Assembly: GCA_035515795.1 (NCBI GenBank)
Contig: DATJAY010000033.1
Coordinates: 1 to 64,000 of the forward strand
Length of the DNA stretch: 64,000 nucleotides
Origin: Candidatus Acidiferrales bacterium
Lineage (GTDB): Bacteria > Bacteroidota > Ignavibacteria > Kryptoniales > JAKASW01
Direction: 5' to 3'
The position numbers and the translations under genes were made by a program. Positions within the stretch are counted from its first letter, which is position 1, and every line of letters begins with the position of its first letter. Below the pieces are notes generated by a model. That model was not told where the DNA came from. It saw only the letters and a list, made by a program, of their open reading frames with translations, and ran no database searches. Positions 1-64,000 of the stretch are shown here, one piece after another.

Positions 1-104
1 TCAGAATGTTTATAATTCCTAAAACAGAGGACAGAGGAGGAACCGTTGTTTCTGTACCAGCAAGTTTTCATGGTCTAGATTTTGGTCTCAAGCATGAGCT
101 ATGA
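1..104 (+). CDS. 3' end of an unidentified upstream gene (partial)
   Basis: A reading frame is open from the first bases of the window to a TGA at 102-104. It ends with a peptide close to TVVSVPASFHGLDFGLKHEL. It overlaps the likely xseA start (ATG at 94) by 11 bases, a spacing typical of coupled genes in one operon. I do not recognise the family from this short tail. It could be chance open frame, because the other two forward frames close within the first 25 bases and only about 33 codons are visible. Confidence 0.35.
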   Translation, partial: RMFIIPKTEDRGGTVVSVPASFHGLDFGLKHEL

Positions 105-1383
105 ACTGTTCGAAAATATCCGCGGCGCAGAAGAACCGCAATCCTCGGTATCCGAAGAGCGGATTCTAAAGGTAAAAGATCTGTTGCGGCTTTCGAAGAG
201 TGTTCTCGAGCGAAATTTCCCGGAAGTCATTGTCGAAGGAGAGATTTCGAATTTCAAGAAACACGTGCCGTCGGGGCATCTATACTTTACGTTAAAAGAC
301 GATGAAGCACAGGTCCGCGTGGTGATGTGGCGGTCTGATGCGGCCCAGGTGCGGTTCGACCTCGGCGACGGCATGAAAATTCTCGTTAAAGGAAAAATCT
401 CTATCTATGAGCCGCGTGGAGATTTTCAATTGTACGCGTTAAGCATTTTGCCGGTGGGGCAGGGGGCGCTGCAGCTTGCGTTCGACCAGCTGAAGAAGAA
501 GCTGGAGGACGAAGGACTCTTTAGCGAAGACCATAAGAAGCCGCTGCCCGAATTTCCGGAACGAATCGGCGTCGTCACTTCACTTGAAGGTGCCGCAATT
601 CGCGACATCATCAGTATTATCAACAGGAGATTTCCTCTGGTGGAGCTTGTCATTTATCCTGTCAAGGTTCAGGGAGACGGTGCAGCGGAAGAGATAGCTG
701 AAGCGATTGTTAATCTAAACAGGGTGTCGAATACCGATGTAATCATTGTTGGAAGAGGCGGAGGAAGTCTGGAAGATCTCTGGGCCTTTAACGAAGAGGT
801 CGTGGCGCGCGCAATTTACGACAGCAGAATTCCGGTTATCAGCGCCGTCGGCCATCAGGTTGATTTTACGATCGCAGATTTTGTTGCGGACGTTCGGGCG
901 GCAACTCCGAGTGCGGCGGCAGAATTGGTCGTGCCGGACAAGTTCAAAGTTCTCTACAGTGTGCAGTCACTGTTGCGCGGGATAACAAAGTCTGTCGAAC
1001 AGAGACTGCACGAGCTCTCTCTGGAACTTGACAAATTAACTCATCATTATGCGCTCCGACAGCCTGCGTCGCTCGTTGATCAAAGATCGCAGTTTGTCGA
1101 CGACTTGACGAGGAGAATGCAAGCTGAGACGGAACACTTCATTAAAGGAAGATATGAGAAATTAGCCTCCGTAATTTCACACCTTACTGCGCTTAGTCCT
1201 CAGGCAGTCCTGAAGCGGGGATATGCTTTCGTCGAGGGTTCGCGCGGTGTCATCGGATCGGTCAAAAAGATCGAAGTCGGAGAAAATGCAAAGATACATT
1301 TGCATGATGGAACGCTCGATTCACAAATCACAGGAAAATATGAGCAAGTCGAAGGTTCAGCTCGCAGGGAACGAGAAGGCTAA
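94..1383 (+). CDS. xseA: Exodeoxyribonuclease VII large subunit
   Basis: Large subunit of exonuclease VII, a cytoplasmic nuclease that degrades single-stranded DNA to short oligonucleotides. About 429 residues, the usual length. The N-terminal OB-fold is seen around residues 25-120 (VEGEISNFKK, GHLYFTLKDD). The catalytic domain follows with the family signature IVGRGGGSLEDLWAFN (about 215-230) and the SAVGHQVDFTIADFVAD segment. The C-terminal third is helical and ends with the LKRGYA motif typical of XseA. The start is chosen at ATG 94; an in-frame TTG at 82 is possible and neither has a clear ribosome site, which fits coupling to the upstream frame. Its 3' end overlaps xseB. Confidence 0.93.
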   Translation: MSYELFENIRGAEEPQSSVSEERILKVKDLLRLSKSVLERNFPEVIVEGEISNFKKHVPSGHLYFTLKDDEAQVRVVMWRSDAAQVRFDLGDGMKILVKGKISIYEPRGDFQLYALSILPVGQGALQLAFDQLKKKLEDEGLFSEDHKKPLPEFPERIGVVTSLEGAAIRDIISIINRRFPLVELVIYPVKVQGDGAAEEIAEAIVNLNRVSNTDVIIVGRGGGSLEDLWAFNEEVVARAIYDSRIPVISAVGHQVDFTIADFVADVRAATPSAAAELVVPDKFKVLYSVQSLLRGITKSVEQRLHELSLELDKLTHHYALRQPASLVDQRSQFVDDLTRRMQAETEHFIKGRYEKLASVISHLTALSPQAVLKRGYAFVEGSRGVIGSVKKIEVGENAKIHLHDGTLDSQITGKYEQVEGSARREREG

Positions 1384-1606
1384 AGACGATCTAAGCTTCG
1401 AACAGGCTCTCAAGAGGCTGGAGGAGATCGTCGAAACTCTTGAAGCAGGTAACTCGCCTTTGGAAGAATCAGTCAAGCTATACGAGGAAGGCATGGCGCT
1501 CGCAAAGTCTTGCATGACGCGGCTGAACGAGGCTAAATTGAAACTGAAAAAAATTCAAAAAAAATCCGGCGGTGATATTGAAGAGATCGACCTTGAAGTA
1601 CAATAG
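1340..1606 (+). CDS. xseB: Exodeoxyribonuclease VII small subunit
   Basis: Small subunit of exonuclease VII, which binds the long helices of XseA. The ATG at 1340 lies inside xseA and gives 88 residues, the expected size; the 44-base overlap suggests translational coupling. The core motif LSFEQALKRLEEIVETLE is followed by the characteristic PLEESVKLYEEGMALAK segment, both standard for the family. The protein is nearly all helical and ends in an acidic tail. The frame is open further upstream, but only inside xseA, so the internal ATG is the sensible start. Confidence 0.93.
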   Translation: MSKSKVQLAGNEKAKDDLSFEQALKRLEEIVETLEAGNSPLEESVKLYEEGMALAKSCMTRLNEAKLKLKKIQKKSGGDIEEIDLEVQ

Positions 1607-1639
1607 CGGGAAGTTCTGGGAACTACTAAGGCAACATAA

Positions 1640-3547
1640 ATGGAATATAAATATCTTTATTCAATAGATTCTCCTGCGGATATTCGCAAGCTCAGCGTGA
1701 ATGAGCTGAGGGTGCTTGCGCAGGAGATTCGCGAATTTCTCATAGACACGATTTCGAAAATCGGCGGTCACCTCGGATCAAGTCTTGGTTCGGTTGAGTT
1801 GACACTGGCGCTGCACTACGTTTTCGATACTCCAAACGACAGGCTCGTGTGGGACGTGGGACATCAAGGCTACATTCACAAGATTCTTACGGGAAGAAGA
1901 GATAATTTCCAGACGATAAGGTTGTTCCACGGCATAAGCGGATTTTTGAAACGGTCGGAGAGCCCCTATGATGTCTTCGGTGCCGGTCACGCCAGCACAT
2001 CAATCTCGGCTGCACTCGGAGTGGCCACCGCTCGGGATTTCATGAATGAAAAATATAAAGTCATTGCTGTTATCGGTGACGGTGCCATGACGGGCGGCAT
2101 GGCGTACGAAGGAATGAACAATACGGGCCTATTGAAAAAGAATCTTATCGTTGTATTGAACGACAACCGGATGTCGATTGCTCCAAATGTCTGGTCGATA
2201 TCGAATTATTTCAGCAGCATTGCTGCCACAGGAGTTTATAATAGATTCAAGAGCAACGTCTGGGAACTTACGGGAAAGTTGGACTCGGTAGGCGATAGAA
2301 TACGGAAGGCGGCGGCGAGACTTGAAACAGGGATGAAGGCCGTCGTTACGCCCGGGATGCTTTTCGAGGCGCTTGGATTCCGGTATTTCGGCCCGTTTAA
2401 TGGGCATAACGTGGGACAGCTTGTCAAAACTTTTCGTGAAGTGAAAGATCTGAAAGGCCCCCTCCTGGTGCATGTGACGACCGAGAAAGGGAAAGGTTAT
2501 TTGCCGGCGGAAGAAGACAAACAGAAATTGCATGGCGTGGTTGCATTTGACAAAGTTACGGGAACGCAATTCAAAAAAGATGGACCTCCGGCGCTCACGA
2601 AGGTCTTCGGCGAGGCTCTCGTTGAGATTGCAAAAAAGAACAAGAAAGTCGTCGGCGTGACCGCAGCGATGCCAGACGGGACCGGGTTGAATTTTCTGCA
2701 GAAGGAGCTTCCGGACCGGTGTTTCGATGTTGGCATTGCCGAGCAGCACGCGGTGACGTTCTGCGCCGGGATGGCCACCGAAGGATATATTCCGGTCGCG
2801 GCGATCTATTCTACTTTTCTCCAGCGGGCCTTCGACCAGATCATCCACGATGTCGCTCTTCAACACTTACATGTGGTTTTCGTTCTCGACCGCGGCGGAC
2901 TTGTCGGTGCAGACGGGCCGACGCACCATGGAGCATTTGATTTGACGTATCTGCGTCTTGTCCCGGGAATGGTAGTCATGTCCCCGAAGGACGAGAATGA
3001 ACTTCGGGATATGTTGTTGACTGCAGTGAATTACAAAGATGGACCGATTGCGCTGCGTTATCCTCGGGGCAATGCCATAGGATTACCTGCGAAAGAGATG
3101 TGTGAAATCCGGATAGGTAAAGGAGAGATTCTCAAGAAAGGCAGGGATGTCGCTATGCTCGCCGTCGGCATCATGGTGCAACATGCGGTGAAGGCGGCCG
3201 ATCTGCTTGAGGCGAAAGGCGTAAGTGCTGAGGTTGTTAATATGCGTTTCATCAAGCCTGTGGATGTCGAGCTTGTGGGGGAAATTGCCGATAAATTCGA
3301 CCAGATTGTGACCGTCGAGGACAACACCCTAAAAGGTGGATTTGGCAGTGCAATCATGGAGACTCTACAGGAAATCAAAAAGCCGCGCCAAGTTCTTACG
3401 CTCGGGTTGCAGGATACATTTATAGAACATGGAACGCCTCAGGAGTTGTACGAGCTTGTCGGGCTCGATCCTGAAGGGATCGCAAAAAAAGTAGAGCATT
3501 TCAACAAGGTTGAAGGAACAAAAAAGTCGATTATGGTTGGTGAATAG
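1640..3547 (+). CDS. dxs: 1-deoxy-D-xylulose-5-phosphate synthase
   Basis: Thiamine-diphosphate enzyme that joins pyruvate and glyceraldehyde 3-phosphate to make DXP, the first step of the MEP isoprenoid pathway; DXP also feeds thiamine and pyridoxal synthesis. At 635 residues it is full length. Visible signatures are GGHLGSSLGSVELTLALHY near the N-terminus, the ThDP/metal motif VIGDGAMTGGMAYEGMN (about 140-160), DVGIAEQHAVTFCAGMA in the pyrimidine domain, DRGGLVGADGPTHHGAFDLT and a transketolase C-terminal domain. It starts 33 bases after xseB and is followed closely by an oxidoreductase gene, so it appears to be mid-operon. The association of xse genes with dxs is common in bacteria. Confidence 0.96.
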   Translation: MEYKYLYSIDSPADIRKLSVNELRVLAQEIREFLIDTISKIGGHLGSSLGSVELTLALHYVFDTPNDRLVWDVGHQGYIHKILTGRRDNFQTIRLFHGISGFLKRSESPYDVFGAGHASTSISAALGVATARDFMNEKYKVIAVIGDGAMTGGMAYEGMNNTGLLKKNLIVVLNDNRMSIAPNVWSISNYFSSIAATGVYNRFKSNVWELTGKLDSVGDRIRKAAARLETGMKAVVTPGMLFEALGFRYFGPFNGHNVGQLVKTFREVKDLKGPLLVHVTTEKGKGYLPAEEDKQKLHGVVAFDKVTGTQFKKDGPPALTKVFGEALVEIAKKNKKVVGVTAAMPDGTGLNFLQKELPDRCFDVGIAEQHAVTFCAGMATEGYIPVAAIYSTFLQRAFDQIIHDVALQHLHVVFVLDRGGLVGADGPTHHGAFDLTYLRLVPGMVVMSPKDENELRDMLLTAVNYKDGPIALRYPRGNAIGLPAKEMCEIRIGKGEILKKGRDVAMLAVGIMVQHAVKAADLLEAKGVSAEVVNMRFIKPVDVELVGEIADKFDQIVTVEDNTLKGGFGSAIMETLQEIKKPRQVLTLGLQDTFIEHGTPQELYELVGLDPEGIAKKVEHFNKVEGTKKSIMVGE

Positions 3548-3550
3548 TCT

Positions 3551-4585
3551 ATGCCTGGAATAAGATTGGGAGTTATCGGTGGTGGAGCAATTGCTCAGGT
3601 GATCCATCTTCCGCTGCTAAAAAAAATCGAAGGAGTGGAGATTGTTGCCCTCTCCGAGTTGAGCAAGCAGAGATTACAAATCCTCGGTCAGCAGCACGGC
3701 ATTCAAAAGTTATATCCTGCTTTCGAAGATTTGCTGAAGGACCCCGAGATAGATGCAGTCGACATTTGCACATCCACCGACAGCCATTTTGAGGTTGCGA
3801 TGAAGGCAATCAACGCGGGGAAAAATGTTCTCGTAGAAAAACCTCCGACCGTGAATCACGAGCAGTGCGAAGCTCTTGCGAAAGCTGCTGAAGAGAAAGG
3901 GAGGATTGTTCTTTCAGCAATGAACAACAGGTTTCGCTCTGATTTCATGATGCTTAAAAGCTACATCAGCGAAAAGCAGCTTGGCGACGTCTTCTATGTA
4001 AATGCGGCATGGCATAAGCGGGAACCAAGCACAAAAATGTATATCGATTCACGGCCGCAAACGAGGCGCGGGGTGATGCTCGATCTCGGAGTTGTACTTA
4101 TCGATCTTGCCCTATGGTTGTTGAATTTTCCGAAAATAAGTGCGATAAATTCAGCTTTCTTCAGTCATAAATCAAAGTCCGCCGCGAAAAGAGACTCAAC
4201 CTTAATAGGAAAAGCCGAGGACACTGCTCTGGTTACCATCCGTACAAAAGACGGTGCCATGGTACGGCTCGATGCAAGCTGGGGTCTTCAACAGCCGAAC
4301 GAACATTTCCATTTCGAAGTCTATGGAACCAACGGGACTGCTACGCTCAGCCCGCTTGTTCTTCATCATAGAGTTAAAGATGAGCTTGTCAGCTTGACCC
4401 CGGTGCAGAATTCAAAATTTGAGAATGTTTTCAAACGAAGTTACGAGGCAGAACTTGCGAGTTTTGTTAGATATCTTGGCGGCGTGAAGTCGGATGTACC
4501 GACTATGCCCCAGATGTGCCAGGTTATGAAAGTCGTCGATGCATCTTATGTATCTGCGAAACGGGAAAACGCTGTGAAAGTTTAA
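3551..4585 (+). CDS. Gfo/Idh/MocA family NAD(P)-dependent oxidoreductase
   Basis: Predicted dehydrogenase of 344 residues. The N-terminal Rossmann fold has the nucleotide motif GVIGGGAIAQVIHLP (residues 7-21) and the family's EKP signature in VLVEKPPTVNHEQCE (about 94-108). The C-terminal half is the alpha/beta substrate domain, with DLGVVLIDLALWLL where the family usually has a GxHxxD-type helix. The substrate cannot be deduced; members act mostly on sugars, inositols or biliverdin-like molecules. It starts 3 bases after dxs and its TAA overlaps the next start by one base (TAATG), so it is in the same operon. Confidence 0.85.
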   Translation: MPGIRLGVIGGGAIAQVIHLPLLKKIEGVEIVALSELSKQRLQILGQQHGIQKLYPAFEDLLKDPEIDAVDICTSTDSHFEVAMKAINAGKNVLVEKPPTVNHEQCEALAKAAEEKGRIVLSAMNNRFRSDFMMLKSYISEKQLGDVFYVNAAWHKREPSTKMYIDSRPQTRRGVMLDLGVVLIDLALWLLNFPKISAINSAFFSHKSKSAAKRDSTLIGKAEDTALVTIRTKDGAMVRLDASWGLQQPNEHFHFEVYGTNGTATLSPLVLHHRVKDELVSLTPVQNSKFENVFKRSYEAELASFVRYLGGVKSDVPTMPQMCQVMKVVDASYVSAKRENAVKV

Positions 4586-5442
4586 TGTCCCTCGTCGTTC
4601 TTCTCACCGATTTCGGGGTAAGAGATTATTTTGTCGGGGTCATGAAGGGCGTGATCGCTAAGATAAATCCCGACGTGAAGGTTGTCGACCTCACTCATGA
4701 AATTGAGCCCCAAAATGTTCGACAAGCAGCTTTTGCCTTGTGGGCATGCCGAAAATTTTTTCCGACAGATTCCATATTTGTAAACGTTGTCGATCCAGGC
4801 GTTGGAAGCAGCCGCAGAATAATTTGCGGAAGAATTGATGGGCAAATCTTTGTCGCTCCCGATAATGGCTTGCTTGATTACGTTGTGTCGGAAGCAAGGG
4901 AAATCGATCTTTACGAGGTAACGAATAAGAATTTTTTTCTGGTCTCGAAAGGAAGCACCTCCCTCGATGTTAGCTCTACGTTCCATGGCAGGGATATTTT
5001 TGCACCGACAGCCGCATACATATCACGCGGTACGAAGTTAGATGAGCTGGGGAAATTATTTGATTATCGGAGAGTTGCCCCATTTTACACTAACATAAAA
5101 AAAGGCGACAACGCTGGTGAGGTGGTCTATCGCGACGGGTTCGGAAACGTGTTCACAAGCTTTCTTTGGGACGATTCGCTCCTAAATGGAACTTCAAGCC
5201 TCAGGATCAATTCGAGGATCGTTTCGAAATTTGTCAGGACTTACTCGGAAGGCGTCTCTTCGCAAGACCGGGAGGAGCAAGAAAAGACAAAAGTGTCGAC
5301 TCGGCACAAGCATGGCTCAGGAAAAGAGTTGATTTGCGTCAAAGGGAGCAGCGGCCTCGTTGAGATCGCCATCAACCTCGGTGATGCTGCGAAAATTCTG
5401 AAATCGGAAATCGGGCAAAAGGTCGTTCTCATATCAAAATGA
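4585..5442 (+). CDS. SAM hydrolase / SAM hydroxide adenosyltransferase (DUF62 family)
   Basis: About 285 residues of the DUF62 family, enzymes related to fluorinase and chlorinase that use water to cleave S-adenosylmethionine to adenosine and methionine. The N-terminus reads LLTDFGVRDYFVGVMKG, with the conserved Asp of the active site, followed by VVDLTHEI, NVVDPGVGSSRR and VAPDNGLLDYV, all family hallmarks; a later FHGRDIFAP segment supplies the expected Arg-His-like region. The ATG at 4585 shares a base with the upstream stop. The physiological role of the family is not settled. There is no sign of halogenase-specific loops that I can judge by eye. Confidence 0.88.
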   Translation: MSLVVLLTDFGVRDYFVGVMKGVIAKINPDVKVVDLTHEIEPQNVRQAAFALWACRKFFPTDSIFVNVVDPGVGSSRRIICGRIDGQIFVAPDNGLLDYVVSEAREIDLYEVTNKNFFLVSKGSTSLDVSSTFHGRDIFAPTAAYISRGTKLDELGKLFDYRRVAPFYTNIKKGDNAGEVVYRDGFGNVFTSFLWDDSLLNGTSSLRINSRIVSKFVRTYSEGVSSQDREEQEKTKVSTRHKHGSGKELICVKGSSGLVEIAINLGDAAKILKSEIGQKVVLISK

Positions 5443-5525
5443 ATAGCACGAAGGAATAATTGAATACCGTCCCGTTCGTTATGGTATATGTTGTGTGCGG
5501 CGTGGATGAATAGCGGAATAACGCG

Positions 5526-6641
5526 ATGATTACCAACGAAGAGTTAATTCTGCGCTGCATCCAACTGGCTCAAAAAGGGAAAGGGAGTGTAAGTCCGAAT
5601 CCTCTGGTAGGCTGCGTCATTGTGAAGAACAACGGCATCATCGGTGAAGGTTATCACTCAAAATACGGAGATGCTCATGCTGAAGTAAATGCCATTCGTT
5701 CTTCGGCTGAAAGTGTCGAAGGCGCGGATGTTTATGTCAATCTCGAGCCATGTAATTTTTTCGGCAAAACTCCTCCGTGCACCGACCTGCTGATCGAAAA
5801 GGATGTCAGGAAAGTTTTTGTTGCGATGTTAGATCCTAATCCACGCGTAAATGGAAGCGGTGTAAAAAAATTACGGGAAGCCGGCATTGAAGTGGAAGTA
5901 GGCATCATGGAGCACCAGGCCCGTAAATTAAACGAGTCTTTTATTAAGTTTATTACGAAGAAAATTCCGTTTGCAGCTCTTAAGGTGGCCCAGTCATTTG
6001 ACGGTAAAATCGCACTTTCCGGAAGAGGCAAGGGTAGAAAAAATGGGAAATCGAAATATATCACTTCGAAAGAGTCGCTTACGAAAGTGCATGAGCTCCG
6101 GGCGGAATATGACGCCGTTCTTGTCGGAGCAGGCACGATAAACGCCGACGATCCCGAATTGACCGTCCGCTTGGTGGGAGGAAGATCGCCGATAAAAATC
6201 GTTATCGACGGAAACTTATCATCCCCGGCCGAATCAAAAGTATTCGGCAGCGGAAGGACGATATTGTTCCATTCATCGAGGATGGACAAGGGCGCGAAGA
6301 AGGATCTGGCTAAGATCACGGCTTTAAAAGAACGAGGTGTCGAACTATTTTCCATGAAAGGCGATCCTCGCGGGATTATCGGGTTAAAAGACATCCTGCA
6401 AAAACTCGCCGCCTTAAACATTGCATCAGTGTTAGTTGAAGGCGGGGCATCAGTTTTCTCTCAGTTCATTGAATCAAAGCTTGCCGACAAGCTTCATCTT
6501 TTCATTGCTCCGAAAATTCTTGGATGCGGACTGAGTTTTGCCGATGACCTCGAATTGAAAGATTTGTCGAAGGCCCCGGTGCTGAAAGAGGTTGAAATTT
6601 CGCAACTGGGATCGGATTGCATGGTCACGGGATATTTCTAA
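5526..6641 (+). CDS. ribD: Bifunctional riboflavin biosynthesis deaminase/reductase RibD
   Basis: Catalyses deamination and then side-chain reduction of the pyrimidine intermediate in riboflavin synthesis. 371 residues. The N-terminal deaminase domain carries the zinc site HAEVNAI (about residue 55) and EPCNFFGKTPPCTDLL (about 78-93); the commonly seen His-His between the cysteines is Asn-Phe-Phe here, but the zinc ligands themselves are kept. The C-terminal reductase domain begins around residue 150 (ALKVAQSFDGKIA) and includes VLVEGGASVFSQF. An 83-base gap separates it from the SAM hydrolase, and ribE follows after 33 bases, forming a riboflavin pair. No FMN riboswitch was recognised upstream. 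Confidence 0.95.
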   Translation: MITNEELILRCIQLAQKGKGSVSPNPLVGCVIVKNNGIIGEGYHSKYGDAHAEVNAIRSSAESVEGADVYVNLEPCNFFGKTPPCTDLLIEKDVRKVFVAMLDPNPRVNGSGVKKLREAGIEVEVGIMEHQARKLNESFIKFITKKIPFAALKVAQSFDGKIALSGRGKGRKNGKSKYITSKESLTKVHELRAEYDAVLVGAGTINADDPELTVRLVGGRSPIKIVIDGNLSSPAESKVFGSGRTILFHSSRMDKGAKKDLAKITALKERGVELFSMKGDPRGIIGLKDILQKLAALNIASVLVEGGASVFSQFIESKLADKLHLFIAPKILGCGLSFADDLELKDLSKAPVLKEVEISQLGSDCMVTGYF

Positions 6642-6674
6642 GATTTCGTAGCAAAATTTAACGAAGGCCAGAAA

Positions 6675-7265
6675 ATGTTCACGGGAATTATCGAAGAGGT
6701 GGGTGCTGTTAAACAGGTAGTTGGTTCTGCAAACGGCGCGCGAAAAGTCTTTATCGAATGCGGAAAAGTTTCTGATGATTTGAAAATTGGAGACAGCCTC
6801 GCTGTGAACGGGGTTTGCCTGACAATTGTTGAGAAAAGGAAGAACCGGGTTGCAGTTGAAGCAGTCGAAGAAACCGTGAAGAAAACAATGATAGGAAACT
6901 TAAGACCTGGAAGTTTTGTGAATCTGGAAAGATCGGTTCGGTTGAACGACCGACTCGGCGGACACCTGGTCCAGGGACACGTAGATTCTACCGCGAAAGT
7001 GATGTCGATTGAGAAATTGCCGATGGGCCGCATGTACCGTTTCAAGATTCATCATGCTCTGATGAAATATATTATTCCGGTCGGAAGTGTTTCTATAAAT
7101 GGAGTCAGTCTGACTGTCGCTGAAAAGTTAACAGATTCTTTTAAGATTGCGATCATCCCGCATACTTTTGAGAATACTACTTTTAAATGCCTGCGGGTCG
7201 GCGACCTGGTCAATGTTGAAATTGACATGATCGCAAAATATGTGGAGACTCTTTTGCAGAAATAG
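6675..7265 (+). CDS. ribE: Riboflavin synthase alpha chain
   Basis: Converts two molecules of 6,7-dimethyl-8-ribityllumazine into riboflavin and a pyrimidine. 196 residues with two similar lumazine-binding halves: MFTGIIEEVGAV at the start, LAVNGVCLTIVE in the first barrel, then LGGHLVQGHVDSTAKV and SINGVSLTVAE in the second. The helical trimerisation tail is short but present (EIDMIAKYVETLL). It follows ribD directly and ends two bases before the start of an uncharacterised gene, so the three are likely cotranscribed. Confidence 0.95.
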   Translation: MFTGIIEEVGAVKQVVGSANGARKVFIECGKVSDDLKIGDSLAVNGVCLTIVEKRKNRVAVEAVEETVKKTMIGNLRPGSFVNLERSVRLNDRLGGHLVQGHVDSTAKVMSIEKLPMGRMYRFKIHHALMKYIIPVGSVSINGVSLTVAEKLTDSFKIAIIPHTFENTTFKCLRVGDLVNVEIDMIAKYVETLLQK

Positions 7266-7266
7266 A

Positions 7267-8013
7267 ATGGCACGCAGGATTTTTTATCGCGTCGTGAACG
7301 ATGGAAAGAATTTTATCTCAGGCGAAGAATGGGAGGAGATTCATTCTTTGCAGAGGTGGTATAATTCGGAATTTTTCTGGACGGGCGGCAAACTAAATTT
7401 CAAGCGCTTTGTCATTTTTCCGAATTATGAACTCGTCGGGGCAGCATCCGGAAAAATTCGTGAGGAGTTTTCTAAACTGGAGAAGACGGGGTATTCCGAA
7501 GAAGAAATCGTGGACAAGCTCGAGTCGCGAGGATTGATCATCGTGAAGCGCGGCGGTTATGAAGACGGCATGATAGGAAGCGGGTTCACGAGAGTCGCGG
7601 ACAACGAATTCAACGCGTTCCTTGTGCTTGACTTCCTGGTCAAAGTTTCCTGCATTGCCACAACCTCTGCACTTGACGTATTTGACGAGGGGAGTTTTGT
7701 TAAAACTCATTCAATAAGCTTGAACAACGGGGGTGCGACTGTAAAAGATGTCGACCTTGCTCCGGAGGTCCTGGAAGAGATCAAATCAACTCGGAGAGTA
7801 TTTGCTATCGTTAATCCCGACAAGTATGACGGGCACTCAGAGTTCACAAATTACGTTAACAATTTTAATGATCTCCGGGCCGATGAGCGCGCGAAAATTG
7901 TCGAAGATTGGAATTGGCTCGGACATGAAAGTAAAACAAGTTTCGATTTCAACGGTGACGACTTTTTCGGTTTCGATTTGAATAAAAAACTTCGTCATCT
8001 TTATTTCATATAG
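7267..8013 (+). CDS. Conserved-looking protein of unknown function in the rib operon
   Basis: 248 residues, not recognised. The ATG at 7267 is two bases after the ribE stop. The protein is soluble, rich in charged and aromatic residues ([23 protein letters not shown]) and has no signal peptide or membrane segment. The N-terminal region has a basic [13 protein letters not shown] stretch, and the C-terminus is acidic and aromatic ([15 protein letters not shown]). Codon use looks like that of its neighbours. Position suggests co-expression with riboflavin synthesis, but no catalytic motif supports a role there. Confidence 0.75.
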
Positions 8014-8027
8014 ATAAGGAGGAAAAA

Positions 8028-8600
8028 ATGAAGGTTACATTCTCCCGATCAGTTACAAGTATATGGACGGGATGCCGCAAAGCGGCAATAACACCATTGG
8101 TATTTCTACTACTTGGCGTAGTTTCTTGTGCCAGCGCTAAGATTACTCTCAAGGAAGGAGATACTGCCCCGGATTTTTCTTTGACAGGAAATGACGGAGA
8201 GATGCATAAGCTCAGCGACTTCAAAGGCCAATATGTGGTTCTATACTTCTATCCCAAGGACGAAACGCCGGGATGCACCACGGAAGCATGCAGTTTCAGA
8301 GACAACATATCCGACATAACTAAAACAGGCACGAAAGTGATCGGTGTGAGTGTCCAGGACGTCGCGTCGCACAAAGACTTTGAGAAGAAATACGGTCTCA
8401 ACTTTCTTTTGCTCGCCGATACCGATAAGAAGGTTTCGAAAGACTACGGCGTACTGAACGAGACATGGGGAATGGACAACAGGGTGACGTTCATTATTGA
8501 TCCGTCGGGAAAGATCGCAAAGATTTATCCGAAAGTGGATCCGGATGGTCACGCCAAGGAGGTTCTTTCCGAGTTGGAGACTCTTCAAAACAAGAATTAA
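8028..8600 (+). CDS. Exported thioredoxin-dependent peroxiredoxin, Bcp/PrxQ type
   Basis: Thiol peroxidase that reduces hydrogen peroxide and organic peroxides. 190 residues: a hydrophobic export signal ([15 protein letters not shown], about residues 22-36) followed by an AhpC/TSA domain. The peroxidatic and resolving cysteines are in [12 protein letters not shown], the PrxQ spacing of five. The signal could be read as a lipobox (VVSC) or as a type I cleavage site (ASA), so it may be a lipoprotein or periplasmic. Cytosolic Bcp proteins lack this leader. The RBS AAGGAGG sits just upstream. Codons 16-20 coincide exactly with a 15-nt perfect hairpin, reported separately. Confidence 0.92.
8073..8087. 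repeat. 15-nt perfect hairpin inside the peroxiredoxin leader
   Basis: The sequence TGCCGC-AAA-GCGGCA forms a 6-bp perfect stem with a 3-nt loop. It covers codons 16-20 (Cys-Arg-Lys-Ala-Ala) exactly in phase, just before the hydrophobic core of the signal peptide. It has the same 15-nt geometry as the units of the twin-hairpin elements at 31545-31574 and 34119-34148. Confidence 0.5.
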
Positions 8601-8607
8601 TGTTTAT

Positions 8608-8654
8608 TCGCGGCCAATGGCCGATAGTTTTTGCTGTCGGCTGTGCGGCCGCGA
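8608..8654. other. Intergenic long hairpin
   Basis: Outer arms TCGCGGCC (8608-8615) and GGCCGCGA (8647-8654) are perfect complements. Inner arms GCCGATAG (8620-8627) and CTGTCGGC (8634-8641) pair around a T-rich loop with one G-T pair. It lies between the peroxiredoxin stop and the DUF971 start. There is no following U-tract, so it is not a standard terminator; it may affect mRNA stability or attenuate readthrough. Confidence 0.55.
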
Positions 8655-8693
8655 GGTGCGTATTGCGGGTCATAAGCAAGAGAAGGAGAATAA

Positions 8694-9017
8694 TTGCAGC
8701 CAATAAAATTAAAGAAAGTTAGCGAAGGAGAGATATTCGTAAAGTGGGACGATGATGAGGAATTCACGATGTCGCTGCAATATGTGAGGGATAGATGTCC
8801 TTGTGCTTCGTGCGCAGGGGAATCAGTGCTCTGGCGCGAGTACAAGCCGTCGCCATTGAAGATTCTCACACCGGGGAAATATGAATTGAAGACGGCAGAG
8901 GTCGTCGGCAATTACGCGATAGCACTTGCATGGGGCGACGGGCACAATACCGGATTATATGCGTTTGATTATTTGTATAAGATATGCAGAGAGGCGGTGC
9001 GGACTTCGGATGTGTAA
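8694..9017 (+). CDS. DUF971 domain protein
   Basis: 107 residues of the DUF971 family, the small domain also found at the N-terminus of gamma-butyrobetaine hydroxylase. Family features seen are the tryptophan-containing strand VKWDDDEEF, RDRCPCASCAGE with the cysteine cluster, the AEVVGNYAIALAWGDGHNTGLYAFDYL segment split over two strands, and a short C-terminal helix. DUF971 proteins are often linked to iron-sulfur cluster handling, but the molecular role is not established. The start is a TTG at 8694 preceded by the strong ribosome site GAGAAGGAGA. Confidence 0.85.
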   Translation: MQPIKLKKVSEGEIFVKWDDDEEFTMSLQYVRDRCPCASCAGESVLWREYKPSPLKILTPGKYELKTAEVVGNYAIALAWGDGHNTGLYAFDYLYKICREAVRTSDV

Positions 9018-9022
9018 AATAA

Positions 9023-9055
9023 AAACCATTGAGGTCTCTGAGACCTCAATGGTTT
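9023..9055. terminator. Terminator between convergent DUF971 and htrA genes
   Basis: A perfect inverted repeat with arms AAACCATTGAGGTCTC and its complement separated by one base. Read on the minus strand it is followed by TTTTTATTTT, so it is a classical rho-independent terminator for the protease gene. On the plus strand it lacks a U-tract but may still slow transcription from the DUF971 side. Confidence 0.9.
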
Positions 9056-9063
9056 GACCATAT

Positions 9064-10602
9064 TTATTTCTCAGGGATTTCCAACGCTAAAAACGCCTTC
9101 GTTTTATTCGAAGTCGTTACGCGGAAGAGCAATGCATCACCGGGCTTCCGGGTGCTTACTGCTTTCTCAAGATCGCCGGTGGATTTTATCGGCGTGTTGT
9201 CAACACTCGTAATCAGATCTCCTTGATGCAACTGGCGCTGGTCCGCTTCGCTTCCGGAAACCACATTGGTGACAATAACACCATGCTTCTCATCATATTT
9301 GTCCAAGGTTGACTTGTCGGCATCTTGCACGGACAACCCGAGAGACTCCAACGTGGTTGCCGTTGAGGATTCGTCCGGGTTGTTGGAAGCGAATTCTCCG
9401 CTATTCCGTTCCTTTAGCGTCACCGTCATATCTTGGGCTTTTCCGTCGCGGAGAATTTCAACATTCACCTTGTCATCCGGGCGATGTGATGCGACCATGG
9501 CCTGAAGCTGGTTGGCGTGATCAATTTTTTGCCCGTCAAATTTCACGATGACGTCTCCCGGTTTAATGTCCGCCTTCTCCGCCGGTGAATTGCTCTCCAC
9601 GGTCTGAACTAACACCCCTGTCGGATCCTTCATGCCCAGAGCCTTCGCCATCGTTTGGTCAACATCTTGAATCTGTACCCCGATGTATGGACGGACCACT
9701 TTGCCGTGATCGATTAGATCCTTCGCGACTTTTTCGGCGATGTTAATCGGGATTGCAAAACCATATCCTTCGTAAGTCCCGGTGTTTGTCGCAATGGCAG
9801 TATTGATTCCTACAACCTGTCCGTGAAGATCGACAAGGGGACCGCCGCTGTTGCCCGGATTGATAACGGCATCGGTCTGTATGAAGTCTTCGATGCCGTA
9901 TTGATTGCGGATAATGTTTATGTTGCGTCCCAGCGCACTTATGATTCCCTGGGTCACCGTGTAATCCAGGCCCATGGGATTTCCGATCGCTACTACCCAT
10001 TCACCGACATGAACGCTGTCGGAATTCCCGAGGGAAACGATCGGAAGGTTGTCTCCGTTTATTTTTATTACCGCCACGTCCGTTGTGGGGTCGCGCCCGA
10101 TCAGCTTTGCGTCGAAGGTCCTTTTATCAAGAAGGGTAACTTTGATTCCATCATGGTCCGCTTCCTGTACGACGTGATTATTCGTGATGATGTAACCGTC
10201 GTTATTTACAATTATTCCCGAACCTATCGCATGTTCTGGAGAAGGTTTTGGAGTCGGCATATTGAAATTATGAAACGGGAAATCGGGTCCGAAGAAAAAT
10301 TTGAACATATCGTTCGGCTGATTCTGATCGTTCGGAACGTTAACCGCTTTCGGAGTTGCAGTTACCTGGATTTGAACCACTGCGGGAGTGACCGCATTCG
10401 CGACCGAAACGAATGTGTTGCTCAATTCTTCCGCTACGGGCGAAACCTGCGAGATCGGAGGAGTCGACGCCCCCAGCTTGACATCCTTTTCAGAGCTGCT
10501 GAACTTTCCGAATGACAATCCCATTGTCAAAGCAAAGACGATTGCTATTATACCGAGTGCCCCGGCTCCATAGACGACTCTTCTTTTCATTACTTCTGCC
10601 AT
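9064..10602 (-). CDS. Periplasmic serine protease of the HtrA/DegP (Do) family
   Basis: Protein quality-control protease/chaperone of the periplasm. About 512 residues from ATG 10602, which is preceded by AAAGGAG at good spacing; the frame continues upstream without a ribosome site. A membrane anchor or uncleaved signal lies at residues 5-30. The trypsin-like domain has the triad His in TNNHVV, Asp in TTDVAVIKI and Ser in NPGNSGGPLVD. Two PDZ domains follow (GVLVQTVESNSPAEKADIKPGD and a second with SGSEADQRQLHQGD, both shown only in part). It is convergent with the DUF971 gene and divergent from atpD. Confidence 0.94.
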   Translation of the reverse strand: MAEVMKRRVVYGAGALGIIAIVFALTMGLSFGKFSSSEKDVKLGASTPPISQVSPVAEELSNTFVSVANAVTPAVVQIQVTATPKAVNVPNDQNQPNDMFKFFFGPDFPFHNFNMPTPKPSPEHAIGSGIIVNNDGYIITNNHVVQEADHDGIKVTLLDKRTFDAKLIGRDPTTDVAVIKINGDNLPIVSLGNSDSVHVGEWVVAIGNPMGLDYTVTQGIISALGRNINIIRNQYGIEDFIQTDAVINPGNSGGPLVDLHGQVVGINTAIATNTGTYEGYGFAIPINIAEKVAKDLIDHGKVVRPYIGVQIQDVDQTMAKALGMKDPTGVLVQTVESNSPAEKADIKPGDVIVKFDGQKIDHANQLQAMVASHRPDDKVNVEILRDGKAQDMTVTLKERNSGEFASNNPDESSTATTLESLGLSVQDADKSTLDKYDEKHGVIVTNVVSGSEADQRQLHQGDLITSVDNTPIKSTGDLEKAVSTRKPGDALLFRVTTSNKTKAFLALEIPEK

Positions 10603-10683
10603 ATCTTTTTCTCCTTTACTTTTCTGCTGATAATATTGCGTTTCGGGAATGAAGCGGCAATTAAAACAAGATGAAAATATTTT

Positions 10684-10699
10684 CACCTGATCGCAGGTG
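10684..10699. promoter_or_regulatory. Short dyad between htrA and atpD
   Basis: CACCTG-ATCG-CAGGTG is a perfect 6-bp dyad in the divergent intergenic region. Its place upstream of both genes is compatible with an operator, but no regulator or promoter alignment supports this and a chance occurrence is quite possible. Confidence 0.25.
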
Positions 10700-10719
10700 T
10701 GGAGGCACAGAAGAATTGA

Positions 10720-12246
<1,527 letters not shown>

Positions 12247-12257
12247 GAGAGTGAAAA

Positions 12258-12719
12258 GTGAGCAAGCTGGGAGAGTCTAAGGTGGTTCCTCCAGAACAGG
12301 AAGCCTTGGCACATGGGAAATTGTTCAGGCTTGAAATTGTAACCCCGCAAAAGAGCGGTTTCTCCGGTTATGTCGAGTCATTTGCCGCTCCCGGCGCGAT
12401 GGGAGGATTTCAAGTACTTCACGATCATGCGCCGCTCCTTACTATAATTTCAATCGGTGAGGTTAGGTTGAGAGATCAAGGCGGTAATGAATCTATCTAT
12501 TCAACGAGCGGCGGCTTCGTCGAGGTCGGTAACAACAATGTCACCTTCCTGGCGAATACGATCGAAAGAAAAGATGAAATTGATGTAGAACGTGCGAAGG
12601 CCGCAAAAACGCGTGCCGAGGACAGGTTAAGAAGGAAGGAGCATGATACCGATATTGAAAGAGCCCGTACGGCGCTTGCTCGCGCGACGAACCGGTTGAG
12701 AATTGCGGATGCACTTTAA
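12258..12719 (+). CDS. atpC: F1F0 ATP synthase subunit epsilon
   Basis: Epsilon subunit, which couples the c-ring/gamma rotor to F1 and can inhibit ATP hydrolysis. 153 residues. The N-terminal beta sandwich is recognisable in LEIVTPQKSGFSGYVESF, GAMGGFQVLHDHAPLLT and GGFVEVGNNNVTFLA; a two-helix C-terminal domain follows. The first 20 residues or so extend beyond the usual start. It begins with GTG 11 bases after atpD. Confidence 0.93.
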   Translation: MSKLGESKVVPPEQEALAHGKLFRLEIVTPQKSGFSGYVESFAAPGAMGGFQVLHDHAPLLTIISIGEVRLRDQGGNESIYSTSGGFVEVGNNNVTFLANTIERKDEIDVERAKAAKTRAEDRLRRKEHDTDIERARTALARATNRLRIADAL

Positions 12720-12854
12720 ACCTATCATGAAGTTCATAATTGAAGCTTCTCCAGATTTTCAATTAACGGAGATCGAAGGCGGCCGGTAGCCTTTAGCTTC
12801 TTTGACTTTTTTGGGACTCTATTCAAGATTAATTTTGTTGTAAAATAAAGACGA

Positions 12855-14597
12855 TTGCGACATTTTTCTTACATACTTATTAGTGCCACTATTGCGTTGA
12901 CGGTTTTTGCCGGGTGTGCCAGCTTGGATCAATCGGAGAAAACGTCTGAGGCAGAGACTGCCCAACCTGACTTGATTGCCAGCGACCAGAACTATCGGGC
13001 TGCCATGGATCACTTCATTGATGGGAACAAGAACGACGTTCAGGGCGAATTCGCACAAGCAATTCTCGACTATCAGGATGCGCTCCGGTTTTACCGTGAT
13101 GCTACGATACTGGATGCCATGGCACAAGATTACATGAGGCTCGGGAAATCCGATATGGCGATTGAAAAAGCGCATGAGGCCGTTGCACTGGACCAGCAAA
13201 ACTTGATTTACCGCCGGACGCTTGCGCAGGCATTTTTGTCGGAGTATGAGGCCGATAGCGCAAGGAATGAATATTCGAAGATTCTTTCGATCGATAGTAC
13301 GCAGGTGGAAGATTTAGTTATGCTCGCGCAGCTCTATCAGCGAAGCAATCCGGAAAAATCGGCAGAGCTTTACGAGCAAGCACTGAAGCTGAATGGCCCA
13401 GATATTCCAACGATGATGCAGCTTGTCGGGATTTATAATTCCATGAACAAGTTCGACAAGTCGATCAGCGTCCTTCAGAACATGTTGAAGGTCGACCCAT
13501 CCAACGAAGCCATCAAAGAAACTCTTTCTGAGCTTTATCTTCAAACGGACAAGAACCAGGAGGCGTTGAGTATCATCAGGGATTTGATGCGCACTCACGG
13601 CGATGACTTTAATTTGAAGGCAAGAGCGGCAACTGTTTATCTGCGCATGAAGGACTTCGGTAAAGCCGACAGTTTGCTCGATTTGATTTTTACATCCGAT
13701 TCGAGCAGGGCAGATGCGAAATTTGCAATAGCTCAATTCTACCTCGATGAGATGCAGCATGACTCTGCAGTGGTCCCTTTTGCTCAGCAAATATTCAACA
13801 GGCTCATCCTGCTGTATCCCAAAGACGCACGCACATATTTGGTGGCAGGCTTGGGAGCTTCATACTCGGGCAAAGATTCGCTCGCGGAAGTTTATCTGGA
13901 TAAATCGATCTCGATCGATTCCACCAACGAAAATTCCTGGAATGCCATCGCGGTTCTCTATTATCAAAAAAACAATTTTGATAAAATGGCGGGTATGATG
14001 GCACGTGCCGTAGAAATTTTCCCTCAGGATTTCAGGATAAACCTCTTTTACGGACTCGCGCTGAATCGTGCCGGGAAAAACTCCGAAGCGGTCAAGCCGC
14101 TTGAGAAAGCCGTCTCGCTGAAACCCACCGACATGGATGCGCTGAGCACCATCGCCCTGGTATACGAAGCCTTGAACAGATATGACGACGCCTATCGAAT
14201 ATATGAGACCGCTCTCAAGATTGACGGGAAGAACTCACTCATTTTGAATAACTATGCTTACAGTCTGTCGGAGAGAGGACTCGAACTTGACAAGGCATTG
14301 AAGATGGCACAGCTTGCCGTGCAGCTTGAACCGAAGAACAGTGCTTATCTGGATACGATCGGATGGGTCTATTTTAAACTCGGTGATTACAAGAATGCAG
14401 AATCTTACATCAAAGAGGCGCTGACTCTCAGGACGGAACCGGGCGACGGTTCGCCGGCAACCCTCGAAGAACATCTCGGTGACGTTTATGCAAAGATGGG
14501 TAATGTGAAAGAAGCGGTCAGGTATTGGGAAAAGGCTCTCGGACACAACCCTCAGAGCTCGGAGCTCAAAGAAAAAATAGCGAAAGCAAAATCGTGA
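12855..14597 (+). CDS. TPR-repeat lipoprotein
   Basis: 580-residue exported protein. The N-terminus is a lipoprotein signal with lipobox VFAGC (Cys about residue 20), followed by an acidic Ser/Glu linker and then tetratricopeptide repeats across nearly the whole length, for example the units containing LALNRAGKNSEAVKPLEKAV and ALVYEALNRYDDAYRIYETA. It probably acts as an outer-membrane or periplasmic scaffold. The start is TTG at 12855. The stop overlaps the following lipoprotein start (GTGA), and together with the EnvC-like gene and waaA it makes an envelope operon. Its exact role is unknown. Confidence 0.85.
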   Translation: MRHFSYILISATIALTVFAGCASLDQSEKTSEAETAQPDLIASDQNYRAAMDHFIDGNKNDVQGEFAQAILDYQDALRFYRDATILDAMAQDYMRLGKSDMAIEKAHEAVALDQQNLIYRRTLAQAFLSEYEADSARNEYSKILSIDSTQVEDLVMLAQLYQRSNPEKSAELYEQALKLNGPDIPTMMQLVGIYNSMNKFDKSISVLQNMLKVDPSNEAIKETLSELYLQTDKNQEALSIIRDLMRTHGDDFNLKARAATVYLRMKDFGKADSLLDLIFTSDSSRADAKFAIAQFYLDEMQHDSAVVPFAQQIFNRLILLYPKDARTYLVAGLGASYSGKDSLAEVYLDKSISIDSTNENSWNAIAVLYYQKNNFDKMAGMMARAVEIFPQDFRINLFYGLALNRAGKNSEAVKPLEKAVSLKPTDMDALSTIALVYEALNRYDDAYRIYETALKIDGKNSLILNNYAYSLSERGLELDKALKMAQLAVQLEPKNSAYLDTIGWVYFKLGDYKNAESYIKEALTLRTEPGDGSPATLEEHLGDVYAKMGNVKEAVRYWEKALGHNPQSSELKEKIAKAKS

Positions 14598-15352
14598 TCA
14601 GATTTGCCGGTCTTTCGATGGCTTTCCTGTTCGCGGCTTGTTCCACGATGCATTACGTAGCGATGACTAATGTGACGGCCGAGGATGTTGCCCGCAGCAT
14701 CGGGGAGCAGTCGGAGTCTTTGCACCTGTTCACCTCGAACGGGTATGGAGATTTCAACACTCCTCAAGGCGAGTATAGCGCCCGATTCGATATCTCCGTC
14801 AGGAGGCCATTCACCACGAACATTCGGCTTTACGGACCCTTCGGAATTAAAGTGGCGCAGGCGAGGCTGAGCTCGGACACAATGCTGGTTTACAACAGCC
14901 TCAACAACGAAGTGTTTGTCGGAAAGCCTACGGAAGAAAATCTGAGGCGCTTTCTGGTTGTTGCAGCGGACGGAGCGTCATTATCAGATATTCTGCTCGG
15001 CTTGATGGCTCCCCTCACGCATTTAGACAGCTCGCAGGCCTCTTCGCGGTTTGAAGGGGGACATTTGAATTTCGTTTATGCAAACAGAGACACCGTCGAG
15101 AATTATACCGTCGATGAAGAACACATGCGAACCATCGGGTATGAGGAGATGGTTAACGGCGGAACCATATTAAGAATAACGTACTCAGATTTCACGAATG
15201 TCAATAACATTTACTTTCCGAAAACAATATTCTTTGAAGACTTAAAGCACAGCATCTCTGCAAAACTGTTTTATCAGGACATTGCTTTAAATGAAAAAGA
15301 TGAAGTTCAAATAACCGTCCCGGCAGATGCTAAAGAAATCTTTCTTAACTAG
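14594..15352 (+). CDS. DUF4292-like outer-membrane lipoprotein
   Basis: 252 residues from GTG 14594, which overlaps the previous stop by four bases. The signal peptide ends at lipobox FAAC (Cys about 15). The body resembles the LolB/LppX-like DUF4292 family: a beta-rich half barrel with the segment RPFTTNIRLYGPFGIKVAQA and a strand pair RFEGGHLNFVYA. Members are thought to bind lipid or assist lipoprotein handling. Its position between a TPR lipoprotein and an EnvC-like factor supports an envelope role. The family call is by appearance, not by search. Confidence 0.7.
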   Translation: MIRFAGLSMAFLFAACSTMHYVAMTNVTAEDVARSIGEQSESLHLFTSNGYGDFNTPQGEYSARFDISVRRPFTTNIRLYGPFGIKVAQARLSSDTMLVYNSLNNEVFVGKPTEENLRRFLVVAADGASLSDILLGLMAPLTHLDSSQASSRFEGGHLNFVYANRDTVENYTVDEEHMRTIGYEEMVNGGTILRITYSDFTNVNNIYFPKTIFFEDLKHSISAKLFYQDIALNEKDEVQITVPADAKEIFLN

Positions 15353-16562
15353 CGCCGTTTCCGCTTTCATCTTAGTCTCGGGGGTTTTGATGTCCATATC
15401 ATCCGGACAGGAGAAGCCGAAGCTTAATACGAAGAAGCAGGAGCTCCAGCAGCTTCGCGGGAACATAAAACTCTACCAGAAAGAGATCGAGGAAAGCACA
15501 AAAAAAGAATCCTCATCTCTCGAAACGCTCGATAGACTTGAGAAACAGAATCTCCAGGCTCACCAGACAATAAAGAGAATCTCCGATCAGATATCAGCGA
15601 ATTCAAGAAATGTCGGAAACATAGAAAATCAAATTCAGTTCGCGGGCAACAAGCTATCTTATCTCTCAAACGAGTATGCGCACTTTGCGCGGAGTTTTTA
15701 TGAACGTGGTACGATGCATGATCTGGAGCTCATTCTTACGGCTTCCTCGGTAAATGAGATGTTGATTCGTTACGAATATTTAAGACGGTTCTCAGAGCAG
15801 ACAAAAGCCGATATGGCTTCGATATCTTCCGAACGGGATAAACTCTCTCAATTGAGAGAGCAGCTTCACCAGCAGTTGAATCGGCAGGAGAATTTTCTCG
15901 CACAGAAGAATACCGAGGAAGGCAAATTGTCATCGCGGATCAAGGAGCAAAAGGACTTGATAACAGTTCTTCGGAAGAACAAAGAAGTATACGCAGAACA
16001 GTTGAAGAGGTCTCAGGACGCTGCGGCGGAGCTTGAAAAATTGATTCAGACCCTGATTGCCGAGGAGGAAGAAAAAAAGAAGCAGGAAGCCAGGCTGGCG
16101 GCAAAAAAGATAAATGAATCCAATCCTCCGGCGACTTCCGAACCTGTGAATGAGAGCGAAAGGTCCGAAATCAAGGGCCGGCTGCCATGGCCTGTTTCAA
16201 ACGGCAGGATAGTCGCAAAATTCGGAGAACATGAGAATCCGGTATTGAAAACCGTAACCCTGAACTACGGAATTGATATTGCCGTTAAGGAAAATTCAGA
16301 GGTTAAAAGCGTCGCCGATGGAGAAGTCTCCAGAATATTTTGGCTGCCTTCGTACGGGAATCTGGTAATCATAGATAACTATAAAGGCTTGCGTACGGTC
16401 TATTCTCACCTCGCCGATATTTTCGTCAAAGAAGGCGACAAGGTAAAAGCGGGAGAGGCCATCGGGACAGTGGGAGAATCTCTCAGCGGTTCGGTTCTCC
16501 ATTTTGAAGTCTGGCTGGAGAAGGACAAACAGGATCCTGAGACGTGGCTAAGCAAAAAGTAG
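15327..16562 (+). CDS. EnvC-like murein hydrolase activator (coiled coil + LytM/M23 domain)
   Basis: 411 residues: signal peptide (about 1-28), long coiled coil (about 30-265), and a C-terminal LytM/peptidase-M23 domain starting at LPWPVSNGRIVAKFG. The fold signatures TVYSHLADIFVKEGDKV and GEAIGTVGES are present. Two of the usual zinc ligands are absent: the first motif is NYGID instead of HxGxD, and the last is VLHFEV instead of HLHFE. This pattern fits a non-enzymatic activator of cell-wall amidases rather than an endopeptidase. It overlaps the preceding gene by 26 bases and the following gene by 19. Confidence 0.85.
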   Translation: MLKKSFLTSAVSAFILVSGVLMSISSGQEKPKLNTKKQELQQLRGNIKLYQKEIEESTKKESSSLETLDRLEKQNLQAHQTIKRISDQISANSRNVGNIENQIQFAGNKLSYLSNEYAHFARSFYERGTMHDLELILTASSVNEMLIRYEYLRRFSEQTKADMASISSERDKLSQLREQLHQQLNRQENFLAQKNTEEGKLSSRIKEQKDLITVLRKNKEVYAEQLKRSQDAAAELEKLIQTLIAEEEEKKKQEARLAAKKINESNPPATSEPVNESERSEIKGRLPWPVSNGRIVAKFGEHENPVLKTVTLNYGIDIAVKENSEVKSVADGEVSRIFWLPSYGNLVIIDNYKGLRTVYSHLADIFVKEGDKVKAGEAIGTVGESLSGSVLHFEVWLEKDKQDPETWLSKK

Positions 16563-17863
16563 AACACGTGTCAACGAAAGTCAGGGTGTTTTATTCCTTC
16601 TTTTTCATTCCTCTCATGCAGTTTCTTTTCTTTGTGTCGTCCTTTTTCAATTCAAAAGTGAGGCGCGGTTACCGCGGAAGAAAAAATCTTTTTTCTGATC
16701 TGGAAAGAAAACTTTCTACAGTTCCAGAGGGTCCTAGAGTATGGTTCCACGCGTCTTCTCTCGGTGAGTTTGAACAGGCAAAACCGATCATTGAAATTCT
16801 CAAGAAATCGGGGTATAGAATCATCGTTTCATTTTTTTCGCCGTCGGGGTATGAGCACTCGCAGAGATATCCGAACGCCGATGTCGTCACGTATATTCCG
16901 CTGGACAATAAGAAGAATGCCGCAAGATTCGTTAACCTTGTCAAGCCGCGCGTAATGGTGGTGATGAGATATGATTTGTGGATGAACCATATACTCGCCG
17001 CGAAAGAGTCAGGCGCGAAGGTTATTGTTGCCGACGCAACGTTCTCGATGAAGCTTCTGCATCGAGCGCGGTTCTTGAAAGATTTTTACAGGCAGCTCTA
17101 CCGACTTGCGGATTCAATACTCACTACCACTTCTGAAAACAAAAAAATGTTCGATTTCTTCCTGGGTTCAAATGAAACTTCGGTCGTCGGCGATACGAGG
17201 TTTGACCGCGTCCATGGCAAAAGCGTTTCTAATAATGTCGGCGATGTTATCCCGATAAAGATTGATAAATCCAAACGTATCGTAATGATCCTCGGAAGCA
17301 CCTGGCGCAGTGATATGGATATCGTCGGCGATGTGGTCAGCAGACTTTCAAAAGAGTATTCCAATTTATCGGTGATAATAGTCCCGCATGAGCCGACCGT
17401 CGAAGAAATTAGAAAGCTTAAGTCGCAATTTTCCGACGCCAGGGTATTCTCGGAAGCAGACAAATCCCAAATTGACGGTGCACCGGTTCTGATTGTGGAT
17501 CGAGTCGGGATATTGACTCAGCTCTATGTCCTTGGTGACATCGCTTACGTTGGAGGCGGCTTCGGTGCCGGCATTCACAGCGTGCTTGAACCTGCAGTGT
17601 ACGGCATGCCGATAATTACCGGTCCCCGCATCGAACGATCAGACGAGGCGATGGAGTTGATGCAAAATGGTGCACTGTTCTTCGTAAAGAATTCTGCCGG
17701 CGCTTATGAGATCATGCTCAAGATGGTACAGAACGAATCAGCGCGAAAAAAAGCGGCGAAAATCGCGAGAGAATTTGTGGACAAGAACATCGGTGCCTCT
17801 TCCGTCGTGGCGGAGCAGATCATGAGGTTTTGTCCCGAAGTAATCAATTCGGACGGCGGTTGA
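16544..17863 (+). CDS. waaA: 3-deoxy-D-manno-octulosonic acid transferase (Kdo transferase)
   Basis: Membrane-associated glycosyltransferase that adds Kdo from CMP-Kdo to lipid A. 439 residues. An N-terminal hydrophobic helix (about 14-36) is followed by RRGYRGRKNLF, the catalytic-region motif WFHASSLGEFEQAKP (Glu acting as base in the family), SFFSPSGYEHS and, in the C-terminal GT-B domain, GGFGAGIHSVLEPAVYG, which binds the nucleotide sugar. The GTG at 16544 lies within the upstream gene; a GTG at 16568 is an alternative. It shows the organism makes LPS-type lipid A. Confidence 0.92.
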   Translation: MAKQKVEHVSTKVRVFYSFFFIPLMQFLFFVSSFFNSKVRRGYRGRKNLFSDLERKLSTVPEGPRVWFHASSLGEFEQAKPIIEILKKSGYRIIVSFFSPSGYEHSQRYPNADVVTYIPLDNKKNAARFVNLVKPRVMVVMRYDLWMNHILAAKESGAKVIVADATFSMKLLHRARFLKDFYRQLYRLADSILTTTSENKKMFDFFLGSNETSVVGDTRFDRVHGKSVSNNVGDVIPIKIDKSKRIVMILGSTWRSDMDIVGDVVSRLSKEYSNLSVIIVPHEPTVEEIRKLKSQFSDARVFSEADKSQIDGAPVLIVDRVGILTQLYVLGDIAYVGGGFGAGIHSVLEPAVYGMPIITGPRIERSDEAMELMQNGALFFVKNSAGAYEIMLKMVQNESARKKAAKIAREFVDKNIGASSVVAEQIMRFCPEVINSDGG

Positions 17864-17894
17864 ACTTTTAAAAGGTTCAGACAACCTTTCTAGA

Positions 17895-18326
17895 TTGAAG
17901 ACGATGCCAAGCGGAAGTGAATTCGTGATCCGGGTTGCAGCCTCGCTGGGGAAGAAGTTAATATTTGAGAAGTGGATAGAATTGCTGTACGATGTTTGTG
18001 AATCAAGGGATGAGAGCCGTACCTTCGAGGAGCTTGCGTTTGAAGCGAAGAGCTTTCGGAGATTGATGCGGTTGTTGAAGTCTGGCATTTCAGATAGGGA
18101 AGCAAGGGAAAAGGTCGAGACCGAAATTCAAAACACGCTCAAAAGGTTTTCTGCTCTTGTCGAAAGCGCATCTACAGATTTCAAAGAAAGCGAGAGAGAG
18201 CAGTTCGAAATTCAATTTTTCGGATCGGCGTCAAGCTCATTTGAAAACCTGACGAAGCTTCTGGATGATTTTTCTAGAATAAAAGACTTTTATCTCATGA
18301 AGCGAGATTCGGGAGAAAGACGCTGA
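17895..18326 (+). CDS. Small helical protein of unknown function
   Basis: 143 residues from TTG 17895 (an ATG lies three codons later at 17904). Nearly all helical and highly charged, with no signal peptide or cysteine motifs. It has repeated heptad-like stretches (REKVETEIQNTLKRFSALV). I do not recognise the family. It sits 31 bases after waaA and 8 bases before a thioesterase-like gene, so cotranscription is likely. Confidence 0.6.
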   Translation: MKTMPSGSEFVIRVAASLGKKLIFEKWIELLYDVCESRDESRTFEELAFEAKSFRRLMRLLKSGISDREAREKVETEIQNTLKRFSALVESASTDFKESEREQFEIQFFGSASSSFENLTKLLDDFSRIKDFYLMKRDSGERR

Positions 18327-18334
18327 AGAGGGGA

Positions 18335-18646
18335 TTGGATACCGGGTCGAAATCGACGGTCACGTTTGAAGTCGATAAAAATATGACAGCCGACTTCGAA
18401 GGAAAGAGGATTCATGACGTTCTCTCGACGTTCCATCTCGTATATTATGCGGAGCTCGCCGTCCGGAAAATGATTGAACCGTTTCTCGAAGATGGTGAGG
18501 AAGCGGTAGGTTTCGAAATAAATCTGAAGCACCTCAGGCCGGCAAAAATCGGCGATAGAGCGGAAGTGACCGCGACGCTAATCAAGAAGGACGGAAAGAA
18601 ATTGGTTTGCGAAATAGAAGCCGTCAATTCCAAAGAGAAAATCTGA
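18335..18646 (+). CDS. FlK-like hotdog thioesterase, apparently cut short by an in-frame TGA
   Basis: 103 residues from TTG 18335 (ribosome site GAGGGG). The protein resembles the fluoroacetyl-CoA thioesterase (FlK) type of hotdog fold. Residues matching the FlK catalytic trio are visible: Thr in VLSTFHLV, Glu in YYAELAV and His in NLKHLRPA. The frame stops at TGA 18644-18646 within what should be the last strand. The same frame continues after the TGA for 15 codons (IGSQTQVLIRKGDLD) to a TAA at 18692-18694, restoring the usual C-terminal strand. So this is a nonsense mutation, a base error (GGA to TGA) or a recoded stop. Confidence 0.7.
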   Translation: MDTGSKSTVTFEVDKNMTADFEGKRIHDVLSTFHLVYYAELAVRKMIEPFLEDGEEAVGFEINLKHLRPAKIGDRAEVTATLIKKDGKKLVCEIEAVNSKEKI

Positions 18647-18690
18647 ATCGGCTCACAGACGCAGGTTTTGATTAGGAAAGGTGATCTTGA

Positions 18691-19890
18691 TTAAGCCTGT
18701 GATGTTTCTGAAACCTTCGCGAGATTCGACGAAAGCATTTCTTCCGCTATTTCGTCGCAAACCGTATATCCGCTTCTTGTCAGGAGAATCTTGTGGTCTG
18801 ACAATTCAGCATAGCCGTTCTTCTTCAAATCCAAAATGAAGCAAGGATCCAGGCGGATCTTGAATTTCTCATCCAAATCTTTCAGATCTATTTTTCCCTG
18901 CCGGAGCTGAAGCATTACGAACTCATCGATGAGTTGATTCTCGGTCAACTTCTCCTTTGCCGAGACCGGAAGTCTGTTTTCTGAAAGCTCGGAGATATAT
19001 TTGCCTAAGCTTGAGACATTCCACCATCTTGTCTTGTTCAAAAAGGAATGCGCGCTCGGACCGAAACTCAAATACTCCTCACAGTTCCAGTATTTGAGAT
19101 TATGCCTGCATTGAAATCCCGGCCGCGAGTAATTCGATATTTCGTAATGTTCGTAGCCGTTTTCCTCCAGGAAAGACATCGTAAGCTGGTACATCTCCGC
19201 TTCGATTGATTCGTCGAGAGGTTTTACCTGTCCTGACGCGACAGAGCTGAAAAGCGGCGTGCCCGGTTCAACGATCAAGTTGTACGCCGAGATGTGGGCA
19301 GGATTCAACGCGACCGCCTTTTCAAGATTGGTAGCGACTCTATCTATGGACTGCCCTGGAATACCGTAAATGAGATCGAGATTTATATTTTCGAATCCGC
19401 ACTTTCGCGCAAGCATGAGTGCCTCAACCGCTTGCCGCGAATCGTGGATGCGCGAAAGAAATTTCAGCTCATCGTCGAAAAATGACTGCACTCCGAAACT
19501 CAGGCGATTAACGCCGAGATGTCGATAACCCGACAGCGATTCCTCGGTGACTGTACCAGGATTACATTCAACCGTGAATTCCGCTTCGGCAGAAATGTCA
19601 AAGTGTTTGTGGAGCGTTTCGAGTATTGAACCTATTTCCGCCGGTGATAGAAGGGAAGGAGTCCCGCCGCCGAAAAAAATTGTATCGGCTTCGTATCGCT
19701 GTGAGAGGTTCTCGGAGGATAGTTTTATTTCCTTGACAAGAGAAGACAGGAAAGCCTTCTGCTGCGATTGATTCTCCACTGAGTAGAAATCGCAATAAAA
19801 GCATTTCTTTTCGCAGAAGGGGACGTGAATATAGATCCCTACGGCCGCCGAATGCCCACCTATTTCACCAGAATGCCGATTCGATTCCAT
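18691..19890 (-). CDS. hemW: HemW-like radical SAM protein (heme chaperone; oxygen-independent coproporphyrinogen oxidase family)
   Basis: 399 residues. The radical SAM site is CEKKCFYCDFYS (Cys-x3-Cys-x2-Cys, about residues 27-35), followed by FFGGGTPSLLS and ECNPGTV, which bind SAM. HemW proteins bind heme and are thought to deliver it; the family is often mislabelled as HemN. The extra cysteine typical of HemN immediately after the cluster is not seen (CDFYS), which favours HemW. Its start overlaps the 3' end of the upstream signal peptidase gene by 31 bases. Its stop overlaps the extended thioesterase frame at a shared TTAA. Confidence 0.9.
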   Translation of the reverse strand: MESNRHSGEIGGHSAAVGIYIHVPFCEKKCFYCDFYSVENQSQQKAFLSSLVKEIKLSSENLSQRYEADTIFFGGGTPSLLSPAEIGSILETLHKHFDISAEAEFTVECNPGTVTEESLSGYRHLGVNRLSFGVQSFFDDELKFLSRIHDSRQAVEALMLARKCGFENINLDLIYGIPGQSIDRVATNLEKAVALNPAHISAYNLIVEPGTPLFSSVASGQVKPLDESIEAEMYQLTMSFLEENGYEHYEISNYSRPGFQCRHNLKYWNCEEYLSFGPSAHSFLNKTRWWNVSSLGKYISELSENRLPVSAKEKLTENQLIDEFVMLQLRQGKIDLKDLDEKFKIRLDPCFILDLKKNGYAELSDHKILLTRSGYTVCDEIAEEMLSSNLAKVSETSQA

Positions 19891-20741
19891 GCTATCGATG
19901 CAATTTTACTCGGTATGTCGTAGAACGGAATATTCGGATCCCACGACCAGTATACAATCATTGCCTTTCCGATAATGCTCTGTTCCGGGACGAATCCCCA
20001 AAACCTGCTGTCGAGACTGTTCTCGCGATTGTCTCCCATCATGAAGTAATAATTTCGCTCGATGGTGTAAGTCTTGACAGGGCTGCGGTCCACAAGCACG
20101 TGCGAGCCTGAAAGCTCACATGAATGTCCCTCACGCTCGATGAACGTCTGCCACTTCGGGAATGATGTCTCATCAAGTTTTATGATGTCGCCTTTTTTGG
20201 GAACTACTATCGGCCCGTAATAATCTTGATTGAAGTCGGACCTTTTCGGGAAAATTCCAGGATCGGGGTAGCCATCAGGATAAACTGCCGCGGTTTCGAA
20301 TTTAGTATCGGGCGGGAAAGGAATTATCACGTGATTAACAAAAAGAACGCGGGCCTTTATCTGAACGGTGTCTCCCGGTGTGCCAATGCAGCGCTTGACG
20401 TAGTTTTCATGATCATCCGGTTTCACCTGGTCCCTGTATCCGGGCCAGTCAAATACCACGATGTCGCCCGTCTTCGGATGAGCGAACGCCGGCAACTGGA
20501 AAAAAGGGATGCTGATGTCTGTGAAAGGAAAATACTGAGGAGACTTCGCTCCGTAGATGAACTTATTTGCGAAAACAAAATCGCCGGTCATCACGGTATT
20601 TTCCATCGAGCCGCTCTGGACGCCGTAACCCTGAACGACAAAAGTAGTGAGGAGCAGGACAATTATGACGGGAGAAACATAAGTGCCTATCCAACCATTG
20701 GAATTCTCGTCGCGTCGTCCTTTTTTAAACTTGAGTTTCAT
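19860..20741 (-). CDS. lepB: Signal peptidase I (first of two tandem copies)
   Basis: 293 residues. One N-terminal membrane helix (about 18-38) is followed by the catalytic serine in SGSMENTVMTGDF and the catalytic lysine in YVKRCIGTPGDTV. The box E motif MMGDNRENSLDSRFWGFVP is intact. It removes signal peptides from exported proteins. It is very similar throughout to the next gene upstream, from which it is separated by 19 bases. Differences cluster in the region after the lysine and in the N-terminal tail. Confidence 0.93.
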   Translation of the reverse strand: MKLKFKKGRRDENSNGWIGTYVSPVIIVLLLTTFVVQGYGVQSGSMENTVMTGDFVFANKFIYGAKSPQYFPFTDISIPFFQLPAFAHPKTGDIVVFDWPGYRDQVKPDDHENYVKRCIGTPGDTVQIKARVLFVNHVIIPFPPDTKFETAAVYPDGYPDPGIFPKRSDFNQDYYGPIVVPKKGDIIKLDETSFPKWQTFIEREGHSCELSGSHVLVDRSPVKTYTIERNYYFMMGDNRENSLDSRFWGFVPEQSIIGKAMIVYWSWDPNIPFYDIPSKIASIAWNRIGILVK

Positions 20742-20760
20742 AATTACTTCTCTTGACTCT

Positions 20761-21681
20761 CTAGTTTATCAGCATTCCAATTCTGCTGAACTGGATGCTT
20801 CCTAATTTTGCGAAGACATCGTAGAACGGGATATCCGGGTTCCACGACCAGTATACTATCATGGCTTCACCGACTATATTTTGGTACGGTACAAATCCCC
20901 AGAATCTGCTGTCGAGACTATTTTCCCTGTTATCACCCATCATGAAGTAGTAATTTCGTTTCACCGTGTATTCGGCGGAAGGTTTGTCGTCGACAAAAAC
21001 CGTCTCACCTCGTAAATCACAAATGTGTCCTTCGCGCTCGATGAAGATGCGCCACTTCAAATAGTTTCTTGTACTCAGATGAATCACATCGCCCTTTTTG
21101 GGAACGACGATCGGTCCATAATAATCCTCATTGAAATCCGATCCCTCCGGAAAAATTTGGGGGTTCGGATAACCTTTCGGAAGATTGGAAACGGTTTCGA
21201 ATTTTACGCCCGATGGATATGGAACAACTTGTCCGTTCACATACACGACCCGATTCATCACCTGGATGGTATCTCCCGGAAGGCCGATGCACCTTTTGAT
21301 GTAATTCGTCGGCTCGGATGCTTTCACCTGATCTCTGTCCCCCGGCCATTCGAAGACGATGACGTCGCCGCGTCGTGGATACCTGAGTGTGGGAAGCTGG
21401 AAATAAGGAAGTGAGACGTCGGTGAAGGGGATATATTGCGGACTTTTGGAGCCGTAGATGAATTTATTTACCAGAAGAAAATCTCCTACGAGAAGCGTGT
21501 TTTCCATCGAGCCAGTCGGTATCCTGTATGCTTCGACGACGAACACTTTCAAAAGCAAGGCGGCAATGATCGCGAAGACCAGACCTTCAATTGAATCTTT
21601 GAGTTTTTTCTTCTGAGGTTTTGGTTTTGCTGTTGTGGTCTGTCCCGACTTTCCGGAACGGGCCGATGCTGGTTGACTCAA
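20761..21681 (-). CDS. lepB: Signal peptidase I (second of two tandem copies)
   Basis: 306 residues. A Lys/Gln-rich cytoplasmic tail precedes a membrane helix (about 32-52). The catalytic serine is in TGSMENTLLVGDF and the lysine in YIKRCIGLPGDTI; the conserved GDNRENSLDSRFWGFVP box follows. Together with the neighbouring copy it is a clear tandem duplication, both with complete active sites. It lies downstream of lepA on the same strand, the common lepA-lepB order. Confidence 0.94.
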   Translation of the reverse strand: MSQPASARSGKSGQTTTAKPKPQKKKLKDSIEGLVFAIIAALLLKVFVVEAYRIPTGSMENTLLVGDFLLVNKFIYGSKSPQYIPFTDVSLPYFQLPTLRYPRRGDVIVFEWPGDRDQVKASEPTNYIKRCIGLPGDTIQVMNRVVYVNGQVVPYPSGVKFETVSNLPKGYPNPQIFPEGSDFNEDYYGPIVVPKKGDVIHLSTRNYLKWRIFIEREGHICDLRGETVFVDDKPSAEYTVKRNYYFMMGDNRENSLDSRFWGFVPYQNIVGEAMIVYWSWNPDIPFYDVFAKLGSIQFSRIGMLIN

Positions 21682-21699
21682 TTTTTATTCTCCATTTCG

Positions 21700-21753
21700 G
21701 TTGCCAGTTATCAGTCTTCGGTTTTCATCTGGGTATGCCTGAGAACTGGCAAC
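21700..21753. repeat. Inverted repeat in the lepA-lepB spacer
   Basis: Perfect 10-bp arms GTTGCCAGTT (21700-21709) and AACTGGCAAC (21744-21753) enclose 34 bases. No U-tract follows on either strand. It may be an mRNA structure, a weak terminator or a dispersed intergenic repeat; the window has no second full copy. Confidence 0.45.
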
Positions 21754-21763
21754 TTTCTTAAAT

Positions 21764-23575
21764 TCAATCTTCGTCATTCAATGATAACACGGCAAGGAAC
21801 GCTTCTTGCGGAACTTCTACTCTTCCAATTTGTCTCATGCGCTTCTTGCCTTCCTTTTGTTTTTCAAGAAGTTTTCTTTTCCTAGTGATGTCGCCGCCGT
21901 AACATTTCGCGAGAACGTTCTTCCTGATCGGCGAAATACTTTCGCGGGCAATCACTTTGCTTCCGATCGCGGCCTGCACGGCAACTTCGAAAAGCTGTTT
22001 CGGAATCAGCTTGCGAAGCCGCGAGCAGAGTTTCCTTCCCCAATCGTAAGCCTTATCGCGATGCACCACGGATGACAGGGCATCCACAACATCGCCGTTC
22101 AAGAGTATGTCCAGCTTGACGAGCTCCGATTCGCGGTAATCTAGATATTCGTAATCGAACGATGCATATCCGCGTGTCAGCGATTTCAGCTTATCGAAAA
22201 AATCGAATACAATTTCTGCCAGTGGAAGCTCGAATCTTATGTCGGCTCGTTTTGGGTCGATATACGTCGTGTTCTTGTAAACTCCTCGTCGGTCCATGCA
22301 AAGCTTCATCACGTTGCCAATATATTCAGACGGACAAATGATCTGTGCGGTTACATACGGCTCCTCGATGTGATCGATCTCGGCCGGCGCGGGCATGTTT
22401 GCAGGATTGTCTACAAGGACCGTATCACCCGTACTCTTCACGACCTTATATTCGACGTTCGGAACTGTCGTGATGATTGTCTGGTTGAATTCCCGCTCGA
22501 GCCTCTCCTGGACAATTTCCATGTGGAGCAATCCGAGGAAGCCGCACCTGAACCCGAAGCCGAGTGCAGTCGATGTTTCCGGTTCGTAGACTAATGCTGC
22601 GTCATTTAACTTGAACTTTGCCAGCGCATCTCTCAGTTCTTCAAAGTGTTCGCTCTGTGCAGGATACAATCCGCTGAATACCATCGATTTTACTTCACGA
22701 TAGCCGGGAAGAGGTCCTGCAGCAGCATTATCGACCTCCATCACGGTGTCGCCGACGCGGGTCTCGGTGAGTTCTTTGACCCCTGCAATGAGGTAGCCGA
22801 CATTTCCGGCCTCGAGCTCGCCGGTAGGTACGCGGTCCATTTCAAGTATCCCGACTTCTTCCGCGAGAAATATTTTGCCTGTCTTGTGGAACAAAACTCT
22901 GCTGTTTGTGCGCAGCGAGCCGTCTACGATTCTTATGTACGTCACCACTCCGCGATACGAGTCATACTTTGCGTCGAAGATCAGCGCGCGGAGCGGAGAC
23001 TCCGAATTACCCGCAGGTGCAGGAATCCTCTGAACGACGGATTCGAGGACATCTTCAATTCCTATTTTTGCCTTTGCACTCGCGAGAAGTATTTCGTCCT
23101 CTCTGCAGCCGATCAGATCGACAAGCTGTTTCCTGACATCGTCTATCATGGCACTGGGAAGGTCGATCTTGTTTATCACGGGAACAATTTCGAGTCCCGC
23201 ATCGATTGCCATATAAACGTTGCTTATCGTCTGCGCCTCAACTCCTTGCGATGCGTCGACGACGAGGATTGCGCCTTCACATGCGGCGAGCGATCGGGAG
23301 ACTTCGTAGGAGAAATCGACGTGGCCCGGCGTGTCGATCAGATTGAGCGTGTAAGAGTTTCCATCGCGCGCTTTGTACTTCATCTGGATGGCATGGCTCT
23401 TTATCGTGATGCCGCGCTCGCGTTCGAGAGGCATGTCGTCGAGAATTTGATCGACCATTTCCCGTTCGGTGATCGTGCCCGTGTGTTCGAGCAGCCTGTC
23501 CGCGAGAGTCGATTTTCCGTGGTCTATGTGGGCTATTATGCAGAAGTTTCTGATAAGCTTCGGAGAGAGACTCAT
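21764..23575 (-). CDS. lepA: Elongation factor 4 (LepA)
   Basis: Ribosome-associated GTPase that acts on stalled or mistranslocated ribosomes. 603 residues, full length. G-domain motifs: [10 protein letters not shown] (P-loop), RGITIK (switch region), DTPGHVDF and NKIDLPSA. The LepA-specific C-terminal domain is present, ending in a Lys-rich segment ([20 protein letters not shown]). It is the first gene of the lepA-lepB-lepB-hemW run. Confidence 0.96.
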
Positions 23576-23974
23576 TATTGTTTTGTTAATTCATCACATC
23601 CATTCGCGTATCAATATACGCACCGGGCCGCGTTTTATCAATTTACGAAAAGGGAAGATGGTGGAGATTTGCAGACTTTGATATGTTCAGCTTCGCGTCC
23701 CCAAGAACGCTTGACAATACTTTACGGGTATGCTACATTTTAGCCGAGGCAAGATTAGGAATGATGTCGGAAGGGACAATTTCGGGAGGTGCACGGAAAC
23801 GAGACCGGGATGTTCAAAGACCTGCAGCGAAAATTGAATTTGCGAACGTACTCACACAAGAAGCGTAATAATGTAATACTCTTTTTGTCCATATACGGGC
23901 ATAATAACGTAATACGTAATTACAGTAGTTGTCTGCCACCTCCTTGAGATGATTTGAAAGAAAGGACGGATCGT
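23576..23974. other. Long intergenic region between divergent lepA and the accessory stretch
   Basis: About 400 bases without a convincing gene. It holds a sigma70-like promoter on the plus strand at 23711-23739. Near 23870-23930 there are repeated TAATA/CGTAAT words. The short open frames inside have no family resemblance or ribosome site. Confidence 0.5.
23711..23739 (+). promoter_or_regulatory. Sigma70-like promoter
   Basis: A consensus -35 box TTGACA (23711-23716), a 17-base spacer and TACATT as the -10 box (23734-23739). It points towards the accessory genes, but the first credible start is 236 bases downstream, so it would give a long leader or a separate small RNA. Confidence 0.4.
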
Positions 23975-24652
23975 ATGAAAGGATTTTGGCTGCTCTGTTT
24001 TGCTTCTATAGGCATATTGCTATTCGCCAGCCGTTCTCAAGCGCAGGATACCACCGTTGACCTGCGTGTTCGCGTTATGATGACTTCTTCAGGGCTCTTG
24101 GGCGATAGCCTTTTTGCCGATGAGTATCCCAATGATATCCAATTCAGAAGTGCCGCTAGGTTTGTCAATCGTATAATGGCTTATGGGGGAGCATTCAAGG
24201 TCTGGATTGGCCCGCGTGGTTGGACTGGTTCCAGTGCTTGCGGAGCTGATGGAAACGTTTGGGTTGACTTAAATCCTCAGAATGGAACAGACAGCACAGG
24301 GCCATATATCCATTATTGGGAAATACCTGCGTGTGCAGGCTGTATTTTCAGCGCGGCAGCCCCATACTTCCCTGACGCAATGCGTGGATGGAACCTTGAT
24401 TTCAATCGAGATGGGAAGATTCCAATCAAAGTTCCGCACGGTCTCAAGATTACCTCGGTATCGCCGACGCTCATAACTTACACCCTTCCAGACTCGAACG
24501 GTCTAAAGGTGGAAGGAGTTGCGTATTACAATAGCGGCGGAGAAGACTCCGATGCCTCATTCTCCAGTGCTGAGTTTGCGATGCCTGCCAAAGACTCCGT
24601 TCTGACGAGCTTTCTATTGAAGACCTTCATTCAACGTGAGGGCTTGAAGTGA
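23975..24652 (+). CDS. Exported protein of unknown function
   Basis: About 225 residues from ATG 23975, which has AAGGA eight bases upstream; an earlier in-frame start at 23954 has no such site. A typical signal peptide (GFWLLCFASIGILLFASRSQAQ) is shown here only in part: hydrophobic core at residues 4-17 with cleavage probably after SQA. The mature part has a Cys-x2-Cys pair in IPACAGCIF and is rich in aromatic residues and Gly/Asn. The family is not recognised. It is followed by the first of two related structured DNA elements. Confidence 0.7.
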   Translation: MKGFWLLCFASIGILLFASRSQAQDTTVDLRVRVMMTSSGLLGDSLFADEYPNDIQFRSAARFVNRIMAYGGAFKVWIGPRGWTGSSACGADGNVWVDLNPQNGTDSTGPYIHYWEIPACAGCIFSAAAPYFPDAMRGWNLDFNRDGKIPIKVPHGLKITSVSPTLITYTLPDSNGLKVEGVAYYNSGGEDSDASFSSAEFAMPAKDSVLTSFLLKTFIQREGLK

Positions 24653-24674
24653 CGTATCGCGGCGCGGCGGCGGC

Positions 24675-24800
24675 AGATAACAACGAGAAAAGAGAAGCTC
24701 GAATATTGTATATGATGGTGCTCGCTTCACGGCGCACACATAATAGGCTGCGAGGAGTGCGCCGCGACTCTTTTCTCGCGGACGTTAGGTGACATTGGCT
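24675..24800. repeat. Structured element A, attC-like
   Basis: Between two genes of unknown function. Perfect 11-bp arms CGAGAAAAGAG (24684-24694) and CTCTTTTCTCG (24768-24778). The inner stem is CGGCGC (24730-24735) with GCGCCG (24759-24764). A core-site-like GTTAGGT (fits GTTRRRY) at 24784-24790 is matched on the left by AGATAAC (24675-24681). A GTATATGAT word (24708-24716) and a 5-base CTTCA bulge are shared with element B. The layout is that of an integron attC site, but the left core site is degenerate and no integrase gene is in the window. Confidence 0.5.
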
Positions 24801-24813
24801 AAGGGCTTCACTA

Positions 24814-25272
24814 ATGAGAAATGGTTCTAAGAAAGACGGACTTGATTGGATGGAGGCTACAGGCTTCAGTATATCCAAAGACCGTCCAGGCTTGACGGCT
24901 GCAAAACATGACTCGATTCCAACGGATGCGGGCAAGCGCATCTATATGGTGAAAGAGGACCTTAAAGATTATCGAGGTCATGGAGTTCTCCTATACTTTG
25001 CGGATTGGTCTGTGTGGCCCTCAGGCGAGTGGTTCCCGCTGTTCGAGCGATTGCAGTCTGCATGCAAATTGGAGGGCAGATTGATAGATAAGCCATCGTA
25101 CTTCTTCGGTGCGAATGAATACGATGATATGCTGAACTTCGTGATGATCGGTGTCATTTTTCTATGGGACTTGTATGTGATGTCAGACGATGGTCGAGTC
25201 GTATTCTACTCGCATGACGAAATGAGAGATATTGGTGAAAGGGCTTTAGATGGGCACGCCAACGTCACCTAG
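24814..25272 (+). CDS. Cytosolic protein of unknown function between structured elements
   Basis: 152 residues from ATG 24814, not recognised. No signal peptide; a hydrophobic central segment (FVMIGVIFLWDLYV) may be a buried strand/helix rather than a membrane span. Aromatic-rich (YFADWSVWPSGEWFPLFERL). It is the only gene between elements A and B, and its last codons take part in the outer arm of element B. No ribosome site is evident, as is frequent in integron cassette genes. Confidence 0.6.
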   Translation: MRNGSKKDGLDWMEATGFSISKDRPGLTAAKHDSIPTDAGKRIYMVKEDLKDYRGHGVLLYFADWSVWPSGEWFPLFERLQSACKLEGRLIDKPSYFFGANEYDDMLNFVMIGVIFLWDLYVMSDDGRVVFYSHDEMRDIGERALDGHANVT

Positions 25273-25373
25273 AAACCAGAAAGAAGACACTGATCATGGT
25301 ATATGATATCGAGTCGCTTCATGGCGCGAAGCGCGCCACGACTTTTTCTGTGATGGACATCGGGTGTCATTGG
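25259..25373. repeat. Structured element B, related to element A
   Basis: Shares with element A, in the same order, GTATATGAT (25299-25307), the word TCGCTTCA, a TGGCGC/GCGCCA stem (25322-25327 with 25333-25338), a CGACT-T-tract arm and the tail GGTGTCATTGG. The stem base pair that is C-G in A is T-A in B, a compensatory change. The outer arms CCAACGTCACCT (25259-25270) and GGGTGTCATTGG (25362-25373) match at 9 of 12. The position of the GTT core in A is ATC here. Confidence 0.5.
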
Positions 25374-25407
25374 TTTGTGTTCGCGCTCATAAACAAAGGA
25401 GAATCCT

Positions 25408-26127
25408 ATGAAAACTAGTCTTCTATTACTTTTGACCGTCGTATCATTCGGATGTCAGAGCAACCCGCCTCAATATATTGCAGTCAATGGGACTGCAACT
25501 GTCAAAGTTCCAGTTGATTACTTTGAGGTTCGTATCTCGATCAGGAACCAGAATGCAGACTTGAATAAGGCGAATGAACAAAATAAGGCGTTAGTGATGA
25601 AGATGTTTGGCATCCTAAAGAAGTTCTCTATCACGGACTCTGACTTTGTGACGAAAACCAGCGAGACCACAGAGAGCCTTCTCCCGTCATATTTGAGGTA
25701 TGATCTGGAAAAACATATACCTGGAATTGAATATGCGGGGGACCTGATTCTCCGGAATACTGCAGACTACGACGCTTTGTTCAAGGAACTGATTGCGCTC
25801 GGCAACGTAGAGGTTGGGGTTTATAATTTTGGTTCTTATGATATCAAGAAGTACAAGGAAGAGTCGTATCAGCAGGCTGTCATTGATGCCAAGCGGCGTG
25901 CAGAACTTTTACTTTCTGGTACTGGAAGCAAGGTTGGAAAAATATTCAAACTTCTTCAAGATGGGCAAGATAGATATAAGGAATACGACGATATTGAAGG
26001 ACTCTTATCCTCTAGACAAGCCTTGACTAGAACAGCGGCGATGCTTGCCTTGCCGATGCCTAATACTTTTAGGAAAAAATATTTCGATCAGACCGCCGCT
26101 GTCACGGTTATCTATGAAATTGAGTAG
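25408..26127 (+). CDS. SIMPL-domain (DUF541) lipoprotein
   Basis: 239 residues. Lipoprotein signal with lipobox SFGC (Cys about 16). The body is a SIMPL/DUF541 domain: VNGTATVKVPVDYFEVRISI at the start, the conserved A-rich helix in QQAVIDAKRRAELLLSGTG and the closing strand AAVTVIYEIE. SIMPL proteins are exported and are linked in some bacteria to oxidative-stress resistance; the mechanism is unclear. The ribosome site AAAGGAG precedes the ATG. It lies just after structured element B. Confidence 0.85.
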   Translation: MKTSLLLLLTVVSFGCQSNPPQYIAVNGTATVKVPVDYFEVRISIRNQNADLNKANEQNKALVMKMFGILKKFSITDSDFVTKTSETTESLLPSYLRYDLEKHIPGIEYAGDLILRNTADYDALFKELIALGNVEVGVYNFGSYDIKKYKEESYQQAVIDAKRRAELLLSGTGSKVGKIFKLLQDGQDRYKEYDDIEGLLSSRQALTRTAAMLALPMPNTFRKKYFDQTAAVTVIYEIE

Positions 26128-26319
26128 CCTGGTACACTACCTTCATGCTTTGATGCGCAATGCATTGAGTGCACGATAGGAGGAAAAAAGTGAATCTCCG
26201 TTGTATATTCAAGAAGATTAGTTAACTCCCAATGGAGTATGCCGCAATCGGGAGTGAACGATGCGGTGAGATTTCTTTTTGCATTTGCATATAAGGATAA
26301 ATAAATGGAAGGAAAGACT
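26128..26319. other. Intergenic region with an imperfect extended hairpin
   Basis: The segment holds ACTCCC...GGGAGT arms (about 26225-26256) nested inside a longer imperfect pairing of a GAGGAAAAAAGTGAATCTCC-like left arm with a GGTGAGATTTCTTTTTGC right arm. It recalls the spacers after the two preceding genes in layout, but it shares no clear sequence with elements A and B. Confidence 0.3.
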
Positions 26320-28125
26320 ATGAAAATTGCCACTGCATTATTGATGGTCGTTGTAATTTCTCTCCCCGGCTATTCGCAGTCAAAGACTTTCATTCGCGAA
26401 TATACGTACACGGCAGGCGATGCCGACAGCAAAGTGACCTCACGCGCAATAGCGCTCGATCAGGTGAAAAGGATTCTGCTCGAAGAGATCGGAGTTTACC
26501 TTCAGAGCACATTTGAAATGACGAAGCAGGAAGAGAACGGGGGGCTGAAAGACCTGACCAAGGAACAAATACAGAGCATCACAGCCGGAGTCACCGAGAC
26601 AAAAATTCTCGAGGAGAAATGGAACGGTGAAACCTATTACATGAAGGCTTCGATTACCGTCGACCCTGAAGAGGTGGAAAAAAACGTCGCGCGTATTGCA
26701 AACGACGAGGGTAAGGTAAAAGAACTCGAGGAGACAACGCGAAAAGCCGACAGTGCCTATGCAGAAATTGCGGAGCTGCGAAAGCAGCTGGATGAGGCAA
26801 AAAATGAAAATGAAAGACTCAAAGCTCGAACGAACTATGAAGAAGCCTCCAACAGACTTTCCGCCAGCGATTGGTTCCAGAAGGGGTACAACGCTGCAGA
26901 CATGAAAGATGATGATAACGCGATAGTTTATTATGAGAAGGCAATCGAACTCGATCCGAATTATTCGCTTGCATACAACAATCTCGGAATCTCCTACTAC
27001 AATAAAGGCAACATCGTCAATGCCATGACCGATTACAAGGAGTCGATTCAACTCGATTCCCACTTTGCACTGCCGCATTACAATTTGGGCATCGCGTACT
27101 ACGCTAGGGGCGACACCGAGGACGCCATTGCGGAATATGAAAAGTCAATCGAACTCGATCCGCAATATTCGAATGCCTATAACAACCTGGGTCTCGTCTA
27201 CTATGACAGGGGCCAGAACGACGATGCAATCGCAGAGTACGATAAAGCGCTGGCGGTCGATTCGAGAAACCCGCTTCCTTATTACAACCTCGGTCTCGCT
27301 TACTGTGCGAAAGGCGATACCGAGACCGCCATTACGGAGTACGAAAAGACAGTTGAGATCAATCCACAGTATTCAAATGCCTATAACAATCTGGGACTGA
27401 TCTTTTACGACCGAGGTGAGATCGACGAGGCAATCACGGAATACGACAAGGCTGTCGAAGCCGATCCAAGTAATTCGCTCGCTTACTATAATCTGGGGCT
27501 TTGCTACGATGATAAGCACAACACCGATGAAGCTATCATGGAATACGAGAAGTCGATCGAACTCAATCCTCAGTATGCGAACGCCCACTTTTATCTCGGG
27601 CTGATCTACTTGAATAAAGGCGATAACGCCAGGGCGGTCACGGAGTATGAAAAAGTGATTGAGCTCGAATCGAATAATTCGCTCGCCTATTACAATTTAG
27701 GACTTGCCGAATACAATCAGGGGGACAACGATGATGCCATAACGCACTATGAGAGATCAATCGAGGTCGATCCGCAATATACGAACGCCTATTATAATTT
27801 AGGCCTTGCATACGCTGCGAAAGGCGACAACGATGAAGCGATCATAAACTATAAAAAGGCGGTCGAACTTTCCCCGCAGTACACAGATGCGTATAATAAT
27901 ATAGGGCTTGCATACTACTCAAAAGGCGACAACGACCTGGCTTTGGAAAATTACGAGAGGGCGGTCGGGATCGATCCCAATTACGGACTCGGCTACTACA
28001 ACATCGGAATTGTTTATTATCACGAGGGAGATAAAGAGAAAGGGATCAGGTACTTCAAGAAGGCAGCTCGGCTCGGAAATTCCAATGCGCAAGACTGGCT
28101 GACTAAAAATGGCTATTCATGGTGA
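26320..28125 (+). CDS. Exported 12-unit TPR protein
   Basis: About 601 residues from ATG 26320 (GGAAGG ribosome site); an in-frame ATG at 26305 is an alternative. Signal peptide (ALLMVVVISLPGYSQ), then a domain of about 110 residues with repeated Thr/Glu-rich helices and SITVDPEEVEKNV, then a short coiled coil (about 145-175). Twelve tandem 34-residue TPR units fill 26872-28095, with consensus close to YNNLGLAYYDKGDNDEAI. The units alternate between two types (ending QYSNA or NSLA), giving a 68-residue super-period. Probably a periplasmic protein-interaction scaffold. Confidence 0.85.
   Translation: MKIATALLMVVVISLPGYSQSKTFIREYTYTAGDADSKVTSRAIALDQVKRILLEEIGVYLQSTFEMTKQEENGGLKDLTKEQIQSITAGVTETKILEEKWNGETYYMKASITVDPEEVEKNVARIANDEGKVKELEETTRKADSAYAEIAELRKQLDEAKNENERLKARTNYEEASNRLSASDWFQKGYNAADMKDDDNAIVYYEKAIELDPNYSLAYNNLGISYYNKGNIVNAMTDYKESIQLDSHFALPHYNLGIAYYARGDTEDAIAEYEKSIELDPQYSNAYNNLGLVYYDRGQNDDAIAEYDKALAVDSRNPLPYYNLGLAYCAKGDTETAITEYEKTVEINPQYSNAYNNLGLIFYDRGEIDEAITEYDKAVEADPSNSLAYYNLGLCYDDKHNTDEAIMEYEKSIELNPQYANAHFYLGLIYLNKGDNARAVTEYEKVIELESNNSLAYYNLGLAEYNQGDNDDAITHYERSIEVDPQYTNAYYNLGLAYAAKGDNDEAIINYKKAVELSPQYTDAYNNIGLAYYSKGDNDLALENYERAVGIDPNYGLGYYNIGIVYYHEGDKEKGIRYFKKAARLGNSNAQDWLTKNGYSW
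26872..28095 (+). repeat. Twelve tandem TPR units with a two-unit super-period
   Basis: Each unit is 102 bp. Units 3, 5, 7 and 9 end in QYSNA, QYANA or QYTNA, while units 4, 6 and 8 end in NPLP or NSLA. This alternation points to growth by duplication of a 204-bp pair. Confidence 0.8.
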
Positions 28126-28421
28126 TGGAAATTATGGAGAGGCGGATCTCTAAGAAGACCGATAAGCCCCGGTAAATTACTCAAATTATATGACCAGCGG
28201 ATACTGCGCATAGTCATTCGTTTCCGTTCGCTCTGACGGGATGTGAGAGTTGCATTCTATGAGTGAATGAAATAAATTTGGGAGTCATATGGGCAGTGTC
28301 CTAGATGATGTCGAATTAGTACATGCTTCATATTCGGAAGGAATGTGGTCGATGGGGATAGGCAGCATGGTACAGGAATGAAATAGTTAGTGATCATTTT
28401 ATGAGTTAGGAGGTTTATAAA
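28126..28421. other. Intergenic region, about 300 bases
   Basis: No convincing gene or RNA. A 30-codon open frame at 28289-28381 has a poorly spaced GGGAG upstream and no recognisable sequence. No strong terminator-like hairpin is seen after the TPR gene. Confidence 0.4.
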
Positions 28422-29078
28422 ATGAACAATGAACTATCGACTCTTTACTCAGATCTTGCCTCAGTTTTCTTTCGGTATGCGCATATTTCAGGGGCACTTG
28501 AAACGTACATGACGGTTCTCGAGGATCGAGATCTCCAGAAAGCCTTCAGCAAAATCGTTTTAGGCACGGAAACGGAATGGAAACAGATTCATCGCTTCAT
28601 GAATGTGAAGGGGATAAATGTGAAATGGTATCCCGAACTTCCCGTTCATAGTATCATCGGGGAAAAAGAGTCCCTGTTTAATTTCTTATATGGCGTTACG
28701 CTGAGTCGCATGGTGGATCATCTTGATTTTTATTTTTCTTCCATACTGCGGAATTGTTACAAGTTGACCGAACCGATCAGCAGCCCTTTTACGCAGTTTA
28801 TGCTGAGAACTGGAATTGATTTGCATGCGCGCAAGCATGGGGCTTTCATGTCCAAGCTGGTGCAGGACAGACGTAAGATCGAACATAACAGGGCGCAGAT
28901 TGACCGCGACCTGCTTAACGAAATGGTCAAGCAGCATGTCAATCATGTCTATAAAGAAGGTGATACAATTCAGAAAAACCATATCGATGTGGTGCTCACT
29001 TATCAGGTTATTCGGGAATTCGCACAAGATGTCGAGGCGGAACTGGCAAAAGTAATGAATAAACAGAACGCAGTTTAA
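28422..29078 (+). CDS. Helical protein of unknown function
   Basis: 218 residues, start preceded by TTAGGAGG. Predicted almost entirely alpha-helical and cytosolic, with no signal peptide. A basic/charged stretch (DRRKIEHNRAQIDRDLLNEM) lies at about 148-167. The family is not recognised. It stands alone, convergent with the ccm cluster, and about 160 bases of featureless sequence separate them. Confidence 0.65.
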   Translation: MNNELSTLYSDLASVFFRYAHISGALETYMTVLEDRDLQKAFSKIVLGTETEWKQIHRFMNVKGINVKWYPELPVHSIIGEKESLFNFLYGVTLSRMVDHLDFYFSSILRNCYKLTEPISSPFTQFMLRTGIDLHARKHGAFMSKLVQDRRKIEHNRAQIDRDLLNEMVKQHVNHVYKEGDTIQKNHIDVVLTYQVIREFAQDVEAELAKVMNKQNAV

Positions 29079-29240
29079 TCTGCCGTGCGGCGGCCATGCG
29101 GGGTGCGTAGAAATCGATTATCGTGGTTCCCATAAAGGGAGGGCTGTACTAAACCAACGAGTTTATACTTCATCCATGAAATAAATCCGAGGGGCAAACT
29201 GCCATTGATCTCATTTGTTCAGAATTCGTGCGCAGAAGCT

Positions 29241-31652
29241 TCACGCACCCAGCCTTACTAAATCTTCTTTCCTTCTCCGCCACGTCACAACAAATCCAAT
29301 CACCATTATTATCACTCCGCCCCAGACGAGATTGATGAATGGCTTGATTGTAGCTTCGATGACCAGCACCGGCTTCTTGTTTAAATTGCTTTGCTGCGCT
29401 TGAGCAAGAAGTGAAACATCGGACGAGTTCTTCGCCGGGATGTAGCCAATCATAATGGATGCCTGTTTCGTCTTGTCGTCGACGTGGACGTCGGTAACGG
29501 TGAACTGATCCCCTGACTTTGTGGTTGCGGTGTTAAGCTCGTTCTGCCCGCCGGGTACTATCTTGTTTGACGGCATCACCATTTCCGTTTTGCCGTCGGC
29601 ATTCGTCAGTTCGATCAATGAAGCAAGATCGAACGCTTTCCCGTCTATCATGGCCTGTCTCTGATCATCTGCAACCTGAAACCCTTTAAACTCCATGGTA
29701 TATTTCCCGAGCCTGACGGGTTCGTTCAAGTTGAGCGCGACCTGGACGCCGTATTGACTCGCTTCGATTCCGCTGCCGCTGCTTTCTTCGAGCGCCTGCG
29801 GGGACAAATAGAGATCGCGTGTCAGCATGTTCTTCCCGATGAACGCGAGCAATGATGGCTGACTGAAGATATCGTAGTTGACAAGGCTGAAGATATACGG
29901 ATGACGCATGATTGCGCCGCCGTTATAGGAGCTCGCATACATGACGAGAGGTGCGTTGAATTTGCTTCCGCCGTTATCGACGGTGACGTTGTAAGCGGTT
30001 TTCTCTTCGTCGATCTGCGAAGTCCCGACGTATGTAAGTTTGTATCCGAATGCATCCGCAGGTTGGCCCAGCGGGAGACTGAGTGTGACGTGTTTATCAT
30101 AATGAGCCGACGCGATGATCCCGATGAACAGCAGCGACACGCCCACGTGAGCAACCGAAGCTCCCATGAACTTCGGATTACCCTTGGCAATTTTATAAGC
30201 GATCTCCAGGTTCACAAAGAATGCGAATGCGCTCGAAATGAAAAACAAAACCATCATGATGTCGTGCATCCCTGCAAATATCACGATCACCGTGAGTATC
30301 GTGGCCGCAGATGCAGGAAGCTGCATTGTCTTGAGAAGAGTCTGAGAGTTAGACTTTTTCCACCAGAAAAGTTGTCCGAGGCCGATCATGGCGGCCATGA
30401 GAATTGCGAGCGGGAGATTTGTCTTGAGATAATAGCTCGTGTCGATCGCGCTCGCCTGGCCTTTCAGAATATTTGTGATGAGTGGTGCGCTCGTGCCGAT
30501 CAAGGTGAAACCCGCGACGATGACGAGCGATGCGGCACCCAGGAAAAGGGCGAACTCCCGTGAAGTAAGTGTGTAATGAATTTTTTGTCTCGGAATTTCT
30601 CTCACTCGCAGGAAGTACAAGCTCAGGCCCAAGATCAGGAAGAATCCGATCAGCGCCACGAGGAGAATATAGACCCACATTCCGGGTGTCTCAAAACTAT
30701 GAACCGATGTATCGCCGAGAACCCCGCTGCGTGTGAGAAAAGTACTGTAGAGAACCAGGAGGAACGGAAGCATTCCCATGATGAAATTTGCTCTTAAGAA
30801 ACCTCCCGTGCGCCGCTGTACGAGCAGCGTGTGAACGGAAGCTACCGCTACGAGCCATGGTATGAACGATGAATTCTCGACGGGGTCCCATCCCCAAAAT
30901 CCACCCCATCCTAATGTCTCATATGCCCAGAAGCCGCCGAGTGTTATTCCGAATCCGAGAATTGCCGACGTGAAGAGTGTCCACGGCACGGCGACATTTG
31001 TCCAGTTCCTATAGTCTTTTCTCAGCAGCCCGGAGATCGCATGCGCGAACGGAACCGCGGTTGATGCGAAGCCGAGGAACAAAATCGGCGGGTGGATCAC
31101 GATCCAGAAATTTTCCAAAAGCGGATTTAATCCTCTGCCGTCATCGGGCATCATGCCCGGGTGCGCGGTCTGGGGCCACGTCTGCCAGACATACTCGAAA
31201 GGATTTTTCACGACGGCCAGCAAAATCAGAAATGAAGCTATCGCAGAATAAATTCCCATCACGGACGACTCGTAGTGATGCCTTCTCGAATAGTTCATCA
31301 GGATCAGACCGATGATGCATGTGTACATCGTCCATAACATGAAACTTCCTTCCTGTCCCACGTAGAAAGTCGAAACCAAAAGTGCCGAGGGGAGGCTGAG
31401 AGAACTGTAACTCCAAACATAAGTATATTGAAATTGATGGGTGAGGAGCATGTTCATCAGGTAACCCGCCGTCAGTATAACCGAAGTTGCTCCGATATGG
31501 TATCCTGCACGCGCAACCTTCAAAAACTTTTTATCGTCCACGTTTCCGCCAGAGGCGGATGCGCCTTTGGCGTGGAAGAAACTATAGACGTACCCGAACG
31601 TCGCAATCAACATTCCGGCGAACCCGACCAGAATCAGAACATGACCGATCAT
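29241..31652 (-). CDS. ccmF: Cytochrome c maturation heme lyase component CcmF
   Basis: Large polytopic membrane protein that attaches heme to apocytochrome c in System I. 803 residues, longer than the proteobacterial type, with an extended C-terminal periplasmic region. The WWD heme motif is present as WGGFWGWDPVENSSFIPWL (about 250). Many membrane helices fill residues 1-480. Residues 27-36 (HAKGASASGG) are encoded exactly by a 30-bp twin-hairpin sequence and look like an in-frame insertion after the first helix. It is the last gene of the ccm run. Confidence 0.92.
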   Translation of the reverse strand: MIGHVLILVGFAGMLIATFGYVYSFFHAKGASASGGNVDDKKFLKVARAGYHIGATSVILTAGYLMNMLLTHQFQYTYVWSYSSLSLPSALLVSTFYVGQEGSFMLWTMYTCIIGLILMNYSRRHHYESSVMGIYSAIASFLILLAVVKNPFEYVWQTWPQTAHPGMMPDDGRGLNPLLENFWIVIHPPILFLGFASTAVPFAHAISGLLRKDYRNWTNVAVPWTLFTSAILGFGITLGGFWAYETLGWGGFWGWDPVENSSFIPWLVAVASVHTLLVQRRTGGFLRANFIMGMLPFLLVLYSTFLTRSGVLGDTSVHSFETPGMWVYILLVALIGFFLILGLSLYFLRVREIPRQKIHYTLTSREFALFLGAASLVIVAGFTLIGTSAPLITNILKGQASAIDTSYYLKTNLPLAILMAAMIGLGQLFWWKKSNSQTLLKTMQLPASAATILTVIVIFAGMHDIMMVLFFISSAFAFFVNLEIAYKIAKGNPKFMGASVAHVGVSLLFIGIIASAHYDKHVTLSLPLGQPADAFGYKLTYVGTSQIDEEKTAYNVTVDNGGSKFNAPLVMYASSYNGGAIMRHPYIFSLVNYDIFSQPSLLAFIGKNMLTRDLYLSPQALEESSGSGIEASQYGVQVALNLNEPVRLGKYTMEFKGFQVADDQRQAMIDGKAFDLASLIELTNADGKTEMVMPSNKIVPGGQNELNTATTKSGDQFTVTDVHVDDKTKQASIMIGYIPAKNSSDVSLLAQAQQSNLNKKPVLVIEATIKPFINLVWGGVIIMVIGFVVTWRRRKEDLVRLGA
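31545..31574. repeat. 30-bp twin-hairpin element inside ccmF
   Basis: Two adjacent 15-nt hairpins: TCCGCC-AGA-GGCGGA (31545-31559, perfect) and TGCGCC-TTT-GGCGTG (31560-31574, four strong pairs plus weaker ends). They cover ccmF codons 27-36 in exact phase. The same 15+15 layout, with a related first unit, is found at 34119-34148. Confidence 0.7.
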
Positions 31653-31676
31653 ATTATTCTTACCTCAACTTACCAG

Positions 31677-32084
31677 TTATTGGTAGTCTGTAGGAGCTTG
31701 TGCTGAAGATTGAGGTCCCGTTTTCGACTGATATTTTGAAGGGCATTTTGTGAGGACATCGCTTGCATAGAACACACCGTTTTCGCAGCGTCCCTTCGCC
31801 ACGATGTCGTTTGCTATCTCAAAGTTGTTCGGCTTCGCGCCCGCGAGCACGACAGGCAAAACTGTCTTTTCGTCGTCGGCCATGTAGAAATGGAATGTGT
31901 TTGTGTGCGGGTCATAGTATGTCTGCATGTCTTTTACCCAGGAGCCTTTCACTTGCACGGTGCGGTGCGTTTGTGCAGCCGCCTTGGCCGAAACGTATTC
32001 TATGTTGTTCTGCATGAAAGAAATTGCGCCGAAAATTATAAACGCAACTATAACCAGCCCGCCGACCACGTACTTAGCTTTCAT
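31677..32084 (-). CDS. ccmE: Heme chaperone CcmE, cysteine (CxxxY) type
   Basis: Periplasmic heme carrier, anchored by an N-terminal helix (about 5-24). 135 residues. The OB-fold strands VQVKGSWVKDM, FHFYMADDEKTVLPVVLAG and DIVAKGRCENGVFYASDVLTKCPSKY are recognisable (the last split over two strands). The residue that binds heme in E. coli is His in a HxxxY motif; here it is Cys in CPSKY, the CxxxY variant described for Desulfovibrio and archaea. Its ATG overlaps the upstream stop by four bases. Confidence 0.92.
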   Translation of the reverse strand: MKAKYVVGGLVIVAFIIFGAISFMQNNIEYVSAKAAAQTHRTVQVKGSWVKDMQTYYDPHTNTFHFYMADDEKTVLPVVLAGAKPNNFEIANDIVAKGRCENGVFYASDVLTKCPSKYQSKTGPQSSAQAPTDYQ

Positions 32085-32266
32085 CTTGCTGCTTTCTCCT
32101 TGTCAGATTCGCTCCCGCGAGCCGGATCTTCGATTTGCTCGTATAGCTTATTCACCTTCTTATCTAACCGAAACAAATAGAGAAAAATTCCCAGCCATAT
32201 AACCAATACGATCGCCAAAACCACATAAAGCGAATGTTGATCGAGGAAACTGTAGAGTGAACTCAT
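32081..32266 (-). CDS. ccmD: CcmD-like small membrane protein
   Basis: 61 residues with one membrane helix (about 13-34) followed by a charged cytoplasmic tail (RLDKKVNKLYEQIED). The position between ccmC and ccmE, the size and the topology fit CcmD, which helps release heme-loaded CcmE from CcmC. Sequence similarity alone is too weak in this family to prove it. Confidence 0.75.
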   Translation of the reverse strand: MSSLYSFLDQHSLYVVLAIVLVIWLGIFLYLFRLDKKVNKLYEQIEDPARGSESDKEKAAR

Positions 32267-32947
32267 TTAATTTTCTCCGCTCAATTGTCTGTTTGCCATT
32301 AAATTTATCCTCGTCTTTAACTGGAACAGCCAGATGTACAGGGCAGTGAACCCGATCAGAGATGAATAGAAGACGTATCTCATGTTCATATCCATATACA
32401 TTTTACCATTAGCATTTACAATCGGTGCAGGTGAACCTCCGCCGCCCGGATGGAGACTGAAAGTTATTCTTGGCATGATGAAAACGAAGAACGGAACGGT
32501 GACAAATGCCACTATCGAATAAACCGCCGAAAGAGATGCTCGTCTCTCCTCGATCTCCAACGCGCTGCGAAGAGAAAAGTATGCTCCGTAAATCATGAGG
32601 AGAACGAATATGGAAGTTTCCCGTGGATCCCAGTTCCAGAAACTTCCCCAGTTAAACTTCGCCCATATAGAACCCGTGATCGTTGCGAGGACGCTGAAGA
32701 TGAAACCCAGTTCGGCGGCAGTCGCTGACTTGACGTCATACGTCATGTCTTTTTTCCTCAGGTAACCGATGCCGTACCACATCGACATGAAAAATGCGAG
32801 GACCGCGAGCCACGACATGGGGACGTGAAAGAATATTATCCGTGCCTTGGGACCCAACCCCGGAATCTCGCCGATCGGCATAGCGAAACCGAATGCGGCG
32901 ACCGCAGCAATCCAAATTCCTATTAATATTTTCATCCAGCTTTTCAT
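32267..32947 (-). CDS. ccmC: Heme exporter protein CcmC
   Basis: Membrane protein that loads heme onto CcmE. 226 residues, six predicted helices, and the WWD heme-handling motif as NWGSFWNWDPRETSIF (about 103-118). A conserved His lies in FFHVPMSW and another in FSLHPGG. The ATG at 32947 shares a base with the ccmB stop (TGATG). The next gene, ccmD, follows without a gap. Confidence 0.93.
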   Translation of the reverse strand: MKSWMKILIGIWIAAVAAFGFAMPIGEIPGLGPKARIIFFHVPMSWLAVLAFFMSMWYGIGYLRKKDMTYDVKSATAAELGFIFSVLATITGSIWAKFNWGSFWNWDPRETSIFVLLMIYGAYFSLRSALEIEERRASLSAVYSIVAFVTVPFFVFIMPRITFSLHPGGGGSPAPIVNANGKMYMDMNMRYVFYSSLIGFTALYIWLFQLKTRINLMANRQLSGEN

Positions 32948-33609
32948 CAATCTCTCCAGACAAAATCAAATAAAAGAATCGAAACCGTCGTAACAACGAC
33001 GGCATATGAAATCATTATCTTAAGATCATCGGCGGCGCTGGCGACGGGGGCACCTTCAACCGAAAGACGCGTTGCGTCGATGACACTCATCAGTAAAGGG
33101 AGCAATATTGGAAACGATAGAACGGGGTAGAGTGTTCCCTTCGAGTTTGCTTTTGATATGATTGCTGCGATGAAAGTCGAAGCAGATGCTAGTCCGAAAC
33201 TTCCGATCAAGATCGTGAGCAGAAAAATCACGGGCGACTGGATTGTGAACGTCGGCATGGTCAATAGATAAGCCGTGGTTATCATCGCATTCAGGACGTA
33301 GATCAGCAGCGCATTGAATGCCAGCTTCCCGAGGAGGACCGACGTCGGTTTGACCCAGAGCTGCAAGGTCATCGTAGTTCCTCTTTCTTCCTCACTGACA
33401 AATGACCGCGAGAGACCGCTCATCGCCGCGAAGAAAATTATTATCCACAAAATCCCGGCGGAAAGGCTCGGTGAAACGGTCTCTCCTGTCGTAGAAAAGA
33501 GAACAATTGAGAGTGTGACCACGACGAACATAATCAGCGCGTTCAGCGCATAGCGTGTACGGAGTTCTCCATAAAGGTCTTTGGTGAATACAGCGGCGGC
33601 TCCTCTCAT
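32947..33609 (-). CDS. ccmB: Heme ABC exporter membrane subunit CcmB
   Basis: Permease subunit of the CcmAB transporter that powers release of heme-CcmE. 220 residues and six helices; recognisable segments are KDLYGELRTRYALNALIMF and RSFVSEEERGTTMTL. The start at 33609 gives the usual N-terminus; the frame runs further upstream only through the tRNA remnant. No ccmA gene for the ATPase is next to it, so that must be elsewhere. It is the first ccm gene after the tRNA/GIY-YIG insertions. Confidence 0.92.
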   Translation of the reverse strand: MRGAAAVFTKDLYGELRTRYALNALIMFVVVTLSIVLFSTTGETVSPSLSAGILWIIIFFAAMSGLSRSFVSEEERGTTMTLQLWVKPTSVLLGKLAFNALLIYVLNAMITTAYLLTMPTFTIQSPVIFLLTILIGSFGLASASTFIAAIISKANSKGTLYPVLSFPILLPLLMSVIDATRLSVEGAPVASAADDLKIMISYAVVVTTVSILLFDFVWRD

Positions 33610-33615
33610 GCGATG

Positions 33616-33644
33616 AAGATAGCCCGATGGAGATACATGTTCAA
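33616..33644 (-). promoter_or_regulatory. Possible promoter of the ccm operon
   Basis: Read on the minus strand: TTGAAC (33644-33639), a 17-base spacer, then TATCTT (33621-33616). The -10 box ends only seven bases before the ccmB ATG, so transcription would begin at or near the start codon and the mRNA would be almost leaderless. The match is good, but this short leader is unusual. Confidence 0.35.
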
Positions 33645-33669
33645 GGAAGGGATTCTCAGATGGTCGGAA

Positions 33670-33682
33670 GCGGAGAGGGAGG
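33670..33682. repeat. 13-bp direct repeat (left copy) flanking the GIY-YIG unit
   Basis: GCGGAGAGGGAGG, identical to 34101-34113. Both copies abut the inverted-repeat ends of the 418-bp unit exactly. The sequence equals the 3' end of tRNA-Ser(CGA) (T-stem, acceptor strand, discriminator and next base). With the preceding GAA the left copy matches 16 bases of the intact tRNA locus at 34439-34454. Confidence 0.85.
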
Positions 33683-34100
33683 CAAACTACGTCCCGCAAA
33701 GAGCGGCGGAACTTCGTTTGCTTGAGGATTCAAAATGCACTCTTAAATATGTTCGCTCAGGATCCTTTTCTTCAGAATCGCTTTGCACGACCCGGTCTTG
33801 AAATATTTTTCTAATTTTCTCGCTTGCTGTTCTGTTTCGACTCCGATGAGCCCAGCGAACTTTAGGGGTCTGTAGACCTTTGTAGATTGCACCATGCCGT
33901 CGTTATGTTCAGCAAACCGTCTTTTCAACGAATTTGTTGAACCAACATACAGAAAATCCTTTGAGAGACTTTTCAGAAAATACACAAACCAGAAGTTGTT
34001 GAACATTAAATCCCCCTGACCTTTTTAAAATGAGCCTGCCAGACGAAGTCCCACTCCAGGATTTATTCTAGATTTGGGTAATCATGCGGGACGTAGTCTG
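33683..34100 (-). mobile_element. Candidate 418-bp GIY-YIG mini-element with inverted ends
   Basis: Ends are CAAACTACGTCCCGC (33683-33697) and GCGGGACGTAGTCTG (34086-34100), complementary at 14 of 15 positions. Each end also has a subterminal partner: GCGGAACTTCGTTTG (33704-33718) and CAGACGAAGTCCCAC (34040-34054), so each end can fold into its own hairpin. The left pair both read CAAAC and the right pair both read CAGAC, i.e. the arms co-vary within an end. The single gene inside encodes a GIY-YIG nuclease. A 13-bp direct repeat flanks it. This layout implies a mobile or once-mobile unit. Confidence 0.7.
33743..34006 (-). CDS. Small GIY-YIG nuclease-domain protein (A)
   Basis: 87 residues, essentially a single GIY-YIG domain: WFVYFLKSL (the GIY strand is FVYFL), LYVGSTNSLKRRFAEHN with YVG, the catalytic Arg and a His/Asn, and a helix with the conserved Glu in QARKLEKYFKTG. 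Such stand-alone domains are annotated as GIY-YIG nuclease family or UPF0213-like. It has the ribosome site AGGGGG. It is the only gene in the 418-bp unit with inverted ends, so it is the best candidate for its mobility function, by analogy with homing endonucleases. Confidence 0.88.
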   Translation of the reverse strand: MFNNFWFVYFLKSLSKDFLYVGSTNSLKRRFAEHNDGMVQSTKVYRPLKFAGLIGVETEQQARKLEKYFKTGSCKAILKKRILSEHI

Positions 34101-34159
34101 GCGGAGAGGGAGGGATTCTGCGCCAGAGGCGCATGAGCCTACGGCTCAGAACCCTCGAT
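34101..34159 (-). pseudogene. tRNA-Ser(CGA) 3'-end remnant interrupted by a 30-bp twin hairpin
   Basis: Bases 34101-34118 equal the 3' end of the intact tRNA gene (34442-34459), and 34149-34159 (GAACCCTCGAT) equal the following bases (34460-34470). Between them lie 30 extra bases at 34119-34148. In tRNA terms the break falls in the T-loop between TTC and GAA. The far end of the same remnant continues at 33667-33682 on the other side of the GIY-YIG unit. Confidence 0.85.
34119..34148. repeat. 30-bp twin-hairpin element in the tRNA remnant
   Basis: Two perfect adjacent 15-nt hairpins: TGCGCC-AGA-GGCGCA (34119-34133) and TGAGCC-TAC-GGCTCA (34134-34148). The loop of the second supplies the stop codon (TAG, 34141-34139 on the minus strand) of the neighbouring GIY-YIG gene. 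It has the same architecture as the element in ccmF at 31545-31574. Confidence 0.75.
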
Positions 34160-34423
34160 TGATTTAGGCTTAGAATGTGGTGGCGCCACGTGTTCGTCGA
34201 GCCACTTACGACCGACGCCGGTTTTGAGAAACGACTCACGTTTTCGAGCTTCGACTAGTGTCGGGTAGGATTCAACGTGGACCAGTACCCAAGTTGTGCC
34301 TCTTGCAGTGAAAGTTGTCTTCTTCTTGTTGTGATCTTTAAGCCTCTCCTCTGGAGACCTCTCCGTTGAACCGACATACCGTTTTTGAAGTTTCTCACTC
34401 CAAAGGACGTAAACCCAGCTCAT
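34139..34423 (-). CDS. Small GIY-YIG nuclease-domain protein (B)
   Basis: 94 residues from ATG 34423 (an earlier start at 34435 is possible). Single GIY-YIG domain: WVYVLWSEKLQKRYVGSTE with the GIY and YIG-like strands, the Arg in ERLKDHN and the Glu in EARKRESFLKTG. It is only distantly similar to protein A. The last residues (SIEGSEP) are encoded by the tRNA-Ser remnant and the twin hairpin, so its C-terminus was altered by insertion. It lies between two copies of the tRNA-Ser 3' end. Confidence 0.87.
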   Translation of the reverse strand: MSWVYVLWSEKLQKRYVGSTERSPEERLKDHNKKKTTFTARGTTWVLVHVESYPTLVEARKRESFLKTGVGRKWLDEHVAPPHSKPKSIEGSEP

Positions 34424-34442
34424 TGTTGAGCACATATCGAAG

Positions 34443-34529
34443 CGGAGAGGGAGGGATTCGAACCCTCGATACCCCGAAGGGTATTCCGGTTTTCGAGACC
34501 GGCCGATTCAACCACTCTCGCACCTCTCC
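34443..34529 (-). tRNA. tRNA-Ser (anticodon CGA)
   Basis: Full cloverleaf of 87 nt: acceptor GGAGAGG/CCTCTCC with discriminator G, anticodon arm CCGGT-CTCGAAA-ACCGG giving anticodon CGA (reads UCG), a long variable arm (TACCC-TTC-GGGGTA) typical of serine tRNAs, and T-arm GAGGG-TTCGAAT-CCCTC. CCA is not encoded. Its 3' end (with flank) is copied downstream at the insertion cluster. Confidence 0.96.
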
Positions 34530-34575
34530 AGCACCTTTTTCGATCACCTGCAAGACGAAGCTCAAGCCCGGTCCT

Positions 34576-34663
<88 letters not shown>

Positions 34664-34791
34664 AGGCGAATTTGTCGTTAAATTTAACACCTTGGCACGA
34701 TGGCCACAAGAAATATTTCCACCGGTGGCTAAGCATAATTCTTGATTTTTACTTTAGACCAGAATATCTTGCAATCAGATTAGGAACACGA

Positions 34792-36255
34792 ATGAGCACT
34801 GATGATTTTGATTTTACGTTCGACGACGAGCAATTCGACGAGTTCGAAAAGCATAACATCGACGAGGAAATAAGACGCCTCCGCAAGGAGGAACCAACCT
34901 TTTCGAACATCGCCGCATTGGAAGAAATAATAGACTATTTCATGAGTCAGGATAAATACGAAGATGCCCTTTTCTTTGCGAACAAATTAGTCGCGATCAT
35001 GCCTGCAAGCGCCGAGAATCTGGCACGAAGAGGGGAGATAAACGAGGCGCTGGGGAAATTTGAAGTCGCGCTGGAAGATTACACCAGAGCGATTGAATTG
35101 AATCCGGTGGAAGTTGACGCATTGATCGGAAGGGCAAGCTGTTTGCAGATGCTTGACATGTTCGAAGAAGCCCTTGATAACATAGATCGGGCTCTTGATA
35201 TCGAGCCCGGAAGTTATGAAGCCTTGATGAATAAAGGGGTGATTCTCGAGAAACTCGGAAAATACGAGGATGCTTCGAAAGTTTTCAAGTATCTGACAGA
35301 GCTTGATCCTGAGGATAAAGACGCGTGGTTCGAGCTGGCATATTGCTTTGATTATCTCGAGGAACCGGACAGATCTTTAAAATGCTACGACAACGTGATA
35401 GAGCTGGATCCGTACAATCACAGAGCATGGTACAACCGCGGCATCGCATTGAGTGCCCTTGGAAAATATCAGACTGCAGTTGAGAGCTACGATATGGCAA
35501 TTGCGATAGATGAAAAGTTCAGCGCGGCATGGTATAACCGGAGCAACGCGCTTTTAAGCATGGGCAAACTGCAGGAAGCGATCAAGAGTTACAAGACGAC
35601 ATTGAAGTATGAGCCCAACGACGTCGCAACATGGCACAACATGGCAACGGCTTATGAGGAGCTCGGCGAATACAAGGAAGCAATTCGATGTTATACGGAG
35701 GCGTTGAAAGGCGATACGAATCATATCGAATCCCTTTTCGGCAGGGGAGTGTGTTATGATGCGATCAACATGTATAAAAAGGCGCTCGTTGATTTTAACA
35801 GGGCATCGGAACTGGACGGCTCCGACCATGATATATGGCATGCAAAGGGCGACGTGGAGTTCACGCTGGAGCTCTTTAAGGATTCAGTGGAAAGCTACCG
35901 GCGCGTCACGGAACTGAAGCAGGATAATGTTGACGCGTGGGTTGATCTCGGGGATGCTTTGGTCGAATGCGATAATTTTAATGAAGCGCTGCAATCTTAT
36001 GACAAAGCCATTGAAATTTCTCCCGACTGGGGAGAAGCGTATTATCAAAAATGTAAATGCTGCCTCCAGATCGGCGCTTATGACGACGCAATCAGAGGTG
36101 CCAAGAAAGCTTTGGAGTTGGAACCTCATAAGATCAATACCTTCTTTCAGGATTTCGGACAGATCCAGCACTCAAATCCTGAAATCTTAATTAAATTTGT
36201 TTTCCCAGTTTATCAATGGTTGGTGAATGAAAAAAAATATAAAGAGTCTCACTAA
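34792..36255 (+). CDS. Cytoplasmic TPR-repeat protein
   Basis: About 487 residues from ATG 34792, with no signal peptide. The N-terminus is very acidic (DDFDFTFDDEQFDEFEK), followed by about a dozen TPR units from residue 60 on, e.g. ALEDYTRAIELNPVEVDAL and AWYNRGIALSALGKYQTAVE. It likely acts as an adaptor. Its 3' end overlaps aroE by 29 bases, so the two are coupled, though no functional link is evident. The frame is open upstream only through the tRNA genes. Confidence 0.85.
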   Translation: MSTDDFDFTFDDEQFDEFEKHNIDEEIRRLRKEEPTFSNIAALEEIIDYFMSQDKYEDALFFANKLVAIMPASAENLARRGEINEALGKFEVALEDYTRAIELNPVEVDALIGRASCLQMLDMFEEALDNIDRALDIEPGSYEALMNKGVILEKLGKYEDASKVFKYLTELDPEDKDAWFELAYCFDYLEEPDRSLKCYDNVIELDPYNHRAWYNRGIALSALGKYQTAVESYDMAIAIDEKFSAAWYNRSNALLSMGKLQEAIKSYKTTLKYEPNDVATWHNMATAYEELGEYKEAIRCYTEALKGDTNHIESLFGRGVCYDAINMYKKALVDFNRASELDGSDHDIWHAKGDVEFTLELFKDSVESYRRVTELKQDNVDAWVDLGDALVECDNFNEALQSYDKAIEISPDWGEAYYQKCKCCLQIGAYDDAIRGAKKALELEPHKINTFFQDFGQIQHSNPEILIKFVFPVYQWLVNEKKYKESH

Positions 36256-37135
36256 GTTAGTCGGGATTATAGGTCATCCGATTGCGCACAGCTGGTCTCC
36301 TGTAATTCATGAAACGGCATTCAAGCTTGCCAAACTGAATTATTCTTATTCTGCATTTGATGTCCATCCGAAGCGCCTGGGCGATGCGTTGAAGGGAATG
36401 TCGGCTCTCGGGATAGTCGGGGTAAATGTGACGGTTCCTCACAAAGAAGCCGTCATGGAACATCTCGATGAAATCTCCGCCGACGCAAGACTCGTCGGAG
36501 CAGTAAACACTATCTACGTCCAAAATGATTCGTTGGTTGGCCATAATACCGATGTGGACGGAGCAGTAGCCGCATTGAAGCCTTACCGCGACCAGATTGC
36601 GGACGAAAACGTGACGATTTATGGCGCGGGCGGCGGAGCGCGCGCAGTTGTCTATTCGCTTATCGCACATTTTAAGCCGGCTCAGATTTCGGTCATCAAC
36701 CGCGATACGTCGCGTGCCGAGTTGTTAAAGAAATTCTTTTTCGATTCGCAGAATTATAAAAATATCAGAGTGGTTGAGCTGCACAATATCAATGAAGGAA
36801 CTGTGGTGGAGTCAAGCAAACTCATCGTAAATGCGACTCAGGTCGGGATGTCTCCTGCGGTGAGTGAGAATATAATGGTACAGGACGACCGTGACTATGA
36901 TGGAAAAATCTTCTTCGATCTCGTCTATAACCCGGTTCACACAAGTTTTCTCAGGGCTGCCAAGAAGAAAAATGCTGTCACGATCAGCGGACTTGAAATG
37001 CTCTACAATCAGGCCGCAAGTGCCTTTGAGCTCTGGACGGGAGTCGCAATGCCTCTGGAAAGAGTACGCGCCAAGCTTGACGAAAGATTTTTAGGAGAGG
37101 GTTCTCGGAAAAAGCAAAAAGTCTCAGCTCATTGA
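36227..37135 (+). CDS. aroE: Shikimate 5-dehydrogenase
   Basis: NADPH-dependent reduction of 3-dehydroshikimate to shikimate. 302 residues. Substrate-site motif GHPIAHSWSPVIHE (Ser residues that hold shikimate), the catalytic Lys in NVTVPHKEAVM, Asn/Asp in GAVNTIY and GHNTDVDG, the nucleotide motif YGAGGGARAVVYSL, and ISGLEMLYNQAASAFELWTG at the C-terminus. aroK and aroB lie 15 kb away in this window. Confidence 0.95.
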   Translation: MKKNIKSLTKLVGIIGHPIAHSWSPVIHETAFKLAKLNYSYSAFDVHPKRLGDALKGMSALGIVGVNVTVPHKEAVMEHLDEISADARLVGAVNTIYVQNDSLVGHNTDVDGAVAALKPYRDQIADENVTIYGAGGGARAVVYSLIAHFKPAQISVINRDTSRAELLKKFFFDSQNYKNIRVVELHNINEGTVVESSKLIVNATQVGMSPAVSENIMVQDDRDYDGKIFFDLVYNPVHTSFLRAAKKKNAVTISGLEMLYNQAASAFELWTGVAMPLERVRAKLDERFLGEGSRKKQKVSAH

Positions 37136-37476
37136 GGATTTGAAAAGAGTTCCTCGATAATCAGAAGCGCGTCGTCGACAGGTCTTTTTGAAATTTCCTT
37201 TTCAAGAACGCTTGCCGAAAGCCTTCGGGCAGCTTCCCTCACTCCGGCAGGGAATTCTTCTGTCACCGAGATCAATTTCAGAGTTTCGTTTGCATCAAGG
37301 ACTCTCATCCCGGAAGACCCCGGGCGCAAGCCTTTTGCGTGTCCAAAAGCCTGAAATGCTTTTCCGACAGATCGTCTCGCGCAGACTCTCGCCTTGCCTT
37401 CATTACCCAGATTCATAGCATCTTGAGCCAGCCTAAGCTCGCCTTGTATTTCTTCCGGCAGATCCGTCAGTTCCAT
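37129..37476 (-). CDS. Small helical protein of unknown function, overlapping uvrA
   Basis: 115 residues starting inside the 3' end of uvrA (44-base overlap). Mostly helical, with a basic stretch GNEGKARVCARRSVGKAFQ at about 24-42. I do not recognise a family; the shape is reminiscent of small HEPN-like helical domains but this is only an impression. It ends against aroE, with a 7-base tail-to-tail overlap. Confidence 0.6.
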   Translation of the reverse strand: MELTDLPEEIQGELRLAQDAMNLGNEGKARVCARRSVGKAFQAFGHAKGLRPGSSGMRVLDANETLKLISVTEEFPAGVREAARRLSASVLEKEISKRPVDDALLIIEELFSNPQ

Positions 37477-40330
37477 TCTTTAAATATTCCTCTAGATAGC
37501 GAGCGGTGTGTGAGTTCCTATTTTTCATGATCTCCCTCGGCGGACCCTCGGCAACAATTCTCCCGCCGGCTTCGCCGCCTTCCGGTCCTAGATCTATTAT
37601 CCAATCGGCGCACTTGACGACATCGAGATTGTGTTCGACCACTATGGCTGTATTTCCTCTATCGACCAATTTTTGCAGCAGATCGAGAAGTATTCTGATG
37701 TCTTCAAAATGAAGTCCAGTGGTCGGCTCGTCGAGGATGTAAAGAGTTCTTCCTGTGGAGACTTTGGAGAGTTCCGTGGAAAGTTTTACGCGCTGCGCCT
37801 CGCCGCCGGACAATGTAGTGGAAGACTGGCCGAGTCGTATGTAACCGAGTCCGACTTCGTTCATGGTTTGCAGCTTTCTCTTTATCGCGGGGATTTCAGT
37901 AAACAATTGGAGAGCGTCTTCGACCGTCATCTCCAGTACATCGGAAATGGATTTCCCTTTGTATTTGACGTCGAGGGTGGCCGCACTGAATCGCTTTCCG
38001 TTGCACACTTCGCATTTGACGTAAACATCCGGAAGAAAGCTCATCTCGATTTTCCGCATCCCGTCTCCTTCGCAAGACGGACAGCGGCCGTCTTTTACAT
38101 TGAATGAAAAACGGCCCGGTTTGTACCCCCGGATTTTCGATTCAGGAAGCTGCGCGTAAAGATCTCTGATTGCCGTGAAGACCCCGACGTAAGTCGCAGG
38201 ATTGGATCTCGGAGTCCGGCCGATAGGAGACTGGTCGACGTTCACGACTTTGTCGATGAACTCAATTCCGGAAATCGATTTGTAGGGAAGAGGCTGCTCG
38301 GCGAGTCTGTAAAAATGTTTGCCGAGAATTCTGTACAAAGTGTCGTTGATAAGACTTGATTTGCCCGATCCGCTCACACCGGTGATGCAGATGAAAAGTC
38401 CGAGTGGAAATTTGACTTTGATTTCCTTGAGATTGTTTCCGGAGGCTTTCTCGATCACCAGAGACTTTCCGCTAGGTTTTCTCAAATTTTTGTCGGGCCT
38501 GATCGGAATTTCTTTTTCGTTGCGGAGGTAAGCGGCGGTCAGCGATGCCTTTCTTTCGGATAAAAGCTCTTTCAGCGTTCCCGCTTTCACGACGTAACCG
38601 CCATGTTCTCCTGCACCCGGGCCGAGATCTACGATGTAATCGGCGTTTTCCATCGTCTCGCGATCGTGTTCCACGACTATTATGGTATTCCCTATGTCCC
38701 GAAGCGACTTCAACGAATTGATGAGCCTTTCGTTGTCGCGTTGGTGGAGTCCTATTGAAGGCTCATCTATGACGTACAATACGCCGGTCAGCTGTGACCC
38801 GATCTGGGTTGCCAGCCTAATCCGCTGCGACTCACCGCCTGATAAAGTTCCCGACGGGCGGTTAAGATTCAAATAATTCAAACCGACATTCAGCAGGAAC
38901 GCGAGTCTCGTCTTGATCTCGTGGAGGATAGGTTGAGCAATTTTCTGATTTCTTTTAGGAAGAGTCAAGTTCTTGAAAATATTTTCTACTTTATCGATCG
39001 AGCCGCTCACAACGTCGTCAATTGTTGTGGACCTGCCATCGCCGTCGATGACTCTTACAAATCTGCTTTCAGGTTTCAAGCGCGTGCCGTCACAGATCTC
39101 GCAAGTTGTGAAAGGCAAGTGAGCTTCGATGTCTTTATACATATCTCCGAAGTACGCCTCGAAATCGAGGTTACGAAGCATCGGGACAAGTCCCTCAAAT
39201 TTTGTCCCGAGATTTGAAATTGACACCCCGGCGAACTTAATCCTTTTCTGCGAACCCTTTTGATTTTTGCCGAAGAACAGAAGGTCGCGAATCGTAGAGT
39301 CAAATTCCTTAAACGGCGTACCGGCATTGACGCCGTGAGGTTCAAGCATTCGGTTCAAGATGCTCATCAGGAAAAAATCATCGCGTCTTGGAAACAATAA
39401 TGCACCTTCGGTGATCGAAAGCCCTGGAGCGGTAACGATGGCATCCGGCGTGATATTTCTGCTGAGGCCGATTCCGTTGCAGTTGCGGCACATTCCGAAT
39501 TTTGAGTTGAACGAGAAAGAGTTAGGCGCAAGGTCAGGGTAGCTCGTTCCGCATTTTGGACATGATCTTAGCCGGCTGAAAAAAATATCTTTTTTGAGAT
39601 CATAATCATGGATGATAACTGTGCCCGCTCCTCTTTCGAGCGAGAGCTTCAGCGAGTCTCTTAGTCTCGGGGAAACCTTTTTTTGGATTTTTAGTTTGTC
39701 GACGACGAGCTCGATCGTGTGGGTTGAATAACGTGAAACTTCCATCCCCTCATTGAGGTCGCGCAAGCTTCCGTCGACTCTCACTTGAACAAATCCTTCT
39801 GCCATCAGCTCTTTGAAAAGTTCACGGTAATGTCCCTTTCTCCCGATGACGAGCGGTGCGAGTAGCAGAATGTTTTTATTGTTGAGATCGCTCAGGATTG
39901 TTTGCAGAATCTGCTCATGCGTCTGTTGCTGCACGGGAATATTGCAATTTACGCAGAATTGTGTCCCGACTTTTGCGAAGAGGAGCCGGACATAGTCGTA
40001 AATTTCGGTGACCGTTCCGACCGTAGAATGAGGATTGGTGCTGATGGTTTTTTGTTCGATTGCCACAGAGGGACTCAGCCCTTCAATCAAATCAACATCC
40101 GGTCGTTCAAGTATTTCAAGGAACTGCCGGGCGTAGGCCATCATGGTCTCCAGGTAACGCCGCTGTCCTTCGGCATAAATTGTGTCGAAGGCCAGAGATG
40201 ATTTTCCGCTTCCGCTGAGCCCGGTGATGACTATGAATTTGTCCCGGGGCAAATCTAAATCTATTGACTTCAGATTATGCTGCCGCGCGCCGCGGATCGT
40301 GATGTTGCTTGTATCGGGTTTTTCTTCCAT
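37433..40330 (-). CDS. uvrA: Excinuclease ABC subunit A
   Basis: DNA damage-recognition ATPase of nucleotide excision repair. About 965 residues from ATG 40330. Two ABC modules: Walker A sites GLSGSGKSSLAFDTIYAEG and GVSGSGKSSLINDTLY, signatures LSGGESQRIRLA and LSGGEAQRVKLS. Zinc modules CPKCGTSYPDLAPNSF...CRNC and CPSCEGDG...CEVC are intact. The DNA/UvrB-binding insertions are present at normal size. It is divergent from an ATP-grasp gene and an exonuclease/UvrC fusion. Confidence 0.96.
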   Translation of the reverse strand: MEEKPDTSNITIRGARQHNLKSIDLDLPRDKFIVITGLSGSGKSSLAFDTIYAEGQRRYLETMMAYARQFLEILERPDVDLIEGLSPSVAIEQKTISTNPHSTVGTVTEIYDYVRLLFAKVGTQFCVNCNIPVQQQTHEQILQTILSDLNNKNILLLAPLVIGRKGHYRELFKELMAEGFVQVRVDGSLRDLNEGMEVSRYSTHTIELVVDKLKIQKKVSPRLRDSLKLSLERGAGTVIIHDYDLKKDIFFSRLRSCPKCGTSYPDLAPNSFSFNSKFGMCRNCNGIGLSRNITPDAIVTAPGLSITEGALLFPRRDDFFLMSILNRMLEPHGVNAGTPFKEFDSTIRDLLFFGKNQKGSQKRIKFAGVSISNLGTKFEGLVPMLRNLDFEAYFGDMYKDIEAHLPFTTCEICDGTRLKPESRFVRVIDGDGRSTTIDDVVSGSIDKVENIFKNLTLPKRNQKIAQPILHEIKTRLAFLLNVGLNYLNLNRPSGTLSGGESQRIRLATQIGSQLTGVLYVIDEPSIGLHQRDNERLINSLKSLRDIGNTIIVVEHDRETMENADYIVDLGPGAGEHGGYVVKAGTLKELLSERKASLTAAYLRNEKEIPIRPDKNLRKPSGKSLVIEKASGNNLKEIKVKFPLGLFICITGVSGSGKSSLINDTLYRILGKHFYRLAEQPLPYKSISGIEFIDKVVNVDQSPIGRTPRSNPATYVGVFTAIRDLYAQLPESKIRGYKPGRFSFNVKDGRCPSCEGDGMRKIEMSFLPDVYVKCEVCNGKRFSAATLDVKYKGKSISDVLEMTVEDALQLFTEIPAIKRKLQTMNEVGLGYIRLGQSSTTLSGGEAQRVKLSTELSKVSTGRTLYILDEPTTGLHFEDIRILLDLLQKLVDRGNTAIVVEHNLDVVKCADWIIDLGPEGGEAGGRIVAEGPPREIMKNRNSHTARYLEEYLKNGTDGSAGRNTRRA

Positions 40331-40488
40331 TCGAGTTCCGAATTTACGCCGAACCGTCGCGAGATTCAATTCAAAAAGTGAGACACGACGTTTCGAAGGC
40401 GTGTGACTTAGACTGCACGGATTGGTCGATTTTTGCCGGTCATTATCGAGCCCGGATATGTGCGCCGCAAAAGCTCGGGGATGTTAAT

Positions 40489-41442
40489 GTGCTGGTTCTT
40501 TACCCTCAAGAAATATTAAATTTGTCCCGGATGAGAACCTTAGACTGCGGCATATTTTACGAATGGGAATACGATAAAGATTTTGTGTCTATCCTCTCGA
40601 ACGAATTGAAGTCGGCAAATCTGTCGAATAAGATTTTCGCGCGGGACGAGTTTGGTCCCGTTCTCGAGAAGCTGCATCGCAAAACTCTGGCGTTCAGAAC
40701 AATTGTCGACCGTGCATCGGACGTTGATGACATCTGTGAATCGATAGTGAATTTTCATAAGTGCCGTCAGGGCTTCGTCTTGAATGATCCCGAAAAAGTG
40801 CGCCATTCTTCCGACAAGGCTTCGATGCATCTCGAATTTATGACGGCCGGAGTTTACGTCCCTTATACAATCATAATCTCGCCGTATAATGCTCAACAGG
40901 AGATCAAGCTGAGCATTGATGAACTGGCTTGCCTGGGCAGGCCGTTCATAATCAAGCCGGCGAATACAACCGGCGGAGGGATCGGCGTCATCACCGGTGC
41001 TGAAAGCCTGCGTGAAGTGATAGATACCCGGCAGCACAACAAGGACGACAAGTATCTCCTGCAAAGAAAAATTGAGCCTACGATGCTCGAAAATCGACGC
41101 GCCTGGTTCAGGCCGTTTTATGTGTTTGGGAAAATCTTTATTTGCTGGTGGGATGATCGGTCCCATGTTTACTTCGAGACGTCGAACTCTGAGATCGAAA
41201 AACATAACCTTCAGGAGATCGAGAGAGTTGCGAGGAAAATTCATGACGTGTGCGGGCTGGATTTTTTTTCAACCGAGATTGCACTTTCGACTTCAGGGCA
41301 ATTTATTGTCATTGATTATGTCAATGAAATGTGCGACATGCGAGTGAAGTCAAATCACTTTGACGGCGTTCCGGATGCCGTCGTTGAAGCAATCGCGAAG
41401 CAAATAGGATTTGGATTATCGAATCAATGTCATAAGGAGTAA
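40489..41442 (+). CDS. ATP-grasp-like protein of unknown substrate
   Basis: About 317 residues if started at GTG 40489 (VLVLYPQEI); GTG 40378 would add 37 residues. The central part resembles an ATP-grasp fold: RPFIIKPANTTGGGIGVI as the Lys/Gly-rich ATP-binding loop, QRKIEPTML, and the metal-binding region FIVIDYVNEMCDMR. The substrate is not evident. It lies between uvrA (divergent) and the exonuclease/UvrC fusion, whose ATG directly abuts its stop codon. Confidence 0.65.
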   Translation: MLVLYPQEILNLSRMRTLDCGIFYEWEYDKDFVSILSNELKSANLSNKIFARDEFGPVLEKLHRKTLAFRTIVDRASDVDDICESIVNFHKCRQGFVLNDPEKVRHSSDKASMHLEFMTAGVYVPYTIIISPYNAQQEIKLSIDELACLGRPFIIKPANTTGGGIGVITGAESLREVIDTRQHNKDDKYLLQRKIEPTMLENRRAWFRPFYVFGKIFICWWDDRSHVYFETSNSEIEKHNLQEIERVARKIHDVCGLDFFSTEIALSTSGQFIVIDYVNEMCDMRVKSNHFDGVPDAVVEAIAKQIGFGLSNQCHKE

Positions 41443-43098
41443 ATGATTAAACCTGAATTAGCAGATGAAGGCCGCTTTGATGATGCTGTGTTCTCCGTCG
41501 TAGACGTCGAAACAACCGGCTCCGTGGCATCGGGAGAAAGAATGATAGAATTCGCAGCTTATAAAGTCCGTAATGGCAGAATTGTCGACGAATATACCAC
41601 TCTGCTGAATCCCGGCAGACATATTCCGAATTTCATCCGAAACATGACCGGCATAAGCAACGAAATGGTTTACGACGCTCCCTCGTTCGGAGAAGTTGCC
41701 GGCAGGATATACGATTTTTTGTCGGAGACGATTTTTACCGCCCACAATTCACACTTCGATTACTCCTTCGTTAGAAACGAAATGGCGATGGCAGGGTTCG
41801 ATTTTGATATGCCGCAGCTTTGTACCAGGAAATTGAGTTCTAGAGTTTTCCCGCAGCTTCCAAGGAAAGCACTGGATCATGTATGTCGTCACCTTGGAAT
41901 AAAAATAAGTGCAAGACATCGTGCGTATGGCGATGCACGGGCGACTGCACATTTGTTGATAGAATTGCTGGAGTTGATTGCCGAACGACACGAGGTCGTT
42001 GGAGTTGATGAGCTTCTCCGCTTTCAAAATGTCTCGGCGAGTATTGATCGCCACAAAAACCAGAATGTCTTCAAGAATGCAATGATGAGGGCGCCGAATT
42101 TACCGGGTGTTTATAGAGTTCATGGTGCTGACGGTGAGATTGTTTATGCAGGCAAGGCGAAGAATCTAAAACTCCGACTTGCGTCTTACCTCACGCAAAA
42201 TGAAAAAGATTCAACGAAAGTCAGGAAGATGATTCAGGAAGCGAGGGGGATCGAGTTTGAAATTGCCGCGTCCGAGTTGGCCGCGTTCATGAGAGAACTC
42301 CAGCTTATCAGGCAACATCAGCCCAAGTTTAATTCTTTGCTGGTGAACCCGAGGCGGTTCCCGTTCATCAAGCTCTCGACCGAAAGCAAGTTCGACACAT
42401 TGGATGTTGTCTATGAATTGGACGGAGCCGGAAGATATTATGGACCGTTCGAAAATTCCTTCATTGCCGAACAAGTTCTCTTAGCCGCCGACAAATATTT
42501 TAAGCTGGTAAAATGTGAAAATGATTTCGCCAGGCCGTTCGATCCTTGTCTTTATTTCCACATCGAAAGATGCATGGCCCCATGCCGGGGGGATATCGGC
42601 ATTTCTGAATATGAAAGGGAAGTCGAGGCGGTCGAAGAGTTTCTTTCGGGATCGTTTGAGAAACTGACATCCGAATTGAGGCTGAAACTCGATGAGCTTT
42701 CAAAGAAGCTTGAGTTCGAGGAGGCGATTGAGATGAGAGATTTGATTGAGGTCCTTGAAAAAACCTCTTCTCGCTTGAAACTCCTTGATGGTCCGCTAAG
42801 CAGGGCGAATTTTGTCTGCGGCTGGCTTCGTGAAAATGAGTATGAACTTTACGCCGTGCGGCGTGGATTCCTGACAGGGCCCAAAGTTGCTGCCGATGCT
42901 GAACTCGAGTCCGGATTGAAACTCCTGCTCAGCGGGTCTCCTATTGCGGGTGATTTTGTCCCCTTGCGAATTATTCTGAACTATGCGCTAAAAAATCCTC
43001 AAGGTTTTTTCAAGATCGACGCAAAGGGAACGGAGTCTGAGCTGGCCCAAAAAATAAAAACCGCTGTCGGTCACGTCTCAACAGCGGTTCACAAATAA
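41443..43098 (+). CDS. DEDDh exonuclease fused to a UvrC N-terminal (GIY-YIG) module
   Basis: 551 residues. Residues 15-185 form a DnaQ-like exonuclease: VVDVETTG (Asp, Glu), AHNSHFDYSF (Asp) and HRAYGDARAT (His, Asp). Residues 220-305 are a GIY-YIG domain: LPGVYRVHG, IVYAGKAKNLKLRLASY and the Glu in MRELQLIRQHQPKFN. Then comes a UvrC-type cysteine region (CLYFHIERCMAPC) and a UVR-like helix pair (KLEFEEAIEMRDLIEVLE). The C-terminal UvrC RNase H-like and HhH domains are absent. Similar exonuclease-Cho fusions are known in mycobacteria and Bacteroidota. It probably makes a damage-directed incision with its own end resection. Confidence 0.88.
   Translation: MIKPELADEGRFDDAVFSVVDVETTGSVASGERMIEFAAYKVRNGRIVDEYTTLLNPGRHIPNFIRNMTGISNEMVYDAPSFGEVAGRIYDFLSETIFTAHNSHFDYSFVRNEMAMAGFDFDMPQLCTRKLSSRVFPQLPRKALDHVCRHLGIKISARHRAYGDARATAHLLIELLELIAERHEVVGVDELLRFQNVSASIDRHKNQNVFKNAMMRAPNLPGVYRVHGADGEIVYAGKAKNLKLRLASYLTQNEKDSTKVRKMIQEARGIEFEIAASELAAFMRELQLIRQHQPKFNSLLVNPRRFPFIKLSTESKFDTLDVVYELDGAGRYYGPFENSFIAEQVLLAADKYFKLVKCENDFARPFDPCLYFHIERCMAPCRGDIGISEYEREVEAVEEFLSGSFEKLTSELRLKLDELSKKLEFEEAIEMRDLIEVLEKTSSRLKLLDGPLSRANFVCGWLRENEYELYAVRRGFLTGPKVAADAELESGLKLLLSGSPIAGDFVPLRIILNYALKNPQGFFKIDAKGTESELAQKIKTAVGHVSTAVHK
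43059..43089 (-). terminator. Terminator of the coiled-coil lipoprotein gene, inside the facing gene
   Basis: Arms AACCGCTGT (43059-43067) and ACAGCGGTT (43081-43089). Read on the minus strand the stem is followed by TTTTTATTTTTT, a strong U-tract. It therefore ends the minus-strand lipoprotein transcript, yet it lies within the last codons of the plus-strand exonuclease gene. Confidence 0.88.
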
Positions 43099-43114
43099 AG
43101 ATTGCTCTAATATT

Positions 43115-43900
43115 TTACAATTGGCTCAAATATTTCTTCGCCTGAGTAGCGTCTTTGGAATTCGGATATTTCTGGCCGAGCGATTCCCAGGTGGATCGTG
43201 CATTATCTTTGTCGCCCAATCGCACATAAGCCAGTCCGAGCATTAAGTACGCATCCTCTGCCTTCCAGCTTTTCTGATAGCTAGTAGTCTTCTGAAATTC
43301 CTTTACAGCCTTGTCATAGTGTTTGGTAGAATAGTAAGCCATGCCGAGCCAATAATGAGCATTGCTCATTAAGGGGTCATCGACTGAACTTGCAGTCAAA
43401 CTTTCCAGCTGGGGAGTTGCTTGTTTATATTTCCTTGCTAGACAAAGTTTTACCGCCGCATCGTAAGATTTCTTGAATTCGGTGTTCGACGTGACCGGAG
43501 ATACAGTCCCCAGTTTTTCGGATTCGGCTCCTTTTGCCATCAAGTCGCGATTAATTTGTTTCTGGACGGCAAGTTCAGAATCCAGCGCGCTGACGCGGGC
43601 CTGCAGATCCTGAAGATCCTGCCACTGCTGGCTGCTCTGTCCGAGCTTCGAGGTGATATCGGCCACCTTTGCATTCAAAGCCTTCTTGTCCTGGTCAAGC
43701 TGCGCATTCGTTTTTGTCAATTGGTCGTTATCGGCCTGTAATCTTGCATTTTCCGTGCGTAAGGAATCAATCACCGAATCCGGCGGTGTTTGACCCGAAT
43801 CCGTCGTCTGCACTTCGCTTCCACAGCCGCTGAGAACCAGGTTTGCTCCGAAAAGGAAAGCGATTAAAAGAAATGATGCCCCTTGCAGTAACTGTTTCAT
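43115..43900 (-). CDS. Coiled-coil/TPR lipoprotein (YbgF/CpoB-like)
   Basis: 261 residues. Lipoprotein signal with lipobox VLSGC (Cys about 26). A coiled coil follows (LRTENARLQADNDQLTKTNA, about 47-135), then TPR-like repeats including AHYWLGMAYYSTKHYDKAVK and EFQKTTSY. The layout resembles CpoB/YbgF of the Tol-Pal system, but no tol genes are nearby, so the role is uncertain. Its own promoter is seen upstream and it ends at a strong terminator, so it is probably monocistronic. Confidence 0.82.
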   Translation of the reverse strand: MKQLLQGASFLLIAFLFGANLVLSGCGSEVQTTDSGQTPPDSVIDSLRTENARLQADNDQLTKTNAQLDQDKKALNAKVADITSKLGQSSQQWQDLQDLQARVSALDSELAVQKQINRDLMAKGAESEKLGTVSPVTSNTEFKKSYDAAVKLCLARKYKQATPQLESLTASSVDDPLMSNAHYWLGMAYYSTKHYDKAVKEFQKTTSYQKSWKAEDAYLMLGLAYVRLGDKDNARSTWESLGQKYPNSKDATQAKKYLSQL

Positions 43901-43937
43901 ATATTTTCCTCCTCGATTTTAGTTAACGAGTCGAATG

Positions 43938-43966
43938 AAATTAGATAAAGCTGGCTTAAAAGTCAA
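43938..43966 (-). promoter_or_regulatory. Promoter of the coiled-coil lipoprotein gene
   Basis: On the minus strand: TTGACT (43966-43961), 17-base spacer, TAATTT (43943-43938). The gene's GAGGAGG ribosome site lies just before the ATG at 43900, leaving a short normal leader. Confidence 0.5.
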
Positions 43967-44084
43967 GAAAATCGACCCCGAATTTTTCCTGCTCGTTTTG
44001 CTGACGCCGAGTAACTTGCGGATGGCTTTTATCGCCCTCTTTAGATAGATTTAAAATAATTTTAAAAACGGCGGAGTAATTTAT

Positions 44085-47000
44085 TTGTTCGGGAAGTCGG
44101 TTCCACAAGTCGCTGAATTTCATATCTCACGAAAGGCGCGGGAACGTCTCAATTTTGATGACTCTCTCTTCGCATCGTCGGGCGATGTTATTTTCCCGAA
44201 TTTTCGGGCTATCCAGAGTTTTGCAGACAAGATTAATGCAGAAAGCTTTCGAGCGAGAGGTTTTAGAAGAGACTCATCGGTCTCTCCCGGCGAGATTAGC
44301 GCGATGGGGCTATTCCATGAAGTGCTCCATTTTGTGATCAATTCCTATGTAGATGAAATCAGTCCCAAGGCGTTTGTTCATCTTGAGGATCATCTGAAAA
44401 AAAGCATCGGTGCTTCGGAGTTTGAGGACGCCGCTCACAAGTTTGTTGAATTATTTCCCCCGACTTCGGTATATCGAGGAGAAGAATCGGTTGATGAATA
44501 TCTCCGCAAATCGGATGGCGGCAAATCGAATCGCCAGATGATTTTGGTAGAATCAATTTTGCTCTGGTTGGAAAATCTTAATCCCGCATTCGTTTCAATC
44601 TCCTCGCTCATCGATGATAAAGAACTGAAGAGCGAATCGAAGTATGACCGTATCATAGCTGATGCAGACAAGTTCTTTGATACGCAGCCCACATTCTCAT
44701 CAGTAGGACCGCCGCTTTTAAAAATGCTTCGCGCTCCGATGGAGGTTCATCCGAACTCGATTTCCGAACAGCTTCAGTTCATTGCAAAACATTGGGAGAA
44801 AATTCTATCGAAATCCCCGTTTCTTCTCAGGCTCCTTACAGCGGTCGATATTTTAAAAGAGGAGGGAAAATATTTTTTGATGCTTGCCCAATCGCAGGCG
44901 GATAAGAGTAAAGTTCCAAAAGTTAGCCACTCTCAATTCGGCGGCCTGGGTGAAAGTGTGTATCAGAGTGTCCCACAATTCAGAGGACAGGAGTTTGAAA
45001 GCGAAAATTTCAGCGCTGACTTGAACTGGATGCCAAACGTTGTGTTGATCGCAAAGAGCGCATTCGTCTGGCTCGACCAGTTGAGCAAGAAATATCGAAG
45101 ATCGATCACAAGACTTGATCAAATCCCGGACGAAGAGCTCGATATTCTGGCGAGTCGCGGATTCACCGGACTATGGCTGATAGGAATTTGGGAACGAAGT
45201 CATGCATCAAAAAGGATCAAGCATCTCAATGGAAACATCGATGCGGTTGCCTCCGCTTATTCACTAAACTCATATGATGTTTGCTCGGATCTTGGCGGGG
45301 ACGCTGCGTTCGCGAATTTGAAGGACCGGGCAATGAAACGCGGCATCCGATTGGCGAGCGACATGGTCCCGAACCATATGGGAATTGATTCGACATGGGT
45401 AATAAATCATCCCGATTGGTTTCTGAGCACAGATTATCCTCCCTTTCCGAATTACACCTTCAACGGACCTGATTTGGGCAATGACGATCGCGTAGGAATA
45501 TTTATCGAAGATGGATATTGGACAAAAAAGGACGCGGCTGTCGTATTCAAGCGGCTTGACCGTTGGACGGGAGACGTAAGATATATTTATCACGGCAATG
45601 ATGGTACACACATGCCATGGAACGATACCGCGCAGTTGGATTTCACAAGACCCGAAGTCAGGGAAGCAGTGATCCGGACGATATTGCACGTCGCACGGAA
45701 GTTCCCGATCATTCGCTTTGATGCAGCCATGGTGCTGGCGAAGAAGCACATTCAGAGACTCTGGTTTCCCGAACCGGGAACCGGCGGAGCGATTCCTTCC
45801 CGCTCGAACTGCTCCATGACAAAGGAGCATTTCGATTCCGTTATTCCGAATGAGTTTTGGCGAGAAGTTGTCGACCGCATACAAAAGGAAGTTCCGGATA
45901 CGCTGCTTCTTGCCGAAGCATTCTGGCTTATGGAGGGTTATTTTGTGCGCACGCTCGGGATGCATCGTGTTTACAACAGTGCATTCATGAACATGCTTAA
46001 GCGGGAAGAGAATGCTAATTACCGGCAGGTAGTAAAAAATGTTTTGGAGTATAATCCGCAAATACTTAAACGCTACGTAAACTTTCTAAATAATCCCGAC
46101 GAAGAAACTGCGATTGCACAATTCGGAAAAGACGATAAATATTTTGGGGTATGTCTGATGATGGCGACTATGCCGGGACTTCCGATGTTTGGACACGGAC
46201 AAATCGAAGGGTTCACCGAAAAATACGGCATGGAATACAGCCGCGCTTACCGCGATGAATCTCCTGATAACAATCTTGTGTCGCGGCACGAGCGGGAGAT
46301 ATTTCCGCTGCTGAAAAAGAGACGCCTCTTCAGCGAAATGGATAATTTCCTGATGTATGACCTTGCCTCAGGAGACGTTAACGAAGATGTCTTTGCTTAC
46401 AGCAATCGATTCGGCGACGAGGGATCTCTTGTGGTTTTTAATAATCGTTATTCGCAAGCCGCGGGGTGGATAAAAAATTCCGTAGGCTTCCGCGACAACA
46501 ATGGGAAAGTCGTCCAAAGAACTCTCCAGGACGGACTCCAACTCAAGGGAGGCAAAAACGATTACTTGATTTTTGAAGATGTGACGACTCATCTCGAGTA
46601 CATAAGGTCGGTAACATCGTTAAAGAGGGATGGACTCTATGTCGAGCTTGGCGCGTACAAGTACAACGTGTTTATGAATTTCCGGGAAGTGCGTGCTACC
46701 GACTATAAACCTTATGGTGAATTATGCAGCGCGTTGAACGGCAAAGGGACTAGTTCGATTGAAGATGCTCTTCAGGATTATAAGCTGCGGGATGTCCACG
46801 CCGCTTTTTATGAAGCCATGAACGCGGGGAGCTTAAGGCACATTGTGGGCGGCACTGAAGATGGAAGGCTAAGAAAAGAGAGGGAAAAGGTTCTCGCAGA
46901 AAAGAGTGAGAAACTTATTTCTGCAGTCTCGGCATATGAACATCTGAAGGGTAGTAAGACCGGCGCGAACAACGAGATGACCGAATTTCGTGTGCTGCAA

Positions 47001-47612
47001 GATTTGAGAAAGATTCTGGATGAGTTGAAGGCTCAGAGTCTGAGCGCCAGACTTCCATCAATAGAAGATTCCCTGTTCGGATGGCGGGTGATAATTCTCT
47101 GGCTTTTGCTGGATCGAATTAAAGAGATTTTCTTCGACGAAAGAAGAGTCATTCATCCTTTTGAAGATTGGCGCCTGATTCCCCAAGTCGTATCATGTTT
47201 TCGCGAACTTGGCTTGGAAGAAAGGCTTGCGGAGTATGAATCGAAGATAGTAGGAGAAATGATCGAACTCATCGGCAACGAGGAAAATACCAGTCTTCTC
47301 CAGATGATTATCCGGGCAATGAAGAGAGATTCCTTTCGCGGTTTGATTGGCGTGAATGTTTATGATGGAATAAGTTGGTTCAACAAAGAACGGTTCGAAG
47401 ATTTTCTAGGTTATTTGACATTAGCCGTACTGATCAAGGAAATTGCCGGTATATCTAAGAAAAAATCGGACGCGATAAAACCAGTTTTAAAGAACACAGT
47501 TAATGCTTCGTCAAGGATTGAAAGATTAGCGGCAAAAACAAATTACAGGCTTGATGATTTTTTCGAAGCGTTGCTTGACTTTCAGAAGATTCCTAATAAA
47601 GTGAGGTTTTGA
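44085..47612 (+). CDS. Large GH13 alpha-amylase-family enzyme with extra N- and C-terminal domains
   Basis: 1175 residues from TTG 44085 (GGCGGAG ribosome site). Residues 1-330 match no domain I recognise and contain charged helices. The GH13 barrel follows: SDMVPNHMG (region I, about 425), IIRFDAAM (nucleophile Asp, about 541) and LLLAEAFW (acid Glu, about 607). At about 669 the usual NHD is NNPDEE. After about residue 860 comes another helical region without recognised similarity. It presumably acts on alpha-glucans or on a glucosyl donor. No signal peptide, so it is probably cytosolic. It is coupled to a symporter gene. Confidence 0.82.
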   Translation: MFGKSVPQVAEFHISRKARERLNFDDSLFASSGDVIFPNFRAIQSFADKINAESFRARGFRRDSSVSPGEISAMGLFHEVLHFVINSYVDEISPKAFVHLEDHLKKSIGASEFEDAAHKFVELFPPTSVYRGEESVDEYLRKSDGGKSNRQMILVESILLWLENLNPAFVSISSLIDDKELKSESKYDRIIADADKFFDTQPTFSSVGPPLLKMLRAPMEVHPNSISEQLQFIAKHWEKILSKSPFLLRLLTAVDILKEEGKYFLMLAQSQADKSKVPKVSHSQFGGLGESVYQSVPQFRGQEFESENFSADLNWMPNVVLIAKSAFVWLDQLSKKYRRSITRLDQIPDEELDILASRGFTGLWLIGIWERSHASKRIKHLNGNIDAVASAYSLNSYDVCSDLGGDAAFANLKDRAMKRGIRLASDMVPNHMGIDSTWVINHPDWFLSTDYPPFPNYTFNGPDLGNDDRVGIFIEDGYWTKKDAAVVFKRLDRWTGDVRYIYHGNDGTHMPWNDTAQLDFTRPEVREAVIRTILHVARKFPIIRFDAAMVLAKKHIQRLWFPEPGTGGAIPSRSNCSMTKEHFDSVIPNEFWREVVDRIQKEVPDTLLLAEAFWLMEGYFVRTLGMHRVYNSAFMNMLKREENANYRQVVKNVLEYNPQILKRYVNFLNNPDEETAIAQFGKDDKYFGVCLMMATMPGLPMFGHGQIEGFTEKYGMEYSRAYRDESPDNNLVSRHEREIFPLLKKRRLFSEMDNFLMYDLASGDVNEDVFAYSNRFGDEGSLVVFNNRYSQAAGWIKNSVGFRDNNGKVVQRTLQDGLQLKGGKNDYLIFEDVTTHLEYIRSVTSLKRDGLYVELGAYKYNVFMNFREVRATDYKPYGELCSALNGKGTSSIEDALQDYKLRDVHAAFYEAMNAGSLRHIVGGTEDGRLRKEREKVLAEKSEKLISAVSAYEHLKGSKTGANNEMTEFRVLQDLRKILDELKAQSLSARLPSIEDSLFGWRVIILWLLLDRIKEIFFDERRVIHPFEDWRLIPQVVSCFRELGLEERLAEYESKIVGEMIELIGNEENTSLLQMIIRAMKRDSFRGLIGVNVYDGISWFNKERFEDFLGYLTLAVLIKEIAGISKKKSDAIKPVLKNTVNASSRIERLAAKTNYRLDDFFEALLDFQKIPNKVRF

Positions 47613-49426
47613 TGCAGCTTACTTACGTGGACTGGATTGTTATAGCTCTTTACTTCGCCTTTAACCTGGGTGTGGGGCTCTACTATCGGAAGAGGGCGAC
47701 ACAAAGCGTGAGTGATTTCTTCGTCTCCGGCAGAAACGTGGCATGGTGGCTTGCCGGGACGTCGATGGTCGCGACAACCTTCGCTGCCGACACTCCGCTC
47801 GCGGTGACCGGACTCGTCGCACGAAACGGCATTGCGGGAAATTGGATATGGTGGAGCATGTTGTTCAGCGGGATGCTGACTGTGTTCTTTTACGCACGTC
47901 TATGGAGAAGGGCAGGCGTGCTTACGGACGTCGAGTTTGCGGAAATAAGATACGGTGGTAAGCCGGCGAGTTTTCTCCGCGGCTTCAGGGCGTTGTACCT
48001 GGGATTGCCGGTAAATTTAATCATCATGGGCTGGGTCAATCTCGCAATAGTAAAAATCATGATGCTCACACTCGGAATTTCCAAAGTTGAGGCTCTTGGT
48101 GTCGCGATCGTGATAATGTTCATAACGGCGTCCATCTCCACTTTGTCGGGCCTGTGGGGAGTTCTTGTCACCGATCTCTTCCAGTTTGTTTTGAAAATGG
48201 GGATGGTGATCGTACTGGCAATATTTGCGGTACAGGCCACCGGCGGAATGGGCAGTTTGATATCGGGATTGCATCAAATCGACCAAACAAGACAAGCAGC
48301 TTTGCATACGGGAACACCGCCCCTTCATGGTACGGGCTCGATTTTGTCTTTCGTTCCTGATCTAAGCTCGGCGTGGATGCCGATGATAACCTTCTTTGTC
48401 TATATCGCGGTCAATTGGTGGGCCTCCTGGTACCCCGGCGCCGAGCCGGGCGGAGGCGGATATATCGCCCAAAGAATTTTTTCCGCCAAGGACGAGAAGA
48501 ACTCGCTTTTAGCCACCCTGTGGTTCAACATCGCCCATTATGCGCTCCGTCCGTGGCCCTGGATTATTGTCGCGTTAGTCGCGGTCGTCAGATTGCAGCA
48601 TGACCCAAATTTCATCGGCGATCCGGAGTCGGGTTACGTTCGGATCCTTGTTTCGGACTTGCCTGCGTCGCTTCGCGGGTTAATGCTCGCAGCGTTTGCG
48701 GCAGCGTATATGTCGACAATCGGCACTCAATTGAATTGGGGAGCAAGCTATGTCGTTAATGATTTTTACAGACGCTTCCTGGTTAAGAAGAAAAACGAGA
48801 AGCACTACGTGAGCGTGTCTCAGCTGGCCACTTTAGTTTTGATGGTGCTATCTGCGATCGTGACTTTTTATATGGATTCAATTGCCAATGCATGGAAGTT
48901 CCTTATCGCTCTCGGCGCCGGCACAGGCCTGGTTTATATTCTTCGATGGTTCTGGTGGAGGATAAATGCATGGAGCGAGGTATCTGCAATGGCGGCAGCG
49001 TTCGTGACTTCACTCACGCTGCAATATTATTTCCATATGAGTGATTCTGAGCCGCGAGAGTTTGCCTACCTCGTTTTGATTACTGTGCTTGTTACAACTG
49101 TCATTTGGTTTGCAGCGACTTTTCTAACTGCTCCGGAGAAGAAGGAAGTCCTTACGGCGTTTTATCGGCGGGTTCATCCTAGTGCAAGGCTGTGGGGTCC
49201 GATTGCAGAAGAGGCAGCCGACGTCCGGCCCGACAAAGATGGAATTTTCAACCTGATAGATTGGTTATGTGGAGTAGCGATGATTTATTCAGTTCTCTTT
49301 GGAACAGGCGACATAATTTTCGGCAAAACTTTGGTCGGCACACTCATGGTTTTTATCGGCATTGTTTTCGGATCGGTGATTTTTATCGATTTGAATAGAC
49401 GCGGCTGGGCGTCGCTGAGTAAATAG
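47612..49426 (+). CDS. Sodium:solute symporter family transporter
   Basis: 604 residues with about 13 to 15 membrane helices. Family features: an N-terminal YFAFNLGVGLYYRKRATQS, then DFFVSGRNVAWWLAGTSMVATTFAADTPLAVTG (shown across two stretches), which carries the sodium-site region, and AAFAAAYMSTIGTQLNWGASY. The ATG shares a base with the stop of the GH13 gene (TGATG). The pairing suggests it imports the substrate or product of that enzyme, for instance a sugar, but specificity cannot be read. Confidence 0.9.
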   Translation: MQLTYVDWIVIALYFAFNLGVGLYYRKRATQSVSDFFVSGRNVAWWLAGTSMVATTFAADTPLAVTGLVARNGIAGNWIWWSMLFSGMLTVFFYARLWRRAGVLTDVEFAEIRYGGKPASFLRGFRALYLGLPVNLIIMGWVNLAIVKIMMLTLGISKVEALGVAIVIMFITASISTLSGLWGVLVTDLFQFVLKMGMVIVLAIFAVQATGGMGSLISGLHQIDQTRQAALHTGTPPLHGTGSILSFVPDLSSAWMPMITFFVYIAVNWWASWYPGAEPGGGGYIAQRIFSAKDEKNSLLATLWFNIAHYALRPWPWIIVALVAVVRLQHDPNFIGDPESGYVRILVSDLPASLRGLMLAAFAAAYMSTIGTQLNWGASYVVNDFYRRFLVKKKNEKHYVSVSQLATLVLMVLSAIVTFYMDSIANAWKFLIALGAGTGLVYILRWFWWRINAWSEVSAMAAAFVTSLTLQYYFHMSDSEPREFAYLVLITVLVTTVIWFAATFLTAPEKKEVLTAFYRRVHPSARLWGPIAEEAADVRPDKDGIFNLIDWLCGVAMIYSVLFGTGDIIFGKTLVGTLMVFIGIVFGSVIFIDLNRRGWASLSK

Positions 49427-49677
49427 GGAAAGTCTGGATTTTGAATTAATAGCCCGAATTGCGCGCCGTACTGTTTCAATCAAAAAGTACCTTGAAACGC
49501 CAAGCACCTCCCGCCAAGAATCATCTGAATGCCGGAGTCAGGCTTCATCTTGATCACAAGAAAGACTGCCCTCTGCGGCATCACGGCCCGACCTGTTAAC
49601 GGCATTTTGTTTTCCCATTGGTATCAGTTCCTGGCACAACTTTTACTGTCAAATGACGAAGATCGAAAATTATTCAA

Positions 49678-50328
49678 ATGTCGATTGAAGAACACATAAA
49701 GAATCTAAGACGCGAATATTCCGGCGAGCCGCTTGACGAGGCCATGGTTGATCCTGATCCGTTTCGGCAATTTGAAGAATGGTTTAATGAGGCGATCGAG
49801 TCGGAGATATCCGATCCGCATGCCATGGTCGTCGCAACCGTTTCGCAAACGGAGAGACCGTCTGCCCGGGTCGTTCTGCTTCGCGGCATTGACGGAAACG
49901 GATTTGTATTTTATACCAATTACAGGAGCCGTAAGGGCGTTGACATTCTACGAAACCCAAATGTCGCTGCGGTTTTTTTTTGGAGCGAATTGCATAGGCA
50001 GGTTCGCGTTGAAGGCTCGGTTGAAAAGGTAAGCTCTCGAGAGTCCGATAATTATTTCCATTCCAGACCGCGAGAGAGTCAAGTTGGGGCCTGGGCCTCG
50101 ATCCAGAGTGAAATAATTTCGGATCGAGAAGAGCTGGATAGACATTTCAAAGAATACGAGAGGAGGTTTGAAGGCAAGCTTGTACCGCGACCTGACAGCT
50201 GGGGAGGATTCAGGATTATCCCGGAGGTCTACGAATTTTGGCAGGGGAGACCGAACAGATTGCACGACAGAATCCTTTACAAGCTTGATAAATCTGGCGG
50301 ATGGAAAATAAGCAGGCTTGCACCGTGA
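49678..50328 (+). CDS. pdxH: Pyridoxamine/pyridoxine 5'-phosphate oxidase
   Basis: FMN enzyme that makes pyridoxal 5'-phosphate. 216 residues. Motifs: DPHAMVVATV, RVVLLRGIDGNGFVFYTNY (FMN and substrate contacts), RQVRVEGSVEKV, SRPRESQVGAWASIQS and the closing EFWQGRPNRLHDRILY with conserved Arg-x-His-Asp. About 250 bases of sequence without visible features precede it, so it probably has its own promoter. Its substrate pathway uses DXP made by dxs. Confidence 0.95.
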   Translation: MSIEEHIKNLRREYSGEPLDEAMVDPDPFRQFEEWFNEAIESEISDPHAMVVATVSQTERPSARVVLLRGIDGNGFVFYTNYRSRKGVDILRNPNVAAVFFWSELHRQVRVEGSVEKVSSRESDNYFHSRPRESQVGAWASIQSEIISDREELDRHFKEYERRFEGKLVPRPDSWGGFRIIPEVYEFWQGRPNRLHDRILYKLDKSGGWKISRLAP

Positions 50329-50533
50329 GGCACACAATGCAAAGCCGGATTTCCCAGCGCTCCACTGACCGCGTGCAAATTTTTCAGTGCGAAGAGCGGT
50401 CGAAAATAATGTTCATGCGAATCGACCAATTTGCATCATCGTTCCTTTTGCAGTAGGAAGAAACTGGCAGTGACATTTTTCACAGTAATAGATCTGGAAT
50501 TTTCACTTTTTATTCCACAATTTAAAGCAAAGA

Positions 50534-51811
50534 GTGGCTACCAAGTTATTTATCATAATCGGCTTATTGATTATTGCGTTCGTTTTATCCGCGAGCGAAG
50601 TGGCGCTCTATTCACTGATTCGCATCCACCATTTCGGAGTAAGCACAAGCGAGTCTTCGGAAGGTGAAATATCTTCACGCTTGTTTAAATCACCGCAGCT
50701 TTTGTTATCGACCATCTTGGTATCCAATGCGATTGCCGTTTTTTTATTTTCTCTGTTGGGCGCTTCTCTTGCCGTCGAATTCGCGTCGCGATTCTCTATC
50801 AACAAGACTATCGTTCTCTCGATTGAAGTCGTGGTGTTCTCCGGACTGCTGATCTTATTTGCAGACACGGTTCCAAAAATTGCCGCGTCGCGCAATCCGA
50901 GACTCGTTGCCCGCGCCACGCTGCCGCTTCTTGCAATCCTTTTGCTGGTGGAAAGTCCGATTGTTTTTCCGTTGAACTCTTTGCTTACAAGAGTAAACCG
51001 GAGAAGGAAAAAAGCGCAGGTAATTATCGACGATGATAGATTGAAAACGCTTTCGGAGATTGCTGCAACTACCGGAGTTATGGATGAAAACGAGGCCCAG
51101 CTGCTGAAGAAGATAGCCTTTTTTGGAGAAAAGACCGTGAGCAAGGCAATGACACCGAGATCGGAAATAATTAGTATTTCTGAAGATTGTGAGTTCAGGA
51201 AGGTACTTAAAGTGTTGGAACGTTGTGAACATTCCAGGCTCCCGGTCTATTCCGGTATGCCGGAGAATGTTGTCGGTGTGCTGTATGCGAGGGATTTTTT
51301 GAGTGTCTTCAGAAAGCAGACTTCTCGAAAAGAATTTCGCGTGAGCGCTGTGATGCGGAAAGCGTTGTTTGTTCCGGAGACCCAGTCGCTCGAAAAACTC
51401 ATCGAGGCTTTCAGAGAAAACAGAGTCCACATAGCTTTGGCGGTCGATGAGTTTGGCGGCTTGGCAGGAATCGTAACTCTTTCAGATGTTGTGCGCGAAA
51501 TTTTCGGATCGAGTGCCGAAGAACCGAAAGAGAGTCAGCGAATAATTAAGCTCCATGAATCGACCTATGCGGTTAAAGGGTCGACCCGATTAGACGAGAT
51601 TGGAGCAGAAATAAAGGGATTTGATCCTGGAGAAAGATCGACCGAAACGGTCTCTTCGCTGTTGACCGAAATCCATGGTCATGTGCCGAGATTGGGAAGC
51701 AGGATAAAATTCGGCAATTTTGAATTTGAAATCGAGCAGGCAACTCCAAAAACTGTTTTGCAGGTCAAGCTTCATCAGTTGAATTCGATGCCGGTCGTTG
51801 AAGATGAATAG
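50534..51811 (+). CDS. CNNM/CBS-domain membrane protein (CorC/HlyC-like)
   Basis: 425 residues from GTG 50534. The N-terminal DUF21/CNNM part has about four helices (1-150) including the motif ASEVALYSL. Two CBS domains (about 200-320) contain AMTPRSEIISI and RLPVYSGMPENVVGVLYARD, then AVDEFGGLAGIVTLSDVVREIFG. The C-terminal CorC_HlyC domain follows. Such proteins are implicated in magnesium or divalent cation export. The 3' end overlaps aroK by a few codons. Confidence 0.9.
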   Translation: MATKLFIIIGLLIIAFVLSASEVALYSLIRIHHFGVSTSESSEGEISSRLFKSPQLLLSTILVSNAIAVFLFSLLGASLAVEFASRFSINKTIVLSIEVVVFSGLLILFADTVPKIAASRNPRLVARATLPLLAILLLVESPIVFPLNSLLTRVNRRRKKAQVIIDDDRLKTLSEIAATTGVMDENEAQLLKKIAFFGEKTVSKAMTPRSEIISISEDCEFRKVLKVLERCEHSRLPVYSGMPENVVGVLYARDFLSVFRKQTSRKEFRVSAVMRKALFVPETQSLEKLIEAFRENRVHIALAVDEFGGLAGIVTLSDVVREIFGSSAEEPKESQRIIKLHESTYAVKGSTRLDEIGAEIKGFDPGERSTETVSSLLTEIHGHVPRLGSRIKFGNFEFEIEQATPKTVLQVKLHQLNSMPVVEDE

Positions 51812-52358
51812 AACCAAGAATATCGTTTTTCTTTCCGGATTCATGGGAAGCGGCAAAAGTACTATAGGGCCACGGCTGGCGAAAAAACTTGGCTATGATT
51901 TTATAGACGTGGATTACGTTATCGAGGAGAACGAGGGGATCACCATCCCGGAAATCTTCGCAAGTCATGGCGAAAAACATTTCCGAACCCTGGAAAAAGA
52001 AATACTGACTGTCATTTCGAGGGAGAGGAACAACATCGTGGTCGCTCTTGGCGGCGGTACCTTGACACACAAAGATAATAGGGAGCTCGTAAAGAAAGAC
52101 GGCATACTGATTTATTTGAAGGCGGCTCCGGAAGAAATTCTCGAGCGGGTCGAAGGCGGGAAAATTGATCGTCCGATGCTTCTTGCAGCGGATGGAAGGA
52201 AATTGTCAGGAAAAGAGCTTTCATTGAGAATTGAATCGCTCTTAAAAGAACGCGAGGAACATTACACCGAGGCCAGCATAATAATAGAAACTTCGGGAAA
52301 GAGTGTCCGCGGAACAATAGAGGAAATAACCTCAAAACTAAAAGGTAAAATCTTATGA
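51804..52358 (+). CDS. aroK: Shikimate kinase
   Basis: Phosphorylates shikimate at the 3-hydroxyl. 184 residues from ATG 51804 (a TTG lies two codons earlier). P-loop GFMGSGKSTIGPRLA, DVDYVIEENEG (shikimate-binding Asp), FRTLEKEIL with Arg, and the GGG loop VALGGGTLT. The lid region carries GGKIDRPML. It overlaps the CNNM gene by 8 bases and aroB by 4 (ATGA), giving a tight operon. Confidence 0.95.
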   Translation: MNRTKNIVFLSGFMGSGKSTIGPRLAKKLGYDFIDVDYVIEENEGITIPEIFASHGEKHFRTLEKEILTVISRERNNIVVALGGGTLTHKDNRELVKKDGILIYLKAAPEEILERVEGGKIDRPMLLAADGRKLSGKELSLRIESLLKEREEHYTEASIIIETSGKSVRGTIEEITSKLKGKIL

Positions 52359-53440
52359 AGGTGTTGGATTATCGTATCAATTCGCTGCGGGTACCGATCT
52401 ACTTAGGAGACTCGGCCGCTCAGATTGCCGTGCAGCTTCGTTCAGTGACCAAGCCTGCTGTCGTGGTAGACTCAAAGGTGGCGGATATCCACAAGGATCT
52501 GATAAATGAGATCGGAAGTACGAATGGCAGTGTGATTGTTGTTTTTCAGGCCACCGAGGAAAATAAATGTCTCGAGAAAGTGCAGGAGATACTGACATAT
52601 TTCCTGGAAAGAAATATCAAACGAGATTCAACGCTGTTCGCAATTGGGGGGGGGATAACAGGAGACATGGCGGGATTTGTGGCCGCTATTTTCCAGCGCG
52701 GAATAAATTACGTGAATGTTCCGACGACCCTTCTCGCGATGGTGGACAGCTCGATAGGGGGAAAAGTTGGTGTAAACCACGACCTTGGAAAGAATATGAT
52801 CGGTGCATTTCATCAGCCTGTTTCCATAATCATGAACACGAAATTTCTGGAAACTCTGCCGAAAGATGAGCTTGTCTGCGGGCTGGGTGAAATCGTAAAG
52901 TATGCGGTTCTGCGAGGGGATCGCTTTTTCGATTTTCTGGAAAAAAATTACTTGAAATTACTCAATAAAGACCAGAAAACTTTCGAAAGAATGATCAAGA
53001 TGTCTATTGAGACAAAGAGGCTTTTCGTGGAAAGGGATGCGAAAGAGTCCGGCATCAGGGCGCACCTAAATCTGGGTCACACAATTGGACACGCGATCGA
53101 AGCCGCGGCGAAATACAACAAGTTCAAACACGGCGAGGCAGTGCTGATCGGTCTAGTCGCTGAGTCCCATATAGCGATGCACATGAAACTTCTCCGTCCG
53201 ACAAATTTCGAGCGAATACTAAAGATGGTGCGGCAAATTGCGCCGAGAAGAGAAGACAAGGTTGTGCTTGAAGATGTCGTGAGTCACTTGAAGTATGACA
53301 AGAAAGTGAAGGCGGGAAAGGTAAGATTTGTGCTGCCAACAGGAATCGGGAAAGTAGTGATCCGCGATGATGTGGCCCACAGGAATATTGTCGACTCAAT
53401 AAAGTTTGTCGCAGATGACGGGCTGTTGAGTCTAAATTAA
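52355..53440 (+). CDS. aroB: 3-dehydroquinate synthase
   Basis: Converts DAHP to 3-dehydroquinate, the second step of the shikimate pathway, with NAD and a divalent metal. 361 residues. Motifs: AIGGGITGDMAGFVAA, PTTLLAMVDSSIGGKVGVNH, LGEIVKYAV (metal-binding Glu) and HLNLGHTIGHAIE (metal-binding His) plus KHGEAVLIG. It is translationally coupled to aroK. Confidence 0.96.
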   Translation: MKVLDYRINSLRVPIYLGDSAAQIAVQLRSVTKPAVVVDSKVADIHKDLINEIGSTNGSVIVVFQATEENKCLEKVQEILTYFLERNIKRDSTLFAIGGGITGDMAGFVAAIFQRGINYVNVPTTLLAMVDSSIGGKVGVNHDLGKNMIGAFHQPVSIIMNTKFLETLPKDELVCGLGEIVKYAVLRGDRFFDFLEKNYLKLLNKDQKTFERMIKMSIETKRLFVERDAKESGIRAHLNLGHTIGHAIEAAAKYNKFKHGEAVLIGLVAESHIAMHMKLLRPTNFERILKMVRQIAPRREDKVVLEDVVSHLKYDKKVKAGKVRFVLPTGIGKVVIRDDVAHRNIVDSIKFVADDGLLSLN

Positions 53441-53503
53441 TTTTGGATTTTGAATCCTCGATTTCGGATTCAAGGCTTAACGTTTAGAATTTAGAATAAC
53501 AGA

Positions 53504-54499
53504 ATGACAACTTATAAACAAAGCGGTGTTAATATAGACGAAGCGGAAGAGCTCGTAAGAAGGATCAAGCCGCTCGCAAAGAGGACGTTTAATAAGAATG
53601 TTTTGTCGGAGATAGGATTCTTCGGAGGCTTTTACAGCGGTAAGTTTTCGGGATATCGGAATCCTGTGTTAGTTTCGAGCGTCGATGGAGTCGGAACAAA
53701 GGTCAAGATCGCGATTGAAATGAATAAGCATGATACGATCGGTCAGGATTTGGTCAATCATTGCGTGAATGACATCGCAGTGGGCGGGGCGAAACCGCTT
53801 TTCTTCCTGGATTACTTTGCGTGTGGAAAGTTAAATGTTGATGTTGCCGAACGAGTCATCGAAGGATTGTCAACCGCGTGCAGAGAAAATGGACTTGCTT
53901 TGATCGGTGGAGAAACGGCGGAGATGCCGGGAGTTTATTCGGAAAACGACTATGACCTTGCGGGGACCATCGTCGGAGTTGTGGACAAATCGAAAGTGAT
54001 CGACGGCAGCAAAGTCAGAAAGGGAGATGTGCTGATCGGAATCTCATCCGCTGGGTTGCACACGAATGGATATTCGCTTGCGAGGAAGACTCTTCTGTCA
54101 AAATATAAAGTTGATAGTTACGTTGACGAACTTGGAGAGACAGTCGGTGAAGCGTTGATCAGAACACACAGGTCCTATTTCAAGATAATCGAATTTGCCG
54201 TGAAAAAATTTTCTATTCATGGCATGTCCCATATCACCGGCGGTGGAATTGCAGGAAATACGGTCAGGGTAGTTCGCGCACCGCATGAGTTCAAAATATT
54301 TTGGGAAAACTGGGAACCGCCTGCGACTTTTGAACTGATACAGTCGATAGGAAACGTCCCCGATGAAGATATGAGAAGAACTCTGAACATGGGCGTAGGG
54401 TTGGTGTTGATCGTTCCGAAAAATGAATCTGACGCTTTGATTGCGGGCTTGAAGAAGAGAGGGGAGAAATGTTTTGTTGTTGGGGAAGTGATGAAATAG
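53504..54499 (+). CDS. purM: Phosphoribosylformylglycinamidine cyclo-ligase
   Basis: Makes aminoimidazole ribotide in purine synthesis. 331 residues. Motifs: YKQSGVNIDEAEELV at the start, SSVDGVGTKVKIA, DLVNHCVNDIAVGGAKPLFFLDYFA, GGETAEMPGVY and ITGGGIAGNTVRV. About 60 bases separate it from aroB, and a terminator-like hairpin follows it. Confidence 0.96.
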   Translation: MTTYKQSGVNIDEAEELVRRIKPLAKRTFNKNVLSEIGFFGGFYSGKFSGYRNPVLVSSVDGVGTKVKIAIEMNKHDTIGQDLVNHCVNDIAVGGAKPLFFLDYFACGKLNVDVAERVIEGLSTACRENGLALIGGETAEMPGVYSENDYDLAGTIVGVVDKSKVIDGSKVRKGDVLIGISSAGLHTNGYSLARKTLLSKYKVDSYVDELGETVGEALIRTHRSYFKIIEFAVKKFSIHGMSHITGGGIAGNTVRVVRAPHEFKIFWENWEPPATFELIQSIGNVPDEDMRRTLNMGVGLVLIVPKNESDALIAGLKKRGEKCFVVGEVMK

Positions 54500-54515
54500 A
54501 AGGGCGAGAGTGGAG

Positions 54516-54548
54516 ATGTGACCGCCGCATTCAAAGTGACGGTCACAT
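54516..54548. terminator. Hairpin between convergent purM and M13 peptidase genes
   Basis: Perfect 9-bp arms ATGTGACCG (54516-54524) and CGGTCACAT (54540-54548). No long U-tract follows on either side, but its place between two converging genes fits a bidirectional termination structure. Confidence 0.6.
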
Positions 54549-54562
54549 TTCGCAACATTAAT

Positions 54563-56617
54563 CTACCAGATCTTTGCTCTTTCGTCTTCGGATCTGTACA
54601 TCGGGTCACCGGGCTTGCAACCGAACGCCTCGTAGAACGCAGGAGTATCTGATAACGGTCCGTTACACCTGTACTCATTAGGTGAATGAGGGTCAACAAT
54701 TATCCGCTGGCGCAAAGCCTGCGGAGTGTCGTTCTCGCGCCACATCTGTGCCCATGCAAGGAAGAAACGCTGCTCTGCTGTGAAGCCGTCAATGGTTCCC
54801 GGACGCGGGTTGTCTTTCAAGGTGTTCTCAAATGCATCGTAGGCTATTGAAACACCGCCGAGGTCGGCGATATTTTCTCCCTCAGTGAGCTTCCCATTTA
54901 CGTGAATTGAGTCGAGAACAGTATAACTATTGAACTGGTTTACAAGAACTTCTGCTTTCTTTTTGAAGTTCGTTGCATCGGATTCCGTCCACCAATTTTC
55001 TAAATTTCCTTTTGCGTCAAACTGACTTCCCTGATCGTCGAACCCGTGTGTCATCTCGTGTCCGATTACGGCGCCCATCCCGCCATAGTTGACCGCGTCG
55101 TCAGCGATGGGATTGAAGAACGGCGGCTGCAAAATTCCAGCGGGGAAAACTATTTCGTTCATGGATGGATTGTAATAAGCGTTGACGGTCGGAGGAGTCA
55201 TTCCCCACTCAGTCCGGTCGACCGGCTTGCCTATCTTACCTATCTCGAAATTGAAATCGAATTCGTTCGCTCGCATAACGTTCATGACATAAGTGCCGCG
55301 ATCGATCTGCAGTCCTTCATAACTTTTCCATTTATCAGGATAGCCGATTTTATTGATGATCGCATTTAACTTTGTCAGAGCCTGCTTTTTTGTCTCGTCG
55401 CTCATCCAATCGAGCTTCTTGATTCTTTCTGCCAGCGTTGCTTCAAGGTTGCGAACCATTTCCTCAGCACGTGCTTTTGCTTCAGGCGAGAAATAATCTT
55501 TGACGTACAGTTTTCCCAATGAGAATCCGATCTCATTATCCACGGTGTTAAGGACTCGTTTCCATCTTGGCTGTAACTCCTTTGCTCCCGTAAGAACCGT
55601 GCCGTAGAACCTGAAATTCTCGTCGACATACTTTTTAGAGATGTAAGGTGCCATAGAATGGATTAGATGCCATCTGACGTAAACCTTCCAATCCTTGATA
55701 GATATCTGCTTCAATATCTTGCCGATTTCCTTGACGAACTTCGGCTGGGCAATGTTTATGCTTTTAACCTTTGGTAAACTAAAATATCTGAGATATGCAT
55801 TCCATGAGAATTCGGGTGTTAACGCGTTGACTTTCGCAAGGGCCATCATGTTGTAGGTCGCTTTTGGATCGCGTCGCTCGGTCCGCGTCATCGATGCTTC
55901 CGCAAGTCGACGCTCGAGCTTCATCACGACCTGGGCCTCGTCTCCGGATTTCTTTTCATTATCCCCCAGAAGCTCGAACATGTTTATCAAATGCGTGTTG
56001 TACTCCTGCAGGATTTGCTGCGATTGCGGATCTGTTTTGGTATAATAGTCGCGGTCCGGTAGACCTAATCCAGCCTGTCTCACTGTGGCTATCATCGTTT
56101 CACTATTCTTGAAATCCTGCTGCGAGGAAAAGTAGAAAAGGATATTCACTCCAAACCGCTGAAGTTCCGGGATGATTTTTTGCAGACCTTTGAGATCTTT
56201 AACTGCGTCTATTTTCTTGAGATACTTTTCCAGCGGCTTCATTCCTTGTAATTCGATGTTTGAAGAATCCATTCCGCTGTAGAAGAAATCCCCCACGAGC
56301 TGAACGTCGCTTCCTTTCGCAGCGTTCGTCTCCGCTGCTGCGCTGTCTACGATTCCATGAAGCTGTTCCATGTTGCGGTCATAAAGCTCGGTGAAGCTTC
56401 CCCAGCGGCTGTATTCCGGTGGTATCGGGTTTCTCTTCAGCCACCCCCCGTTTGCATATAAGTAAAAATTTTGTCTTGGAGACGCGGTGGTGTCCAAATT
56501 CGCCGGGTCTAGCGGCAATATGCTCTCAGTTTTCTCCTGTGCCATCATTTCAGTAACTCCAATTCCTATGGCAAAGGAAATAAAGAGCAGGTATGGTGTA
56601 GCATGATTGATTTTCAT
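54563..56617 (-). CDS. Exported M13-family zinc metallopeptidase (neprilysin/PepO type)
   Basis: 684 residues. Signal peptide about 1-26 (ISFAIGIGVTEMMAQ). Peptidase M13 N-domain: DPANLDTTASPRQNFYLYAN. Catalytic domain: NAYYNPSMNEIVFPAGILQP, the zinc motif VIGHEMTHGFDDQG, and the third ligand Glu in GENIADLGG; the closing CKPGDPMYRSEDERAKIW resembles the usual C-terminus with its Cys-Lys-Pro-Gly and Trp. It cleaves small peptides in the periplasm. The ribosome site GGAGAGGAG precedes the ATG. Confidence 0.95.
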   Translation of the reverse strand: MKINHATPYLLFISFAIGIGVTEMMAQEKTESILPLDPANLDTTASPRQNFYLYANGGWLKRNPIPPEYSRWGSFTELYDRNMEQLHGIVDSAAAETNAAKGSDVQLVGDFFYSGMDSSNIELQGMKPLEKYLKKIDAVKDLKGLQKIIPELQRFGVNILFYFSSQQDFKNSETMIATVRQAGLGLPDRDYYTKTDPQSQQILQEYNTHLINMFELLGDNEKKSGDEAQVVMKLERRLAEASMTRTERRDPKATYNMMALAKVNALTPEFSWNAYLRYFSLPKVKSINIAQPKFVKEIGKILKQISIKDWKVYVRWHLIHSMAPYISKKYVDENFRFYGTVLTGAKELQPRWKRVLNTVDNEIGFSLGKLYVKDYFSPEAKARAEEMVRNLEATLAERIKKLDWMSDETKKQALTKLNAIINKIGYPDKWKSYEGLQIDRGTYVMNVMRANEFDFNFEIGKIGKPVDRTEWGMTPPTVNAYYNPSMNEIVFPAGILQPPFFNPIADDAVNYGGMGAVIGHEMTHGFDDQGSQFDAKGNLENWWTESDATNFKKKAEVLVNQFNSYTVLDSIHVNGKLTEGENIADLGGVSIAYDAFENTLKDNPRPGTIDGFTAEQRFFLAWAQMWRENDTPQALRQRIIVDPHSPNEYRCNGPLSDTPAFYEAFGCKPGDPMYRSEDERAKIW

Positions 56618-56939
56618 GCGAACTCCTCTCCCTTTTTCTTATTGAGAAATTTCGTTTGATGTACTCAGAGCTCAAGGTGTTTTGTTTAGCGAGCACCGGT
56701 GACTTTTGCCAAACGCTTTCGTCGTAGGTGCGAACCATTTTACTACTCATAAATTTAAAAAACCACTAATCAACTGTTGATAGGTGTTTTTGAGGATTAC
56801 TAAACGACGATACGTGAAGGTCGTTTAGTCATTTCTATCCTTATTTTTAGCTTTTTGTCATGAAAATATAATGTAATTTATTTAGTCATTTAGTGAAAGT
56901 TTGCAAATTGCTTTTTAAAGCCGTCGGGGATAAATTTTT
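56618..56939. promoter_or_regulatory. Divergent intergenic region with two dyads
   Basis: About 320 AT-rich bases between the peptidase and SDR genes. The dyad at 56763-56786 centres on ATCAAC-T-GTTGAT with outer matches. The second, at 56799-56829, has perfect 10-bp arms ACTAAACGAC and GTCGTTTAGT around 11 bases. Downstream, TTTAGTCATTT recurs at about 56824 and 56881. These are operator-like, but no regulator gene is adjacent. Confidence 0.45.
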
Positions 56940-57650
56940 ATGATGGAAGGATTTCACGGAAAAACCGCCCTGGTGACCGGTGGGTCGGTCGGAACCTCGG
57001 TCGCCGAATCTTTCTTGAAGTCTGGTGCCAGCGTTGCATTTGTTTATAGAAATTCTGCCAGGTTGGCATCTCTTAACGAAAGGTTTACTGAGTTCCGTCA
57101 TCTGTTTCTGCCAATCGGCGGGGATCTGTCCGATTTCAATTGTGCCGTTGAAATCGTCGAACAAACCAAAAAAAGATTTGGCCGGGTAGATTTCCTGATC
57201 AACAGTCTGGGCGGGTGGACAGGTGGAAAAAAATTGCATGAGCATTCGGCAACCGAATTACATCAAATGTTTTCCGTCGATGTCGTTCCGACATTTAACA
57301 TCATGGCTGCCGTTCTTCCTGTTATGATGGAACACAAATTTGGAAAAATCGTAAATTTTGTTTCAATGCAAGTGTTCGGGACGGGTGCCGGTAACGCGAT
57401 TTACTCAGCCTCTAAATCCGCGGTGCTTGCATTGACAAAGGCTGCCGCGGAAGAATACAAAGATTTCGGGGTATCTGTTTACGCGGTCGCGCCTTCGGTT
57501 ATCGACACCGAGAGCAACAGAAAATCCATGACAAAGGCTGACGTGAACAAGTGGGTGAAAATTGAGGAGATAGTCGATGCAATTTTCTTTTTGTGTGGTG
57601 CGGGTGACTCTTCTAACGGAACAATCATAAAATTTCCAGGAAAATTATAA
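56940..57650 (+). CDS. Short-chain dehydrogenase/reductase
   Basis: 236 residues. The Rossmann cofactor motif is TGGSVGTSVAESFL, unlike the usual TGxxxGxG, which may alter cofactor binding. The strand INSLGGW corresponds to the NAG motif. The active site has a Ser region (NFVSMQVFG) and Tyr-x3-Lys in YSASKSAVL. The substrate is not evident; FabG-like reductases are the nearest common type. It shares one base with the next gene. Confidence 0.87.
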   Translation: MMEGFHGKTALVTGGSVGTSVAESFLKSGASVAFVYRNSARLASLNERFTEFRHLFLPIGGDLSDFNCAVEIVEQTKKRFGRVDFLINSLGGWTGGKKLHEHSATELHQMFSVDVVPTFNIMAAVLPVMMEHKFGKIVNFVSMQVFGTGAGNAIYSASKSAVLALTKAAAEEYKDFGVSVYAVAPSVIDTESNRKSMTKADVNKWVKIEEIVDAIFFLCGAGDSSNGTIIKFPGKL

Positions 57651-58099
57651 TGACATTAAAAGAAACTATTGATGCACATATCAAACAGGCGATGCTGAAG
57701 AAAGAATCGATGCGTCTCGGCACGCTTCGAATGGTAAAAGCAAAATTGCTCGAGAAAGAAGTCGAGAAACGGCCGTCCGGCGGGATGACTCCGGCGGACG
57801 AGTTGCAGGTACTTACGAGCGCGGCAAAAATGAGGAAGGAATCGATTGAAGAGTTCGAAAAAGCGGGACGCAAGGATCTGGCAGACAAGGAACGTTCCGA
57901 GCTTGAGATCATTCAGGAGTATCTTCCGAAGCAACTGGGGAGGGAAGAAGTTGTGAAAATAGTAAGCGACCTCGCGGCGCAATTAGGTGCAACGACACAG
58001 GGTGATTTTGGGAAACTTATGGGTGCAGCGATGAAGGACCTGCGCGGGAAGGTTGACGGTAAAATTGTCCAAGAAGTAGTGAAGGAGAAATTGGGTTGA
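57650..58099 (+). CDS. YqeY/GatB-like domain protein
   Basis: 149 residues of the YqeY family, related to the tail domain of the tRNA amidotransferase subunit GatB. Features: LRMVKAKLLEKEVEK, KRKESI-like helix as KMRKESIEEFEKAGRKDLAD, EYLPKQLGREEV and DFGKLMGAAMKDLRGKVDG. The role is uncertain; tRNA binding is the usual suggestion. It overlaps the upstream gene by one base and cvpA by four (TTGA). Confidence 0.9.
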   Translation: MTLKETIDAHIKQAMLKKESMRLGTLRMVKAKLLEKEVEKRPSGGMTPADELQVLTSAAKMRKESIEEFEKAGRKDLADKERSELEIIQEYLPKQLGREEVVKIVSDLAAQLGATTQGDFGKLMGAAMKDLRGKVDGKIVQEVVKEKLG

Positions 58100-58629
58100 T
58101 CAGCGGCATCGACATAATTCTGCTTGTCTCTCTCATAGCTTTCACTGTCCATGGTTTCTCAAAGGGATTGGTCAGCAAGCTTTTGTCCCTCGCGGCAATC
58201 TTGGGAGGGATTATCATCGCGGCGAAATATTCGAAGAAAATTGCTCTGTGGGTGCAAGGTATCATCGGCGGTTCCGAGATGGTATGCGGTATCATCGGAA
58301 TTGTTTTGTTGTTTGCAATTCTTCTTCTTGTGTCTTCAATACTGACGAAGATGTTCAGGAAGGTTTCGATCTTTCGGGTGTGGGATAAATTCGGCGGCGC
58401 GATTTTTGGGCTCTTGGAAGGCGCTCTGATGATTAGCCTCCTCCTCCTTTTTCTGTCAATTTTCGACATCCCCGCCGCCGGTTCGTCGCGCGATAAATCG
58501 TGTATATACATGCCCTTAAGAAATTTTGCGGTCGTTGTTTACACTACATTTGTTGCCAAGGAATCAACAGAGAAAACCATAGACGATTTTTTCTCAAAGG
58601 GGTCCGTTGAACAGCCTCCAACAAAGTGA
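58096..58629 (+). CDS. cvpA: CvpA-family membrane protein
   Basis: 177 residues from TTG 58096. Four predicted membrane helices; the N-terminus IDIILLVSLIAFTVHGFSKG and the following KLLSLAAILGGIIIAAKYS are typical of CvpA (colicin V production) proteins. The exact function is unknown; the gene often precedes mutS2 or purF, and here it directly precedes and overlaps mutS2. Confidence 0.88.
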   Translation: MISGIDIILLVSLIAFTVHGFSKGLVSKLLSLAAILGGIIIAAKYSKKIALWVQGIIGGSEMVCGIIGIVLLFAILLLVSSILTKMFRKVSIFRVWDKFGGAIFGLLEGALMISLLLLFLSIFDIPAAGSSRDKSCIYMPLRNFAVVVYTTFVAKESTEKTIDDFFSKGSVEQPPTK

Positions 58630-61009
58630 TTCTATAAACGAAGATTCCATCGGGGTACACGATACTGAACTACTTCGTTCCTTTGAAAAAGTCGAATTCC
58701 TCAAGCTGATTTCATATTTAAAAAATCTCTGTCAAACGGAACTTGGTGCGAAATATTTCAATGATGTTCCGCTGTATTACGAGAAATATTCACTTGAGAG
58801 AGAATATCTTCTAGTAGATCAATCCCATTCTCTCCTGGTGAGAAATATTTTCCCGGAGCTGACAGGTGCAAAGGATGTACGTTTCTCCCTGGCCCGTGCC
58901 TCCAAAGAAGGGAGCTATCTTCAGGGCATGGAACTTCGTGACATTGCATCTCTTTTGCATGCCGTGGAGTCCACGCGGAAGAGTTTACTCAGACAAAAAA
59001 ATGAATTCCGCGAGATTTCCGAGATCGGATTCCGTCTATACCAGGATTTAATCCTGGAATTCAATATCAACCGGGCGATTGATGAAGACGGAAATCTCAG
59101 TGACGATGCGAGCAAAGAACTCCACAGGATAAGAACGAATTTGAATCGAACCCGGGGCAATCTTCGTAAGAAAATTATTTCCATAGCCCGGTCTTTTTCG
59201 GAAATGGAGTATTCGGAGGACGACATTTTTACGCAGAGGGATGGCCGTTTGGTTTTGCCTTTGAAAGCCGAATTCAAAAAACAAATTCCAGGCCTGATTC
59301 ACGGGGCCAGTGCGACGGGGCAGACCGTTTTCATCGAGCCGTCCGCTGCGGTTGATTTGAACAACGAAGTTATTTCGCTGCAATTTGAGGAACAGAGAGA
59401 GATTGAGAAAATACTCCGTGAGCTTACGGACAAAGTCCGTGAAGTTGTTCCGCAGCTTCTCCAGGATGTTGACGTAATTGCATACGTGGACAGCCTATAC
59501 GCGAGAGCGGAATACGCCGTTCGATTCAATGCGATCATCCCTGCGGTGGAAGCTGTGGACGTTCCTCGACTGGTGAAGGCGCGCCACCCGCTGCTCGTCA
59601 TAAAATTAGGACGCGAAAAGGTAACGCCGATCGATATGTTTTTGGAGGATAGTACCCGTGTCGTGGTCATAAGCGGTCCAAATTCCGGCGGCAAGACTGT
59701 GACTTTGAAAACCGTCGGCCTATTTGCTCTCTGCAATCTTGCGGCAATTCCTCTTACAGCCGATCCCGGTACAGAGCTCCCGATTTACAGAAATATCTTC
59801 ACGGAGATCGGAGACGAGCAGTCGATTGAAAATGATCTCAGCACGTTCACTTCTCGCATAAAACATTTTGTTTCGATAATCGATAAAGCAGGCGCAAAAT
59901 CCTTGGTGCTCGTAGACGAATTCGGGGAGGAGACCGAGCCGGCGGAAGGAGCGGCACTTGCGTCCGCGATGCTGGAAGAATTGCGCGACAAGAATTCCAT
60001 GTCATTCGTTACCACGCATAATTCCGGATTGAAAGTTTTTGCAAGCGATGCAGCCGCCATGATCAATGCCGCCATGGAATTCGACCAGAACACGTTGGTG
60101 CCGACATATAAACTTATCATAGGCAGACCCGGCTCAAGCTACGCGTTTGAGATCGCGCAAAGAACGGGGATTGACAAGGACATCGTGGAACGGGCGAGGA
60201 AGTATATCGGCGAAGGAAGAAACAAGCTCGAAAATTTGCTTCTAAGAGTTGAGCAGCTCGAAAACGAGCTCCGTGACAGAGTGATGGAAATAAAGAAGGA
60301 GCAGGAGCTTGCCGAAACAATGAGACAGGAATACGAAAAGAAAGTCTTTTCCGCGAAGAAGGAAGCCTCCGAGATCAGAAGCAAGGCAGTTGAAGAATCG
60401 GAAAAAATTATCGCTGAACTGAACAAGAAAATTGAAAATATGGTACGCGAAATCCGCGAGTCGGGCGCGGACAGGGAGGCGCTGAAAAGGTCGCACGCAT
60501 CGGTTGATGAGATGAAACAGCAGGTTGCAAAAATGCGGGATTCTCAGGGAGCCGAACAGCGACGGAGTTTCAGCGTCGGAGACATCGTCTCCATAAGCGG
60601 AACACTTCTTGCGGGGGAAGTGATAGAGAAGTCGAATGAAAAAGGCGAGCTTCTCGTTGAAGTAAGCGGATTGAAGATGCGCGTCCATGAAAGCGAGTTA
60701 CGACAGACGACCAAAGGCAAGTTGAAAAAGAACGAGGCATTTGTTGCAGTCCACTCCGGCGTCTTGACTAGAGTTGATATTCGCGGAATGCGTCCTTACG
60801 AAATTCAAAGCACCGTCGAGAAATTCTTAGATGAAGCATACCTCGGCGGCTTGAAACAAGTGGAAATAATCCATGGCACTGGAACAGGCTCACTGAAACG
60901 TGCGGTTGAACAATTGCTCAAGATCCATCCGTTCGTGGTTTCATCTAGATCCGGTGATCTCGGCGAGGGGGGGCAGGGAGTCACGATAGTGGAATTGAAA
61001 CCGGAATAA
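58607..61009 (+). CDS. mutS2: Endonuclease MutS2
   Basis: 800 residues from TTG 58607 (AAGGGG upstream). Lacks the mismatch-recognition domain of MutS. Core and clamp lead to the ATPase: GPNSGGKTVTLKTVGL (Walker A), LVLVDEFGEETEPAEGAALA (Walker B), FVTTHNSGLKVFA. A coiled coil spans about 510-650, followed by a KOW-like region and the C-terminal Smr nuclease domain (VDIRGMRPYEI, IIHGTGTGSLKRAV). MutS2 suppresses recombination or rescues collided ribosomes depending on the species. Confidence 0.95.
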   Translation: MNSLQQSDSINEDSIGVHDTELLRSFEKVEFLKLISYLKNLCQTELGAKYFNDVPLYYEKYSLEREYLLVDQSHSLLVRNIFPELTGAKDVRFSLARASKEGSYLQGMELRDIASLLHAVESTRKSLLRQKNEFREISEIGFRLYQDLILEFNINRAIDEDGNLSDDASKELHRIRTNLNRTRGNLRKKIISIARSFSEMEYSEDDIFTQRDGRLVLPLKAEFKKQIPGLIHGASATGQTVFIEPSAAVDLNNEVISLQFEEQREIEKILRELTDKVREVVPQLLQDVDVIAYVDSLYARAEYAVRFNAIIPAVEAVDVPRLVKARHPLLVIKLGREKVTPIDMFLEDSTRVVVISGPNSGGKTVTLKTVGLFALCNLAAIPLTADPGTELPIYRNIFTEIGDEQSIENDLSTFTSRIKHFVSIIDKAGAKSLVLVDEFGEETEPAEGAALASAMLEELRDKNSMSFVTTHNSGLKVFASDAAAMINAAMEFDQNTLVPTYKLIIGRPGSSYAFEIAQRTGIDKDIVERARKYIGEGRNKLENLLLRVEQLENELRDRVMEIKKEQELAETMRQEYEKKVFSAKKEASEIRSKAVEESEKIIAELNKKIENMVREIRESGADREALKRSHASVDEMKQQVAKMRDSQGAEQRRSFSVGDIVSISGTLLAGEVIEKSNEKGELLVEVSGLKMRVHESELRQTTKGKLKKNEAFVAVHSGVLTRVDIRGMRPYEIQSTVEKFLDEAYLGGLKQVEIIHGTGTGSLKRAVEQLLKIHPFVVSSRSGDLGEGGQGVTIVELKPE

Positions 61010-61450
61010 CCTTTTTCAGAATGATGGGTCGTAGTTGAAAGACTTTGCACGTTTGATTCTGGATTGGAAGGACAGAGGATCCGCCGAAAACAATCCTATT
61101 CCGGCCGGTCTGCGCCATCTCCTTTGAAGCATCATGTCATGGCTCTTGTGCGGGGGCTAAATGTTGAAGCGAGAGAACTTTTTTTGGCGGAAGCAGGTTT
61201 TTGAGGAACTTTTTTCTGAATCTGGTATTGTATGTATCGTGATTCCCAATTATATTTTTTCTCGAGATTTTTAGAGAGGATGATAGTCCCGCTTACGTGA
61301 TGCCCCTTCACCCGAATGGACCACAGAGAGTGAGCGGCGTTGCACAAATCGAAACTATCACAGCAATTTCCTGAAAAAGTAAAAAATATTTCTTTTGTTT
61401 AAACATTTGTGCCGTGGCAATGATATTTTCCTCCACGGCATAATATCATA
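61010..61450. other. Intergenic region before the ACIII locus
   Basis: About 440 bases without a convincing gene. A hairpin TGCCGTGG/CCACGGCA is present near 61411-61441 with a 15-base loop. An 71-codon open frame on the minus strand (61132-61347) has no recognisable similarity. The AT-rich segment at 61378-61405 may hold the promoter of the cytochrome genes. Confidence 0.4.
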
Positions 61451-61612
61451 ATGAATAGTCCTATTTTTCGACATCTAGGAGCAATGCTGAAAATCCCGTA
61501 CCACCTTGGCTCTTACTTTCTTTCAATCATATTTAACAAAGATCACTCTCCTAAGCTTTCAAGATTGGGAATTGCGATTCTAAGGACCATTTCAGTGAGT
61601 AAATCCCGATGA
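61451..61612 (+). CDS. Possible small ORF coupled to actA
   Basis: An ATG at 61451 opens a 53-codon frame (MNSPIFRHLGAMLKIPYHLG at the start) whose TGA overlaps the actA ATG as ATGA. Basic, with one modestly hydrophobic stretch. The overlap suggests translational coupling, but there is no clear ribosome site and no family resemblance, so it could be chance. Confidence 0.3.
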   Translation: MNSPIFRHLGAMLKIPYHLGSYFLSIIFNKDHSPKLSRLGIAILRTISVSKSR

Positions 61613-62178
61613 ACAGAACCCTCCTGGAATACACACTGCGCGTTCGCGTTCCGATTCTTATTTTTGTCGCCTTAGCATCGATTACGGTTACTTATTTCGT
61701 GTCACGGCCAACGAGAGAGGGAATTGGTTACGCTCCGACGCAGCCGATCCCCTTTTCTCACAAACTTCATGCTGGCACAATGAAAATCGATTGCGCTTAC
61801 TGTCACATCGGTGTTTACCGGTCCAGATTTGCCGTGGTTCCACCCGCCAGTACCTGCATGAACTGTCACACTATCGCACGAAAAACTCAGCCTGAAATTG
61901 TCAAACTGACAAAATATTACGATGAAGATAAGCCAATCCCGTGGAAGCGGGTTCACAAGCTTCCTGATTACGTTTACTTCAGTCATAGTTTTCATGTCAA
62001 TACCGGAATACGTTGCCAGGATTGCCATGGCAACGTCCAGGATATGGACGTGATAAAACAAGTCTCGTCATTTACGATGTCGGCTTGCCTGGACTGTCAC
62101 AGAAATGCTCCTACTCGGCTTTCTTACATTCAGAATATCAGGCAGGGACCGACCGAATGTTTCGCATGTCATAGATAA
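61609..62178 (+). CDS. actA: Pentaheme cytochrome c, ActA of Alternative Complex III
   Basis: 189 residues. N-terminal membrane anchor (about 12-33), then five CxxCH heme motifs: CAYCH, CMNCH, CQDCH, CLDCH and CFACH. Layout, size and the following iron-sulfur molybdopterin-like gene match ActA of the quinol-oxidising Alternative Complex III, found in Bacteroidota, Chloroflexi and relatives. Heme attachment would need the ccm system encoded 30 kb away. The electron acceptor is likely a c-type cytochrome or an oxidase encoded further on. Confidence 0.88.
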   Translation: MNRTLLEYTLRVRVPILIFVALASITVTYFVSRPTREGIGYAPTQPIPFSHKLHAGTMKIDCAYCHIGVYRSRFAVVPPASTCMNCHTIARKTQPEIVKLTKYYDEDKPIPWKRVHKLPDYVYFSHSFHVNTGIRCQDCHGNVQDMDVIKQVSSFTMSACLDCHRNAPTRLSYIQNIRQGPTECFACHR

Positions 62179-62210
62179 AATAATGGAATAGTGAAACAAT
62201 GGAGTTGCGT

Positions 62211-62429
62211 ATGAATGAACAATCGAGTTCCAAGACAAAGGTCGGTCAGCAGAGGAGAAAGATCCTAGGCTGGCTCGGACTTGGTGCTATTGGTACGATG
62301 ATTTTCAGGATTGTGCCAATGAAGAAAGCAGTATCAAGAAGGCTCTTGCGAAAGAATGAGGAAAAGATATCAATAGCAATTAATAAATACTCGGTGAAAA
62401 GAAATAAAAAAGTGATGAAAAATGTCTGA
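62211..62429 (+). CDS. Small basic protein between actA and actB
   Basis: About 72 residues from ATG 62211, preceded by GGAG; ATG 62199 is an alternative. Strongly basic, with one hydrophobic helix (ILGWLGLGAIGTMIF). Its stop overlaps the next start. Its position suggests a small subunit or assembly factor for the complex, but no family is recognised. Confidence 0.6.
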   Translation: MNEQSSSKTKVGQQRRKILGWLGLGAIGTMIFRIVPMKKAVSRRLLRKNEEKISIAINKYSVKRNKKVMKNV

Positions 62430-64000
62430 TCCGCAAGAGAAGAGTCAAAAAATCAAAAATAATCTTCCGGAGAAGGGACAATTCTATTGGAAAAGTCTGA
62501 AAGAGTTTTACAACGATCCGGCTTCGGTCGACGCAAAAGCGAATGAATTCATGGCCGGGGTGACGGATGATTTCAAATTATCAAGCCTGCCGGAAATGTC
62601 ACGAAGGAAGTTCCTTGCACTTCTGACCGCATCGGCTTCGTTTGCCGCCGCGAGCTGCAGCAGCTATGAGGACAAAGGAAATGTAATTCCATACAACAAA
62701 GAACCTGTAGGCGTCATTCCAGGAGTCGCGAACTATTATGCCTCTACTTGCACCGGCTGCAAACATGCCTGCGGCATATTAGTCAAGACGAGAGAGGGGC
62801 GGCCGATAAAAATAAACGGAAATGATGAACATCCAGTAAATCGCGGAAAAATTTGCGCAAGAGGGCAAGCATCAATTTTAAATCTTTACGATCCTGAAAG
62901 ATTCCGTCAACCGCAGAAGAGAAATGGCGGCAGCTTCTCGGATGTTTCGTGGAGTTCCGCAAACAGTGAAATCGTAAATGCATTGAGTGCCGCAGCGTCG
63001 AACGGGAAAGAAGTTGCCGTGGTCATGGGTACACTTCTCTCACCGACCACGAAAGCGGTGTTTGATGATTTTGCGACTAAATATCCGACGGTAAAGCTTT
63101 ATTCATATGAACTTTTCACCGACACAAATAGAAATTCAGCCTGGCAAAAATCATATGGCGCCGGACAATTTCCACTGATAAACTGGGACAAAGCGAAGCT
63201 CATCCTGACGCTCGAAGCGGATATTCTCGGAGATGAAGGTAATACAATTGAACAAATGAGACTCTTCGCGTCGACACGAAACAATAAAGATCTTGATAAT
63301 TTCAGCCGACTTGTAGTTGCGGAGTCCGGCATGACAATCTCGGGAATGAATGCCGATCTGCGGCTGAAGATCAGGCCGGAGCGGCAATATGATTTTGTAA
63401 TGTCTCTACTGAATGAGTTGGTGGTTGCTCGCCAGATCTCGCGATTCGCGCTTGACAAGAACGTGGTCAATTCATTACAGGCGTATCCCTTGCAGAAGTT
63501 CGTTTTGCAGAATGGATTAGATCCAGAATCGGTCGAAAGCTTTGTCTCTTGCATGATTAAGTATAAAAATGCCTCGATTGTTTACGCCGGCGACAGGCTT
63601 CCCGAATCCGTGCATATTGCCGTAAACCTGCTCAATGAAGTCCTTGGCAGCACGGCGTTGTACAGAAACGATCAGTCGAGCGTATCTCTGCTTCCTTATT
63701 CCTCTACCCAGGATTGGGAAAATCTTGTCGCCGGAATGAATTCCGGAAAAGTAGGCGCTGTGATTCATTATGATGCCAATCCTGTGTTCCACCTGCCAGC
63801 AGATTATGGATATGCCGATGCACTCAAGAAAGTTGAAAATGTTGTCACGCTGTCGCAGTCCGAGAGCGAGACAGCTGCGGCGAGCAATTGGATACTTCCT
63901 TCCACGCACGACCTGGAATCATGGAACGATTTTAAGACACGAACAGGAATCTTGAGTCTTCAGCAGCCGGTTATCTATCCCTTGTATCAATCAAGACAGA
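62422..64000 (+). CDS. actB: ActB of Alternative Complex III, molybdopterin oxidoreductase-like (partial)
   Basis: Starts at ATG 62422 and runs off the window (526 full codons seen). A short N-terminal domain (YWKSLKEFYNDP) is followed by a twin-arginine signal SRRKFLALLTASASFAAASC, which could also act as a lipoprotein signal. The molybdopterin-like domain has the cysteine cluster CTGCKHACGILVKT and GKICARGQ, expected to hold an iron-sulfur cluster. The ACIII subunit lacks molybdopterin in studied cases. The fused ferredoxin-like half of ActB would lie beyond the window. Confidence 0.87.
   Translation, partial: MSDPQEKSQKIKNNLPEKGQFYWKSLKEFYNDPASVDAKANEFMAGVTDDFKLSSLPEMSRRKFLALLTASASFAAASCSSYEDKGNVIPYNKEPVGVIPGVANYYASTCTGCKHACGILVKTREGRPIKINGNDEHPVNRGKICARGQASILNLYDPERFRQPQKRNGGSFSDVSWSSANSEIVNALSAAASNGKEVAVVMGTLLSPTTKAVFDDFATKYPTVKLYSYELFTDTNRNSAWQKSYGAGQFPLINWDKAKLILTLEADILGDEGNTIEQMRLFASTRNNKDLDNFSRLVVAESGMTISGMNADLRLKIRPERQYDFVMSLLNELVVARQISRFALDKNVVNSLQAYPLQKFVLQNGLDPESVESFVSCMIKYKNASIVYAGDRLPESVHIAVNLLNEVLGSTALYRNDQSSVSLLPYSSTQDWENLVAGMNSGKVGAVIHYDANPVFHLPADYGYADALKKVENVVTLSQSESETAAASNWILPSTHDLESWNDFKTRTGILSLQQPVIYPLYQSRQ

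Follow-up and report, generated by a model that had tools for sequence, protein, structure and literature searches.

A putative homing-like GIY-YIG cassette at a bacterial tRNA-Ser gene and its relatives at other tRNA isotypes

IS200/IS605 and REP/RAYT elements carry imperfect hairpins with conserved mismatches at their ends, and SLX1, a eukaryotic repair nuclease with further domains and the partner SLX4, cleaves branched DNA by structure. In T-even phages, the GIY-YIG homing endonuclease SegB is tied to tRNA genes and drives their tandem amplification (PMC13096335). Furthermore, the rRNA genes of CPR bacteria hold GIY-YIG insertions that correspond to no group I or group II intron and that were judged to lie outside spread by homing (PMC11270868). 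In the literature searched, with preprints and many subscription journals outside its scope, we found no description of tRNA-linked GIY-YIG cassettes and no equivalent of the locus studied here. This agrees with the initial annotation of the locus, which knew of no described element combining hairpin ends with such a nuclease.

We analysed a 64-kb stretch of DNA (in the following, the window), in which a unit of 418 bp (33683-34100) holds a single gene, encoding a GIY-YIG protein. Our preferred reading is that this unit is probably a selfish, homing-like cassette specialised on tRNA-Ser genes. The respective features are listed in Table 1. The 13 bp GCGGAGAGGGAGG occur exactly three times in the window (33670-33682, 34101-34113, 34442-34454), where the copy at 34442-34454 is the 3' end of the intact tRNA-Ser(CGA). 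By chance, about 3e-5 copies are expected in 941 bases, and none of 20,000 shuffles contained the 13-mer. The inverted ends of the unit (33683-33698 vs 34085-34100) are identical at 15/16 positions and both fold on their own, i.e., the left end with z = -5.3 as RNA and -3.5 as DNA, the right end with z = -3.1 and -2.3, respectively. The initial annotation had described a distinct unit that has hairpin ends, carries one small GIY-YIG gene and is accompanied by a duplicated 3' end of tRNA-Ser, all of which we recovered. Its 13-bp duplication is exact on both sides of the unit, but the repeated tRNA piece exceeds 13 bp, since a part of the T-loop (33724-33735) also precedes the right hairpin, and the copy at 34101 is distinct from the tRNA. 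The T-loop remnant is clearer in the relative G010, where it reads GGTTCGAAT.

Table 1. Features of the tRNA-Ser locus (window coordinates).
Feature	Position	Strand	Evidence and remarks
tRNA-Ser(GGA)	34576..34663	(-)	neighbour of the target tRNA; ARAGORN and Rfam RF00005
tRNA-Ser(CGA), intact, occupied	34442..34529	(-)	last 13 nt = 34442-34454; ARAGORN and Rfam RF00005
GIY-YIG gene 1, nested inner unit, 98 aa	34139..34435	(-)	PF01541 E = 3.5e-13
Displaced tRNA-Ser 3' piece	34101..34159	(-)	DNA fold z = -4.0 and sequence
Hairpin L	34038..34102	(-)	arms CAGACTACGTCCCGC (34086-34100) and GTGGGACTTCGTCTG (34040-34054)
GIY-YIG gene 2, 87 aa, catalytic domain only	33743..34006	(-)	PF01541 E = 4e-13, above cut-off
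T-loop remnant TTTTGAATCCTC before hairpin R	33724..33735	(-)	compare tRNA TTCGAATCCCTC; GAATCC
Hairpin R, inverted counterpart of L	33682..33721	(-)	arms CAAACGAAGTTCCGC and GCGGGACGTAGTTTG
Copy of the last 13 nt of tRNA-Ser(CGA), outer right boundary	33670..33682	(-)	sequence match

A second GIY-YIG unit, overlooked by the initial annotation, sits between the tRNA-end copy at 34101 and tRNA-Ser(CGA) and consists of gene 1 and a displaced tRNA 3' piece. The final codons of its gene 1 read into the tRNA remnant, and in the tree described below gene 1 groups with Ser/Leu-linked GIY-YIG genes. The displaced tRNA-Ser piece is made up of GAATCCCTCCCTCTCCGC (34101-34118), two hairpins within the T-loop (34119-34148) and ATCGAGGGTTC (34149-34159). 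Hairpin L is now abutted by this displaced 3' piece and not by the intact tRNA. In the simplest history, unit 1 would have entered later and pushed the original tRNA end off its trailer.

The insert lies between an intact and a partial tRNA copy, as is the case for genomic islands at tRNA genes; no integrase gene as expected of a tyrosine-recombinase island was found in the unit. The GIY-YIG domain is the sole recognisable protein domain, with no HUH (Y1) transposase encoded in the unit, and a promoter and terminator scan of the unit gave nothing beyond chance. Rfam reported no intron family at E<=1 in 33500-34800, for which we rejected an intron identity; tRNA-Ser(CGA) is intact and without interruption, which does not match a self-splicing intron RNA.

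The gene 2 product belongs to the GIY-YIG superfamily, since profile, catalytic residues and fold all match. That is, residues Y9, Y20, G22, R30, H34 and E66 are invariant among 35 relatives of gene 2, and the AlphaFold2 model (pLDDT 90) is closest to the solved structures of SLX1 (Z 8.1) and HIGLE, followed by UPF0213 and the I-TevI catalytic domain. A structural match of Z about 8 is moderate, and the profile search agrees with it (SLX1 5.6e-5, UPF0213 0.003). Given that SLX1 acts on branched DNA by structure, it is plausible by analogy that a domain-only relative recognises hairpins. For the lineage linked to tRNA-Gln, the median dN/dS is 0.13 (7 usable pairs), i.e., this lineage is under purifying selection.

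Two further identities were considered for the protein. With PADLOC, neither window protein had a match and a Gln-lineage relative had only weak, partial ones, such that a defence system was rejected. A phage or plasmid home was rejected as well: in tblastn searches, the window protein had no match among 50,697 phage or 72,556 plasmid records, and the viral contigs searched yielded only five matches.

Next, we studied the conservation of the hairpins. Hairpin L is present in 46 anchored tRNA-Ser loci. For the covariation test, its arms were located via sequence anchors, independently of pairing. In L, each of the four outer pairs is formed in 26-29 of 29 distinct sequences vs 14-17 when shuffled and occurs as 3-4 pair types; the core mismatches are fixed (T.C in 29/29, C.T in 28/29). 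Hairpin R recurs with a fixed CGAAG/CGTAG-type core and shows the mismatches G.A and A.G, matching those of L, in 20/20 sequences; covariation of its outer stem is weaker than in L. Given covarying stems and fixed mismatches across phyla, L and R are conserved as structures and, at the core, in sequence. The ends and hairpins do not vary freely, in accordance with the initial annotation: boundaries recur across phyla and stems covary.

Such ends might suggest a transposon-like unit, whose GIY-YIG nuclease (or a host enzyme in trans) would both cut and join its hairpin ends, with single-stranded hairpins as in IS200/IS605 or REP and the tRNA end as target. Both ends are indeed sequence-specific hairpins with fixed mismatches and covarying stems, R is an inverted L, the boundaries at the tRNA end are precise, and the nearest fold is that of a structure-specific nuclease. 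Still, the unit lacks an HUH or any other transposase gene, and GIY-YIG enzymes are not known to join ends. Furthermore, hairpin L is also found alone behind tRNA-Ser without any GIY-YIG gene (and once behind tRNA-Gly), its motif has 0-6 exact copies per genome, which is not a high-copy dispersed repeat, and it is absent from the lineages at other isotypes. We therefore consider a transposon-like unit unlikely. The likeness to IS200/IS605 drawn by the initial annotation stands for the imperfect subterminal hairpins at both ends; it is no more than an analogy, as the unit has no HUH transposase gene.

Since L stands alone behind tRNA-Ser, it may belong to the target, i.e., to the trailer or terminator, and it overlaps or forms part of the terminator in one genus. 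Hairpin L may thus be host-owned rather than element-owned, which counts against a homing cassette; it may represent an element end, a scar or host trailer. Given the T-loop piece before R in G010, R is most readily understood as a palindrome inserted in what is left of a tRNA, which is also the situation in the lineages at other isotypes. In addition, G007 carries a dispersed repeat with ACTACGCGAAACGCTTCGT on C5, C8, C15 and C27 (L290, L294, L295, L298), located at position 82 of two contigs, which looks like an unrelated mobile element with a chance match to the hairpin L motif.

The same anatomy is found elsewhere in the window's genome, which has 12 GIY-YIG matches. Six of the 8 small GIY-YIG genes lie directly 3' of a same-strand tRNA (Val, Gln, Pro, Met and two times Ser). 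Each of the six is then followed by a partial copy of its own tRNA; a short palindrome unrelated to the tRNA either takes the place of one arm of this copy or interrupts a loop. For instance, the copy after tRNA-Val reads CTCAGTTGGTTCAGGGC [ATCCCGACTTGATccATCAAGTCGGGA] GGGTCAGAGGTTCAAATCCTCTACTGCCCAC. Among 41 genomes of the same class, the pattern occurs at Val, Gln, Pro, Met, Ser, Asp, Leu, Lys, Ala, Arg and Cys. Units of 309-486 bp are often arranged in tandem, and several of the tandem copies of 309-450 bp are identical; one single-contig genome carries five identical GIY-YIG copies, 450 bp apart, behind tRNA-Leu. The 418-bp unit is hence no lone case, and the initial annotation was too narrow here: two units are nested at the locus, and the unit is one lineage of a family at many tRNA isotypes.

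Some loci show a mirrored order, i.e., a broken 5' copy, the GIY-YIG gene and then the intact tRNA, which is the usual arrangement in Patescibacteria. Patescibacteria and Omnitrophota loci (L205, L208, L211, L214, L217-L244) have GIY-YIG genes at Cys, His, Trp, Lys, Tyr, Val, Phe and other isotypes, mostly 5' of the intact tRNA, and the tRNA 5' end is repeated upstream. At another locus (L001, G000:C27), two tandem tRNA-Val 5' halves, each with the anticodon arm replaced by a palindrome, are located before the intact tRNA-Val, about 190-290 bp upstream of the GIY-YIG gene, so broken copies pile up on the 5' side too.

Three further observations concern these genomes. First, a separate GIY-YIG clade from the same genomes (28 sequences) has no adjacent tRNA. 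Its genes (L003 at G000:C39:238284, L004 at G000:C16:36949, also L061, L070, L087 and L123) lie between inverted copies of a repeat CATTGCGAG...GAAGCAATC, which has 8 exact-motif copies in the genome while a control pattern has 0; this palindromic repeat family might have the GIY-YIG gene as its autonomous member. Second, another GIY-YIG match in the window (42106-42333, (+)) is part of a 551-aa open frame, and a 625-aa frame is found at C35; one of the two is presumably UvrC. Third, ARAGORN reads broken copies as tRNA genes, among them a false tRNA-Cys(aca) and a tRNA-Met with a hairpin in the D-arm (L131, L110, G000:C12:260414-260492), and Rfam scores one remnant 28.7 vs a cut-off of 29. Automated tRNA counts are therefore inflated in such genomes.

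To relate the unit to other lineages, we surveyed named genomes with four gene 2 relatives as queries, based on protein similarity only, which provided 80 loci with 79 distinct genes. An intact same-strand tRNA is found within 350 bp for 68/79 genes, where about 0.4% are expected given about 44 tRNA genes in a 4.08-Mb genome. The closest relatives are nearly all 3' of tRNA-Ser, and close relatives are found in Ignavibacteria, Cytophagales, Balneolaceae, Chloroflexota, Omnitrophota, Alphaproteobacteria (Pseudomonadota) and others. Their common anatomy starts with the tRNA-Ser end ...CCCTCTCCGC(CA) followed by L (NNNNCTACG...CTTCGNNNNGCAGG), the GIY-YIG gene and R (NNNNCGAAG...CGTAGNNNN), after which the tRNA-Ser 3' end is usually repeated over 13-17 bp. 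At 101/144 loci, the tRNA-end copy on the far side scores better than each of 60 dinucleotide shuffles. At the remaining 43/144 loci the copy is not detectable, which counts against a homing cassette, as does the repeat length, which varies from 9-17 bp to >100 bp with trailer, unlike a fixed target duplication.

Most genomes surveyed are MAGs and short direct repeats are prone to mis-assembly, such that one might suspect an assembly or binning artefact at repeated tRNA sequences. This is refuted by recurrence in isolates: the same anatomy was recovered from dozens of assemblies made independently, among them those of cultured Fodinibius isolates and of a closed Ignavibacterium chromosome. We consider the chance of an artefact negligible.

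The tree of 191 GIY-YIG domains covers 138 tRNA-linked loci and 17 isotypes. It requires 38 isotype changes compared to a shuffled mean of 76.9 (minimum 73), where the second survey was Ser-seeded, vertical inheritance adds signal, the domain is short and many forks are poorly supported. That is, GIY-YIG lineages each apparently keep to one tRNA isotype. As for a free-standing homing endonuclease, lineages are tied to a target site, and the site-specific behaviour implied by the initial annotation is supported. Within Ser, the anticodon switches often (21 changes vs 26.4 shuffled), in line with the shared Ser 3' end being what is recognised.

These results also bear on a more conventional explanation, i.e., ordinary tandem duplication of a tRNA followed by decay, with the GIY-YIG gene carried along and hairpins stemming from unrelated palindromic repeats. 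It would account for one intact and one broken tRNA copy as well as for direct repeats of variable length with terminators inside the repeat. It does not account for the presence of GIY-YIG genes at tRNA genes in many phyla, for the fidelity of lineages to an isotype, or for core mismatches and pairing of L and R being kept across phyla. Given the covariation and tree results, we disfavour it and judge it very unlikely.

We then compared empty and filled sites, the former having been suggested by the initial annotation. In one genus, to which cultured Fodinibius belong, a syntenic tRNA-Ser(GCT) site is filled in 3 and empty in 9 genomes; empty and filled genomes diverge by >15% in sequence, which is a point against the homing reading. 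Comparing the filled G256 with the empty G114, the left homology covers tRNA end, L and terminator, while the right homology restarts within the second copy of tRNA end, hairpin and terminator (434 aligns with 36). In G256, the GIY-YIG gene and R hence lie between direct repeats. G183 retains a stretch resembling a GIY-YIG start and has lost the remainder.

In the genus of the window, a tRNA-Ser pair is located beside CcmB in 13/13 genomes. GIY-YIG units of differing architecture are found at this pair in G000, G004, G006, G007 and G010, and none in the other genomes; no empty CcmB-linked site of this genus has a spare tRNA-Ser 3' end. G010 shows the anatomy of the window again at tRNA-Ser(CGA), with a direct repeat of >100 bp. 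Thus, empty sites do exist, with a mixed picture in the window's genus, and the cassette shows presence and absence at a fixed allele among relatives, as for a free-standing homing endonuclease. Apart from that, the tRNA-Ser pair (window 34442-34663; loci L042-L054) is inverted relative to CcmB in 3/13 genomes (G000, G004, G005), i.e., it flips or is replaced often.

Alternatively, the nuclease could be domesticated and useful to the host by amplifying tRNA genes via tRNA-end recombination, with remnants as by-products. Common tandem arrays and purifying selection on the protein are in accordance with this, and the phage enzyme SegB amplifies tRNA genes (PMC13096335). The arrays inspected, however, amplify the GIY-YIG gene and the broken tRNA rather than the intact one, and patchy presence among close relatives suits a selfish element better. 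We therefore regard domestication as quite unlikely.

For the selfish, homing-like cassette, we infer the following mechanism, including mobility and the direction of movement. A tRNA-Ser gene without an insert would be cut near the T-stem/acceptor 3' strand by the nuclease of about 87 aa. Hairpin R and the nuclease gene would then be placed behind the tRNA as the break is repaired, either with an occupied copy as donor or through annealing of the common tRNA end. One tRNA copy would remain whole while the other is displaced as a 3' remnant, and the palindrome interrupting this remnant would protect it from recutting. The hairpins may be what a nuclease without binding domain recognises, which we propose because its nearest solved relatives are branched-DNA nucleases of the SLX1 type. 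Direct tRNA-end repeats would subsequently permit tandem amplification and loss. Sister lineages would act likewise at other tRNA isotypes. The persistence of an intact tRNA beside the nuclease gene counts against a homing cassette, since this tRNA would have to escape cleavage.

Apparently, the unit is a member of a widespread and hitherto undescribed cassette family in many bacterial phyla. Its general plan comprises an intact tRNA gene, in some cases hairpin L, a catalytic-domain-only GIY-YIG gene of about 85 aa and a palindrome-broken copy of the end of that tRNA. A more far-reaching reading, which we put forward tentatively, is a new class of minimal mobile elements of about 300-450 bp, in which a catalytic-domain-only GIY-YIG nuclease uses structure to recognise both the palindromic ends of its element and targets of tRNA shape, with lineages for most isotypes and in bacterial phyla including Patescibacteria. 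If the preferred reading is right, many genes annotated just as GIY-YIG and the partial tRNAs nearby would be parts of one selfish family, and a nuclease-only route would be added to the integrase-driven colonisation of tRNA genes. The unit would also show that a nuclease of about 87 aa can keep site specificity via hairpin structure without a DNA-binding domain, and it would provide minimal parts for insertion at tRNA sites. For annotation, broken tRNA copies and tRNA-encoded protein tails are a warning, since they mislead gene finders. The cassette is open to experiment given that cultured Fodinibius species, among them F. salsisoli and F. halophilus, carry it.

Finally, we compared the cassette with the known systems. 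By profile and fold, UPF0213 and SLX1 come closest. UPF0213 proteins have the size of a single domain, as do the cassette nucleases, while SLX1 differs by its eukaryotic repair role, extra domains and the SLX4 partner. IS200/IS605 and REP/RAYT share imperfect hairpins with conserved mismatches at their ends; unlike these, the cassette has no HUH/Y1 transposase, a target copy is present and its copy number is very low. Tyrosine recombinase islands at tRNA genes are likewise flanked by a complete and a partial tRNA copy, but they span about 9-23 kb and encode an integrase (PMC9897764), whereas the cassette has hundreds of bp, no integrase and a partial tRNA copy that is broken by palindromes. 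The rRNA insertions of CPR bacteria also place a GIY-YIG gene in a structural RNA gene, in lineages that carry the tRNA type as well; they differ in that they lie inside rRNA genes at poorly conserved sites, with no tRNA copy reported (PMC11270868).

Because we hold homing to be the most likely mechanism, we class the unit as a free-standing GIY-YIG homing endonuclease cassette; it is nearest to SegB of phage T4 and is not assigned to any known family. SegB differs in that it is phage-borne, whereas the cassette is chromosomal and no phage relative of the window protein was found. Hairpin ends and a tRNA-end copy are features of the cassette, with none reported in the available part of the SegB description (PMC13096335). 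Like the cassette, SegB is a free-standing, tRNA-associated GIY-YIG gene without intron, and it shares with the cassette the tandem amplification, which runs via short homologies at the tRNA gene and the end of the nuclease gene (PMC13096335).
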